The position numbers and the translations under genes were made by a program. A DNA stretch of 64,000 nt, taken from NCBI RefSeq assembly GCF_050003625.1, contig NC_134398.1, positions 99,179,479 through 99,243,478 of the forward strand. The letters are read 5' to 3'. A model generated the notes under the pieces. It saw nothing but the letters and a program-made list of their open reading frames with translations. It was not told the DNA's origin and did no database searches. Below are positions 1-64,000 of the stretch, piece after piece (positions within the stretch are counted from its first letter, which is position 1; every line of letters starts with the position of its first letter). This DNA comes from Haematobia irritans. Its lineage: Eukaryota; Arthropoda; Insecta; Diptera; Muscidae.

Positions 1-1
1 A

Positions 2-262
2 ATCATATACACATGTAATATTTTTCTCATAGTTATAATTGTCTTAATAATCATTTTGTGGAAAACAAAATTTAATAAAATTAAAATTAACTTGAATAAT
101 AGAATTCAGGAGAATTCTGGTCTAAAGGGGAGGGTAGTTACATATGCAAACCCCCAGACCTACATAAAAAATGAGTTACCTGATAAAATTGATGAATTGC
201 TTAAAGAAATTCAAAAGCCAGACAGTAACCCAATACCGTATCCGGTATTGGGCAAACCATAA
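2..262 (+). pseudogene. C-terminal end of a retrovirus-like Env protein (errantivirus type), cut by the window edge
   Basis: The frame is open from the left edge to a TAA at 260-262. It begins with about 15 strongly hydrophobic residues (mostly I, L, V; roughly 20-58), then a basic stretch rich in K and N and a tail of about 60 residues ending in PYPVLGKP. A single membrane anchor followed by a short cytoplasmic tail is the usual end of an insect gypsy-type Env. No upstream Env sequence is visible, so family assignment is inference. The methionine start that could be placed at 56 is only an in-frame TTG and is not a real start. A polypeptide end from another membrane protein cannot be excluded. 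Confidence 0.45.
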
Positions 263-431
263 TATTTCCATTTAATTCAAATAATAAGCAGAAATAATAT
301 TTAAGTCAAACGTTAGCATAGTAAGCAAAATTGTAAAATTAAGAAGTAAGTTCATTTAATGAAAACAAATAAAGAAAGAGTCTGATCTGGGCATTTGATC
401 GAAACGCAACGTACACCTTTATTTAATTTTT
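263..431. other. AT-rich spacer, possibly remains of a 3' LTR
   Basis: No gene is visible. The stretch follows the Env-like stop codon and ends where the minus-strand RING ORF stops. If the Env call is right, part of its 3' LTR should lie here, but no second copy is in the window to compare, and no LTR boundary can be set. Confidence 0.25.
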
Positions 432-1202
432 TTAAAAAACCCCGGAACTCGGTAAAACACAAAATTCAGGTTGTCGGTTGCGGTTTACGTTAACATTTGG
501 AAAATTATTGGGTGGATTGTGTATAGGTAAATTATTATTGTTTCCAGGGACATTGTTTTCACGCCCTTGAGTAGGAACATTTAAATTAGAATCTGGTATA
601 TCTGAATTATTTGTGCCATGTGCAGGCTGTTGTGGCGAAAGTTGCATATTTTGTAGTATACGAGTTACACTCGTTTCAATCAACCTACTTATATCTGTAT
701 AGTCAATGCCTGGTAGATTCGCGGCTCGAACGTGGTGCTGAAAAGGGGAAATTGAAAGATTTTGATTTCTTGCACCGGTATTCCTATTAGGCGTTTGGAT
801 AGCGTCCTCTGCCTCATTAGTGCTTATATCTAAAGGAGGATTTTCCGGCGCTTGAAATAAATTTCTAATAGCACTGCGAGTGTTATAACCCTTAGACATT
901 GCCCATCTACCTTTACCTCTCTTTGCATGAACCTTTGGAGGCGGTTTCGATGAAACTGCAAAATTCCTAAGTTCATTTAGTTGGCATGCCCGTTTGCACA
1001 CGGGGCATTCCGCTGTTGTAGTTAAATGGGTTTCGATGCATGGCCTATGAAAGGGATGCGAACATTCACTTAGCACTAAACAATCTTGACCCTCATTTAA
1101 AGGCTCATTGCATATCCGACAAATAGATAAATTTATGATAGTGTCTTCCGGCGAAGGAGCAGGAAGATCACAACCATTTTGTGATTGTTCCTGAGAAGCC
1201 AT
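432..1202 (-). CDS. RING-finger protein, probable N-terminal Gag-region ORF of an Osvaldo/Ulysses-like LTR retrotransposon
   Basis: 256 residues from an ATG at 1202. A RING-type zinc-binding domain covers residues about 28-70: CRIC, then CSHPFHRPC, then CPVC with a following CQL, in C3H2C3-like spacing. After it come a basic region (KRGKGRWAMSKGYNTRS) and an Asn/Pro/Gln-rich low-complexity tail. RING domains act as E3 ubiquitin ligases; activity here is not shown. A primer-binding-site-like sequence lies 670 bp upstream on the same strand (1871-1892), which fits the leader and first ORF of an LTR element. The ORF stops right beside unrelated plus-strand sequence, so the element is probably truncated here. 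A domesticated gene is a less likely alternative. Confidence 0.55.
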   Translation of the reverse strand: MASQEQSQNGCDLPAPSPEDTIINLSICRICNEPLNEGQDCLVLSECSHPFHRPCIETHLTTTAECPVCKRACQLNELRNFAVSSKPPPKVHAKRGKGRWAMSKGYNTRSAIRNLFQAPENPPLDISTNEAEDAIQTPNRNTGARNQNLSISPFQHHVRAANLPGIDYTDISRLIETSVTRILQNMQLSPQQPAHGTNNSDIPDSNLNVPTQGRENNVPGNNNNLPIHNPPNNFPNVNVNRNRQPEFCVLPSSGVF

Positions 1203-1870
1203 TTCTAAGCATTCACGTAAAATTAAAAATCAATTCAAAAAAGTATCGTTCACACAATCGTGTTATTCAACAAAAAGTGTTTCAATGTCAAAATAAACAG
1301 AAAAAATCTTCGAAAAAAACAATATATATTCAAGACTTGTGTTTCTAAATCTTGAAAAATTCGATTTTTTCTACCAGGTGATGATCATAAATAGGAGTGA
1401 AATGTATGATTTTCGAAAGATAAAATATGCATAATAATTAGTTATTAGTCTATAGGTACGGATATCCTAAACTAATTATACCAGACAAACCAGCCTGGAA
1501 ATAGCTTCGAACATAGATCTCCCGTCTACACAACAACAGTCATTAAAATGCATCAGCTAAATTAATGAGATCCGGTTGCTGAGCAGTTGCTGATATCTAA
1601 GCCTTGTTGCAACTAGATTTAAGAATACCAAGTTCTAGGAAAATTTACGATTCTCATTAAACTAGGACATTATGTAATGAAAAATCTCACAGTAAATCCG
1701 ACGGTCAGCTCAGCTGAAGTAAACTTCGAGCTCCTGAAATATCTAGAAGGGTTCCTGTAAGTATTCATCACATTAAGTCTCCAGGATAAAAAGTCAAAAT
1801 TTTACCATTTTATATATGAAATCAAAAGATGGTAAAATAGTGAAAATTCATGTAATAACCAATCTCTTCC
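1203..1870 (-). other. Putative leader of the RING-ORF retroelement
   Basis: No ORF of note. This AT-rich stretch joins the primer-binding-site-like sequence to the RING ORF start. A leader of this length would be long but possible for Osvaldo/Ulysses-type elements. The assignment depends on the primer-binding site being real. Confidence 0.35.
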
Positions 1871-1892
1871 GGCCCCACGTTATTGGGCGCCA
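1871..1892 (-). promoter_or_regulatory. tRNA primer-binding-site-like sequence (lysine-tRNA type)
   Basis: On the minus strand this reads TGGCGCCCAA, two extra bases (TA), then ACGTGGGGCC. That is the lysine-tRNA PBS pattern used by many retroelements, with a 2-base insertion. Immediately 5' of it, on the minus strand, is a sequence ending ...TACA, as an LTR end would. It is correctly placed and oriented for the RING ORF downstream. Confidence 0.55.
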
Positions 1893-1897
1893 AATAC

Positions 1898-3606
1898 TGT
1901 AATGTACACGAGCAAAATTGAAATTACTCTTATGCTAATTTTTGATAAGATTAGAGCATCATTGAACTCGAACGGAATGAGGACCACGGGAGCCATTAAT
2001 GAAACTAGCAACAGTCTTGGGTGGGGTTCTTGTCCCTTTCCTAACGAGCCGTGTTCACAAAACAGTTATTATTATAGACTCCCTAGTTCGAACTACCCAC
2101 AATTTTAAATGATGAAAAAAAATAAATTAAAAATAGAGAAAAGACCGGAAGACGGTAAATTATTAATTTCATAAAACCGAGAGACAAATGTGCATGCAAT
2201 ATAAAATTAAATTTCGAAAATCCACAAATTTGAAAAGATTTCTCCGACGTTTTTGAGAAATCAAACTCAGAACCCTCGCCATCCGTAATCCTAAGTGGTA
2301 ATATTTTTTTAGGATCCCTAACTAATTTCACTCCAAATTTATTTGAACATACCTATAGTAGAAAGACGTCTATCAATATTTACCAATTCATTATGATTAA
2401 TTACGTTTTATTCACATCATAAAAAATTCATATTTAGCTCAGAAATAAATGTAGAGTATAATTATATACGAATATTTAAATTAATTTAAACATTTTTTAA
2501 GAATTATATATTAAGTAATTTTTTTTTTGAAAGGATTCCTATATAGCAAAATTCAAATCAATTCACAATAACATAGTCTTTAATGGGTTATTTATTTCAT
2601 TACAATAAAAAAAACAGCAAAAAAGGGAAATGATCAAAACAACAGAAATCTATCCAAATTTCAGATACTATGAGACAGAGTGAAGAAGAACTTACGTGAG
2701 GGCTATAGTAAACGAAAAGACTGATAATTATGAATGAATGAGCGACTTACATTATGCGCGAATAAATGAGAGACTTAAATCATGAATTAAAATATTTATG
2801 TAAATATGTATGTACGGGTGATGTACTCTCCTCACTATAGGCTCTCTTGACTCAGCTATTTTTGTTTTCTTTTCTTTATAGTAGAAATAGTAAAAATATC
2901 CCCATGTGTTTCACTTACCAGCGGCGTCCAGTCATGATAAAGGCCTTCTGCATGATCTGCGTAGTTGCTGGTTATATGTAACAAAGTATGTTAGCTTATG
3001 GTTTTTGTTTAGAATTTCTGTTTTTATAGCATGAGAGATTTTTTGTTTTTTGAGTTTTGCTTCGGATAGGATATACACTTGTGATTAAATTTTTAGTAGA
3101 TAGGCAAACATTATGAAAATTGTTAAAAATTTAGGATTTAGATAAAATATAGTTACATAGTTGCATTGTAGTTTTGAAGGAATGAATTTGTGATCAAATA
3201 TTTAGAATTTTGTGAATATTAGAAAAATTACTTTAAAATTTACAATTTAGCCAAATTATTGTAGTTACATTTTTCAATTGTTATTTCCAAGAAATTAAAT
3301 TGTATTTGTGATCAAATATTGAATAATTATGCAAACATTAGGAAAATTATTTTAAAATTTAGGATTTAGCTAAATTATTTTAGGTACATAATTGAATTGC
3401 TATTCTAAAGAAATTAAGGTATCTGTTTCAATAGCGATTCAACCAAAAATGTCTAATTTTGTTTTCAAACTTTTGCTTTTGATTTAATTGAATTAAATTA
3501 CGACAAACAAATGACCATAATGTTTCATTAGTCTTAGTTCATATCCGAAGAAAAAATGGTATTATTAAAGATTAATTTTATGCTTGCGAGTTTTTAACGA
3601 TCACGT
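1898..3606 (-). other. Unresolved region, likely including the LTR of the RING-ORF element
   Basis: The sequence starting TGTAATGTACAC at 1898 would be the inner end of the 5' LTR on the minus strand. No second LTR exists in the window, so the far end cannot be placed. The rest is AT-rich without a supported gene. A purine-rich stretch and several splice-donor-like motifs near 2690 are not enough to call anything. Confidence 0.25.
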
Positions 3607-3837
3607 TTGGATGAATTTGAGATCGTCGGGAATCAGGAAATCAGCACGAAATCATTAACACTCTGGTTCAAATTAAATAGTGTGTACCATGTGATTCAAG
3701 GTGGAGTTCACGATGAAAGTCTTGAAGGAAAATTCCAAATACGAGGAAATTTGACTGATGTCGTCTGTCCCTGTTTCTCATGGAACTTCTCGAATAATGC
3801 TGGAGTGGTATATTCACACCAGATCTATTGCAGATAG
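3607..3837 (+). CDS. Unrecognised small ORF (76 aa), doubtful
   Basis: An ATG-started frame of 76 residues with balanced composition (includes W, C, H, P), unlike the AT-driven shadow frames nearby. I recognise no domain. It may be a fragment of a degraded element or a chance ORF. The neighbouring 200 bp are also less AT-rich and hold a perfect hairpin. Confidence 0.15.
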   Translation: MDEFEIVGNQEISTKSLTLWFKLNSVYHVIQGGVHDESLEGKFQIRGNLTDVVCPCFSWNFSNNAGVVYSHQIYCR

Positions 3838-3849
3838 ATTGTCTTGAAG

Positions 3850-3872
3850 CTCCTTACCCTGTGGGTAAGGAG
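3850..3872. repeat. Perfect 10-bp hairpin with TGT loop
   Basis: CTCCTTACCC and GGGTAAGGAG are exact reverse complements separated by three bases. It is not followed by a T run, so it is not a bacterial-type terminator. Function unknown. Confidence 0.5.
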
Positions 3873-4952
3873 ATCTCAAATTGGCTCCGCTGTTGAAAAG
3901 AAATTTCGTATGTTGTGGGAACCTTTGGAAATTGTTATTCCCTGTGCCCTCGGATTACAGCGCCACAACTTCCACGATGGGAAATTCGTATAGAAAAATT
4001 TTTATAGCCACGTTGGACCTGCAACACGGTACCGTCAAAATCTCACAATTACCGAAATAATTTAGAAATTTACCTTAGAACATTTTATTGCCAGATTTTT
4101 ATATTTGCTATTTAGATGCTTTTAAATTTCTAATTTAAAAAGAATGACCAAGGATCGAGATCTTTAAATCGGATCACTATTTTGACTTTTTTCCTTAAAC
4201 ACTGACCGTAGGAATCTTTTTGATCTTGTCTGCCGGAAGTTTGATGAAAGAAGAATTTTCGCAATTCTTGGTTCAGCACGAAGTATCAAATTTTTTGACA
4301 ATCGCGTGAAATGACAAAATGTCAAATAGGCTTGAATATTTTATATTGGCTAATTCACTCTGGCAACATATAATTCAATTGGTACTAAAAATACCACAAA
4401 ATCCCATCTTTATATTAAAAATGATCAACTTGAATTTGTTGCACGAAAGAGCGATTTGTTTATTATTTTTAATTTTTTAAATCATATTTTTCCACAAAAT
4501 ATTTCCAAATAAATTTATCAAAATTTTGCCACTAAAACTCTCACTGGAGCAATTGATGTAAGAGACGATCAAAAATGAACTAAAGTCAGCTACACGGACG
4601 GACGATGCAACGGTTGCATTCATGAATGGAAAGAAAGAAAAAAATGCAAATGCATCGTAACAAATGTGAATCAATAAAAAAACAGAGTCTAAGATTTCTC
4701 ACGCATAGCACAATTCTCGGTTTCTTCTTCCCATTGATAAATTTACGATTAACCCATGTCTGTCGCTGTGTAAAAATACAATTCATATTGAAAATCAATG
4801 ATGTGGGTATAAGGACTATCCCAGTAATTAACATAAAGTAAAGCTCAGGTGCAAAGTTTACCAAGAATATTTTTGACTAGCTTATGGCATTATAGAAAAT
4901 AAAAATAAAATAATTTTAAATTAAATAATAAATAAAATTCGTATTGATTCTA
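3873..4952. other. AT-rich region with no supported gene
   Basis: Short frames on both strands between 4470 and 4870 overlap one another and have composition typical of chance ORFs. I see no TIR, LTR or domain. Confidence 0.4.
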
Positions 4953-5122
4953 CAACGTTCCACTACAAGATGTAAATAATTTTATAATTATAATTGTATA
5001 GTTGCTAAAAATGAGCTTAACTTGTTTCCGCTTCCTTCAATGTGCAATGTAGACACTGTCGTTGCCAGTTTAGAAATAGCCAAATGCAACTATTGGGTAT
5101 CTTCGGTCTATAAGGGACTGAT

Positions 5123-7242
5123 TAAGGTTGCCAGATTCAAATGGCCTATTGTCTGGAATTTTGGAAAAAGTTGGCTGGATTAAAAAAAAATCTGGATTTC
5201 GTAAATCCCCAAATATGAGAAATATAACTATTTATTAAAATATTTAAATAAATAGTAAAAACACAACAAAACATTTATAATTCAGTGTTTTCATGAACAT
5301 AAGTAAAAAAAAGTTAATTAAATTTAAAAAAATGAGAACATTTTTATTTTATTTTATTTTAATCTTTTCTTATAAAATAAATTTACAGAAAAATGCAAAA
5401 TAGGTTTAATGCAGTTCTTATAGATAATACATATCGCACCTATTAAACAAAAGGGTAGTAACACTATTTTTTTTTTATTTTTCAATAGAGACAAAAAACT
5501 GTAGTAAAAAAGTTTTAACTCTGAAGACAAGAAAAGATACATAACGGCATTTTTTTTAATGAAAGAATTGTAAAAAATGGGAGAATTGTACAGTGTGTAT
5601 TCTTTTTTAATGAAAAGTAAAATATTCAAAAGTTTGAATTACTACGTGCTGGTTAAAAGACTCTCAAAAATCACCTTATTAAGAATGAAAAAGATAAATA
5701 ACTAAACGTATAGTCTTTTCTATTGAAATATTATTTAAAAAGTATATTTAGCTGGAAATATTATTGAATAGCTTCCCAATAAACACAGGATGAACGTTTT
5801 TCAAACGCAACAGCTTTTCAGTTTGAAGGTAAATATAATTTTCAACATAAATTCAACTTGACTTGAAATAGCTCATCTTCAATACATCTTCAAATTGTTT
5901 GCGAATTACTTCCAATTTGCCAAAATGTTGACGAAATCTTTGAAAAGGTGTTGAAGATAATATGAGAAAACTTTGACAAAAACTACCCATGTGGTTTTCA
6001 ATACTTATTTGTGCAACGAAGTTCGTGGTCAATTGCAAGAAATAAAAAAAATGAAAAATTTTAGACAAATAACCAAATAGTTTATAAAAATAGGTAAGTG
6101 AAAATAATAAATGAAATAAAACTTTAAGGAAGTCACTAAATGTATATCTCTTTGCAGAAAACTATAATTATGGATTCTACGTTCTTGAAAACATTAAAAA
6201 GCTGACTGATGAAAAAATGGTGGATAATTAACTGGAACTGTTTCAAATAGTTTATAATAATTGGTACGTCAATATGAAAAATTAAATCAACACTTTAGAG
6301 AAGTCACTAAATTTAAATCTCTTTGCAGAAAACTAAAATCTTTGGATGCTACATTCATGCAAACATTAAGAAGCTGACCAATGAAAAATTAGTGGCTTAT
6401 CGACAAGAAAAAGTTTCCAGAAACATTACAAGTGCAACCAATTAAAATTGTTAAAAACAACAAATTGTTGAAATCAACAACTACTGGATGAAAATATGCA
6501 TCACATCGTGAGTTTAATTCATATGCTATTATCAGTTTAAAATGGATATTTTGTGAATTCCTTCTGCTGGAAATCAATTCTAACACGCGGTCCAGTACGT
6601 TCCTAATTTCAAATTGCCCGCATGTTAATAAATTTTAATGCTGTTTTATGAGACCAAAAGGAAGGAAATCGAATTATCAATGCAAAAGTGTTTACTAATA
6701 ATGTTTAAGATATTTAAAGGTTTGTTGTTTGTTTTTTTTTTTTTTGTTGATATGGTTAATAAGATTATTATTTATCAATTGGTATTGTAGTGTAGTGTAT
6801 TTTTATATATTTTATTTTGATAAAAATGAATAAATTATACAAAATTCATAGAATTTTGGCGTTGACTTTCAATTTGAAGTGCGGATATCATTCATACAAA
6901 TTTAGGTTGAAAAGTGTTTGCAACGATGCTAATTTTGAATTTGACTCGCATCGAATATTGTTTGAGAAATTATTGAGTAGCGATGCATTTCAATTTGAGG
7001 ATAACACTTGAGATATTATTGCTAATGTGTTGAATTTCTCTGTTGAGGGTAATGTCTTTTTTTTGTTGAGAACGCGATTTTCTCAACAATTTTTCAACTT
7101 GAATATTACCCTAATCCTTTGAAAAAATGTTTGAAAAATTGTTGAAATTTAGCATTTTTCATTTCATTTTATTGGGTTGTAACTGGACATGACATACAAA
7201 ATCTGGAAATTCCAGCCCATTCCAGTCCATCTCGCAACCCTG
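5123..7242. mobile_element. hAT-type element in LINE copy 1 (orthologous insertion to 53206-53917)
   Basis: TIRs start TAAGGTTGCC (left) and, read inwards, CAGGGTTGCG (right). Flanks GGACTGAT (5115-5122) and GACATGAT (7243-7250) are a mutated 8-bp TSD; the sister copy shows ATCATGTC/ATCATGCC. It has no transposase. Its own sequence is about 0.7 kb because 5775-7176 is a later insertion. The same insertion sits at the same site in LINE copy 2. Confidence 0.75.
5775..7176. mobile_element. TT-flanked element with CCCAATAAA TIRs (element D), full copy
   Basis: The sister copy at 53.27 kb lacks this segment and gives the empty site AGCTTGTAAC. Here the site reads AGCTT, CCCAATAAA..., TTTATTGGG, TTGTAAC, so the TSD is TT and the TIR is 9 bp. 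1402 bp, AT-rich, no credible ORF. Fragments of the same family make up 12250-12682, 14400-15341 and 15863-16857. Two-base TT targets with CCC ends do not match a superfamily I can name with confidence. Confidence 0.75.
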
Positions 7243-7253
7243 GACATGATAGC

Positions 7254-7745
7254 GAGCGTGCAGTTAACACCTTAATTGAGGAGTCATTGAAAACAAAGAC
7301 GAAACTCATTATGGGATGCTACGCAAATGCACAACATAGTATATGGGGAAGTGGTGACATTAATACAAGAGGAGAGTCACTGCTAGAGTTTATTTTGCGT
7401 ACTAATTTGGTAGTTTGCGATAAGGGAGATATCCCAACCTTCGTCACTAAAAACAGACAAGAGGTTTTGGACGTCACCTTGGCGTCGCAAGAACTGAATA
7501 AAATGATATGTGAGTGGCAGGTTTTAAGTGAATATAGCTTCTCATATCATTGCTACATTAGTTTCAAATTTGATGTTCCTACCAAAACGACCATATTTCC
7601 GCCAAATGTTAGGAAAGAAGATTGGAATAGGCATAGGGAATCGTTCAATATGATGATACCGGAAATACCAGCGACAAATATGAGCACGGTGCAAGATATC
7701 GAACACGCAGTGGAGCGGATAACTAAGATTTCAACATCTCACTGA
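7254..7745 (+). pseudogene. LINE copy 1: C-terminal half of ORF2 endonuclease
   Basis: Encodes the second half of an apurinic-type endonuclease: MGCYANAQH (the GD.N equivalent), then RGESLLEF, TFVT and LDVTLAS blocks, and an HCYI segment where the family has the conserved SDH. The D of SDH is replaced here (FSYHC). The frame stops in TSH* at 7745, and the RT continues in another frame. Copy 2 stops at the equivalent position, so the break was inherited. The N-terminal part of the domain lies at about 4953-5122. Confidence 0.75.
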
Positions 7746-7752
7746 AAGCTGC

Positions 7753-10218
7753 ATGCCCGAGAGGGAAGCCAAGGGGAAAAATCGACCACCATGGTGGTCT
7801 ACGGAGTTCAGTAATATGAGAAAATCCCGCAGGAAGATCTTTAAAAAAGCAAAGTCCACCAGAGCTTCGGAGGATTGGGACGCTTACAAGAAGAATCTGA
7901 GAGGATACAATCGAGAACTGAGAAAGGCTCAGCATAACTCCATGAATGTTTACTGCAGCAGTATTGAGAATACGTCCGAGGCTTCCAGACGACGGAAGGT
8001 ACTAGCATCCACTAACTCCGCTCCAGGTTTCATTAAAACATCGGAGGGCAATTGGACAACGTCCAGTGAGGAGACGCTGGAGGTACTATTGGACACACAT
8101 TTTCCTGGAAATCAGACGGTGGAAACATGTTCTGGCGGTGACACAGTGGCTCAGCGGTCATTTCCTATCGAGGAAATTGTATCGGAATCTAGAATAAAAT
8201 GGGCGTTAAATAGCTTTGGGCCATTCAAATCCCCCGGACCTGATGGAATTACTCCGGCGGAGTTACAAGCAGTGACTGAAAGAATTATCCCCTGGTTAAC
8301 GGTGATATATAAAGGGTGTATTAACTTAGCATATATTCCAGAAAAGTGGAGGGAAACAAAAGTCGTTTTCATACCTAAAGCGGGAAAAGCCTCTCACTCG
8401 AGTGCGAAGGATTTCCGAACAATCAGCATATCCTCATTCCAACTTAAGACTCTGGAGAGGATGATAGACATTTATCTTAGAACTAGCATCGATTCAAGTT
8501 TGCTCTCGAAACGACAGCATGCATATTCGAAGGGCAGATCTACTGAGACCGCTTTGCATGAACTAGTCAGCTTTATTGAAAGCTCACTATCTGTCAATGA
8601 ATACACAATCGTGGCGTTTCTAGACATCGATGGGGTATTCAATAACGTCCATCCGAGCTCGATATTAAATGGACTGGCAACTCTGAATGTTGATCCAGGT
8701 ATACTTAGGCTGCTAGACGAACTGCGAATGAGGAGACGTATTTCAGCCATACAAGAACAAGCAAACATACAAAGGTATGTGAACAGAGGCACTCCCCAAG
8801 GAGGAGTTCTATCACCTCTTCTTTGGAATATTGCTATAAACAACCTTCTGGTTTCCCTAGAAAAGGAAAAGGTAAAAGTGATGGCATACGCAGACGATGT
8901 AGCTCTAGCAGTCAGGGGAAAATTCCCATCCACAATCAGAGATGTTATACGGAGAGCCCTCCGGATGTCTGAGAAATGGGCGAAAGAGAATGGTCTTGGA
9001 GTAAATCCTGCAAAGACAGAATTAGTCATGTACTGCAAAGATCGCAAAACTCCCACGGTTAAGCCCATATCCTTAGGGAGTATTGAAATTCCCTTTGGTG
9101 AGTGTGCAAAATACCTTGTCGTTATTTTGGACAGGAAGCTAAACTTTAGACTTAATATTGAAGAAAGAGCGAGAAAAGCCACGATAGCTTTGTACTCGTG
9201 CAAAAAGGCAATAGGGAAAAAGTGGGGATTAAAACCGAAAATAGTGCATTGGCTATACACGGCAATGGTTAGACCTATAATGCTATATGGTGTTGTAGTC
9301 TGGTGGCCGGCACTTCAGAAACCGACTGGTTTAGATAAAGTTCAGCGTATGGCGTGTTTGTGTATTTCAGGCGCATTCAGCAAGACAGGAGCAAATTCCC
9401 TTAATGTCATGCTGCATCTATTGCCTTTAGACATTTTGGCCAAACAGTCAGCTGCAACAACGGCTGTGCGGTTGCGCGAAATATCGCTGTGGTCGGAAAA
9501 AGGTTACGGTCACAGTTCTGTCCTCAAAATAATGCCAGATGTGCCTAACGTAGTGGATTACACTTTGGTGAGTCCACTTTTCGACAAAAAGTTTGAGACT
9601 CTAATCCCCAACAGTGAGGCGTGGTGCACACAGACCCCGGGGAATAAAGAATATATAGATTTCTACACTGATGGCTCCAAATTGGATGGACAAGTGGGGT
9701 TCGGAGTATATTCTAATGATCTGGAACTTCAAATAGCGAAAAGATTACCTAATCACTGTAGTGTTTTTCAGGCTGAAATATTAGCAATAAGAGAGGTGGC
9801 GAATTGGCTGAGAAGTAATGTTCCAAAAAATGTGGGCATTAATATATACTCAGACAGTCAACCTGCAATAAAATCCTTGGACTCTGTGTTCCTCAACTCG
9901 AAAACGGCCATCGATTGCCGCAAATCTCTCAATGAGATGGCTGAGCAGTACAATATTCACCTAATATGGGTGCCTGGCCATAGGAACATACCGGGGAACT
10001 GCGAAGCAGATGAGTTAGCATGGCTAGGAATAACCTTACATATTCCAGGGGAACTAGAATTTTTTAGTATGCCCCTAGCTATCTGCAAGCTCATACTGCG
10101 TGAGAAGGCTGTTATGATGGCAAATGTTCGATGGGAGAATTGCAAGGGTTGTAATGACACCAAGCAAATATGGCCCCATTTAAACTTGAAGCGTACACTA
10201 AATATGCTAGTGTTCTGA
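7753..10218 (+). pseudogene. LINE copy 1: reverse transcriptase and RNase H of ORF2
   Basis: 821 continuous residues. The RT has FKSPGPDGI, a FLDID block, GTPQGGVLSPLLWN and the catalytic YADD at about residues 377-380. FDNV is altered to FNNV. RNase H follows, with YTDGS, QAEILAI, YSDSQ and NCEADE, so all four acidic positions are kept. The last residues run into a frameshift (NMLVF*) before the true C-terminus at about 10276-10458. This is the longest coding stretch in the window, but loss of the endonuclease frame and of a normal 3' end makes the copy inactive. The ATG at 7753 is only the first Met after the break, not a natural start. Confidence 0.9.
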
Positions 10219-10458
10219 AGACGTCAGATATCACTCCTGATATCTGCTATAATGGGTCGCTGCTGATAAGCGTATTTGCAAAAACTATTGATGCGAAGTA
10301 TAATGACTACTGTACAGGACATTGCATTTTGTGTTAGGCGTAAGCGAATTTTAGGGGCATATAGCTTTAGATTACTGGCGGACCTGGAAAACGTTAACTT
10401 AAGCAGTCTGTTAATGTTTTTGGAACAATCTGGTTGGTTCAACAAAAGAAAAAGATAG
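10219..10458 (+). pseudogene. LINE copy 1: shifted C-terminus of ORF2
   Basis: After the stop at 10218 the matching protein continues in another frame and ends ...FLEQSGWFNKRKR at 10458, a typical ORF2 end for this type. The cysteine-rich part usually found between RNase H and this end is shortened. The 3' UTR continues to about 10690, and its copy is found inverted at 11764-12060. Confidence 0.6.
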
Positions 10459-10705
10459 AGGAGGTTCAGTGGTTAAAACTAGAAGTGCCCATATAATAAC
10501 CGAATAAACGTCCAAACGCGATATGTTTGTTAAGTTAAATATGAACAAAAATTTTGTATGGCATTTGAAATCACATTTCAAGTTTTCTGTAAAATTAAAA
10601 TTCCGATTCCAATGTTTATTAATTGAATTTCTTAAATTGAATTTCTTAATGTTAGTAGGTTACATTAAGAAATTCAATTTAATCGTTATATATATATATA
10701 TATAT
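10388..10705 (+). repeat. Palindrome 1, left arm (LINE 3' end)
   Basis: This arm is the reverse complement of 11746-12063 with constant coordinate sum 22451 and no indel seen. It holds the last ORF2 codons and the 3' UTR of LINE copy 1. Both arms run into TA repeats at the inner side. Confidence 0.85.
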
Positions 10706-10706
10706 A

Positions 10707-12682
<1,976 letters not shown>

Positions 12683-12723
12683 AAACTGTGTGCTCCGCTG
12701 TTCAAATCCCCGTCCGGCAAAAG

Positions 12724-12783
12724 GTAAAATTTTAAAAATTTATAAAAATTTTAATAATTTCTTCTACAATGTTTGTATTACAG
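12724..12783 (+). other. Conserved GT...AG segment after the tRNA-like module
   Basis: Begins GGTAAAATTT directly after the tRNA-like end and closes with a pyrimidine-containing ...TTTGTATTACAG. The same arrangement recurs at about 28480, 31077 and (inverted) 18474-18533, so it is a family trait. It looks like a short intron of about 60 bp; splicing is inference. Confidence 0.4.
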
Positions 12784-13119
12784 AAAAAGGTGCTAAGAAC
12801 TAAAAAACCTCGTGGAAGTGAGAAAGATGTCAGAGAGTATACAATTAGGCAGAAAAAAATTGAGAACCACCTTCTTTGGGAGAAAATTCTTCTAACATTT
12901 TCTAATATTTTTGGGCTCAAAATTCTTCCAAACATATTATATGTTCACATAAAATAAACATAATAACATATAGTTTTTGGGAAGACAACATTATTGAATT
13001 TGGATGGAAAAATACAAAATCTTTAGATCTTAGACTACCCAAACATATTATATTGTTAGACCAATATGCTTTCAAATATATTGTATATTGGAAGAAATCA
13101 AATATATAAATATTTGGGC

Positions 13120-14313
13120 CAGTGATGCCAGGAAGTTTTTTGAAAATTCCCTACGTGGCACCTAAAAATTCCCTTTTTTCCCTACGCCCAAAATTTTTTC
13201 CCCTACATTTTTCCCTACGGTACTAAATTCAAACAAATTTGGCAAGAAAACAACAAATATTTTATATTGAATTCAATTTCTTTAAAATTAATAGCCAGGG
13301 ATTATATCCGTCAATAAAGGGACCAAATGTTCAATAATATAACATTTTTATTCGTATTTCGAACATTGCAACATCATTGCTCATTTTTAACACAACCAAC
13401 ATTTTTCTTGTGGACTTTAATGGCCGCGTGTTTCTTCAGGTCAGATTTCTGCAAATTACGAACTTTCCACAAGCATTGGTATTTAAAATCGTCATTTTCG
13501 ACCGCCTCTAGCCAACCCTTTAAGTCAACAATGAGCCAATTTGGTCAAAAAGGCTATTTTCTAAATTTTGTTGGAATGGTTTTATGTTATTTTCTTCACT
13601 AGACGACATTTTCCTAAAACATTAAAAACTGTTGTGAATGTAACAGTTGTAAATGTAGAATAAAAATCCTACATTTACTATTTTTATGTTAGCCTGACAC
13701 CAATGCAGGACTGTTTAATGTATAAGTCATTTAAACTACATATTATTACAATACTTATTCGAGCTTATTGAACAAGTTCTTTTCAGTAACTTAATAGTAC
13801 TAATTTCCTTAATATTCTTGTCCAATAGGCTATAAGTATTGTAATAATATGTAATCCTACATTTATATACACGAATCCGCGTATGCACTGCAAGTGATCT
13901 TTGTGTTAGAAAATATTGAGAGGCACCAAGTTGACGAAGCCATCACCTGTTTATGAACCTTAATGGAAGCGTTTATTCCTGCAAATGAAATCTATTTACA
14001 CATTTGTAATTAAATACCAATGCAAAAACATCTTTTGAACTTTTCTAAATAAAATCATTACAATAACATCGTTAACGGTGAATCACGTATTCCATTAGTT
14101 GAAGCTTTGACTACCATATATTTTGGATCTTCAAATATCTGGAATATTAAGAAAAAGTACTCTTCTTGTTGCAAAATGTAGTAAACTATGGAAATTGGAA
14201 AAATTCCCTATATTTGTAGAAAAAATGAAAAATCTGTCCTTTTTCCCCTACCGATGTAATTTTAAGAAAAAATCCCTACAAAAAAGGATTTTTCCCTACG
14301 CATGGCATCACTG
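13120..14313. mobile_element. hAT non-autonomous element, copy 1 (CAGTGATGCC ends)
   Basis: 1194 bp with TIRs CAGTGATGCC...GGCATCACTG and an exact 8-bp TSD ATTTGGGC (13112-13119, 14314-14321). Near-identical copies lie at 16944-18137 and 42170-43362. On the minus strand near 13400-13550 there are remains of a BED-type zinc finger (QCLW, then LQKSDLKKHAAIKVH), broken by a stop and frameshift, so it derives from an autonomous hAT. Confidence 0.93.
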
Positions 14314-14397
14314 ATTTGGGCAATACCCAAAAATTTACATGCTTGAAGCAAAATGTGTTTGGGAGTATATGTTACAGAAGCTAATTTTTTTTGGGTG

Positions 14398-15341
14398 TAC
14401 TCACCTTTATACACTACAATCCAAATAATAAAAAAATAATCTTATTGAACATAACATAACAACAAACAACAAAACTTTAAATATCTTACAAATTATTTGT
14501 AAACACTTTTGCATAGATAATTCGATTTCCTTCCTGTTGGTGTCATAAAACTGCATTAAAACTAATTAATATGGGGCAATATGAAATTAGGAACGTGCTG
14601 AGCCGCGTGTTAGAAAAGATTTTCAGCAGAAGGAAATCACAAAATATCCACCTTAAACTGACAATAGGATGTAAATTAAACTGACGATGTGATGCAAATT
14701 TTCAAAAAATATCAAGTTTTTAAATATTTTAATTGGTTGCACTTTGAAATGTTTTTGGAAACTTTTTCTTCTCGATAAGCCACTCATTTTTTTATCGGTC
14801 AGCTTCTTAATGTTTGCAGAGAATGTAGCATCAAAGATTTTAGTTTTCTGCAAAGAAATTTAAGTTTAGTTACTTCTCTAAATTGTTGATTTAATTTTTC
14901 ATATTGACTTACCAAATATTATAAACTATTTGAAGCAGTCCCAGTTAATCCAACATTTTTTCATCGGTCAGATTTTTAATGTTTTCAAGAACGTAGAATC
15001 CATAATTTTAGTTTTCGGCAAAGAGATATACATTTAGTGACTTCTTTAATGTTTTATTTCATTTTCTATTTACACTTATTTGGAGTAAATTCAGTTATTT
15101 GTCTAAAATTTTCCAATTTTTTTATTTCTTCCAATTCCACGAACTTCGTTACACAAAGAAGTATTGAAAACCTCATGGTTTTTCGTTGCATATTAGGATA
15201 GTGTTTTGTCAAAGTTTTCTCATTACCTTCAACACCTTTTCAAAGATTTCGTCAACATTTTGGCAAATTGAAAGTAATTTGCAAATAATTTGAAGATGTA
15301 TTGAAGATGAGTTTTTTCAAATCAAGTGGAATTTATGTTGA
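14398..15341 (-). repeat. Element D fragment in palindrome 2 (left arm)
   Basis: Reverse complement of 15916-16859 and homologous to the body of 5775-7176. Its left limit is the CAC-ended element inserted at a TA (14398-14399). No coding capacity. Confidence 0.8.
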
Positions 15342-15348
15342 TTTATGT

Positions 15349-16857
<1,509 letters not shown>

Positions 16858-16943
16858 TACACCCAAAAAAAATTAGCTTCTGTAACATATACTCCCAAAC
16901 ACATTTTGCTTCAAGCATGTAAATTTTTGGGTATTGCCCAAAT

Positions 16944-18137
16944 CAGTGATGCCATGCGTAGGGAAAAATCCTTTTTTGTAGGGATTTTTTCTTAAAATTA
17001 CATCGGTAGGGGAAAAAGGACAGATTTTTCATTTTTTCTACAAATATAGGGAATTTTTCCAATTTCCATAGTTTACTACATTTTGCAACAAGAAGAGTAC
17101 TTTTTCTTAATATTCCAGATATTTGAAGATCCAAAATATATGGTAGTCAAAGCTTCAACTAATGGAATACGTGATTCACCGTTAACGATGTTATTGTAAT
17201 GATTTTATTTAGAAAAGTTCAAAAGATGTTTTTGCATTGGTATTTAATTACAAATGTGTAAATAGATTTCATTTGCAGGAATAAACGCTTCCATTAAGGT
17301 TCATAAACAGGTGATGGCTTCGTCAACTTGGTGCCTCTCAATATTTTCTAACACAAAGATCACTTGCAGTGCATACGCGGATTCGTGTATATAAATGTAG
17401 GATTACATATTATTACAATACTTATAGCCTATTGGACAAGAATATTAAGGAAATTAGTACTATTAAGTTACTGAAAAGAACTTGTTCAATAAGCTCGAAT
17501 AAGTATTGTAATAATATGTAGTTTAAATGACTTATACATTAAACAGTCCTGCATTGGTGTCAGGCTAACATAAAAATAGTAAATGTAGGATTTTTATTCT
17601 ACATTTACAACTGTTACATTCACAACAGTTTTTAATGTTTTAGGAAAATGTCGTCTAGTGAAGAAAATAACATAAAACCATTCCAACAAAATTTAGAAAA
17701 TAGCCTTTTTGACCAAATTGGCTCATTGTTGACTTAAAGGGTTGGCTAGAGGCGGTCGAAAATGACGATTTTAAATACCAATGCTTGTGGAAAGTTCGTA
17801 ATTTGCAGAAATCTGACCTGAAGAAACACGCGGCCATTAAAGTCCACAAGAAAAATGTTGGTTGTGTTAAAAATGAGCAATGATGTTGCAATGTTCGAAA
17901 TACGAATAAAAATGTTATATTATTGAACATTTGGTCCCTTTATTGACGGATATAATCCCTGGCTATTAATTTTAAAGAAATTGAATTCAATATAAAATAT
18001 TTGTTGTTTTCTTGCCAAATTTGTTTGAATTTAGTACCGTAGGGAAAAATGTAGGGGAAAAAATTTTGGGCGTAGGGAAAAAAGGGAATTTTTAGGTGCC
18101 ACGTAGGGAATTTTCAAAAAACTTCCTGGCATCACTG
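16944..18137. mobile_element. hAT non-autonomous element, copy 2
   Basis: Mirror image of 13120-14313, with TSD GCCCAAAT on both sides (16936-16943 and 18138-18145). It is the same insertion event as copy 1, duplicated by the palindrome. Confidence 0.93.
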
Positions 18138-18540
18138 GCCCAAATATTTATATATTTGATTTCTTCCAATATACAATATATTTGAAAGCATATTGGTCTA
18201 ACAATATAATATGTTTGGGTAGTCTAAGATCTAAAGATTTTGTATTTTTCCATCCAAATTCAATAATGTTGTCTTCCCAAAAACTATATGTTATTATGTT
18301 TATTTTATGTGAACATATAATATGTTTGGAAGAATTTTGAGCCCAAAAATATTAGAAAATGTTAGAAGAATTTTCTCCCAAAGAAGGTGGTTCTCAATTT
18401 TTTTCTGCCTAATTGTATACTCTCTGACATCTTTCTCACTTCCACGAGGTTTTTTAGTTCTTAGCACCTTTTTCTGTAATACAAACATTGTAGAAGAAAT
18501 TATTAAAATTTTTATAAATTTTTAAAATTTTACCTTTTGC

Positions 18541-18610
18541 CGGACGGGGATTTGAACAGCGGAGCACACAGTTTGTAAGCCAGCACTCTATCCACTGGGC
18601 TACGTAGCTG
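18541..18610 (-). ncRNA. tRNA-like module (Pol III A and B boxes), module A
   Basis: On the minus strand the A-box-like TAGCCCAGTGG lies at about 18592-18602 and the B-box-like GTTCAAATCC at about 18548-18557. Length and spacing match a tRNA, but acceptor and anticodon stems are not well paired, so it is a tRNA-derived module and not a working tRNA gene. Confidence 0.65.
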
Positions 18611-18721
18611 TTATTGTCATCAATAGACAATTATCGTTATAAGTTATATTTATATTGCATAGTTTGTGGCGCCCACGAGTCGATGCAAACATAACATTGG
18701 TTAACAGAAACATATATTTAT

Positions 18722-18785
18722 TGGCCACGTGGAGCAAGGGTTAGTGTGCCCGCCTTGCATGCAGAGTGTCCTGGGTTCAAATTTA
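18722..18785 (+). ncRNA. tRNA-like module, module B, divergent to 18541-18610
   Basis: A-box-like TGGAGCAAGGG and B-box-like GGGTTCAAATT, in the opposite direction to module A, about 110 bp apart. The B box is degenerate here. The shared spacer contains GGCGCCCACGAG, repeated in the copies at 28.3 and 30.9 kb. Confidence 0.6.
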
Positions 18786-19413
18786 TTAAATTTTTACAAT
18801 GAAACTTCGAAATGTGGGTTATTAAAGATTTACAGTCAGAAAATAACAGTGCTTGATATAAATGAAATGGACTGAGTTTTTGAATAAAATATTATTTTTT
18901 TATGGCAAAAATAAAAATTTTGTAACAAAAAAACGTTTTTGGTATAAAAGTTTGAAATTTTCGAAAAAATTCAAAAACTCTTACAAAAGAAGAACGTGAA
19001 GTCGAGTATAAACATAAATATTTTTCCATCGAATCCTAAAGTTAACGATATCCATTCAAAAGCACATTATATTTAAATTCTAAACAATAATTTTACAACC
19101 AACACATAAATTTATTTAGGAGTGAACAATTTTTTGCTGGCATATAACACCATTTTAATTGCATTCAAATTCTATCGTATTTAGAAATACAAATAAATAT
19201 GAATTTTTATTAACGAATAATTTCATTTTTACCTTTAAGACAGGTATTAAGTTGGCATTATTGCTCTAAAATGACCATGTTTTCGCGATTACTTTTCTTT
19301 AATAATTTATTTTAAAGGAAATAAACTTATTCAATTGTTGCTTTGGATCATTCCCCACCAATTTATAATACAATTTGTCCAAAAAAGTTATAATATTATT
19401 CTGGTTTTACCGA

Positions 19414-19463
19414 TTCGAGTTTTGCCGCTAAAATGAGAAATAATTTTAGCGGCAAAACTCGAA
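19414..19463. repeat. Perfect 21-bp hairpin, 8-base loop
   Basis: The arms 19414-19434 and 19443-19463 are exact reverse complements around GAGAAATA. A degraded version occurs at about 27610-27655 in the sister element, so the hairpin belongs to that family. Confidence 0.8.
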
Positions 19464-19515
19464 CTTAATGCCCGATTTTATTTTTGAAAGTATCCGTTAA
19501 CTCCTCTTGGACTAG

Positions 19516-20270
19516 GCGGTTCGGAAACTTCTTAGCCTATCTATGAAAGAGAATAGTTAGTTTTTCAAAAATATTTTTATTTTTCAATATAATCCCCTGA
19601 AACTTCAATACACTTAGTCCAACGCTTTTCTACCAATTCTATCCCTTGATTAAAATAGTTTTCCTCAAGGTCTTCAAAATAGTGTTTTGCAACTGTAATT
19701 GCATCTTCATTTGAGGAAAATGCTTGCCAGCAAGAATTTTTTTTAGATTTGGGAACAAGTAAAAGTCACTGGGTGCTAAATCAGGAGAATAAGGTGGCTG
19801 GTCAAGCAACTCGTACTTTAATTCGTTGATTTTAGCCATTGTTAAAACACTCTTGTGCGCTGGTGCGTTGTCTTAATGAAAAATATTTTTTTTGTGTTGT
19901 AAGCCAGGACGTTTTTCTCGAATTTGTACATTTATTTGATCCAAAAGGTAGCAATAGTACTCTGAATTTATTGTTTTACCCTTTTGCAGATAGTCAATCA
20001 ATAAAATACCTTTTAAGTCCCAAAAAACTGTTGCCATAACCTTACCAGCCGATTGAATTGTTTTTGCCTTTTTGGGGCACTTTCTCCAGCTTCAGTCCAT
20101 TGTTTGGATTGTTCTTTTGTCTCTGGAGTTAGTGGTGAATCCATGTCTCATCAACAGTTATAAAACGACGCTTAAAACGATCCAAACACGAATGGGAAAA
20201 TTGTATTGAAACAATGTTAAAATATCAAGAAGCCAAATACGCGAAGGAACGTTTTAGGAAAGCGATAATG
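19516..20270 (-). mobile_element. mariner (DD34D) fragment, 5' half missing
   Basis: The left border has TIR sequence GGCGGTTCGGAAACTTCTTA next to a TA. The minus strand encodes the end of a mariner transposase in several frames. Homology to the mariner at 25.3 kb stops near 20190-20270, so the helix-turn-helix half is absent. Confidence 0.75.
19639..19839 (-). pseudogene. mariner transposase C-terminal fragment
   Basis: 66 residues containing PPYSPDLAPSDFYLFPNLKK, the block around the third catalytic Asp of DD34D mariners. The rest of the catalytic domain (the VDE block near 20150, and IDYLQKG near 19990) is spread over other frames. Inactive. Confidence 0.8.
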
Positions 20271-20762
20271 AGCTCGACTCGAATATACAACAAGAATATT
20301 GTGTTTGAAAACTAATATTATGTTTGCAATTGATATGTTAATATGTTACAACATCATATGTTTACGTGAATAAATTTTTTAATACAAAAATGTTATATAA
20401 TACTTGCCGCGGAAAAATATAATTTTACGACATTTAAAAAATACATTTTATGTTTTCATTAAAATTAAACTTAGTACCCAGATTTTTAACCTACTCGAAT
20501 TAGAAATTATTATTTCCAATTTAGTGGCTATCTCCAATACCTTTTGTTTAATTGTTTAATTGGCACAGAAAAAATAATAGTTTTCATTTCGAAGATAATA
20601 CGCTACAATATGCATTATTCCCCTATTTTTTATTATTAACGTCGTCTTTGAATTTAACCTGGAAATTACGTACAAAATATAGAAGTGATTGGAAAAATAA
20701 TATGTGTGAATATAAACAAATATAAATTTATAAATTTGATGTAAACATATATATGTTGTGAT
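20271..20762. other. AT-rich remains of the tRNA-like/CAC element family
   Basis: No gene. Words such as TATGTTAATATGTTA and the 20690-20762 stretch match 26870-26960, so this is probably part of another copy of the element at 26727. Confidence 0.45.
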
Positions 20763-21339
20763 CAGCGTTGCCGTTTTGGTCCGATCGGACCAAAATTGAC
20801 CCAAAAGATTTCTAATTTTTAAATTTGGTTCGATGGTCGGACCAAACAAAATTTGGCCAATTTTGGTCCATTTTCATAAATTTGGTCAAATTTATAAATT
20901 GTTTCTAGTATTTAACATTTCTATCACATATTCAATAGTAACTATATGTGCACTGTCGTGAAGCCAAAGATTTCATGTGCTTAAAATACGAATGCGAATT
21001 TTGATTAGCATAGGACGTATTTCTCTGAAATAAAGTTTTTTCCTTGTCCAAAAGTCTATAAACTTTTCAATGAAGTCGTTATAGTTAAGTATCCTAACAT
21101 GAAAAAAAATTTCGTTTTACTAAAGTCAAAATGGCTTTAATATTTCTGAAAAAAATCTTCAAAATTAATGAAATCGTCTTTAATGTTGTTGACGTTTTGC
21201 AGTTTGACTCTAAAACTAAAAGCGTTTAAAAATAGGAGATGTTTTTTAACATATTATTTTAAAGTCGTTTTTACTTGAAACATAAAAAAATTTTCACTTG
21301 TAGTGAAAGAGAATTGTGACGTAAATGTGTCCTCACTTC

Positions 21340-21793
21340 AATTCTCTGCTTCTGAAAAAACAGTGAACCTACCAGGAAGAAAACTTTTGGTTGATTTTAG
21401 AAAATTTTTAAAATTTTAACTAAACAGTATTACAAACCCTGGCATCACGCCAATATCACAAAAATAAGTAAATATTTTTCGACAAATTCAAGAAAATTTA
21501 TTAGACATATTTATTTTTTCATTTGTTAAAGAAAATTTTGTAGTTTGAAGGAAGAAATTGGAGTTCAAAATTGCAAGAATGTGTTTGGTGACATAGGAAG
21601 TTCATGATGGACGCATTTGTAGAAAAATTTACAAATTTAAAGAAATAAAAATAAATAATGAACTATGTTGTGAGAAATACGAGTTTAGTAAATCTTAATG
21701 CTTAACTTGTGTATAATTTTGTCCTGTTTTTTAGTTAATTTAACTAATGTTAAATTGGTTTTAGTGAAATAGAGAGTTCACTTTTTTTGAGTG
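21340..21793. repeat. CAC-ended repeat related to 63546-64000
   Basis: The right end ...TTTTTTTGAGTG is followed by TA. Its reverse complement, CACTCAAAAAAAGTGAACTC, also starts the inverted copy at about 63554. The left end is not clear. No ORF. Confidence 0.55.
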
Positions 21794-21979
21794 TAGCTCG
21801 GAATCAATACCAAAATCATTAGCGTAAAGCCAAAATCTTTGGAGCCGTGAAAGCTTTTTTTCAGTGTGGGATTAGATACCATTTCAATCACAGAAAATCG
21901 AATAAAAATTCGCGTTGATATCAACTAAAATTGACTTTAAAATTCAACCTTTTCCAAAAGTCCATTTTTTTCAAATTAA

Positions 21980-22963
21980 CCCTTGTGTATGTGATAACAC
22001 TAGAAGCGATACCAGCGTGATGAGGTCCCGTGGGACCTACAATAAAAAAAGGATGGTAGACAGGTTATCCCTACGATATTTTTCGATCATTTACTGTAGG
22101 TGGACTCTTCTATAATGCACAAATTGCATATATAAACATTTGGTTGTAAATATAGAGTTTTATTTAATTTTTAATAGGATACAGATAATGTTAAAATTTT
22201 TGATTAGTATACTAGTGGCCCTGATGTTTGACGCAGGCGTGGTACCTATAAGTATCCTTATACGTACCAAGCAACAATATATTGTTTTTGTATTCAACTA
22301 CAACTACTTCTTAACAAACTGGATTTTTGAAGGAAAAACAATACGATTTTTTTAGTGGCGTTCGTTTTGCTCGCAGTATTATGTGCACAGTGGTTGTTTC
22401 ATACTTGGTCCAAATTGAGGCACATCTTGCCAAATTCCAGGAGCCGATAGGTCTGGAAAATGTATAGAAATATAAAAACTTATTTCGACCACGATTTCCA
22501 TGAAGTTCAAATAACGTTTTTTGCACTTTTACTCTCACTATATTGGATATATCAACGGAAGACATAAAATAATGTACTACCAAGCAACGAAACCAATGGA
22601 AACTTCAAAAATGACAAATTCTTCCAAATAACGGTATTTTCTGAAAGGATGTTAGTGTTATTAATTGTTCCAAATACGAAAATCGCAATATCTTTACACT
22701 GCTTTTTAAACTGTGTTAAAACCACTAATGTAATTAGTAATAGGTCCCATTGGACCTCATCACGCAGAATCGCACTAAACTTTTTCAAATACCTATAAAA
22801 AACCGATTTAATGATTCAATCACATAAAAATTTAAAGTTTTCAACTTAAAACACTTCAGTACAAGAAGTCATAAACCATCAAGCTGAAATTCATATAAAA
22901 GATAAAGTTATGTATGAATAAAAATCAAAAAGGTCCAGCGGGACCTCATCACGCACAGAAGGG
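21980..22963. mobile_element. piggyBac-type non-autonomous element with GGTCCC subterminal repeats
   Basis: 984 bp bordered by TTAA on both sides (21976-21979, 22964-22967). Ends are CCCTTGTGTATGTGAT and, inverted, CCCTTCTGTGCGTGAT. A motif of the form GTGATGAGGTCCcgtGGGACCT occurs at about 22017, 22742 (inverted) and 22930 (inverted). No transposase frame. Confidence 0.88.
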
Positions 22964-23059
22964 TTAAAAAAAGTTGAAAAGTCGATGTTTTGATGTCAAC
23001 CACTAAATCATATCAGTTCTTTCTGATTTACTATACTTTTTTAATAAAAGCACTATGTA

Positions 23060-24284
23060 ACAGGTTGGCTGATAAGTCCCCGGTCTAACAAAGAAAAACA
23101 CATTTTTTTTGTCAAAATTCGTTTTTATTATTCAACATAGTTCCCTTCAAGAGCGATACAACGATTATAACGACCTTCCAATTTTTTGATACCATTTTGG
23201 TAGTACTCCTTCGGTTTTGCCTCAAAATAGGCCTCAGTTTCGGCGATCACCTCTTCATTGCAGCTAAATTTTTTCCCTGCGAGCATCCTTTTGAGGTCTG
23301 AGAACAAGTAAAAGTCGCTGGGGGCCTACGGTGGGTGGGGAAGCAATTCGAAGCCCAATTCATAAATTTTTGCCATCGTTCTCAATGACTTGTGGCACGG
23401 TGCGTTGGCTTGGTGGAACAACACTTTTTTCTTCTTCATATGGGGCCGTTTTGCCACGATTTCGATCCAATAACGCCATATAATAGTCACTGTTGATGGT
23501 TTTTCCCTTCTCAAGATAATCGATAAAAATTATTCCATGTGCATCCCAAAAAACAGAGGCCATTACTTTGCCAGCGGACTTTTGAGTCTTTCCACGCTTC
23601 GGAGACGGTTCACCGGTCGCTGTCCACTCAGCCGACTGTCGATTGGACTCAGGAGTGTAGTGATGGAGCCACTTTTCATCCATTGTCACATATCGACGGA
23701 AAAACTCGGGTGTATTACGAGCTAACAGCTGCAAACACCGCTCAGAATCATCAACAAGTTGTTGTTTTTGGTAAAATGTGAGCTCGCGCGGCACCCATTT
23801 TGCACAGAGCTTCCGCATATCCAAATATTGATGAATGATATGACCAACACGTTCCTTTGATATCTTTAAGGCCTCTGCTATCTCGATCAACTTCATTTTA
23901 CGGTCATTCAAAATCATTTTGTGGATTTTTTTGATGTTTTCGTCGGTAACCATCTCTTTCGGGCGTCCACTGCGTTCATCGTCCTCCGTGCTCATTTCAT
24001 CACGCTTGAATTTTGCATACCAATCAATTATTGTTGATTTCCCTGGGACAGAGTCCGGAAACTCATTATCAAGCCAAGCTTTTGCTTCCATCGTATTTTT
24101 TCCCTTCAGAAAACAGTATTTTATCAAAACACGAAATTCCTTTTTTTCACAATAACAAAAGTTGCTTCACAAAAGACGCTCTATCTCACAAACTAATTGA
24201 CTTACAGACGTAAAATTTTGACACGAATCATTTGAAGGTTGGTACTATATAAAAATAATATGCATTTAATACTAGCCAACCTGT
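23060..24284 (-). mobile_element. mariner, irritans subfamily (Himar-like)
   Basis: 1225 bp. The left TIR ACAGGTTGGCTGATAAGTCC is typical of irritans mariners. The right end shares only ACAGGTTGGCT before diverging. Both ends abut TA. It sits inside the hAT at 20763-24406. Confidence 0.92.
23326..24146 (-). pseudogene. Himar-like mariner transposase, disabled
   Basis: The protein is recognisable almost throughout: helix-turn-helix blocks, WVPRELT, the first catalytic Asp in TMDEKWLHHY, and IFIDYLEKGKT. At least four lesions are present. The codon at the usual start position reads TGT instead of ATG. A frameshift with a small deletion follows the ALLDR block. The second catalytic Asp is Ala in LFHQANAPCH. 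The PPYSPDLAP block is lost by a short deletion, ending the frame at LPHPP*. Family length is about 348 residues. Confidence 0.93.
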
Positions 24285-24406
24285 TACAATAAAATATTTT
24301 TTAAAGCATGTTTCTTCAAAATTGGAAATTTGGTCCGCTGGAGGGAATTTTGTTCCGATTTTGGAAAAATTTTGGTCCAAAATAAAATTTCGTAGTGGCA
24401 ACGCTG

Positions 24407-25140
24407 GTTATAGAGTATAGAGAAAGAAATAGAGATGGAAACCGGGAGGGTTGATGAAAGATATCAACATAACACAGCGAGAGAATCAAAAGAGACCAAT
24501 TTCTGTGAAACTGTTTGTATGTTGTTTTGGAAAACCATTTTATGAGTTCATTTGGTTGTAGTTGATATGCTTAAGTCAAAATATTATTTAATTTGAATAT
24601 TAAAATGAGTATTCGGAGGGAATATTCATTCGGAAACAAGAGAAAACACATTTGAAAAAAGAGAATGTGTTTTGTTTATCATTTTCACACAAATCGGCAC
24701 GGAAGGACGAGCAAGCCAAAATATTCAAACAAAGGAAATTAAAAAAAAAAAAAAAACAGTGGAACATATAAAAATTACAAAGGAATCTTCATAAAAAATA
24801 ACGAAAGGACACTATACACTTTTTAGAGTTGTGACAGTAAAATGAAAAAAGGGCTAAACAGTGAAAAATTAAACAGTATGAAAACAAAGTTTAGTTCCTC
24901 TTTATTAATAATTACTTACTCCTTTGTCCATTTAATTACGTATGTATCTTAAAAATTAAGTTCATAAACAAATGAAAACCCGTTACGTTGTATATATATA
25001 AAAAAAACATTGCCACTTCGACAATTGCATTATATATGCAATATCAATCAGAATTTAACGATTTTTCAGTAAGAATTTCAGAAATAAATGTTTCGATATC
25101 ATCATCGTTGGTACTTAGTTCACTTATGGAAGGCGTTTCT
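24407..25140. other. Continuation of the CAC/tRNA-like family and AT-rich DNA
   Basis: 24407-24930 matches 26965-27555 of the element at 26727 (for example AAACCGGGAGGGTTGA and ACAAAGTTTAGTTCC). No gene seen. 24930-25140 is AT-rich and unassigned. Confidence 0.5.
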
Positions 25141-25256
25141 CATAAAGTTGGCAAAAAATCGACAACGTAAATCGAAGTTGGATGGAACAAAAAATTTGAC
25201 GACGTAAATCGAAACAACGTAAACCGAGGCGACGTAAGTCGAGGGATTACTGTACA
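25141..25256. repeat. pogo/Tigger-like terminal fragment
   Basis: Repeated CGACGTAAATCGA-like words ending in GTCGAGGGATTACTG next to TA. Inverted, this is CAGTAATCCCTCGACTTACG, the usual look of pogo/Tigger TIRs. Only one end is present. Confidence 0.55.
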
Positions 25257-25502
25257 ATAACTACCATAATAACATTTACAAATGAGGTATTTAAAACAAA
25301 AATTAAGAATTTGTAAATGTACGAGGGCAGTACGGAAACTTCTTAACGTAGCACAAAAAGCGCGGTATAAACAGAAAAAAGTTACGTGTTTTGGAAACTT
25401 CCATCTCTGTTATGAACACATGTTCAATTTTGTTCCCATCTGGCAACTTCTTTGTATAGTAACAGGTGTTCAAAAAAGACGCATCCGCAATTATTTTACA
25501 AT

Positions 25503-26147
25503 GCAAAAATTAGAAATGCGTGTTGTCATTAAATATTTACATAAAAAAGGTTTATCGGTACAAGAAATTCAAAATGATATGGTGAATGTGTTAGGTGAAA
25601 GTGCTCCTTCATATGCAACAGTAAAAAATTGGGTTGATGAATTTAAACATGGTCGTACAAGCATTGAAGATGAACCACGTAGTGGACGTCCAAAAACAGC
25701 AACAACAAAAGAAATTGTAGCCAAAGTGCATGATATGGTATTAAATGATCGACTAATAAAAGTGCGTGAAATTGCTAACATCTCAAATGATCGAGTCCAT
25801 TTAATTTTGCATGAAGAACTACAGATGAAAAAGCTTTCTGCAAGATGGGTGTCGCATTTGTTAACAGTCGATCAAAAACGCATAAGAATGAACATTTCTC
25901 AAGCTTTTTTGGATCGTTTTAAGCGAAATAAAATGGATTTTAAGCGTCGGTAAGGTTATGGCAACGGTTTTTATGGGACTTCAAAGGTATTTTATTGATT
26001 GACTATCTGCAAAAGGGTAAAACAATAAATTCAGAGTACTATTGCAACCTTTCGGATCAATCAAATGTACAAATTCGAGAAAAACGTCCTGGCTTACAAC
26101 ACAAAAACAAATTTCATCAAGACAACGCACCAGCGCAAAAGAGAGTT
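25503..26147 (+). pseudogene. mariner transposase, N-terminal and central part
   Basis: From an ATG at 25503 (MQKLEMRVVIKYL) the frame shows the two helix-turn-helix motifs (SYATVKNWVDEF; RVHLILHEEL) joined by SGRPKTAT, ending at RR* (25953) after a deletion that removes the first catalytic Asp block. 25995-26147 continues with LIDYLQKGKTINSEYY and HQDNAPA, which keeps the second Asp. A further block with PPYSPDLA follows the MITE at 26530-26590, where the third Asp is disturbed (SDF*). Inactive. Confidence 0.88.
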
Positions 26148-26150
26148 TTA

Positions 26151-26514
26151 AGGCCGGTATGCACCTCTAGCGAAATTTTCGGTAGCATAAATTTATTTAA
26201 GTCTACAACAAAAAAACAGGGCTGTGTACACAAATTTTAAACCAGCCAATCGCTTTTAAAAATTGTTAATATATGTTCCAAATATTCCTCAAATAATTTT
26301 TTTATTATTTACAGACCTTTTAAAACTTTTACGCACACAATGATTGTAATAAATTAAATGTTTGCTGCCAAAACATGCTTTTGACAACCCTGTTATTTTC
26401 ATTAGAGGTGCGTACCAGCTTACGAAATTGAACGATACCGAAAATTTCGTTAGCATAAATAGCAATGCATTTCTTATGGCAATGAAATTTTTCGCTAGAG
26501 GTGCATACCGGCCT
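26151..26514. mobile_element. PIF/Harbinger-type MITE
   Basis: 364 bp, TIR AGGCCGGTATGCACCTCTAG inverted at the right end, TSD TTA on both sides. The empty site GTTTTAACAATGG is seen in the mariner at 19.84 kb. A trinucleotide TTA target and GGC-starting TIRs fit PIF/Harbinger. A partial relative lies at 60487. Confidence 0.85.
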
Positions 26515-28219
26515 TTAACAATGGCTAAAATCAACGAATTAAAGTTGCTTGACCACCCACCTTATTCTCCTGATTTAGCCAGTGACTTTTAACATACTTG
26601 TTCCCAAATCTAAAAAAACTCCTTGCTGGCAAGCGTTTTACCTCAAATGAAGATGCAATTACAGTTGTAAACCACTATTTTGAAGACCTTGAGGAATAGT
26701 ATTTTAATCAAGGGATAGAATTGCTACACTGTTAGAAAAATATGTTTTTCATATGTTCCGATATAAACAAAATGTGTTTCGGGCACAATTTTTACACACA
26801 ATGTGTTTAAGTGCAAACATGTAATGTTCCTAAACTAGCACTAAATGTTTGGGACACATACGTTAATATGTTAGAATATATTATGTTTGGAGCATGAATA
26901 TTTCATAAAAATAATATGTGTGAATGTAAACATATATAAATTTACAAATTTCGAGTAAACATATATATGTTGTGATATTTTATTCAGAGAGCGACAGAGA
27001 GAGAGAGAGAAATAGAGATCGAAACCGGGAGGGTTGACGAAAGATATCAACATAACATAGCGAGAGTATCAAAAGAGAGCAATATCTGTGAAAATACTTG
27101 TATGTTGTTTCGGAAAACTGTTTTATGGTAAGGCCAAAAATTTGATATGCTTAAGTCTAAATATTATTTAATTTGAATATTAGAATGAGTATTCGGAGTA
27201 AAGAGAATAGACATTCGGAACCAAGAGAATAGACATTTGAAAAAAACAGCATGTGTTTTTGCCGTGAGAGCAGCATTTTATGTATGTGTGGACATGTGTT
27301 TTGTTTATCATTTTGGCATTATGGGCACCATTTTTTTCTTGGTTCGTCAAAAGAAATCGGAACGTACGACGAGTAAGTCAAAATATTCAGACAAAGGAAA
27401 TTAAAAAAGCAATGGAAAATATATAAAAATTACAAAGGGATCTTCATAAAAAAACGAAAGGGCACTATTCTCTTTTTAGAGTTGGGACAGTAAAATGAAA
27501 AAGGGGAAAACAGTGAAAAATGTATAAAAACAAAGTTTAGTTCCACTTTATTAATAACTAGTCCAAGAGGAGTTGACTGTCACCTTCGAAAATAAAAGGG
27601 GGCATTAAGTTCGAGTTTTGCAGGTAAAATTATTTTTCATTTTAGCGGCAAAACTCTAATCTCCAAAAACAGAATAACGTTATAACTTTTTTGGGAAGTT
27701 ATATTAAAACTTGGTGGGAATGATCCGAATTGAAAAAGTTTATTTTCTTTAAAATGAATTATTTAGAAAAAAGTAAAAGGCAAAACATGGTCATTTTAGA
27801 GCGATAATGCCAACTTAATACCGGCCTTAAATGTAAAAATGAAATTAAGTACAAACGATAAGTTTTAAATGCATTTAAAATGGTGTTAAATGCTAGGAAA
27901 AAACTGTTCACGCCTAAATAAATTTATGTGTATATTATAAAATTATTTATGTATATTTATACTCGACTCCACTTTCTTCTTTTGTTAGAGTTTTTGAATT
28001 CCTTCCAAAATTTCAAACTTTTATACCAAAAACACTTGTTTGTTACAAAATTGTGATTTTTGCAATAAAAAAATAATATTTTATCTAAAAGCTCAGTCTA
28101 TTTCGTTTGTATCAAGCACTGTTCTTTTCTGACTGTAAATCATTAATAACCCACATTTCGAAGTTTTATTATAAAAATTTAATATAGTATAAATATAAAT
28201 GTGTAAATTAAAAAAAAAT

Positions 28220-28299
28220 TGGTGTTCGGTCAGAGCAGAGATTGAACCCACGATCCTTTGCATACAAGGCAGACATGCTAACCATTGCTCCACGTGGTA
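28220..28299 (-). ncRNA. tRNA-like module B (copy 2)
   Basis: On the minus strand: A-box-like TGGAGCAATGGTTAGCATG and B-box-like GGGTTCAATCTC, with tRNA spacing. It is part of the element at 26727. Confidence 0.7.
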
Positions 28300-28405
28300 A
28301 ACAAATGTATGTTTCTGTTAAATAATGTTTTGTTTGCATCAGCTCGTGGGCGCCGCAGAGTATGCTATATAAATATAACTAATAGTCTATTGATGACCAT
28401 AACAG

Positions 28406-28479
28406 CTACGTAGACAGTGGATAGAGTGTTGGCTTACAAACTGTATGGCCTTCGGTTCGATTCTCCGTCCGGACGAAAG
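28406..28479 (+). ncRNA. tRNA-like module A (copy 2), divergent
   Basis: A-box-like TAGACAGTGGATAGAGTG and B-box-like GGTTCGATTCTCC. It begins about 107 bp from module B and points the other way. It is followed at once by GGTAAAATTT, the start of the GT...AG segment. Confidence 0.7.
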
Positions 28480-29024
28480 GTAAAATTTAAAAAAAATAAA
28501 ACATTGAATAATTTCTTCAACATTATCTGTATTATTTATTTATTTATTGATATAATAGTACAACAAGTATTGACTTATAACAGTACTACATTTAATTTAC
28601 AGTTATTTTATTTTTAATACATTTAAAGTAATTATATTAAGATGTTAAACAAAAAAAAAATAAAAGTGGATAAGGTAAAATAATAAATGGATAAGGTAAA
28701 TAAAAAAAGTATATATGAACATTTTAAAAGGAAAGTAAAATTGAAAACAGGAAAAATTCAATACAAATTTAAAACGACTATTTGAAACACAAATTCATAG
28801 GTCCAGGAAAAATTATTAATAAAATTCTTTGATTGTTCAATGTATCAACTGTTTAAAGTGAAGTGTTTAAATAGCGCATTCTTAAATTGAAAACAATCGA
28901 GTCTAGTTGTATGTTTGAAAAATTGTCGATCTGATACTAGATATTTTGTTCTAAATGGGGTGAGGAATTCAATTCAATTCAATTCAATGAATTCAGACGC
29001 GATGATCGGGAGAGAACTATTCTA

Positions 29025-30478
29025 TCATGCAGGTACTTTGGTTGGATAAACAATTTTATGTAAAAGTAACAAACAGCGAAATTGTAGCAGATTATCAAAA
29101 GACATACAATATAGATCCTTAACACAATGCGATACACTGTCATACCTTTTCACTCCATAAACGAATCTGGCTATGTCATTAGTCACTGTTCGTAATTTCC
29201 TCGTGTGCTCCGAGTCGCAGTTGGCATAGATTTCACAGCAATACATTATTCTAGATAGTAAGTGTGTCTTGGCTATCAATTTTCGGATGTGTTGTGGAAT
29301 GAAATTTTGAACAGCCCACAAAGAGCGAAGCATACCATATGTACTGCCTACTATACCATCAATATGTCTATTCCATGATAAGCTATTGTCAAAAAGCAAT
29401 ACCTAAATTCCTAGCATATATTGCATACTCTATTATACAACTATTGAGTGTCATTGGCGGAAGTGTGTCAAGGTCGACCGTATTCCTTGCAACTACTAAA
29501 CATTTCGTCTTGACTGGGTTGATTTGTAAGCCATTTGTCAAGGCCCAGTGAGCAATACGTTCTAAGTTCATGTTTATGTTGTTGATACATGTTCCACAAT
29601 CTGATATTTCGCATGAAAAGCATAGCTGTACGTCGTCTGCATATATGTGAACTTGACAGTCCAGAGGTAGGACCCTAAACAGAACCCTGTGGCACACCTC
29701 TTATGAGCTCGATTGGCCGCGAATAAATTCCATTTGCAACGACTATTTGCCTTCTTCGACTCAGGTATGAAGAGAGAAGTGAGCATGCAGTACCATCAAA
29801 GCCAAATCTTGCACTAAGCTTTCCCAAAAGTATCTTGTGACACACTGTGTCGAAAGCTTTGGAATGATCCAAAAGAACAAGGAAACAATACCGGTTACAA
29901 TCAATATTTCGCCGTATCTCCTCAACAACATCAACCAACACCGTGGTGCAGCTGCGACCTGATCGTTGTGTTGTATATAATCATTGATTTGCTTAAACAT
30001 AATATTCTCTAGAGCCTTTGACAAGAATGAGAGGATGACAATGGGTCTATATTCACCATTAGGTTTGGGGGTGGGTAAAATCTTTGCACTTCTCCAGCTA
30101 TCTGGGTATGTAGATGTCATTATTACGTGGTTGAATATGTGTGTGATTATAGGAAGAATGAATGGTAGAAGCACTTTTAAAAATCTAGGGTCACTATTGT
30201 CCAATCCCACAGCATTCGACTTAATGTCCAAAATCGATTGAAGTGTGTCACTCTCGGTCACACATCTGAATCCGAATGTATTTGTACCATTGGGAGAACC
30301 TAGTTCCTCATACAATTGTTCATCAATAGGAGGTATATCAATGTTAGCAAATTTTTGATTGAGTTCATCGGGATCTAGACCACAGGGCTTAACAGTTCTC
30401 GATTTACCAATTCCTATATTCCTTATCTCATTCCATTTCTGCTTACAGTTCACTGCATTACTAAATTTCTCCACGTAA
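29025..30478 (-). pseudogene. CR1/jockey-type LINE: reverse transcriptase
   Basis: Four overlapping frames together give an RT. 30478-29940 covers the upstream thumb-like region with EYRPIVILSFLSKALE. 29941-29675 has LLDHSKAFDTVCH (first catalytic Asp) and RGVPQGS. 29697-29389 has YADDVQL and NGLQINPVKTK. 29399-29025 ends with LSWNRHID and a short thumb. Frameshifts at about 29.94, 29.69 and 29.39 kb, and a stop after GVPQGSV. No RNase H follows. Confidence 0.85.
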
Positions 30479-30812
30479 TACACGCAAAGAAAAAAAAAAA
30501 ACGTTTGGAAAACGTGTACCGAAAACGTTTTTCTTTTGTTAGAGTTTTTTGAATTGCTTAGAAAATTTTAAACTTTTATCACCAAAAAAATTCGTTTATT
30601 ACAAAATTTTTATTTTTTCAATAAAAAAAGTTATTTTTGAAACAACAACACCGTCCATTTCGTTTGTATCAAACACTGTTCTTTTCTGACTTTATGTCTT
30701 TAACAAGACACATTTTACAGTTCAAAATTTAATATACTACAATGTAATTTTTTTTTCGAAATCTTCCGAACATATCTGGAATACATGTACAAAATAAAAA
30801 AAAAAAAAAAAC

Positions 30813-30888
30813 TGTGGTCGAAGCAGGGATCGAACCCACGACCCTTGGCGTGCAAGTCGGACGTAGCAACCACTGCTCCACGGTGCCA
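30813..30888 (-). ncRNA. tRNA-like module B (copy 3)
   Basis: Best-kept module. Minus-strand A-box-like TGGAGCAGTGGTTGCTACG and B-box GGGTTCGATCCCT, the latter fitting the Pol III consensus GGTTCGANNCC. The cloverleaf arms other than the T arm are weak. Confidence 0.75.
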
Positions 30889-31001
30889 AACTAAATGTTT
30901 GTTTCTGTTAAATAAACTTTGTTTATTCGGTTCGTGGGCGCCGCAAGCTATGCTATATAAATATAACTTATATGGATATTTATCTATTGATGACCATAAC
31001 A

Positions 31002-31077
31002 GGTACATAGCTCAGTGGTTAGTGTGTTGGCTTACAAAGTGTATGGTCTGCGGTTCAACTCTCCGTCCAGGCGAAAG
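31002..31077 (+). ncRNA. tRNA-like module A (copy 3)
   Basis: A-box-like TAGCTCAGTGGTTAGTGTG and B-box-like GGTTCAACTCTCC, divergent to module B and about 114 bp from it. Followed by the GT...AG segment 31078-31139. Confidence 0.75.
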
Positions 31078-31139
31078 GTAAAAAAAAATTTAAAAATTTA
31101 TAAAATCGTATAATTTCTTCTACATTGTTGGTATTACAG
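31078..31139 (+). other. Conserved GT...AG segment (copy 3)
   Basis: Starts GTAAAAAAAAATTT and ends TTGGTATTACAG, with the same flanks as at 12724-12783. Length (about 60 bp) fits small fly introns; use as an intron is unproven. Confidence 0.4.
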
Positions 31140-31395
31140 GAAAAGGTGTTAAGAACTAAAAAACCTCGTGGATTGGAGAAAGATGTGAGGGAAAATGCAG
31201 TTAGCAAGAAAACAATGTTTTTTTGAGGTAGTATTTATGAAATTGTTTTTACATCCTGGAAAAGAATAAACGTTTATCACAAAAAGTATATACTTTTCTT
31301 CCAAATACACTTCCTTACAGCGAAAAGCAAATGAGAAACGAACTTTGTTTGTCTAAAATTTCGTTTGGGAGGAAAGAATTATTTTTTTGCGTGTA

Positions 31396-31704
31396 TGACC
31401 TTTTCGAATCCTTAACTCTGTTGACTACTTCTCGCCGTAGTAATTTAAATTCTTCCCTTATCCTAGGTGTTTTAAAACGTTTCCAACGTCGATAAGCCTC
31501 TTCGCTCCTCAATATCAGTTCCCTTATGTCATTATTGAACCATGGTTGTTCCTTAGGTCGAACTGATTTTACCCCAAGGGGAACATGTTTGTTATAAAGA
31601 GCACGTATATAATTCTCGAAGAGAGTCACTTTGTCGTCAATATTATCTAGCTGGTAAATCTTGTTCCATTGCATATCATTTAGAGCAGATGTGAGCTCAG
31701 TATA
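31396..31704 (-). pseudogene. CR1/jockey-type LINE: linker between endonuclease and RT
   Basis: The minus-strand frame reads MQWNKIYQLDNIDDK...PWFNNDIREL and RRWKRFKTP, the usual region after the endonuclease (K.PWF..DI). It continues after the nested element as YYVEKFSN at 30478. A frameshift separates it from the endonuclease at about 31.70 kb. Confidence 0.8.
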
Positions 31705-32351
31705 TTAATTATTTTTAAAATCCCTAAACATGAAAGTGTCTGTAATACGAGGTACTGGAAGATTGGATGAAATAAAGATCATATCGTGTCTTGAAAAAGT
31801 AGAATAACTAATTTGGTCATAACAGTTGCATCGATCCAGGTCCGATACTAGAAATAGGTCTAATAAAGTATTGTAGGTGCTGCCATAGTGTGTCGGAGTG
31901 TTGTCATTGACGGAATGCAAACCTATGGCATTGAACTCTCTTATCATACTACCATCCTGCAATATATTTGAGTTAAAGTCACCCGCGATTATAATGTCCT
32001 CGTATGACAAAGAAATTGTTCTCAACACATCCAGAAGTGGGGCAATCTCAATGAGTATATTCGGTCGGTAAACAGTCCCTATAAGAATACTACGATCTGA
32101 GCAATGTAACGCCAGAAACAAATATTTCATTAAGCTTTCAGGTCCGGATGAGCGCAAAATCCTAACTGGTATACCTTTTCTCACATATATTGCTGCCCCG
32201 CCAGCATGACTAGGCCTATCAGCCCGATAAACATCGTAACCGTCAAGATTAATAATATCATTAGTCAAATCTTTCCTAAACCACGTTTCTGAAATGCAGA
32301 TTACATCAATATTCGAATTTATGAAAAGGTATCTAAATTCATCCACACGCT
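31705..32351 (-). pseudogene. CR1/jockey-type LINE: endonuclease domain
   Basis: AP-endonuclease-like fold motifs in order: VICISETWF, GGAAIYVRKGI, IAGDFNSN, THYGSTYNTLLDLFLVSD, and SRHDMIF in place of SDH. The Ser-Asp-His block altered to SRHD is unusual but may be a lineage feature. The start is cut by the element at 32352, beyond which SLVKKL at about 33330 continues the frame. Confidence 0.85.
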
Positions 32352-32671
32352 CACAAAAAATCGCTTCTGTAACATATACTCCCAAACATATTTTGCTTCA
32401 AGCATATACATTTTTGGGTATTGCCCAAACATTTATATGTTTGATCTCTTCCAATATATAATATGTTTGAAAGCATATTGGTCTAAACAATATATGTTTG
32501 GGTAGTCTAAGTTCCAAACATTTTGTATTTTTGCATCCAAATTCAATAATGTTGTCTTCCAAAAAACAATATGTTATTATGTGAACATATAATATGTTTG
32601 GAAGCATTTTGCACCCAAAAATATTATATGCTTAAAAAAATTCTCCCAAACAATATTGTGCTCAAAATTTT

Positions 32672-32760
32672 ATTTATTTATTTATATATTTACAATCATA
32701 ATGAATTATGAAAATAAACAGGTAATGTAGGTGCTAACAACATAGGTTTTCGACCTGAAT
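32672..32760 (-). mobile_element. Very short 5'-truncated LINE insertion with 12-bp TSD
   Basis: An 89-bp insert flanked by GCTCAAAATTTT on both sides (32660-32671, 32761-32772). On the minus strand it ends in TAAATAAATAAATA, like the tail of the LINE at 28535. The flanking element copies lack it. Confidence 0.75.
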
Positions 32761-32910
32761 GCTCAAAATTTTGTTTCTGCCCAATTGTATATTCCCCCAC
32801 ATCTTTCTCACTTCCACGAGATTTTTTAGTTCTTAGCACCTTTTTCTGTAATACAAACATTGTAGAAGAAATTATTCAATTGTATGATTTTTTTTTATTT
32901 TAATTTTACC

Positions 32911-32955
32911 TTTTGCCGGACGGGGATTCGAACAGCGGACCACACAGTTTGTAAG
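32911..32955 (-). ncRNA. Truncated tRNA-like module A (copy 4)
   Basis: Keeps the B-box-like GTTCGAATCCCCG and the TTACAAACTG centre. The A-box half is replaced by unrelated sequence from 32956. Confidence 0.55.
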
Positions 32956-33638
32956 GATCAAAGAAGTAGCTGATCAATTGCCCAAGGAAAAATAAAATGT
33001 TAATTTTGTAATAACAAGCAACAACCACCAACTTAATTCAATATCGCTCCCTGTTAAATAGCGCTCCAAGCTACTAAACACATATATGTTTATAGGCTAT
33101 TTCTAAATTAATATATGTTTGCATCCAAGCATATTATATTTACAAACATTTTATGTCCCAAACATAATATGTTCTAACATATTAACATATTGTCCCAAAC
33201 ATGTTATGCTAGTTTATGAACATTATATGCTTGCACTCAAAAATATTGTGTTTAAAAATTTGTGTTCCAAACATATAATGTTTATAGCCAAACATATGAA
33301 AAACAGTCTTTTTCAACCGTGCAGTTTCTTCACCAGACTTTGAGCATTTAAGTGCACTACCTTTAGACCTGGATGATACTTTGATAGGATTCTCAACATA
33401 CTATAAGTACTAACTGTGGATATGCCATAATTATTGCTAAATAGTGACATAATTAATATAAATATTACTTGGAAGAACCACTTCACTTTGAAATATGACG
33501 CTATGCATTTTGTGTGAGCAATGTGTCAGAATTGAAAAATTATGTTTCAGTTTTCCTTCAATTAAAAAATGTCGAGAAATTAAAAACCTTATACTAGAGA
33601 GTAAGTTAAAGACAATATAAAAATCATTATTTAAAACG

Positions 33639-34354
33639 TCAACGAAAAAAACGATTAAGCTGTTCCATTGTGTCAATCATTTTAGGTTCATCCGACTCAG
33701 AAATTTTGATATTGACAATACCTTTAATAGTAAAGGCACTATGAATCTTTTTTTCTCTTCTGAGTTTTAATGCAGACATTAGTATTTTATGATTATATGG
33801 TGTTAAATTTTCATAAACATAGAATGGAGTAGAAGAATCAAATCCAATTTGATTCAAAGTAAGTGGAGATTTGTTCGTTTTTCTGTAATTTGATATTGCT
33901 CGTATCATAAAGTTCTTTTCATAAGGTGTTCCAAGCTTGGCCACAATGGCTGCATCAACAATCTTACGCTTTTCCTTTATGTTTCTAACTCGGTAAATTG
34001 ATGTCAAATTGATATTAGAAACTTGCAGTGCGTTACAAATGTCTGAAAAAATGGACACTAGATTTTCGTTGTTGTGTGAAGGAATACCCGTGATGCGTAT
34101 ATCAGACGCTACATTCGCATTTTCGTGCTGTAATATCTTTTTTTGTAAATGCAATATTTGATCATTATGTTGTAGCGACTCATTTTTTTCTGTTTCCAAT
34201 TTGTTTATACGTTCTTTTAATTCAGCTATATCGTTGTGCGCATTCACAACACTTTCCTTTAAATCATTGAGTTCGCTTTTAATATCTCTCAGAATTCTTT
34301 TCTCAATATCACAAAATCTCTTATCTATTTCTGTCATGAGACGATACTCACTCT
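33639..34354 (-). pseudogene. CR1/jockey-type LINE: ORF1 C-terminal part
   Basis: About 237 residues with a coiled coil (LKERINKLETEKNESLQ...ILHLQKKILQHE), then an RNA-binding-like region (DIRITGIP, VYENLTPYNHKILMSALKLRREK, a pattern common in insect LINE ORF1 proteins), ending RFFR*. The N-terminal half lies at 36015-36413 beyond a hAT-like insertion; removing the insert gives QQQQIQQSEYR in frame. Confidence 0.8.
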
Positions 34355-34657
34355 GTTGAATAACCCAGCAAAAAAAGAGCTTCCAAAAAAGTAGTTTGGA
34401 TCCCCAATCTGTGATCCGGAAGTAGTGCAAACTTGGATCATCTCCAATGAATTTTACATGGGCTTGTCATAGGACGGAAGTACTCCCTTTTTGGATCCTT
34501 TGCATTGCTTTAGAAGTTGTGCCCTGGAAGTTAATTTGAACGAAGAAATTTAAAAAGCGAAAAAAATTTTTTTCAACCAATTTCACTTTTTTTCCATATG
34601 TTTTATTACACTATTATTTTCCTATTATCTAATTTTTACAATTTGAAAAACTTTTTC

Positions 34658-34731
34658 GCTCCGACCAGGGATTGAACCTGGATTGGCTGGCACCATAACA
34701 GAACGCCTTAGCACACTCAGCCACAAACGCC
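34658..34731 (-). ncRNA. tRNA-like module of a different type (long variable arm look)
   Basis: Minus strand: A-box-like TGGCTGAGTGTGCTAAGG and B-box AGGTTCAATCCCTGG, with a longer middle part as in Leu/Ser tRNAs. A second B-box-like AGGTTCAAATCCCAG lies on the plus strand at about 35079, giving again a divergent arrangement. Acceptor ends do not pair. Confidence 0.6.
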
Positions 34732-35250
34732 ACTGCACATAAAGCGTCGAAAGGTCAATTCAAATGTTTGTGATATGATCGTAATACGACACCAAGGAAT
34801 AACACTCTAATTGCTTCTCGAGATGTTCTTTATTAGGATGAACGAAAAAAATAAGAAACGCAGATTCAAATCTCACCAGCGGCAATTTTTTTATCAAATA
34901 TTTTTCTAAAAAAAATATTTTTTTTATGCTATGCATCGTTTTTATTTTTTATTTTTGGCATATATTTTCGTATAAATATATTTTTTCCATTAAAAATCAA
35001 CAAAAAAATTAAAAATTCTCGTAATTTGCAAAACCGTCTCAAACGAACTTCCATGGAAGCGAAAAAGTCAAACGGCACAGGTTCAAATCCCAGCGGGGAT
35101 AAAATTTATGTTTTTTTATTATTATTATTTTTACTTTTTTATTAATTTTCTATTTTTTTATTATTTTTTTTTATTAGTTTTCTATTATTTTGTAAAATGT
35201 AATTGTCCAAAATTTGCACTTAAAATAGCCTGATTGCGTTCTTTCTAATA

Positions 35251-35493
35251 CTTGTCCACAAGGACTGCATCGGAAGTAGAAAAAAATCATTGGGGATCCG
35301 AAGATGCGCTTTAGAAGAAATGTTTGTGTACTTGTCCAAAAGGTCTGCATCGGAAGTGGAAATAAATAATTGGGGGATCCCACGATGCTCTTTAGAAGAA
35401 ATGTTTGTGGACTTGTCCAAAAGGACTGCATCGGAAGTTGGAAAAACTCGATGGGGGATTCTGGGATGGGCTTTAAAAGAAATGTTTGTGGAA
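35251..35493. repeat. Tandem repeat, three units of 80-81 bp
   Basis: Each unit starts CTTGTCCAAAAGGACTGCAT and ends AGAAGAAATGTTTGTGGA; starts are at 35251, 35331 and 35412. Open frames through it on both strands are repeat artefacts. Confidence 0.85.
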
Positions 35494-36103
35494 CAACTTC
35501 CAATTTTTTTTTTGCTGGGAAGCTGTTGCATAGAGTCCCAGCAAAAAAATTTGGAAGTTCTTCCAAAGGAACAACTTTAAAAGCACTTCCAGAAGATGCA
35601 CTCCCAATGATGTTCTTTATTTGAACTACCCAGGAAGTTCTTTTAATTCAATTTTTATAACTTGTTTTTTTTTCATATTTTTAAAGGGCAATTTTAACTT
35701 TTTTTGTTTCAAATAGGTTAAAAACAGAGTAAAAATTCATAAAATGGAGAAATCATTTAAATTTTGTCAACAAAAATAATAAATCCAATCTGAAAAAATT
35801 GTGAATTTTTGAAAATATTTGAGGTCAAACGTTTCTGAGAAGCGTTAGAATCCATTAAAAATTATAAAAATTATTTATTTGACAAAATATCACAGAATTT
35901 TTTAATTTACATCCAAAACATTGAATTCGGATCACACCTAAAGAAGTGATGCAAATTCAGTGCAACGGTTGTTGAAATGGAGGACTTCAGTCCTATGACA
36001 AGCCCATGTTAAATTCATCGCTTCTGCGTCAATTTTGCACCACTTCCAGATCCAAAAAGAACATTTTCATTACATTTTTGGCGACGCTTTTTTTTGCTGG
36101 GGT

Positions 36104-36500
36104 GGTGAATTTGTTGTTGTTGCTTATCAAACCTTTTTTCAATGAGGTTGAGTAAGCGAGTTGGAGAAGCATATGTGGAGGCGAGTGGAGTTTTCTGTAC
36201 ATTGTACTCTTCTAAAAGTCTTTTACGCTGGGGTGCTGCTAAGAGGGGATTCCTAGTAGACGTTGTTTTTGTAGGTGTTGAATCTTTATTATTTTCTTGT
36301 GGTGAGATGGTATCCATCTGTTGTTGCACAGAGTTCTCAAAAAGAGATCGATTTGTAGTTTCGGCAGCTTCGTTGCTTGTATGTGGGGCATTGATTATTG
36401 ACTGGGCATGCATTGTTGCTGTTGTTGTAGTTTGGTTTGTTTTTATTTTGCTCTTTGGACTTTCTCGCTTTAATTCTGTTGTAGTTTGTAAATGAGTTTA
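36104..36500 (-). pseudogene. CR1/jockey-type LINE: ORF1 N-terminal part
   Basis: The minus-strand frame encodes a Ser/Thr/Asn/Gln-rich start (MHAQSIINAPHTS), SPTRLLNLIEKRFDKQQQQIH and then the insertion point of the hAT-like element; about 100 residues are genuine. Low-complexity N-terminus before a coiled coil fits LINE ORF1. Confidence 0.7.
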
Positions 36501-37048
36501 TTATATTTATAAACTTTTTATTAACAGTGATGCCAAAGTGACAAATAACACTCTTGCAAGAAAGTATAATTTATAGATATTTTACTTTAATTAATTTTTA
36601 AATATGAAATTTGTTGGCAATATTATAAAACGTAGTTTTTTTGTTGGAGCAGCACGAAACACGTCTAGCTTTCTCAACGATACAGAAGAAGGTGCCAAGA
36701 ACTAAAATATTTCGTGGAAGTAAAAATTATGTGAGAGAATGATCACAATATTCTTTGGGGAAAATTCTTCCAAGTATATAGTATTTTTGGGCTAAAATTC
36801 TTCCAAACATGTATGTTCACTTAAAACAAACATAATAATGTTTCGGCAGTATCCAATAATATATGTGCTTCCTGCAAAATATGTTTGGAACATATGTTAG
36901 AGAAGCGATTTTTTTTGGGGGTGTAGAAAAGCGTTGGACTAAGTGTATTGAAGATTCAGGAGATTATTTTGAAAAATAAAAATATTTTTGAAAAACTAAC
37001 TATTCTCTTTCATTGATAGGCTAAGAAGTTTCCGAACCGCCCTCGTAA

Positions 37049-38072
37049 TCTTGTACTTTATAAAAATAAGTCGTGTTTTCCTTCCTGACGCAATAACTCC
37101 AGAACGCACGAACCGATTTCCACGGTTTTGCATTCGTTGGAAAGGTCTCGGGTTCTGTGAGGTTTGTAGCAAAGAAACTTTAAGAAACGGGAAAGCGGGA
37201 AATTTTGTTTTTACATACAGCGCACGTTAAAAAAATATATAATTTGAATTCATCGCAGTTGCTATTGTTATAAAATAATTTTATTTTTTAACATGAAAAA
37301 TGTTCGGAGAACGTAGAGGGTAATCATGTGGTGAAAATAGGGTACCTCATTTTTTGATATATGGTGGGGGATGGGAACATCCCTCTTACCTGGCTTTTTT
37401 AAAAATTGGGTACCCGATATTTTAATATTTGGACGGGAAGGGGGACCTCCCCCTTGCCCGACTTTTTGAAATTGGAACAAAATTATCCGATTTGCTTGAA
37501 ATTATCAGGGAGGTTTGAAGGGGTGTCTAGGCAAAGAACAGCTGCTTCCTTTCTCCTCAAGTCCATACCGTGAAACAATTAAACGTTTTACACCTGCATA
37601 ACCGCCCTACTTCTGTATATAAACGAAAAAGCAAGTAGTCCGGTTTTGTTGAAATGTACGGGACATGTGTGTGGAAACCATGGAGTGATTAATCAGTACT
37701 TCAGTTTTTGTGTCAGACTTCGCCTGACCTTACCCTTTAAAAGAGTTTCAGATCGAAGGATATGGTTGACTAATGCTGTTTTCTTTTCTAAAATGTGAAT
37801 TTTTAAAATGTTGCCAGCAACCTAACAACATGCTATCATTTCAGGCAGTGCTAAAAATGCCCGTAATTTGCCTCTATGCGTGGCACTATTTTCACAAGAG
37901 AATTCGAAGCCTCTTCGCACTTTTTCCTGTTTGTTTTAGAAAAGAACCTAAAAAGTTCATTTTCCGGGCAAAATGCAAAGAAAGTGTGCATTTTTTTTCA
38001 GGAAAAGAAAACACCATAAGTTAACGAAAATATGCTTCGAAAGGCGCAGCGAACCCGGCCTGGTTACGCTAG
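37049..38072 (+). mobile_element. Helitron, non-autonomous
   Basis: 5' end TCTTGTACTTTATAAAAATA, followed by the conserved fly Helitron block CTTCCTGACGCAATAACTCC. The 3' end ...GGCGCAGCGAACCCGGCC, TGGTTACG, CTAG closes with a short AACC...GGTT stem. Inserted exactly between A (37048) and T (38073), without TSD. No Rep/helicase. It landed directly beside the mariner end at 37045. Confidence 0.9.
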
Positions 38073-38788
38073 TTAAAACTATTTATTACTATTAAAGAAT
38101 ATTTTCTATTATTGGCGTAATTTATTTAATTATTCTAATAATTGAAAAAAATCCGTTTCCAATTGTTTGATTAATTAAGTTAATAACCATATTTATTAAA
38201 ATATTTTTATGGTTTCAACAAGATACATAATTACTTTCATCACTAAATATTTTCAGAAATTTTAATTACCTACAATGATTAAATTTACAATTTTGGCAAT
38301 TCAAATATTTAGATAATTGAAATTACAAATTGGATTATTGAGTTTACAACTATTTTTATTAACCCAAAAATTAATAAAAAAATAATTGCGTTTACAATAT
38401 CATGCCATTTCCAATAATTAAACCCGATTATTAGTTTTTTCTCTTAAGGATTTTGGTATTGATTTGAAGCCAAAAGACATTTTTAGCAACATATCTGGCT
38501 TTAAATATAGGACCAATAAAATTAAAATTAGAGTAAAGGTCTCATTTATTGAATATTCATTCTCTTTTCGCGATATATTAATAAAGCTGTTCACGTACAA
38601 GCAATACCAGTTTAAAAATCCAAATTATAACAGATACTTCAAAGTACTTTTTTGTTTTATTTTCAAAAAACTTTTAAACCAAATATGCTCAATCTTCAAA
38701 ATAAGTCTTAGCTTATATTTGAAGCGTTTTTATCTTAAATCTAAAAATATTCGAAAGTATTTAAAGCCGATAGTCCAAACAAATGCGG
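38073..38788. other. AT-rich flank of the BEL/Pao element
   Basis: A 141-residue frame (38464-38889) is rich in K, F, I and N, runs into the LTR, and matches nothing I know; I treat it as chance. No other feature. Confidence 0.4.
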
Positions 38789-39144
38789 TGTTTAAGTTCA
38801 AAATAATATTGATTAAAATTTATTCGTTAGATGGGGACTTAAAATATTGTAAAGTGACAATTTCCCCCTCGCTAGAAAATGTACATTAAGTACTGAATGC
38901 AGCCCTGTGCTTTCAGCACAATTCGTTACATTTTTCTAACGAGTCGCGCCATTACCGTCTTTCGGCGTCTAAGCTTTTGTTATTATTCGTTATTGGATTT
39001 CGTCATTGTAACAGCGATTTTGTGAAAAAACGTAAATATTGTCTCCCAAGAAATTCAATAAAATTACGTTTTATTGAAAGGTTATTGAAAAGAAAACTAA
39101 ATGCTTTTGTTTTATTTATTTTATTTTTCGGTGCTACGCATTCA
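38789..39144 (+). repeat. 5' LTR of the BEL/Pao element
   Basis: Starts TGTTTAAGTTCAAA, ends TACGCATTCA. It differs from the 3' LTR by scattered substitutions and one stretch of about 21 bp near 38888-38910 (present here, absent in the 3' LTR). Confidence 0.92.
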
Positions 39145-39145
39145 T

Positions 39146-39163
39146 TGGTCCAATCGAGCCGGA
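39146..39163 (+). promoter_or_regulatory. Primer-binding site, tyrosine-tRNA-like
   Basis: TGGTCC, two bases AA, then TCGAGCCGGA, one base after the LTR. Fly tRNA-Tyr predicts TGGTCCTTCGAGCCGGA, so the match is close but not perfect. Confidence 0.65.
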
Positions 39164-39701
39164 TACTTGCTTATAGCAATTAATAAAGGGTTTTTGTTTT
39201 TCCTTTTCCAAAGGAAAGTGCTGATCACTTCAACAATAACAACAGGAAGCAGTCGAATTGCAGCCATAATTATGGAAAATTTAATTTGAAAAATTATTTC
39301 AATAATTAAATATCAACACACAGGTGCATATGTCAGTGTTTTATTAAAATAATTGAGCATATCGCGAATGATTTTAAATTTAAACCGCGGTTTTTTTACA
39401 ACATTGTGTCAATTATTTCGTTTTGCCGACGGCAAATTGCAATGCGATATACGTACAATCATTGCTACATATATACGTACGATTCTTTCATTTCGTTTTG
39501 TTAAAGGAAATTTAAATTTAAGTCAAAATAAAAAGTAAAAAAAATCTATTATATATACTGGTGTTGTGTGGTGAATTTAAACGTTGACAAGTGCTTATTT
39601 ACTTCAAAACATTATTTGCAATTACGTTGCCTTTAACTTGAAGTAAATAAAACAATAACAAAATACACGCAGACTCCAAAGGCTCTGTTGGTCGTATTAC
39701 C

Positions 39702-40384
39702 CAAAGATAATAAAAGAGGAAGATGGGAGATTGTCTATTGAGAACATCAAACCATTTACCACATTAGTTTAATACTCGAACCAAACGCGTATACGACAAG
39801 TATTGACATAGCATTAAAATGCAAATAAAAAGAAATTAAGAGTACGAAATAATGCCCTGTTCCTGTATATCGAACGAAAACCAGTTCGAAAGAAAGGCAG
39901 TCACTCGAATTCGAATGAATTTGGGTTTTTCTATTTTTGAAAGTTCGATTCGTTTGTATGAGTATACATTGATTATTAAAAATGAGTATTTTTAAATTTT
40001 TGGCCTGAGAATTCATTGAAATGTTAACAATGCTCTTACTTTTTCCTTGGCACTTATTGTATATGTTCGTTTATTACTCGACAACAAAATATGAAGTGAC
40101 TTGTCTTTCGAAATAAAAGAACAAAAATCAATTTTCTTTCGTTTGGAATACGAAAGAAAGCTTTCGTTCGATATACAGGAACAGGCCATAAATTTCCATA
40201 AAGGGGAAAATGTATTTTTTTTGTTGTTGCCTAAAATTTAACATTGTTTCATTAAGAAGATTACATTTTTCATTTAAAAAATAAAAACGAAAAACAACTA
40301 CAAACATGTATTAAACTAATCAGGTAAATGCAACATTTGGTATGACGCAAGCCAATCTCCCATCTTCCTCTTTTATTATCTTTG
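39702..40384. mobile_element. hAT MITE with 32-bp perfect TIRs
   Basis: 683 bp. The TIR is CAAAGATAATAAAAGAGGAA continuing to 39733; its exact inverse ends at 40384. 8-bp TSD GTATTACC (39694-39701; 40385-40392). It holds a nested MITE at 39854-40187. No ORF. Confidence 0.92.
39854..40187. mobile_element. Nested MITE (GCCCTGTTCCTGTATATCG ends)
   Basis: 334 bp with TIRs of about 25 bp: GCCCTGTTCCTGTATATCGA and, inverted, GGCCTGTTCCTGTATATCGA. Flanks AAT and ATA do not show a clear TSD. Internal TTCGAATTCGAA-like words form extra hairpins. Confidence 0.75.
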
Positions 40385-40679
40385 GTATTACCAGTGTAAA
40401 CATACATCAATCGTCACTGCAGTCAACGTTTGAATTTGCATTGTGCCTACCTACGTATGGTCAGTGATACACACACGTATATACATACATATTTTTTTGT
40501 GCTGTGCTTTGTTTGTTAACCCTCACAGTCGCGAGTCGTAAATATTTTGAGGAAAATTATAAAATTTTTTGAAATTGAGTTTTTTTTGGGTTTTCGTTTT
40601 GTATGACCCATTAGCGGTAAGCGCATTGTTAAAAATTATCATTTTGGTCAGGATTCAGACACTCACGTGTCTCCGCGAT

Positions 40680-41478
40680 TTGAAGGGTATTGAGGCTTCA
40701 AGGAAAACTGATGGCAGGAGACTACGAACGCATTTTACGAATGCAGCTCCGAAGTCTTCGACATCTACGTCGCAGCCTTCCACTTCTTCTGGAATTGTGT
40801 CTGGTACTTCGGCCAGGCAAGTATTTCATGTTTCCAAGAACAGGGCAGTGCTATTAGGGACGGCTATGGTGAACATCGTTCATCAGGGTATGACGTACCC
40901 AGCTCGGGCTCTTATTGAACCCAGCATCAGAGGCCTCCTTTATTACCGAAGGTATGCAGAAGATGCTTAGGATTTCGACGACGAGTACGAGGTCTTCAAA
41001 ATCAGGCGTGAATCAATCGGTTTCTATAGCTTCTCGCGGTATTTGCCCTCTAAATATAGGGTCACCAATAGATGAGTCGTTCGTGGTAGAGGCGAGTGCG
41101 TTGGTCCTGCCTAAGATTTCTGGGAATTTACCGTCTTTTCAGGTGAGTCGGAATTATATTTCGCGTTTGCCTAATTTACGTTTGGCTGATCCTAATCTGT
41201 TCGATAGTCGTCCGGTTGATTTATTGTTGGGGGCTGACTTGTTTCCCAGAATTATATTACAGGGGGTTCGGTCCGGTATTTGAGGTTCGTTGATTGCTCA
41301 ACAGACAGTCTTCAGTTGGCTCATTACTGGTTCAATTCCCACTTCTAATGTGACGGGTTTTTCAACGACTGTTGAATTTATGGAGGAAGATGGTCTTGAC
41401 AAGACTCTTCTTCGGTTTTGGGAGTTAGAGGACTTACCAAGGCGGGCAATTTGTTCTCCCGCAGATAAATTTTTGTGA
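40680..41478 (+). pseudogene. BEL/Pao: end of Gag and aspartic protease
   Basis: The frame with SRKTDGRRLRTHF and a Ser/Thr-rich linker leads to AVLLGTAMVNIVHQG and RALI. Here one extra A (ATTGAAC) splits the codon of the catalytic Asp in the LIDPASEASF block, and the remainder continues in another frame at 40918. DLLLGADLFPRIIL and QTVFSWLITG follow, with an in-frame stop at 41281. The typical BEL protease is recognisable but cannot be made. Confidence 0.85.
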
Positions 41479-42169
41479 AAAAAATTACAAGAATACCACA
41501 TATGTATAGGGATTCCGATGGAAGATACGTAGTGACTCTTCCGATAAAACCCGAATTAAAGGGACAGGTCTTGCTTGGACTTTCGCGGACAAGTTGTTTA
41601 AAACAGTTTATTCGTGGCGAGCCTTCGCTTTTACAAAAGTCTGAAACTAAATTAATGTATGATGGGGTGATTAAAGAATATTTGAACTTGCAACATATGA
41701 GATCAGTGTCGTCGACTTCTCCTTCTGACCAACCAGTGTGTTACTTGCCTCACCACCCAGTAATCAATCCGGACAAATTGACGTCAAAACTTCGAGTTGT
41801 CTTTAATGCTTCGCATAAGACCTCAAATGGTAAAAGTCTGAACGACATTCTTTATGTGGGACCCACATTACAATTGGAATTGGTTTATTTGATTTTGAGG
41901 TAGAGATTTTTCAAATATGTTTTTAATTGCGACATCACACAGATGTACCGCCAAATTAGGGTAAATTCGACCCACACGCCTCTGCAGCGAATTGTCTTTA
42001 GGGACTCCCCTCAAAAAGATGTACAGGACTATGAGCTGCAGACCGTGACATTTGGAGTGAATTGTGGTCCATATTTAGCCATACGGACGTTATTGCAATT
42101 GGCCGATGACTCCGAAAATAATTATCCCCACGCGGCACATATTCTACGAAGGCGCATGTACGTGGATGA
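41475..42169 (+). pseudogene. BEL/Pao: reverse transcriptase, N-terminal part
   Basis: Shows YLPHHPVINPDKLTSKLRVVFNAS and NDILYVGPTLQ, typical for BEL/Pao, then a frameshift near 41.90 kb and MYRQIRV, VTFGVNCGPYLA and RRRMYVDD. The catalytic YVDD is cut by the hAT insertion at 42170. The first catalytic Asp region (around 41.93 kb) reads F.NCDITQMYRQ, consistent with D-x-x-x-M-Y-R. Confidence 0.88.
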
Positions 42170-43362
42170 CAGTGATGCCAGGAAGTTTTTTGAAAATTCC
42201 CTACGTGGCACCCAAAAATTCCCTTTTTTCCCTACGCCCAAAATTTTTTCCCTACATTTTTCCCTACGGTACTAAATTCAAAAAAATTTGGCTAGAAAAC
42301 AACAAATATTTTATATTGAATTCAATTTCTTTAAAATTAATAGCCAGGGATTATATCCGTCAATAAAGGGACCAAATGTTCAATAATATAACATTTTTAT
42401 TCGTATTTCGAACATTGCAACATCATTGCTCATTTTTAACACAACCAACATTTTTCTTGTGGACTTTAATGGCCGCGTGTTTCTTCAGGTCAGATTTCTG
42501 CAAATTACGAACTTTCCACAAGCATTGGTATTTAAAATCGTCATTTTCGACCGCCTCTAGCCAACCCTTTAAGTCAACAATGAGCCAATTTGGTCAAAAA
42601 GGCTATTTTCTAAATTTTGTTGGAATGGTTTTATGTTATTTTCTTCACTAGACAACATTTTCCTAAAACATTAAAAACTGTTGTGAATGTAACAGTTGTA
42701 AATGTAGAATAAAAATCCTACATTTACTATTTTTATGTTAGCCTGACACCAATGCAGGACTGTTTAATGTATAAGTCATTTAAACTACATATTATTACAA
42801 TACTTATTCGAGCTTATTGAACAAGTTCTTTTCAGTAACTTAATAGTACTAATTTCCTTAATCTTCTTGTCCAATAGGCTATAAGTATTGTAATAATATG
42901 TAATCCTACATTTATATACACGAATCCGCGTATGCACTGCAAGTGATCTTTGTGTTAGAAAATATTGAGAGGCACCAAGTTGACGAAGCCATCACCTGTT
43001 TATGAACCTTAATGGAAGCGTTTATTCTTGCAAATGAAATCTATTTACACATTTGTAATTAAATACCAATGCAAAAACATCTTTTGAACTTTTCTAAATA
43101 AAATCATTACAATAACATCGTTAACGGTGAATCACGTATTCCATTAGTTGAAGCTTTGACTACCATATATTTTGGATCTTCAAATATCTGGAATATTAAG
43201 AAAAAGTACTCTTCTTGTTGCAAAATGTGGTAAACTATGGAAATTGGAAAAATTCCCTATATTTGTAGAAAAAATGAAAAATCTGCCCTTTTTCCCCTAC
43301 CGATGTAATTTTAGGAAAAAATCCCTACAAAAAAGGATTTTTCCCTACGCATGGCATCACTG
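42170..43362. mobile_element. hAT non-autonomous element, copy 3, in the RT active site
   Basis: 1193 bp, CAGTGATGCC...GGCATCACTG, exact 8-bp TSD GTGGATGA (42162-42169; 43363-43370) that is itself the VDD coding sequence. Almost identical to copies 1 and 2, including the same broken BED-finger remnant on its minus strand. Confidence 0.95.
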
Positions 43363-43370
43363 GTGGATGA

Positions 43371-44160
43371 TGTTTTGACAGGGTACCATGACGTGGAGAC
43401 CGCTGTTGAATCTAGGGACCAATTGATTAGGGTATTATCATCGGCAAGGTTCGAGCTGAGGAAGTGGACTTCTAATGAGCTAGCCATTTTGGAATCGTTT
43501 CCGGCTGACCATTTGGTTGACGCCAAATTACTAGCTTTGTTGAAGCTAGTAGTTCGAAACCGTTGGGCATTAGGTGGAATGCGCAGTTAGACTTGTTTTA
43601 TTTTGATATAAAACCGATTGAGCGGAAATCTCGGTTTACAAAGAGAGAGGTTTTATCGGCTATAGCTAGACTATTTGATCCTGTTGGCTGGCTGGGACCA
43701 ATTTTTATAGTGGCGACGATTATTATGCAACAGGTTTGGTTGGATAAGACAGGATGGGACGAGTCACTTCCGTTACAAACTGAGCGACAATGGCGAAAGT
43801 TTGTCGAAACCTATCAGGATGTGAATGACGTTCGTATACTTCGATGGGTCAATTATTCCACAGACTGTGAAGATGAATTACATGTTTTTTCCGACGCGTC
43901 GGAAAAAGCATACCCGGGGCTAGTATATGTTCGTGTGGTTACGCCGCAGGGACATATCTTCACCCATTAGCTATCTTGTAAGACTAAGGTAGCCCCCATC
44001 AAATCTATATCTTTGCCACGTTTGGAGCTTTGTGGGACTGTTTTGGCCTCAAAAATTTACAAGTCTATAGCCAGGGAGTTAGATATTGAGTTTCGCCGTG
44101 TTTATTGTTGGACGGATTCTACCATCGTCCGCTCATGGCTTCGAAAGACGCCATCTACGA
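43371..44160 (+). pseudogene. BEL/Pao: RT C-terminus and RNase H
   Basis: After the hAT the frame resumes with DDVLTGYHDVETA and FELRKWTSNE. A frameshift near 43.57 kb leads to the TKREVLSAIARLFDPVGWLGP block, a BEL/Pao hallmark. RNase H follows with HVFSDASEKAY (DAS) and, after a stop at 43968, LELCGTVLASK and VYCWTDSTIVRSWL. Confidence 0.88.
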
Positions 44161-44536
44161 GACTCACGCATCGTTTTTACGGATTATGAGGATATTTTGG
44201 AGAGGTTTTCTTCGTTAGATAGGGCTCTAAGAGTCATCGCATATGTATTTAGGTTTTATCATAGGACCCATTATTCACATGCTAGTCCAAATGTGTATCA
44301 TGGACCAGAGTGGCTCTGCTCAGATAGCTCTCGGTGGGATATTAGTGATTTGACCGCGCTTGAAACTGTCGGTGAGTTACGGGCGGTCAAGACTCACGCA
44401 TCGTGTTTACGGATTATGAGTATATTTTGGAGAGGTTTTCTTCGTTAGATAGGGCTCTACGAGTCATCGCATATGTATTTAGGTTTTATCATAGGACCCA
44501 TTATTCACATGCTAGTCGAAATGTGTATCACGACAC
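44161..44536 (+). repeat. Tandem duplication inside BEL/Pao pol
   Basis: About 140 bp starting GACTCACGCATCG at 44161 recur at 44391, 230 bp later, with few differences; both encode YSHASPNVYH/YSHASRNVYH. The segment between them (GPEWLCSDSS...) belongs upstream of this block in BEL/Pao proteins, so the region was duplicated in tandem and part of RNase H was lost. Confidence 0.8.
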
Positions 44537-45363
44537 GACGTTGACGGCAACCGAATTAAAGACAGTGAGATTAAGTCTAGCTGTTCTGTCTCAAAGGGCT
44601 CATTATCCAGATGAGTATTATTGTTTGATGGAGAAGAAAACGTTAGGTTCCAAAAGTTCGCTGTTGTCTTTGAATCCATTCCTGGATGAGGAGGGGGTTA
44701 TGAGGCTGAACGGTCGTTTGAGTAGGTGTCCTACCTTTTCGTATTGTGAGCGTCATCCCATTATTGTGCCGTAGCGAATCTACTATCGCTAGGCTACTGG
44801 TGAAATATGTTCACGACATATCTATTCACGGAGGGAACCAGTCGGTACTACGTCTTATTCGGATTGAGTATTGAATTCCTCGTTTGACATCTTTGATCAG
44901 GTCGACTATCAACCGGTGTAAGCGATGTCTATTGGATAGGAAGAAGTCTTGTTCGCAGATCATGGCGGCTCTCCCACCGGAGAAAACTGTGCTTACTAGA
45001 CCGTTTACTACGACTGGCGTTGATTTTGCGGGACCTTTCGAAATTAAGTCATTTGTAGGGCGGGCATGTAAAATAACGAAGGGTTATGTTCGCGTGTTTG
45101 TGTGCTTTTTGACGAAGGCCATACACTTGGAAGCCACTTCGGACTTGTCTACGACAACGTTTCTGGCAGCCTTTCACAGATTTATATCTCGGCGTGGTTG
45201 TCCCAAGACCATTTTTTTGGATAATGGTACAAATTTTGTTGGGGCTTCACGCGACTTCGAGAAGGATTTGAGATGTGTTCTTAAGGAAGGACGTAATAAG
45301 ATGCGTTCCGCATACCAGTTTCAGCAGCTTTGATGGCAGTTTATCCCCGCCGGAGCGCCACAT
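44537..45363 (+). pseudogene. BEL/Pao: integrase, lacking the third catalytic residue
   Basis: 44537-44774 has LNGRLSRCPTFSYCERHPIIVP. Then come HDISIHGG and CKRCLLDRKK (zinc-binding region), GVDFAGPF (first Asp) and FLDNGTNFVGA (second Asp). A stop at 45333 precedes WQFIPAGAPHMGG, after which the expected catalytic Glu block is missing because the sequence switches to unrelated protease-type sequence. Confidence 0.87.
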
Positions 45364-46085
45364 ATGGGTGGTGAGCCGTTACCAGCCATCGAGCAGTTCC
45401 CTGACGTCGGGATGACCCCAGTCGTCGCCTCTTCACAAGAGGTAGTACCGACGCAAACAGTTGTCCCTCCGTCGGGGGCTGATACGGCTCCTACTGACGT
45501 CTGGATAAATCCATACTTGGTCCGATGTTGTTTCTATAACCGGCCGTCACGCTTGGTCCCACTCTTGCTTGTCCTCTTGCTTGTCTTGTCCGATCGTCGA
45601 ATTCCTGTCCGAGTTGTCCTCGACCCGTGGGCGGGGTACAGTATGATTTGTAGCAGCCTAGCCCTCAGCCTACGGCTTGTTTCAGCGATGACGTCGCAGG
45701 ACACATTTTGCCTACTTATGGTTGTTTCCCGACACAATGCAGAAAATTAATTGGTTTTCTCTGCCCGGGTAACGGATCTAACCCGTGTTGTCACCCCATC
45801 GGCATCGGCTTCAGATTCGAAACGGGAATATTTCGAGAGTTTCCAGCTGGCCGTCCCAAAGTTTTACCGTCCTTCCGGGGTGGGGTTGGTCCTAGGGCCC
45901 GATGTCTACGCACGGGTTATCAAAACACAGATATTTTCGAGTCCTGGGTTCCCATTGGCGCAGCTAACGATGCTTGGCAGGGTAGTGTCAGGTCAATGTC
46001 AACCATAAGTGTCGTAGGTCATCCTGGCCAAAAATCGAGACACTGCAGACCCTCCGGATCAACGGCTCTACGACCATTTAGTTAA
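45364..46085 (+). pseudogene. Second, unrelated BEL-type protease segment downstream of integrase
   Basis: Two frames encode a linker with VPPSGADTAPTDVW and RVVLDPWAGYSMICSSLALSLRL (protease active-site region), then VGLVLGPDVYARVI and PLAQLTMLGRVVSG, which correspond to the protease blocks DLLLGADLFPRII and QTVFSWLITG seen at 41.2-41.3 kb. GC content is higher than in the first protease. This looks like gag/protease sequence of another BEL lineage joined to the integrase. Confidence 0.55.
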
Positions 46086-46262
46086 GACTATGAAGTTTGA
46101 AAAAATGAATACATGAATTAATAAAAAAAAAAATTGCTCAATTTGAAAATCAAACTGACATCGCATTTTATATTTATTTTGATATTAATATATTGTATGT
46201 ACCATTATATGAATTATTGAATTTAAATTACAACATAGCTGGATGTTGCAGAGCGGGCGGAA
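46086..46262 (+). other. BEL/Pao 3' non-coding end with polypurine tract
   Basis: AT-rich. GCAGAGCGGGCGGAA directly before the 3' LTR acts as the purine-rich second-strand primer site. Confidence 0.6.
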
Positions 46263-46597
46263 TGTTTAAGTTCAAATTAATATTGGTTAAAGTTTATTCG
46301 TTAGATGGGGACTTAAAATATTATAAAGTGACAATTTCCTCCTCGTTAGAAAATGTACATTAAGCTTTCAGCACAATTCGTTACATTTTTCTAACGAGTC
46401 GTGCCATTACCGTCTTTCGGCGGCTAAGCTTTTGTTATTATTCGTTATTGGATTACGTCCTTGTAACAACGATTTTGTGACAAAAGGTAAATATTGTCTC
46501 CAAAGAAATTCAATAAAATTACGTTTTATTGAAAGATTATTGAAAAGAAAACTAAATCCTTTTGTTTTATTTATTTTATTTTGGTGCTACGCATTCA
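46263..46597 (+). repeat. 3' LTR of the BEL/Pao element
   Basis: TGTTTAAGTTCAAA...TACGCATTCA, followed by TSD TGCGG. Collinear with 38789-39144 apart from the missing 21 bp and about a dozen substitutions by eye. Confidence 0.92.
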
Positions 46598-46602
46598 TGC
46601 GG

Positions 46603-47205
46603 CTTTAACGGATAACGCAAATTTACAAAATTTGTGTCCTAAATTTAATAAACAAAATTTTGATGCAAAGATTATAAACTTTATTTTAATTAAAAAAGCA
46701 TTATTTTAAAGAATTTTGTTCTTAATATTTTGTAAATTGCGCATCCTGAAAATTAGGTTGCGTTATCTTTAATATAACGTAAATATTATTTTCATTGCAT
46801 TGGGTAATAATTACACTTCGCACCATATTCCCTATAAGCCAACGTTATTACAGACGACAGCAGCAGGATTCCATATTCGGTTTGAATGCCGATAAGAGAA
46901 AAATAACAATCACACCAAACTAGAATTGCAATAGTTTAAAAAACCCCTGTTCTTACGGCGCAGATAAGTAGCTATCCCCCCATATTCCGATATTCGGATT
47001 CATTCAAATTAACCATGTATATTTTTGGACAGACATGCTCCTTGTTCTCCGTTTTAAACTAACATTTTCAGATACATAGTTTCTGAGTTCAAATTGAAAT
47101 CGGTTTGAAGTCCGAGAGTAGGTTAAAGTGGCAGCCCGATTTATTTTTAGGCTCACTTATACTATTCAGTCCATTGTGATACCGCTTTAACTAAAAGTAC
47201 CTATT
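46603..47205. other. AT-rich DNA with no recognised feature
   Basis: No ORF, TIR or repeat link seen inside the window. Confidence 0.4.
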
Positions 47206-47757
47206 ACATATGGGCAACTCTAGTTTTAAACGAATATTTTCTTCTGTTGAACCAACCAGATTGTTCCTAAAACATTAACAGACAGCCTAAGTTAACATTT
47301 TCCAGGTCCGTCAGTAATTTAAAACTAAATCGCTTACGCCGCACACCAAATGGAGTACACTCTTACAAGAGGTATGTAATTGATTCCCTTTTTTAATTAT
47401 TTATTTACACGCATCATGACAGCTGATGCAGTAGTAATTATACTTCGCGGCAATAGTTTTTGCAAACTCGCCTATCAGGCAGGGACCCATTATAGCATAT
47501 ATCAGCAGTTATATCTGATGTTTTGAGAACACTAGCATTTCTAGTGTGCGGTTTAAGTGTAAATGGGGCCATATTTGTTTGGTGTCGTTACAACTTTTAC
47601 ATTTACACCATTGAACCGGTAGGCAGAGGCATACCAATAGCTTCTAGTTCCCTTGGAAGGTAGTTCCTAGCATTGCTAACTCACCCGCTACCCTGTTCCT
47701 CGGTATGTTCCTGCGGACAGGCACCCATATTAGGTGCATATTTTATTGCTCAGCCAT

Positions 47758-48168
47758 CTAATTGAGAGATTTACGACAGTTGATGGCCGTTTCCGAGTTA
47801 AGGAACACATAGTCCAAGGATTTTATTACAGGTTGACTGTATGAGTATATATTAATCGCAACATTTGTTGGAACATTACTTTTCAGCCAATTTGTAACCT
47901 CTTTTATTGCTAATATTTCAGACTGAAAAACACTACAGTGATTAAGTAATCGCTTCGCTATTCGAAGTTCCGAATATACCCCGAAACCGACTTGTCCATT
48001 TAATTTGTATCCATCGGTGTAGAAATCTATATAATGTTTATTCCCAGGGGTTTTTGTGATCCACGCCGCACTATCGGGAATTAAAGTTAAAAACTTTTTG
48101 TCGAAAAGCGGGTTCGCCATAGAGTAATCCACTACGTTTGGCACATCTGGCATTAATTTGGGGACCAA
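47758..48168 (-). pseudogene. LINE copy 2: RNase H
   Basis: YTDGY (Asp kept, next Ser changed), QSEILAI (Glu kept) and YSYSQ, where the catalytic Asp of YSDSQ is Tyr. The frame ends before the final acidic block; CRKSLN*. The protein cannot be active. Confidence 0.85.
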
Positions 48169-48386
48169 ACTGTGGCCGTACCTTTTTTCCGTACAGCAGT
48201 TATTGCTGCTGACTGTTTGTCTAATATGTCTGAAGGCAATAGATGCAGCATGACATTAAGGCATCTACTCCTGACTCACGGAATGCACCTGAGATGCACA
48301 AGCACCCCAATCGCTGAACTTTATCTACACTTGTCGGCTCCTGAAGTGCCGCCCACCAGACCACAAGACGACATAGCATTGTAGGT

Positions 48387-48917
48387 CTAACTACTGCCGT
48401 GTATAGTCAATGCACAAATTTCAATTTGTATAATATCTCTGATTGTGGATGGGAATTTCCCCCTCACTACTAGAGCTACATCGTCTGCGTATGCCACCAC
48501 TTTTATCCTTTCTTTTTCTAGGAAAACCAGAAGGTTGTTTATAGCAACATTCCAAAGAAGAGGTGATAGAACTCCTCCTCGGGGAGTGCCTCTGTTCACA
48601 TATCTTTGTTTGTTTGCTTGTCCTAGTGCGGCTGAAATACGTCTCCTCTTAAGCAGTTCGTCTAGCAGCATAAGTATATCTGGATCAACATTCAGAGTTG
48701 CCAGTCCATTTAATATCGAGCACGGATGGACGTTATCGAATGCCCCCTCGATGTCTAGAAACGCCACGATTGTGTATTCATTGACAGATAGTGAGCTTTC
48801 AATAAAGCTGACTACTTCATGTAATGCAGTCTCAGTAGACCTGCCCTTCGAGTATGCATGCTGTCGTTTCGAGAGCAAACTTGAATCGATGCTAGTTCTA
48901 AGATAAATATTTATCAT
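48387..48917 (-). pseudogene. LINE copy 2: reverse transcriptase, palm region
   Basis: Contains FLDIEGAFDNVHP (intact here, altered in copy 1), GTPRGGVLSPLLWN and YADDVALVV. A frameshift or deletion ends it 25 residues later. The upstream RT part is separated by the 3.1 kb insertion 48938-52035. Confidence 0.87.
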
Positions 48918-48977
48918 CCTCTCCAGAGCCTTAAGTACACAAAATTTTTTTTTTTTTTGATTTCAATCACGAAAATC

Positions 48978-49008
48978 GCACTCGAGTGAGAGGCTTTTCC
49001 CTCTTTAA
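48978..49008 (-). repeat. Small LINE fragment inside the CAC element
   Basis: CGCACTCGAGTGAGAGGCTTTTCCC equals LINE RT sequence also seen at about 52076, here out of its natural order relative to 49670-50000. Confidence 0.7.
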
Positions 49009-49664
49009 AGCTGCAAAACTATCGATAGCACAAGGTATTTATTTTTCGATAGCGATACTATCGAAGAAACCCAGATCGCTATAAAAAATACCGACAATGC
49101 TACATACCAAAGTAGGTAAAAATAAACAAAAATTGAATAATTCTAATTTATTTTAATGTCTGCCTAATTCCTTTAAAATAGATTTTTTACAAAAATATAC
49201 GGCTATAAATTGATTTCCTTTTTCTTTCATTCTGTAGCATCTTTTTTCTTACAATAGCTACCAGTAAACGCAAGACTAAAACCTACGAATCAAATCCTGA
49301 ACGAATCAAATCCAGAACAATATTCTTGATTGTGTTCTAATTGCAATGATTTTCATCGGGATATCGGTGAAAAAATCTTGGGCTTTACGTTTACCAGCAA
49401 CCACGGAGTGGAAGGACTTCTTTGTCCACAAGTTTTCAATAACTCTCAATGGACCTTAGTAATTAGCACTTGAAGTATCATTTTTCGTTTTAAATAATAT
49501 AAATTCACTAAAATGTGAGATCCAAATGCACAAGAGGAAACTTTTGTTTAATGAAAACCATTTAAAATTGATTTTTGAAAAAAATCCGATAGTATCGATA
49601 CTATCGATTGTTTGGTTTAAAACTATCGAAAATATTGAATGGTGCGACTAGTTTTGCAGCTTTA
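49009..49664. mobile_element. Element with TAAAGCTGCAAAACTA TIRs and TATCGATA words
   Basis: Inverted ends TAAAGCTGCAAAACTATCGA and TAAAGCTGCAAAACTAGTCG. Several CTATCGATAG/GATACTATCG words near both ends. TSD not visible. No transposase; superfamily unassigned (P-like or hAT are possible). Confidence 0.6.
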
Positions 49665-49669
49665 GAGTA

Positions 49670-50000
49670 CAAAGCCACATTCCAAAGAAGAGGTTATGGA
49701 ACTCCTCCTTGGGGAGTGCCTCTGTTCACATACCTGAAATATGTCTCCTCATTAGAATTTCGTCTAACAACCTAAGTATACATGGATCAACATTCAGAGT
49801 TGCAAGTCCATTTAATATCGTGCTTGTATGGACGTTATTGAATGCCCCTTCGATGTCTGAAAATGCCACGATTGTGTATTCATTGACAGATAGTGAGCTT
49901 TCAATAAAGCTGATTAGTTCATGTTATGCGGTCTCAGTACACCTGCCCTTCGAGTATACATGCTGTAGTTTCGAGAGCAAACTTGAATCGATGCTAGTTC
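49670..50000 (-). pseudogene. LINE fragment (third copy of part of the RT)
   Basis: Minus strand encodes the region from the FLDIEGAFDNV block to GTPQGG, matching 48560-48900 with many differences and a short deletion near 49735. It ends at ACGAAAATCGC, a word also found at the other edge (48968). Confidence 0.8.
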
Positions 50001-52059
50001 ACGAAAATCGCGGATTCAATCATTTTTTTAATTGAAATGTCTTCAATCACGAAAATGATAGTATCAATCATCCATTTTGATTGAAAACCAACACGATTTT
50101 CAATGAAAAATTTAATTGACTTTTGTGACGGAATCAATTAATTGTGTGATTGAATCAATTAAAAACGTGATTGATTTTTAACATAAAATTCAATCACAGT
50201 TTTAATTGAATCAATTAAAATTTTAATTAATTTCGCGACAAAAATCAATCATCTATTTGATTCATTCAATTAAATAATTAATTGAAATTTGCTATAAATT
50301 TCAATCAAAAATTTATATATTGCGCCCCCAAAATCGTATTTAGTTTTATTTGCAATAAAATAAAATATGTGTTTCTTATAAAACATATTTACTATTTTAT
50401 TATTTTTTGAATTATGCAATAAACAAATAAATTTGGTTCTTGTCATTTGTGTTTTATTCTAACATAATTTACACATACAATTACTATCAATAACAACTAT
50501 AGGGTGAAAAAATAAACTATATAAATCATTATCTTCCTTATAACAATGAACATGTCAGCATGTTCCTTCTAATATGTAGATGCGCCTAGATTTCTAATAA
50601 ATCAGCATCCTGTAAGCTAAATTAGTTTTTCTGAAAGTAAACAGAATAATTCGAATTTAATTTTGTGCAATTAAAAGTTAATTTGTTAAACATTATCTGC
50701 ATAGAATATCAAGTTCAATTCTTAGTTCCAGGTTGCAGATTTATAATCTTCTTTTGGAGTTGTAGTCTTTTAGCATAAAAAGGTGTATTAAGGAGCTCGG
50801 TAATTTAATTTTAGTAACAATTCCTTTCCACAATTTCCACACATTGAAGAAATCGTCTATTCAAATTTTAACCAATCAAAGACAAAAATAATGGGAAAAC
50901 AATGCAATATTTGCTATTATATTGATGATACTTTGCAAATTCTGGAAATAGAAAAAAAAAATATAAATGGAAAATACATATTTTTATTATTTTCGGATAT
51001 TTTTCATATTTTTAAATCCAAAAGAAAGAACTTTTTTACCATTACATAATTCAGCTCATTAGTTTATATACCAGATATACTGCTCTCTACTTGGGTTCAA
51101 ACTGAAAAAGACAGGTAAAACAAAAATGCAATTTAATGCCAACGCTACTTCGCAACTTCAAGGTGAATCTTCCAACAAACCCATACCGCTCTTGGTTTTA
51201 AGAAAACTAGGAGTGAAAAAATTTATAATTTGAAAAGATCAATACGGTACCCATCTTTTGATTGCAAACATATTCTTATATATTTCACGAAATAAAATTG
51301 GCAACTAAAAGAAATGAATAAAAAATATATTATTTTAGTCCGTTTTATGTAAACAGGCTTCAATGGAAAACGGTATTCACATTTCACAATTTCTTACCTT
51401 AAATAAACGTAGATTGTTTTCCATTTTTACAATACCACAAAACACAAACACAGGTAATTTCAAATGCGTTCTCTCATACATTTTTTTCTAAACTTTACCA
51501 CGTGGTCATTTGTTGTTACACACTTTATTTATTTCAACTCTTTGCTATGATTTGTTATTGCGTTCAAAATATTTATGCACACATTTTGAATGCAGCAAAC
51601 AGAATGTCGCCACTCCTGTTTTTCAATTTACGCGAGAAACAAAAACCCAAGCCTTCGTTACGAGTTACTTCCACAGACTGATCTCTCCATCATACATTGT
51701 TGAATAAATACCCATTCTTTTGTTCTCTTTTCTCCCTTTCCATTGCTCAAAATTATTCAATTTCAATCACAAAGGTGATTGGATCACATGTGTAATTGGA
51801 AACGGAAAAATTTTCAATCACGTTTGTAATTGGAAATTCGGAAATTGATTAACAATTTGATTGAATCAATTAATATTTTAATTGGAAACGTAACAAATAT
51901 CAATAATTTTTTTAATTGGTTTTTATTCGGATTTGATTAAATAATTAATTGAATCAATTAACATATTAATTGAACCCGTTTCCAAATTCAATTAAGTGTT
52001 TAATTGAAAAAATTTGGGTGATAACTTTTTGTGTGTAGGAGTGAGGATAAGCTGATTGG

Positions 52060-52700
52060 TCGGAAATTCTTCGCACTCGAGTGAGAGGCTTTTCCCACTT
52101 TGGGTATGAAAACGACTTTTGTTTCCCTCCACTTTTCTGGAATATATGCTAAGTTTATACACCCTTTATATATCACCGTCAACCAGGGGATAATTCTTTC
52201 AGTCACTGCTTGTAGCTCCGCCGGAGTAATTCCATCAGGTCCGGGGGATTTGAATGGCCCAAAGCTATTTAACGCCCATTTTATTCTAGATTCCGATACA
52301 ATTTCCTCGATAGGAAATTACCGCTGAGCCACTGTGGCACCGCCAGAACATGTTTCCACCATCTGATTTCCAGGAAAATGTGTGTCCAATAGTACCTCCA
52401 GCGTCTCCTCACTGGACGTTGTCCAATTGCCCTCCGATGTTTTAATGAAACCTGGAGCAGGGTTAGTGGATGCTAGTACCTTCCGTCGTCTGGAAGCCTC
52501 GGACGTATTCACAATACTGCTGCAGTAAACATTCCAGGAGTTATACTGAGCATTTCTCAGTTCTCGCTTGTATCCTCTCAGATTCTTCTTGTAAGTGTCC
52601 TAATCCTTCGAAGCTCTGGTGGACTTTGCTTTTTTAAAGAGCTTCCTGTGGGATTTCCTCATATTACTGAACTACGTAGACCACCATGGCTGTAGATTTT
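52060..52700 (-). pseudogene. LINE copy 2: N-terminal part of the RT region
   Basis: Frames with NTSEASRRRKVLAST, GNWTTSSEETLEVLLDTHFPG and, after a frameshift near 52.32 kb, IPWLTVIYKGCINLAYIPEKWRETKVVFIPKVGKASHSSAKNFRPISLSS, the fingers part of the RT. In copy 1 the same protein is in one frame. Confidence 0.85.
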
Positions 52701-52731
52701 CCCCTTTGCTTCCCTCTCGGGCATGCAGCTT

Positions 52732-53191
52732 TCAGTGAGATGTTGAAGGCTTAGTTATCCGTTCCACTGCGTGTTCGATATCTTCCCTGTACCTATTCCA
52801 ATCTGCTTTCCTAACATTTGGAGGAAATATGGTCTTTTTGGTAGGAACATCAAATTTGAAATTAATGTAGCGATGATCTGAGAAGCTATATTCACTTAAA
52901 ACCTGCCACTCACATATCATTTCAGTCCACTCACATATCATTCAGTTCTTGCGACGCCAAGGTGACGTCCAAAACCTCTTGTCTGTTTCTAGTGACGAAG
53001 GTTGGGATATCTCCCTTATCGCAAACTACCAAATTAGTATGCAAAATAAACTCTAGCAGTGACTGTCCTCTTGTATTAATGACACCACTTCCACATATAC
53101 TATGTTGTGCATTTGCGTAGCATCCCATAATGAGTTTCGTCTTTGTTTTCAATGACTCCTCAATTAAGGTGTTAACGGCACATGGAGGCAT
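52732..53191 (-). pseudogene. LINE copy 2: endonuclease, C-terminal half
   Basis: MGCYANAQHSICGSG, TFVTRNRQEVLDVTLASQELN, then a direct duplication of about 18 bp (CCACTCACATATCATT at 52909 and 52928) and YSFSDHRYINFKFD, which keeps the SDH motif lost in copy 1. It ends TSH* as in copy 1. Confidence 0.85.
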
Positions 53192-53205
53192 CTCCCTATC
53201 ATGTC

Positions 53206-53917
53206 TAGGGTTGCCAGATGGACTGGAATGGGCTGGAATTTCCAGATTTTTTATGTCATGCCCAGTTACAAGCTATTCAATAATATTTCCAGCTAAATAT
53301 ACTATTTAAATAATATTTCAATAGAAAAGACTATACGTTTAGTTATTTATCTTTTTCATTCACAATAAGGTGATTTTTGAGTGTTAATTACTTTTAACCA
53401 GCACTCAATTACACCCAGAGAGAGAAAGCTTAGTAATTCAAAATTTTGAAAATTGTACACTGTACAATTCTCCCATTTTTTTACAATTCTTTCATTAAAA
53501 AATGCCGTCATGCCTCTTTTCTTGTCTTCAGAGTTAAAACTTTTTTACTACAGTTTTTTGTCTCTATTGAAAAATAAAAAATTGGTGTTACTACCCTTTT
53601 GTTTAATAGGTGCGATATGTATTATCTATAAGAACTGCATTAAACCTATTTTGCATTTTTCTGTAAATTTAGTTTATAAGAAAAGATTAAATTTAAAAAA
53701 TGTTCTCATTTTTTTAAATTTAATTAACTTTTTTTTACTTATGTTCATGAAAACACTGAATTATAAATGTTTTGTTGTGTTTTTATTATTTATTTAAATA
53801 TTTTAATAAATAGTTATATTTCTCATATTTGAGGATTTACGAAATCCAGATTTTTTTTAATCCAGCCAACTTTTTCCAAAATTCCAGACAATAGGCCATT
53901 TTAATCTGGCAACCTTA
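53206..53917. mobile_element. hAT-type element, 712 bp (same insertion as 5123-7242)
   Basis: Ends TAGGGTTGCC and (inverted) TAAGGTTGCC. TSD ATCATGTC/ATCATGCC (53198-53205; 53918-53925). It lacks element D and so provides the empty site for 5775-7176. The frame at 53453-53797 is AT-driven and is not considered a gene. Confidence 0.88.
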
Positions 53918-53980
53918 ATCATGCCCCTTATAGACCGAAGATACCCAATATTTGCATTTGGCTTTTTCTAAACTGGCAAC

Positions 53981-56356
53981 TAGTCTTGGGCAAAATCGTT
54001 CACCGTAGTGATTCGGACTCATCGTTCCTTTTGTACAAAGGAACTAGTTCCTTCAAATCGTTCCATCGTACCTTTTCGTTCCGGATTTTTATATTTGTGA
54101 TCACTGTCATCTACTAAAGACAGACATGACATTGTTTGTTTACTTTGTGTAACGAAGTTCGTGGTCAATTGAAAGATACAAAAATATGGAAAATTGAGTG
54201 AAATTACTTGAAATAGTGTATAGTAATATAATAAGAAAAAATAGTGAAAGGAATGGAAAATTTAAGGAAGTAACTAAACCCAGGAAGCCAAACTCTTTGG
54301 ATGGATTTTTGGATTTAATAATACTATACTCTGTGCAAAATTATTCATATATATATACGGCCGTAAGTTCGGCCAGGCCGAATCTTATGTACCCTCCACC
54401 ATGGATTGCGTAGAAACTTCTACGAAAGACTGTCATCCACAATCGAATTACTTGGGTTGTTGTATCTTAAAACTTCTTAACATCGGTTTCTAAATTGTGA
54501 GTTAGTCCATACGTGGTATATATTAGACAAAACAGTTATGTATAGTTAAGTCTACAAATAATTAGGAATCGATATGGACTTTTTGCACGGTACGTAGAGA
54601 GCCAGAATTGAAATATGGGGGTCGCTTATATGGGGGCTATATACAATTATGAACTTGATATGGACCAATTTTTGTGTGATTGGGGATCGATTTATCTGAG
54701 GGCCATATATAACTATAGACCGATATGGACCTAGTTAGGCATGGTTGTTAACGACCATATACTAGCACAATGTACCACATTTCAACTCACTCGGATGAAA
54801 TTTGCTCCTCCAAGAGGCTCCAAAACCAAATCTCGGGATCGGTTTATATGAGGCTATGTATGATTATGGACTGACATGGACCACTTTTGGCATGGTTATT
54901 AAATATCATATACTACCACCACGTACCAAATTTCAAGCAGATCGGATGAATTTTGCGTCTCCAAAAAGGCACCGGAGGTCAAATCTGGGGATCGGTTTAT
55001 ATGAGAGCTATATATAATTATGGACTGATAGGAACCAATTCCCGCATGGTTGTTGGATACCATATACTAACATCACGTACCAAATTTCAACCGAATGGGA
55101 AGAATTTTGCTCTTCCAAGGGGCTCTGGAGGTCAAATCTGGGGATCGGTTTATATGGGGCCTATATATAATTATGGACCGATATCGACCAATTTTTCCAT
55201 GGGAGTTTGAGGCCATATATTAACACCACGTACCAAATTTCAACTGCATCAGATGAATGTTGGTCTTCCAAGAGGCTCCGATCACCAGATTTGACATCTG
55301 GTGATCGGTTTATATGGGGGCTATATATAATTATGGACCGATGTGGACCAATTTTTGCATGATTGTTAGAGACCATATACTAACACCATGTACCAAATTT
55401 CAGCCGGATCGGATGAAATTTGCTTCTCTTAGCGGCCTCGCAATCCAAATCGGGGGATCGGTTTATATGGGGGCTATATATAATTATGGGCCGATGTGGA
55501 CCAGTTTTTGCTTGGTTGTTAGAGACCATATACTAACACCATGTACCAAATTTCAGCCGGATCGGATGAAATTTGCTTGTCTTAGAGGCCTCGCAAGCCA
55601 AATCGGGGGATCGGTTTATATGGGGGCTATATATAATTATGGACCGATGTGGACCAATTTTTGCATGGTTGTTAGAGACCATATACTAACACCATGTACC
55701 AAATTTCAGCCGGATCGGATGAAATTTGCTTCTCTTAGAGGCCTCGCAAGCCAAATCGGGGGATCGGTTTATATGGGGGCTATATATAATTATGGACCGA
55801 TGTGAACCAATTTTGGCATGGTTGTTAGAGACCAAATACTCACATCATGTACCAAATTTGAGCCGGATCGGATGAAATTTGCTTCTCTTATAGGCCTCGC
55901 AAGCCAAATTTGGGGGTACGTTTATATGGGGGCTATACGTAAAAGTGGACCGATATAGCCCATTTGCAATACCATCCGACCTACATCAATAACAACTACT
56001 TGTGCCAAGTTTCAAGTCGATGGCTTGTTTCGTTCGGAAGTTAGCGTGATTTCAACAGACGGACGGACGGACATGCTCAGATCGACTCAGAATTTCACCA
56101 CGACCCAGAATATATACTTTATGGGGTCTTAGAGCAATATTTCAATGTGTTACAAACGGAATGACAAAGTTAATATACCCCCCATCCTATGGTGGAGGGT
56201 ATAAAAATCAAACTGTAATCCGCGGAACGATGGAGCGTAATTTGAAAATAAAACTAAATGACAAAAGGAACGATGAGAACGAAAGAACTAGTGACAGTCG
56301 TTCCTTTTAGTGAACCGTTCATTGGAACTAATTCGTTCCGGAACGACACAAGACTA
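53981..56356. mobile_element. hAT-type element with an internal tandem-repeat unit
   Basis: Ends TAGTCTTGGGCAAAATCG and (inverted) TAGTCTTGTGTCGTTCCG. Perfect 8-bp TSD CTGGCAAC (53973-53980; 56357-56364), and LINE copy 1 shows the empty site CTGGCAACGACAG. Subterminal GGAACGA/TCGTTCC words at both ends. It contains the repeat-rich block 54340-56206. Confidence 0.92.
54340..56206. mobile_element. Repeat-rich element with 153-bp tandem units
   Basis: Begins near ATACGGCCGTAAGTTCGGCC, ends ...CCATCCTATGGTGGAGGGTA. About nine units, the last three (55453, 55606, 55759) almost identical with 153-bp period and the earlier ones increasingly diverged. Because 153 is divisible by three, an open frame of 163 residues runs through them (YNYGPMWTNF repeats); this is not a real protein. 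The 3' flank recurs inverted at 61885. Confidence 0.8.
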
Positions 56357-56364
56357 CTGGCAAC

Positions 56365-56520
56365 GACAGTGCTGAAGGAAGCGGAAACAAGTTAAGCACA
56401 TTTTTTGCAATTATATAGACTCGATTTACATCTTTACCAGTATACTGCAATAGTTTGAACCCCGGAGTACTTAATTCACATATTTTGTTTATATAAACAT
56501 ATGGTTCGTGAATAAGAACT
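56365..56520 (-). pseudogene. LINE copy 2: endonuclease, middle part
   Basis: Minus-strand VLIHEPYVYINKICELSTPGFKLLQY and YIIAKNVLNLFPLPSALS, containing the catalytic Glu of the (Q/H)EP block. Continues GDIDI at 57946 once the hAT is removed. Confidence 0.83.
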
Positions 56521-56528
56521 ATATCTGT

Positions 56529-57945
56529 CAGAGATCTGCAACCGGTGGCTTTTTTTTCGTATTGCAATATTACCCACAAAATGTCGGTAACAGTGAGTAA
56601 CACACCAATCATGCGATCTTTTCCATTGATACAAATGCGAGAATACAAACACCACTAGTATATAACAATGTTCGTATATAGCGTTTGGAAGTGTTAAACC
56701 AATCGACATCGTAACAACGCTTGGTAAACAAAAAACGAGTGTGGTAGCATACTTACACTTAAGTGTGATTGCACTCAACAACAACAACAACTACCAGCAG
56801 TTGGCATTTGTTCAAGAGAATTGAGAGAGTAACAAATAAAGGCCGGTACTCTATTCGGTTTCAGCGAATAGACGAATAGACCAAAAAATGCGAAAAACTA
56901 GGCAAATTTTTTTCATTTGTGGTTCTTTGTTTTTTTCGAGTTGAAAAACTGTCGTAAATCGCGTAGTCAGTATTTTCATAACATGGCGCCCTTTGGAATG
57001 TGAATTAAGAAATAATTTATTTATTAAACTGATTTGTGTGAATTTATAATACAAACGTGGATTGGATTATTATTTAATAGTGTAATCAGATCGAATGATA
57101 AAACAAAATATAAAATGGAGTGGTATTTCCGTAATTAAGTAGCAACCACCATCTAGCCGCTCCCTACTATATGGTGAAATATGAATAATGGAATTTAAAC
57201 ACAAATGTTAATAAAATAAAAGCTTTGTTTGGTGAATTACATTTGACAATCGTTTCTTTTGTACTAGGCATCGGGATAGTAAACGCAACACAAAATGTAG
57301 ACAAAAGGAGGCACTGCAATTGATGTTGCAAAACAAACATTAGCACTTCAACCAACATGTATAGTACGTGGTAGCAACGAATGGAATCACCAAAATTAAT
57401 TGCTGTGTTCCAAAAAAATAAAATACAGCATTGTAAAATATATATATATTTTTTTAATCCAAAGCTATTTGAAAAATTAGTGGTCATGCTTCCTATTTTT
57501 CAAATCAATTATCATGTGTGTGTAAACCATCGAGCCACTAGTTGCGAATGTATATGTAATCATTTTGCGATGTTGTCAATGATATTTCGCAGAAATAAAC
57601 GCGAAAAAGTATCAAAATGACTGTATTTCTTCCTTCAAAATATATTGTCAACACTATCATTTTTCAACGGGAAAGAATGATTTAGGGGAACTTTTTTGCG
57701 CCAACAAACATAGTACCCGCGTTAAGAGAAAACCAAACTGCTGAGATATGAGGTAACCAATTTGAGTGATTGTTTTACTACTGTGTTTTCGAGAGACCAA
57801 CACTAATACTAACAAACACAGACAGTCGTCGGTTGCGTTGGATATTGGTGGTTGAAATTCTTTCTACCAATTGGTGTTTTAAGATTGCAAATATTGGTGT
57901 TTACTAAATACACTGGTCGGTTGCGGTAGATCGCAGCCTTCTCTG
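56529..57945. mobile_element. hAT-type element, 1417 bp
   Basis: Ends CAGAGATCTGCAACCGGTGG and (inverted) CAGAGAAGGCTGCGATCTAC. TSD ATATCTGT/ATATCTAT. Removal restores GDIDIVLIHEP in the LINE endonuclease. No transposase; small frames inside are AT-rich. Confidence 0.88.
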
Positions 57946-58152
57946 ATATCTATGTCCCCTTTCATCAGGAGAACTTTTAAGGCAGCACAAGCAGACTTAC
58001 AATGGTGAAGATTTATCTGGAGGATCCGTAGGACCAGATTTTCAATAACCGGCACATCGGACGTTTCAATCGAGTCATCAAGAATGTCCTCTTTACAGAC
58101 TTCGGTGACTCTCGCAATAACCATCGGTTCAACTTTGGTGAGTTTTGAGGCA
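57946..58152 (-). pseudogene. LINE copy 2: start of the endonuclease domain
   Basis: The frame includes SDVPVIENLVLRILQINLHHCKSACAALKVLLMKGDIDI; LRILQINLHH is the standard start of this endonuclease type with its catalytic Asn. Bordered by two hAT elements. Confidence 0.83.
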
Positions 58153-58160
58153 GTAGAAAC

Positions 58161-59365
58161 CAGTGTACGAAAACAAACGAAACGATGGAGGTACGTATCA
58201 TTTAAAGTCACAAACTTTTCAATTTTCGTCAATCGTTTTGTATGCAGACAAAAACAAAACAACCAACATTCGGATTTGCGGCACCAAGTTGTTCCGTTCG
58301 GTAACGAAATGGGAATAAAACGTTTGCAAACGTTTGCTGAGGGCAACGATGATAACAATGTTAACAAGTAACTTTCCCGGAAGTCGTTCTATGAGGCGAG
58401 AACAAACACCTGATGATGAGTCTGATGATAATGAAGCTGAACTTCAAGCTCAATTTTTGTCTCCCGATCTACAACAATAATTTGATAAGTAGATTTATAT
58501 ACATTTGATTATATACATATTTTTTTACAACACTTATGGTTAATAATAAATATTTTCAAAATATAAAAACATTCTGCAATCATTTAGAAAATTTAGATAA
58601 AAATGTTTTAAACATGATATCTGTAAACATAAGAAGCATATCTTCTATAAGTAAATTTAACAAATTTAAATTAATGGTTTCGCAGTTTCCAAGCTTACCA
58701 AATGTGATTGCAGTTCAAGAGACCTGGTTTCGAACTGATTTAGCTCAGATTTATAAAATACCTGGTTACAATGCGGTTCATTGTTGTCGGATTGATGGTT
58801 ATGGAGGAGTTTCTATATACATACGGGACAATCTGGCCTACAGTGTTGAACTTTGTGAAAGTCGTGGTGGTATTGAAGCTATTATAATTTTCTTGGGAAA
58901 TTTAAAGATTAATGGTCATTCATTGCATTTTGCAACTTTTTATTGCTCACAAAGATGTAATGAGGACGTTTTCTTGCAATATTTGGAGAATAAACTTTGC
59001 AAATTTAGAACTGCTACAATTGTAGTTGGAGACGCTAATATTGATTTTGCGAATTCCACCGATACCTTTGAACTGTGTACTACACATTCATCTGTAAATT
59101 ATAAAACTTGTCATACTTTGGTATCGCGACCAGATAGTGGAAAATGTATTGACCACGTATATAGTAATATTGAGAATCGTGTGTCTGTGGACTCAGTAGT
59201 ATGTGACATAAGCGACCACAACATATTATGGTGCAGATTCCAAATTAAACAATACAAAACGAAAGGCAAGTGCAGTTATCTTGGGTTTTCGTTTCGTTTT
59301 GGATATGTGGATTGTACGAAACGAAACAATTGGAAACGGTTTGTTTTGTTTGTTTTCGTACGCTG
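58161..59365. mobile_element. hAT-type element carrying a LINE endonuclease fragment
   Basis: Ends CAGTGTACGAAAACAAACGA and (inverted) CAGCGTACGAAAACAAACAA. Exact TSD GTAGAAAC (58153-58160; 59366-59373). Its middle (about 58370-59262) is plus-strand LINE sequence from a different clade than the host LINE. Confidence 0.92.
58370..59265 (+). pseudogene. Internal fragment of a non-LTR element: end of ORF1 and ORF2 endonuclease
   Basis: 58370-58480 encodes an acidic ORF1-like end (REQTPDDESDDNEAELQAQ...LQQ*). From an ATG at 58536, about 242 genuine residues form an endonuclease: MISVNIRSI, AVQETWFRTD, GGVSIYIRDN, VVGDANIDF, CIDHVYSN and ISDHNILWC (the catalytic SDH). Asn, Glu, Asp and His positions are all present without a stop. 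Sequence stops right after the domain and runs into hAT DNA, so the frame to 59369 has a non-homologous tail. Confidence 0.85.
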
Positions 59366-59504
59366 GTAGAAACAAACCTCCTCTCGCATACGGTGTCCAT
59401 CCATGTCTGTATCTTTGGTATCTTCCTAGACTTCGGAAGAAAATCTGCTTATTTCTGATTCAGACAGAGGCTTGTCCATTTGTGAATCCTTTAACTGATC
59501 GTTT

Positions 59505-60475
59505 TTATATACCTTCATTTGGATATACTAAAAGCCATAACATACACGGCTCTGGGACTAGATGTGGCAAAGACTGAGTGTTCAATACAAACACTGCATG
59601 CCGTCTTGGTCCATCCACTTCATCCAAATGGCCAACCTTCCAATCAGCTGTTGGAAGATCTGGATTGCATTGTTTCAGTCCATTTAAAACAGATTCAGGG
59701 TCAGGAGGGTTTGCAGGTATCCACGCATGTACTCTATGTCTAGCTGACGTGTCTTCTCGACTAACTCTAGAGCAGCTCCTTCCCAAACTTCACCAATTAG
59801 TATCAACGCAGCTTTACAACATTCTATAGACTTCTGGTCCTCAAATGCGACTAGCTTAAATCGTCCTTGATACCAACCAGCGTCTTGGTGTCGAAGATCT
59901 GGGCCGGGAAACTTTCCAGCACCTGTGAGTAGACGCCATACAAAGCATTCTCAATTTTCCCCCACTTGTGCTTTGGAACAATACCGTCCACTGTTCCCCT
60001 GTTAACAATCGACATCACAAGACTGTTTTTTGCCACTGAGGCAAACGATCTTTGATCTCTTTTGGAAGACGGCAGTTCATCCGGCGATCTTTCCCTCTTT
60101 CCAGTTTCACGAATTCCTTGAGCCCATTTTAAGGAATCGCTTTGCTTAGCCGACAACGAGCTTGGGTCAACTTATCCTAATTTCTTTAGGATAAACAAAG
60201 CATTTCTGCGTTCCTTGAATCTTCTTCGTGAGGGATTACCTCCTTTTGATGTCGTTACCTTAAAAAATACATCGGATTTGTTCACTCAATTGCTTATAAC
60301 TTCGTCATTTTCGGTCGTTTTTCTTCTAGGTGGTTTTGTTTGTCGGCAAATATTTCCTCTTTTCTTCTTTCCGAGTGTTTTTGATGTCAATATAGCATGA
60401 ATAAAAACATGCGATATCTTGTTATTTGTTGAATTATTTAAAGATAAAGATTGTCTACATGGCCAGGCAGCAACA
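59505..60475 (-). pseudogene. LINE copy 2: ORF1 protein (DUF4780-like)
   Basis: 60475-60180 has KTLGKKKRGNICRQTKPPRRK and, in another frame, SKGGNPSRRRFKERRNALF. From 60156 come KWAQGIRETGKRERSPDELPSSKRDQRSFASVAK and IVNRGTVDGIVPKHKWGKIENAL. 59786-59505 carries RVHAWIPANPPDPESVLNGLKQCNPDLPTADWKVGHLDE, the conserved block of the DUF4780 type found in many fly LINE ORF1 proteins. At least three frameshifts or stops. Confidence 0.8.
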
Positions 60476-60486
60476 ATCCCTAGTAA

Positions 60487-60594
60487 AGGCCGGTGTGCAC
60501 CTCTAGCGAAAAATTTCGTTCCCATAAGAAATGTATTGCTATTTACGCTAACGAAATTTTCGGTAGCGTTCTATTTCGTAAGCTGGTACGCATC
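60487..60594. mobile_element. PIF/Harbinger-type MITE fragment
   Basis: Starts AGGCCGGTGTGCACCTCTAG after TAA and matches the right-hand 110 bp of 26151-26514 in inverted order. The far end is missing. It sits at the 5' end of LINE copy 2. Confidence 0.75.
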
Positions 60595-61884
60595 TTGAAC
60601 ACTATACCATTTTCCGCCAAGGAATTAGAGTAGATTTTAATCTGGCGACACGCCGCTAGCCGTCACGGTATCCCGTCGCTGATTTTTTCGCCTTTCGCCA
60701 TTTCTAACTCGGGATATCTCAAAAACTGTACCATAAAAAAATTATTTTTTTTTTTCGAATTCAGCAGATCAAAATATGTACATAAGAAAAGTCGCATCTC
60801 ATCAAATGTACAAGATTTTTTTTTTTTTGTAAACTAGTGACTTTATTGGCAAAGTCAATATCCAACCACTAGTCCAGTCTAAAGACATATTATGAACATC
60901 ATAGAAAAAAGCAACTAGAAGGCAAATAAACAAGCCGGAAAATTCAAAACACAACTAAAACAAATGGCTATCTTTCGTTATAAAAAGTTCGAACGTTTTT
61001 AGCACACACACGAAGGCGGACAAAGCTATTTGCCCAAATAGCTGCATTATTTTGAACCATCTAAATATATGCCCAGAAGAAAAATATAAACTGGTACACA
61101 CATTCATATATCTATACAACTATACGTAAAAAATTGTTTGTAAACAATGTTTTGTTGCCAGTATTAATACACATCTATATTTGAATGATTATTAAAGAAA
61201 GAACAACGGCCAGACGCTTTTATTTATAAACACTGTCAGCTACTGTATATTTTTTAACTGAACGAACAAGTAATTACATCACTACGCGAAACTGTTTTCA
61301 CTATATTATCAAACATATTGCTTGCAATACAGAATTGCAATTTCATTACGTTCTTTTTTCTCTATGACTCGTATTTTTCTATTTTTTTTATAGCGCGGAA
61401 TGTAGCTATATCCAAAGTATACAAAAATGCATATATAAACCACTAGCCACAACGTATGAAGGAAGAAAACATCACGCTACAACTGCAAAAAATATACTAA
61501 ATCAGAAAAGCTTCGAAATGTATCTAATGTGGTCGTGCCATATATACAAAATATAGAAATATGCTTCGGTTTTTCTAGATAAAAAAATTAAACTTTTTAC
61601 AGTGCCCAACTTGCACTCGGGTCACAGACAAGAACTAAGAGTATGTACTGAATTGAAGAGACAACGTTACAGTCTCTTCGATACGTAAAAGCACAAATAT
61701 TCTAATGGCCAGTTTCTCATCCTCCGATTAATTTTAACCTGTGGATAGACCTCCGGTTAGTAAAATTTTTGTATGGGATCAGCTGTTTTATCGACACGAT
61801 AAATAATAAGAAGACATTGAGAAACTGGCACTAACAGTTTCATTCTCACTACTAATCACGAACCTTAAAATTTAAAACACCTCG
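60595..61884. other. AT-rich DNA with no recognised feature
   Basis: No ORF with credible composition and no TIR. Possibly flanking host heterochromatin. Confidence 0.4.
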
Positions 61885-61975
61885 CCACTTTGTCATTCCA
61901 TTTGTAACATATTGAAATATTACTCTAAGACCCTATAAAGTATATATATTCTGGGTCGTGGTGAAATTCTGAGTC
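61885..61975 (-). repeat. Fragment of the 54.3-56.2 kb repeat family
   Basis: CCACTTTGTCATTCCATTTG, then AACATATTGAAATATTACTC up to ATTCTGGGTCGTGGTGAAAT, is the reverse complement of about 56090-56175 (the non-tandem 3' flank). Confidence 0.85.
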
Positions 61976-62598
61976 GTTTTTTATTTGTTATTGTTGGTTT
62001 ATTCTTCAAACAAAACGAATGAAGACAGAGGAAGCACGATCAAAAACAAACCCAGCCAACTACATTCAAACCAATGATTTGAGTTTGGCAAAGAGATGTG
62101 CTTGGCAATCTGTTTAGGCAGTAGCCGACATCAAACCTTTTTTCGGAAGGTTCAAGTGTAGTCCACTTTGGGTTGAGTGAATTACCCGAATTTATTCTGA
62201 TATTTGGATGATAGTTTTGCCGCAAGTAGAGGATGCTGATGAGGAATGTGGTAATTCCGAAACAGATGTACCATAGACCAATTAAAATAGAGACATACCT
62301 TGATAATTCACCATGGTTTTGTTTATTTGCAGTACGCAGTCATTCAACTCAATTGCGCAGTCAAGTGACTCGAATTTCTTTTTGGAAAACGAGAATTACC
62401 GTACAAATCAGTCAATTTGCATTACAAAAAAGGTGTGGATTTATAGAATTTTATATGCTTTTACAATATTTGGTGTTTCATCAAGAAAACAAATTAAAGC
62501 TGAATTAAAAAATCACTCAATTGCAGACGGAAAAGAGTCATCTACGGTGTGCAGACAAACTACAGCGCTGTGAATTCACTTTCGTTGTCTATACCTTC
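61976..62598. other. Unassigned AT-rich DNA
   Basis: Short overlapping frames only. TGTACCATAGACCAA at 62268 has an inverted partner (TTGGTCTATGGCTGTACA, 63287), which may mark an older element around the hAT. Confidence 0.35.
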
Positions 62599-63276
62599 TA
62601 GAGGTCTGCATCGAATAACTTTTCAGTACATGTATGCAATTCGCTGTCGAATATAGTACATACACTGTCTTTCTCTCAGAGCGCAAGTAGTGAAGTGAAG
62701 AGAACACTTGCTTGTCAAATACCACCAAGTACTTATCCGAAACAATATGTGTTCCGAAAATAAGGAACAATAAAAATGTAAGTACTTGAGAAAAAGTACA
62801 ACATGGATTCTCTTCACTTCACGTGGTACCACAAGTATTTCTCAGTTATGTGCGAAGCACAACTTTCCATTATTATTAATCATAGATATGTGTGTATATA
62901 ACATATTTCATATATTTATATATGTCACACACTTACCTTAACGTTTGCCGTTCTTTATAACAAACCAAAACATATATTATGGAGATTAACTGTTTTTTGT
63001 ATTTCTGAAACTGCACTTGGTACATGGAGTACTCTAAGAAGTTTTGTTCTCGCAACATACTCGACGTGATCACTCTGAGTACACTTCAATAAGAGAGAAA
63101 GAGGAATATGTGTTTGTTGGTAGTGAAGACATCAGAGTAGCAACAAGAAGTTACTCGTGACTTTTGGTGTTCATCAAAATGTGTACCAATAGTTTTGCGA
63201 CTCTCTCAAATAGATGTACTCATGTAGCAAGTACACGTGTACTCTGCATTTACAAATGGAATTGTGCAGACCTCTA
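62599..63276. mobile_element. hAT-type element, 678 bp
   Basis: Ends TAGAGGTCTGCATCG and (inverted) TAGAGGTCTGCACAA. Exact 8-bp TSD ATACCTTC (62591-62598; 63277-63284). No coding frame; contains several AAGTACTT-type and GAGTACA words. Confidence 0.92.
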
Positions 63277-63429
63277 ATACCTTCCTTGGTCTATGGCTGT
63301 ACATTCAACCATCTGGCAGTCTATAGGGCTTTGGCCAAATAAATTTAACAAGCCTACTTTTCCTCTGTTGGTTAAGCTACACTTGTAGTTTAGTCAATGC
63401 ATGGTTTTAAGCTGAAATCAAAAACAACA

Positions 63430-63545
63430 ATAATAAAAGTTTTTCTATAGAAATTTTTGTCAAAATTTTTTTTTTTTCTATAGGACATTTCGTCTATCTT
63501 TTATTTCTATAAAAAATTTTGGCAAAATTTTATATCTATAAAAAA
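63430..63545. repeat. Degenerate tandem repeat of TCTATAAAAATTTTGGCAAAAT type
   Basis: Three to four imperfect units of about 35 bp built from TTTCTATA and AAATTTTGGCA words. Confidence 0.6.
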
Positions 63546-64000
63546 ATTTTGGCACACTCAAAAAAAAAGTGAACTCTCTATTTCACTAAAGCCAATTTAA
63601 CTTTATTTTAGTTCATAGAATTATTATGTCTGGAGAAAGTTTTCTTTACTTTAAAAATTTTTTGTGTACGTTAGTTAAATTAACTAAACCCGAGGAAAAA
63701 ATATAAAGATTAACTAAATTCGTGTCTTCAACAAAATAGTTCAGAATTTCTTTAAATTTTACCAAAAATGCGTCCATCATGAACTTCGTATGTCACTAAA
63801 GACATTATTGCAATTTTGATCTCCAAGTTTTTCCTTCAAACTACAAAATTTTCTTTAACAAGTGAAAAAACTTAGTTACGTCTAATAAACTTTCTTGAAT
63901 TTGTCGAAAAATATTTACTTATTTTTATGACATCGCCGTGATGCCAACGTTTGTAAACTGTTTAGTTAAAATTTTCTACAAATATTCAAAATTAACCGAA
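63546..64000. repeat. CAC-ended repeat, inverted relative to 21340-21793, cut by window end
   Basis: CACTCAAAAAAAAAGTGAAC, TCTCTATTTCACTAAA and later CTAATAAACTTTCTTGAATT, GATGCCAACGTTTGTAAACTG match the reverse complement of 21400-21793. No ORF. Confidence 0.6.

Follow-up and report, generated by a model that had tools for sequence, protein, structure and literature searches.

The window, meaning the whole 64-kb stretch of DNA that was analysed, carries at 30481..31393 a short transposon, termed C1, that is inserted in a LINE and holds two tRNA-derived modules facing away from each other. Positions are those of the window, and the evidence for each feature is given in brackets.

30479..30480, no strand: TA target duplication, left (sequence; LINE frame)
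30481..31393, plus strand: whole element C1, a non-autonomous DNA transposon of 913 bp (LINE frame restored; genome matches)
30481..30488, plus strand: terminal inverted repeat CACGCAAA (start of 55 of 57 full copies)
30791..30810, minus strand: A-rich run, on the minus strand a T run directly after the A-module (sequence)
30814..30887, minus strand: A-module, tRNA-derived and SINE-head-like, B box 30826-30836 (box scan; tRNA and SINE alignments)
30888..31000, no strand: inter-module spacer with GGCGCC (30937-30942) and TATATAAATA (30954-30963) (sequence)
31001..31077, plus strand: V-module, tRNA-derived, A box 31008-31018, B box 31052-31062 (box scan; tRNA alignments)
31078..31139, plus strand: GT..AG intron-like segment, 62 nt (sequence; exactly missing in locus L040)
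31143..31160, plus strand: exon block, conserved, AAGGTGTTAAGAACTAAA (22,004 genome matches for splice site and block)
31386..31393, minus strand: terminal inverted repeat, right, TTTGCGTG (end of 52 of 57 full copies)
31394..31395, no strand: TA target duplication, right (sequence; LINE frame)

The TA boundary of C1, which the preliminary description had derived from the LINE reading frame, was borne out: excision of the insert together with one TA (2 bases) restores the frame and leaves one stop in ~265 LINE codons, whereas joins that drop 0, 1 or 3 bases instead leave at least 10 stops in every frame. The two divergent modules with A- and B-box-like words, their GGCGCC-containing spacer (~113 bp in C1) and the GT..AG segment followed by an AAGGTG(Y)(Y)AAGAACTAAA block were likewise found in the C1 sequence as described, and the block has five matches in the 64-kb window against 0.02 expected. 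The A box of the A-module was taken as 30870-30880 (TGGAGCAGTGG); the box scan favoured the overlapping TGGCACCGTGG at 30878-30888. A TATA motif lies 54 bp upstream of the V A box, and the minus-strand T run after the A-module is a possible Pol III stop.

At least four copies with CAC..GTG ends had been reported in the window; C1 stood as given, and the borders of the other three listed were corrected. The copy reported at 26727-36923 (C2) consists of two parts, 26727-28534 and 36681-36923, with ~8.1 kb nested in its GT..AG segment, and was inserted at TA within a mariner whose paralog provides the empty site. That reported at 32352-33321 (C4) begins at 32346 and is flanked by a CA duplication; its CA join yields 145 open LINE codons over the joint versus 81-105 for three other joins, and may also be expressed as 32345 with 1 base dropped, which gives the identical join. 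The third, reported at 16860-19515 (C3), has a true end at 16860, but at 19515 mariner begins, and a 1.2-kb element lies inside it at 16944-18137. The A-module of C3 ends at its B box, and C4 has neither A-module nor V A box.

26727..28534, plus strand: C2, left part, with CACTGTTAG end, modules and donor (TA duplication versus mariner paralog)
36681..36923, plus strand: C2, right part, past the nested LINE and other inserts (sequence comparison)
32346..33321, minus strand: C4, of a lineage without A-module and without V A box, CA duplication (lineage copies; LINE join)
16860..16943, minus strand: C3, outer piece with the sole true end (sequence comparison)
18138..19515, minus strand: C3, inner piece, up to the mariner start (sequence comparison)
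12683..14397, plus strand: perfect inverted duplicate of part of C3 (sequence comparison)

Two further observations were made around C3. A perfect inverted duplication of 2659 nt (12683-15341 and 15916-18574, with 574 nt between the arms) represents either a palindrome of very recent date or an artefact of the assembly. The 1.2-kb repeat inside C3 recurs in inverted orientation at 42170-43362, 99% identical, with ends like CAGTGATGCCA..TGGCATCACTGG.

The C1 family was searched genome-wide (genome size 1.17 Gb). A pattern of 3' splice site and exon block, with up to 3 mismatches, gave 22,004 matches (control 0). The search with C1 itself returned 1914 candidates, 40 of which were scored; 37 of these 40 cover positions 1-913 and the remaining 3 begin at 10-11, at 93-95% identity, the window copy itself set aside. 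A consensus of 918 bp was built from 20 fetched copies and the window copy, with a mean pairwise identity of 97.1%. The window and 79 loci, 80 sources in all, provided 57 unique full-length places, picked for reaching both ends, and 42 partial matches were excluded; L022 and L026, which have common flanks, count as one entry among the 57 and as two in the set used for the 918-bp consensus. A separate sample of 30 copies (the first by place, with 0 mismatches, on one chromosome) was taken with a mostly C1-type pattern and is therefore biased toward the C1 sub-family; both modules were present in 27, both ends in 22, and both ends together with both modules in 21. C1 is therefore confirmed as a genuine element, and its family, with members of ~910 bp, is uniform and abundant and may account for ~1-2% of the genome (~22,000 copies of ~0.9 kb, with both ends in 22 of the 30 sampled).

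A perfect 2-bp duplication was found at 54 of the 57 full-length places (TA 41, CA 6, TG 4, AA 2, TT 1), and the other 3 are without one. The fixed ends, with CACGCAAA at 55 of 57, and the constant short duplication are those of a cut-and-paste DNA transposon or MITE, and removal of the insert regains the empty site for C1 and C4 in the LINE and for C2 as judged by the mariner paralog. The 3' tail and variable-length duplications of a SINE were not found in the family, whose two ends are fixed and whose duplications measure 2 bp; the SINE trait of a tRNA-derived head with A and B boxes was found in the modules only. Tc1/mariner-type MITEs are short and non-autonomous, reach thousands of copies and have inverted ends and a TA duplication. 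The C1 family resembles them in size, non-autonomy, copy number, inverted ends and 2-bp duplication, and differs in its tRNA-derived modules, its inverted repeat of only about 8 bp and its duplication, which is TA in 41 of the 54 cases and another dinucleotide in 13.

The core, comprising A-module, spacer, V-module, GT..AG segment and exon block, is common to C1, C2, C3 and seven further copies (L077, L096, L098, L085, L103, L090 and L079). Compared with the C1 consensus, and where present, the TATA segment is 90-100% and the GGCGCC segment 83-100% identical; L103 is without the TATA segment, and L079, L085 and L098 are without parts of the A-module. Lineages that share the core are 15-33% divergent over most segments (per-segment identities mostly come from single copies; L084 and L073 were aligned and are untabulated), with module order and position identical, and beyond CAC the ends of C1 are unlike those of C2 to C4. 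The divergent core is thus common to lineages with different ends. Three copies (L048, L106 and L107) keep both ends without the core and may be deletions that followed insertion. The C4 lineage, with neither A-module nor V A box, was found at L071 (the L040 locus), L082, L092 and L093, all 98-99% identical to the window copy.

The tRNA likeness of the modules was measured in several ways. A two-box scan of the window, with up to 3 mismatches in total, gave 4 hits. Three fall in C1's family and the fourth (34668-34723) lies in a different element; in 60 Markov sequences the mean was 0.12 and the maximum 1. Alignment to tRNAs of the same genome (six isotypes in ten sequence forms) gave the V-module consensus a score of 50, with tRNA-Ala(TGC) as the best partner and 26 as the maximum of 100 shuffles, and the A-module consensus a score of 47, with tRNA-Lys as the best partner and a shuffle maximum of 28; four further module copies, from C2 and C3, scored 33-40 versus shuffle maxima of 25-28. 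Shuffles in these tests, as in the SINE-head, folding and flank tests, conserve letters and not neighbours. It had been suggested that the modules be scored as tRNAs, which gave no support: the Rfam tRNA covariance model found no match at E<=10 and hence no tRNA-gene cloverleaf, ARAGORN at default settings called no tRNA in the modules, its relaxed settings gave weak calls only, some of them outside the modules, and the folding of the modules does not surpass that of letter shuffles (z 1.6 and -0.6).

Outside the transposon family, the A-type head has 16 matches in 342 kb of examined sequence. Twelve of these were read, and have a longer repeat in common over the examined sequence; left out were L080 (a family piece), L115 (a tRNA) and the two short matches L032 and L104. 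The longer repeat is a standalone SINE of ~330 bp, with a tRNA-derived head, a body and an ACCTAA-like tail in seven aligned copies (L103, L069, L079, L107, L018, L058 and L060). Exact border repeats were seen in two of the seven (13 bp in L079, 9 bp in L107), repeats of 8 bp at less fitting distances in L103 and L018, and none in L069, L058 or L060. Its first ~90 nt match the A-module (alignment scores of 103 for C2, 93 for C1 and 69 for C3; maxima of 200 letter shuffles 26-28, that of C2 being 27), and in C2 the alignment extends past the tRNA part, through GAACACCAA..TTTTT to the T run. The SINE differs from the C1 family in its length, its body and tail, and its longer border repeats where found. 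Since the A-module matches the head of the standalone SINE and is without body or tail, it is probably a captured head of this local SINE; capture in the reverse direction, from transposon to SINE, is possible. For the V-module, which has no known parent, the same 342 kb yielded a single match of 35 bp beyond the family. A member of the transposon family is inserted into the ~330-bp SINE in L039, and one adjoins the SINE in L103 and in L107.

The preliminary description had set the element apart from SINEs as a DNA transposon with divergent modules. The TA preference and the presence of the divergent modules in the consensus agree with this, but homology links the A-module to a SINE head, and the difference from SINEs therefore lies in the mode of movement and not in the origin of the A-module.

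Taken together, the element is very probably a MITE-like non-autonomous cut-and-paste transposon that carries its ancestral divergent tRNA-derived modules as passengers. A transposase presumably made elsewhere would act on the ends, with insertion mostly at TA and 2 bp duplicated. The ancestor of several sub-lineages would have had the divergent tRNA-derived modules in its centre, on either side of a TATA-bearing spacer, followed by the GT..AG segment, and its A-module would probably derive from a local SINE's head. The modules would be stable passengers, present in most sampled copies, with putative activity, and a transcription unit could begin with TATA, V-module and GT..AG segment, either of Pol II with splicing or of Pol III with help from TATA.

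A doubtful but possible alternative traces TATA, V-module, intron and exon block to the 5' end of a Pol II gene that an autonomous ancestor left behind. The position of TATA before the V A box is consistent with such an origin, as is the GT..AG segment, which measures 62 nt in C1, 60 in C3 and 64 in C4 (73 in C2, computed across the nested insert) and whose ends and length fit a spliceosomal intron, making it a candidate for splicing. Past the acceptor, frame 0 is open for at least 18 codons in all four window lineages, but no start codon leads into it in C1, and the exon has 0.217 shared changes per site against an average of 0.107; a protein-coding exon was rejected on these two grounds. The exact spliced-junction pattern has one genome match (control 0), which is L040, a complete C4-type element with its own CA duplication from which the GT..AG segment is exactly missing. 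A shorter junction pattern with up to 3 mismatches gave 12,361 matches (control 2) and also fits unspliced copies, and among the matches listed, with 32 loci inspected (34 taken: 30 loci and 4 fetched), exact loss of the segment was seen at the L040 locus only. Deletions of 40-80 nt occur twice in the 57 copies, and the estimated chance expectation of an exact loss in ~22,000 copies is ~0.06, assuming an even spread and allowing for the 2-bp AG homology. The single loss, for which chance could almost account, is suggestive only as a trace of splicing.

A working role of the modules as internal Pol III promoters or TFIIIC sites, which would aid the element by way of transcription, insulation or the capture of host factors, is unlikely. 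In its favour, 51 of the 57 copies have an unaltered V A box, the T run follows the A-module, TATA is conserved across lineages, and the four boxes together have 31 changes in the 57 copies versus 61 in random windows. This depletion has a P of 0.13, however, as do the shared changes (1 versus 4.6 expected), and singletons are not fewer than expected (25 versus 19), so that box constraint is not significant and the depletion would be a hint at most. The Rfam and folding results also speak against working modules, and so does the C4 lineage, whose copies have neither A-module nor V A box and are 98-99% uniform over the 4 loci seen besides the window copy. The recruitment of TFIIIC, outward Pol III RNA and insulation put forward in the preliminary description thus gained no support from the boxes or from the spread of this lineage. 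Because the core-less copies keep both ends and the C4 lineage is so uniform, the modules are probably dispensable for movement; they may have effects of other kinds.

The broadest form of this idea appears improbable: a family of ~20,000 copies would spread a two-way promoter cassette of outward-facing, SINE-derived Pol III heads and a TATA spacer, each of its insertions would seed a TFIIIC-binding or transcribing site, and the GT..AG segment would be spliced at a rate sufficient for a spliced form, L040, to return to the transposon pool. Pol III, insulator and splicing roles of the element are putative.

Little probability was likewise given to two separate SINE insertions that came to lie back to back by chance in a DNA transposon. 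The match of the A-module to a SINE head would fit, as might an A-rich word of low complexity that flanks the module pair (9 nt in the consensus, equalled in 49 of 500 shuffles, and 10 nt in C2, equalled in 14 of 500), but SINE body and tail are missing, order and position of the modules are constant in lineages 15-33% apart over most segments, and for neither module do the 40-nt flanks have a common word that exceeds shuffle lengths. If it happened, it was a single event in the common ancestor. Independent SINE insertions copy by copy were rejected, with the core shared across lineages and 21 of the 22 sampled two-ended copies carrying both modules in fixed places; that co-occurrence, which had been suggested as the check on the consensus, argues for one element and against chance SINE insertions. 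Modules confined to some copies and bordered by duplications of their own, named beforehand as the sign of such insertions, were not found among the sampled copies of the C1 family. Mere chance likeness to tRNA boxes is next to impossible, for although looser two-box settings show no enrichment (14 window hits versus 12.3 expected) and relaxed ARAGORN calls also fall outside the modules, the strict box scan and the tRNA and SINE-head alignment scores far above shuffles rule it out.

Whether or not the modules act, the family is an added source of tRNA-like sequence in the fly genome, and opposed tRNA-derived pieces in an abundant short DNA transposon are a real and unusual build in which the function of the pieces is putative. 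SINEs are otherwise known to scatter Pol III or TFIIIC sites through genomes; if the modules act, a cut-and-paste element would be doing so here, and its young copies would offer a direct test through insertion polymorphisms. The Twin SINE of Culex pipiens is reportedly a retroposon with two tRNA-related units in one direction. So far as the available account of Twin goes, the C1 family shares with it the two tRNA-related units in one short repeat and differs in being a DNA transposon with divergent units. In the accessible part of PMC3272025, where Twin is also mentioned, HaSE2 of Helicoverpa armigera is treated as a SINE with a 3' part from mariner. By that partial account, HaSE2 (PMC3272025) resembles the C1 family in that a single repeat family unites a tRNA-derived SINE head with DNA transposon sequence, mariner-like in HaSE2, and the C1 family is set apart by its transposon ends, 2-bp duplications and internal SINE-like heads facing apart. 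Even without function, the family shows a DNA transposon of great success in which a SINE-like head has become fixed, a reversal of HaSE2 as there described. Nothing nearer than HaSE2 was found in the literature, of which subscription coverage was partial, so that this is no proof of absence from print.

Pattern scans of viral contigs mostly gave no match, one scan giving 7. Four matches in a bacterial genome scan were taken as chance: L001 and L004 have 21-23 bp of likeness only, L003 has none at the matched place, and L002 has none at the set E-value. In the window, a second element at 34364-36104 with CCAGCAAAAAA-type inverted ends has tRNA-like boxes on the minus strand at 34668-34723 and a plus-strand B box at ~35080-35090; pieces of it occur in other examined loci, without the 34668 module. 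In L108, the right part of one long relative (4-425) and the left end of a second (432 onwards) lie head to tail, within ~6 bp of each other.
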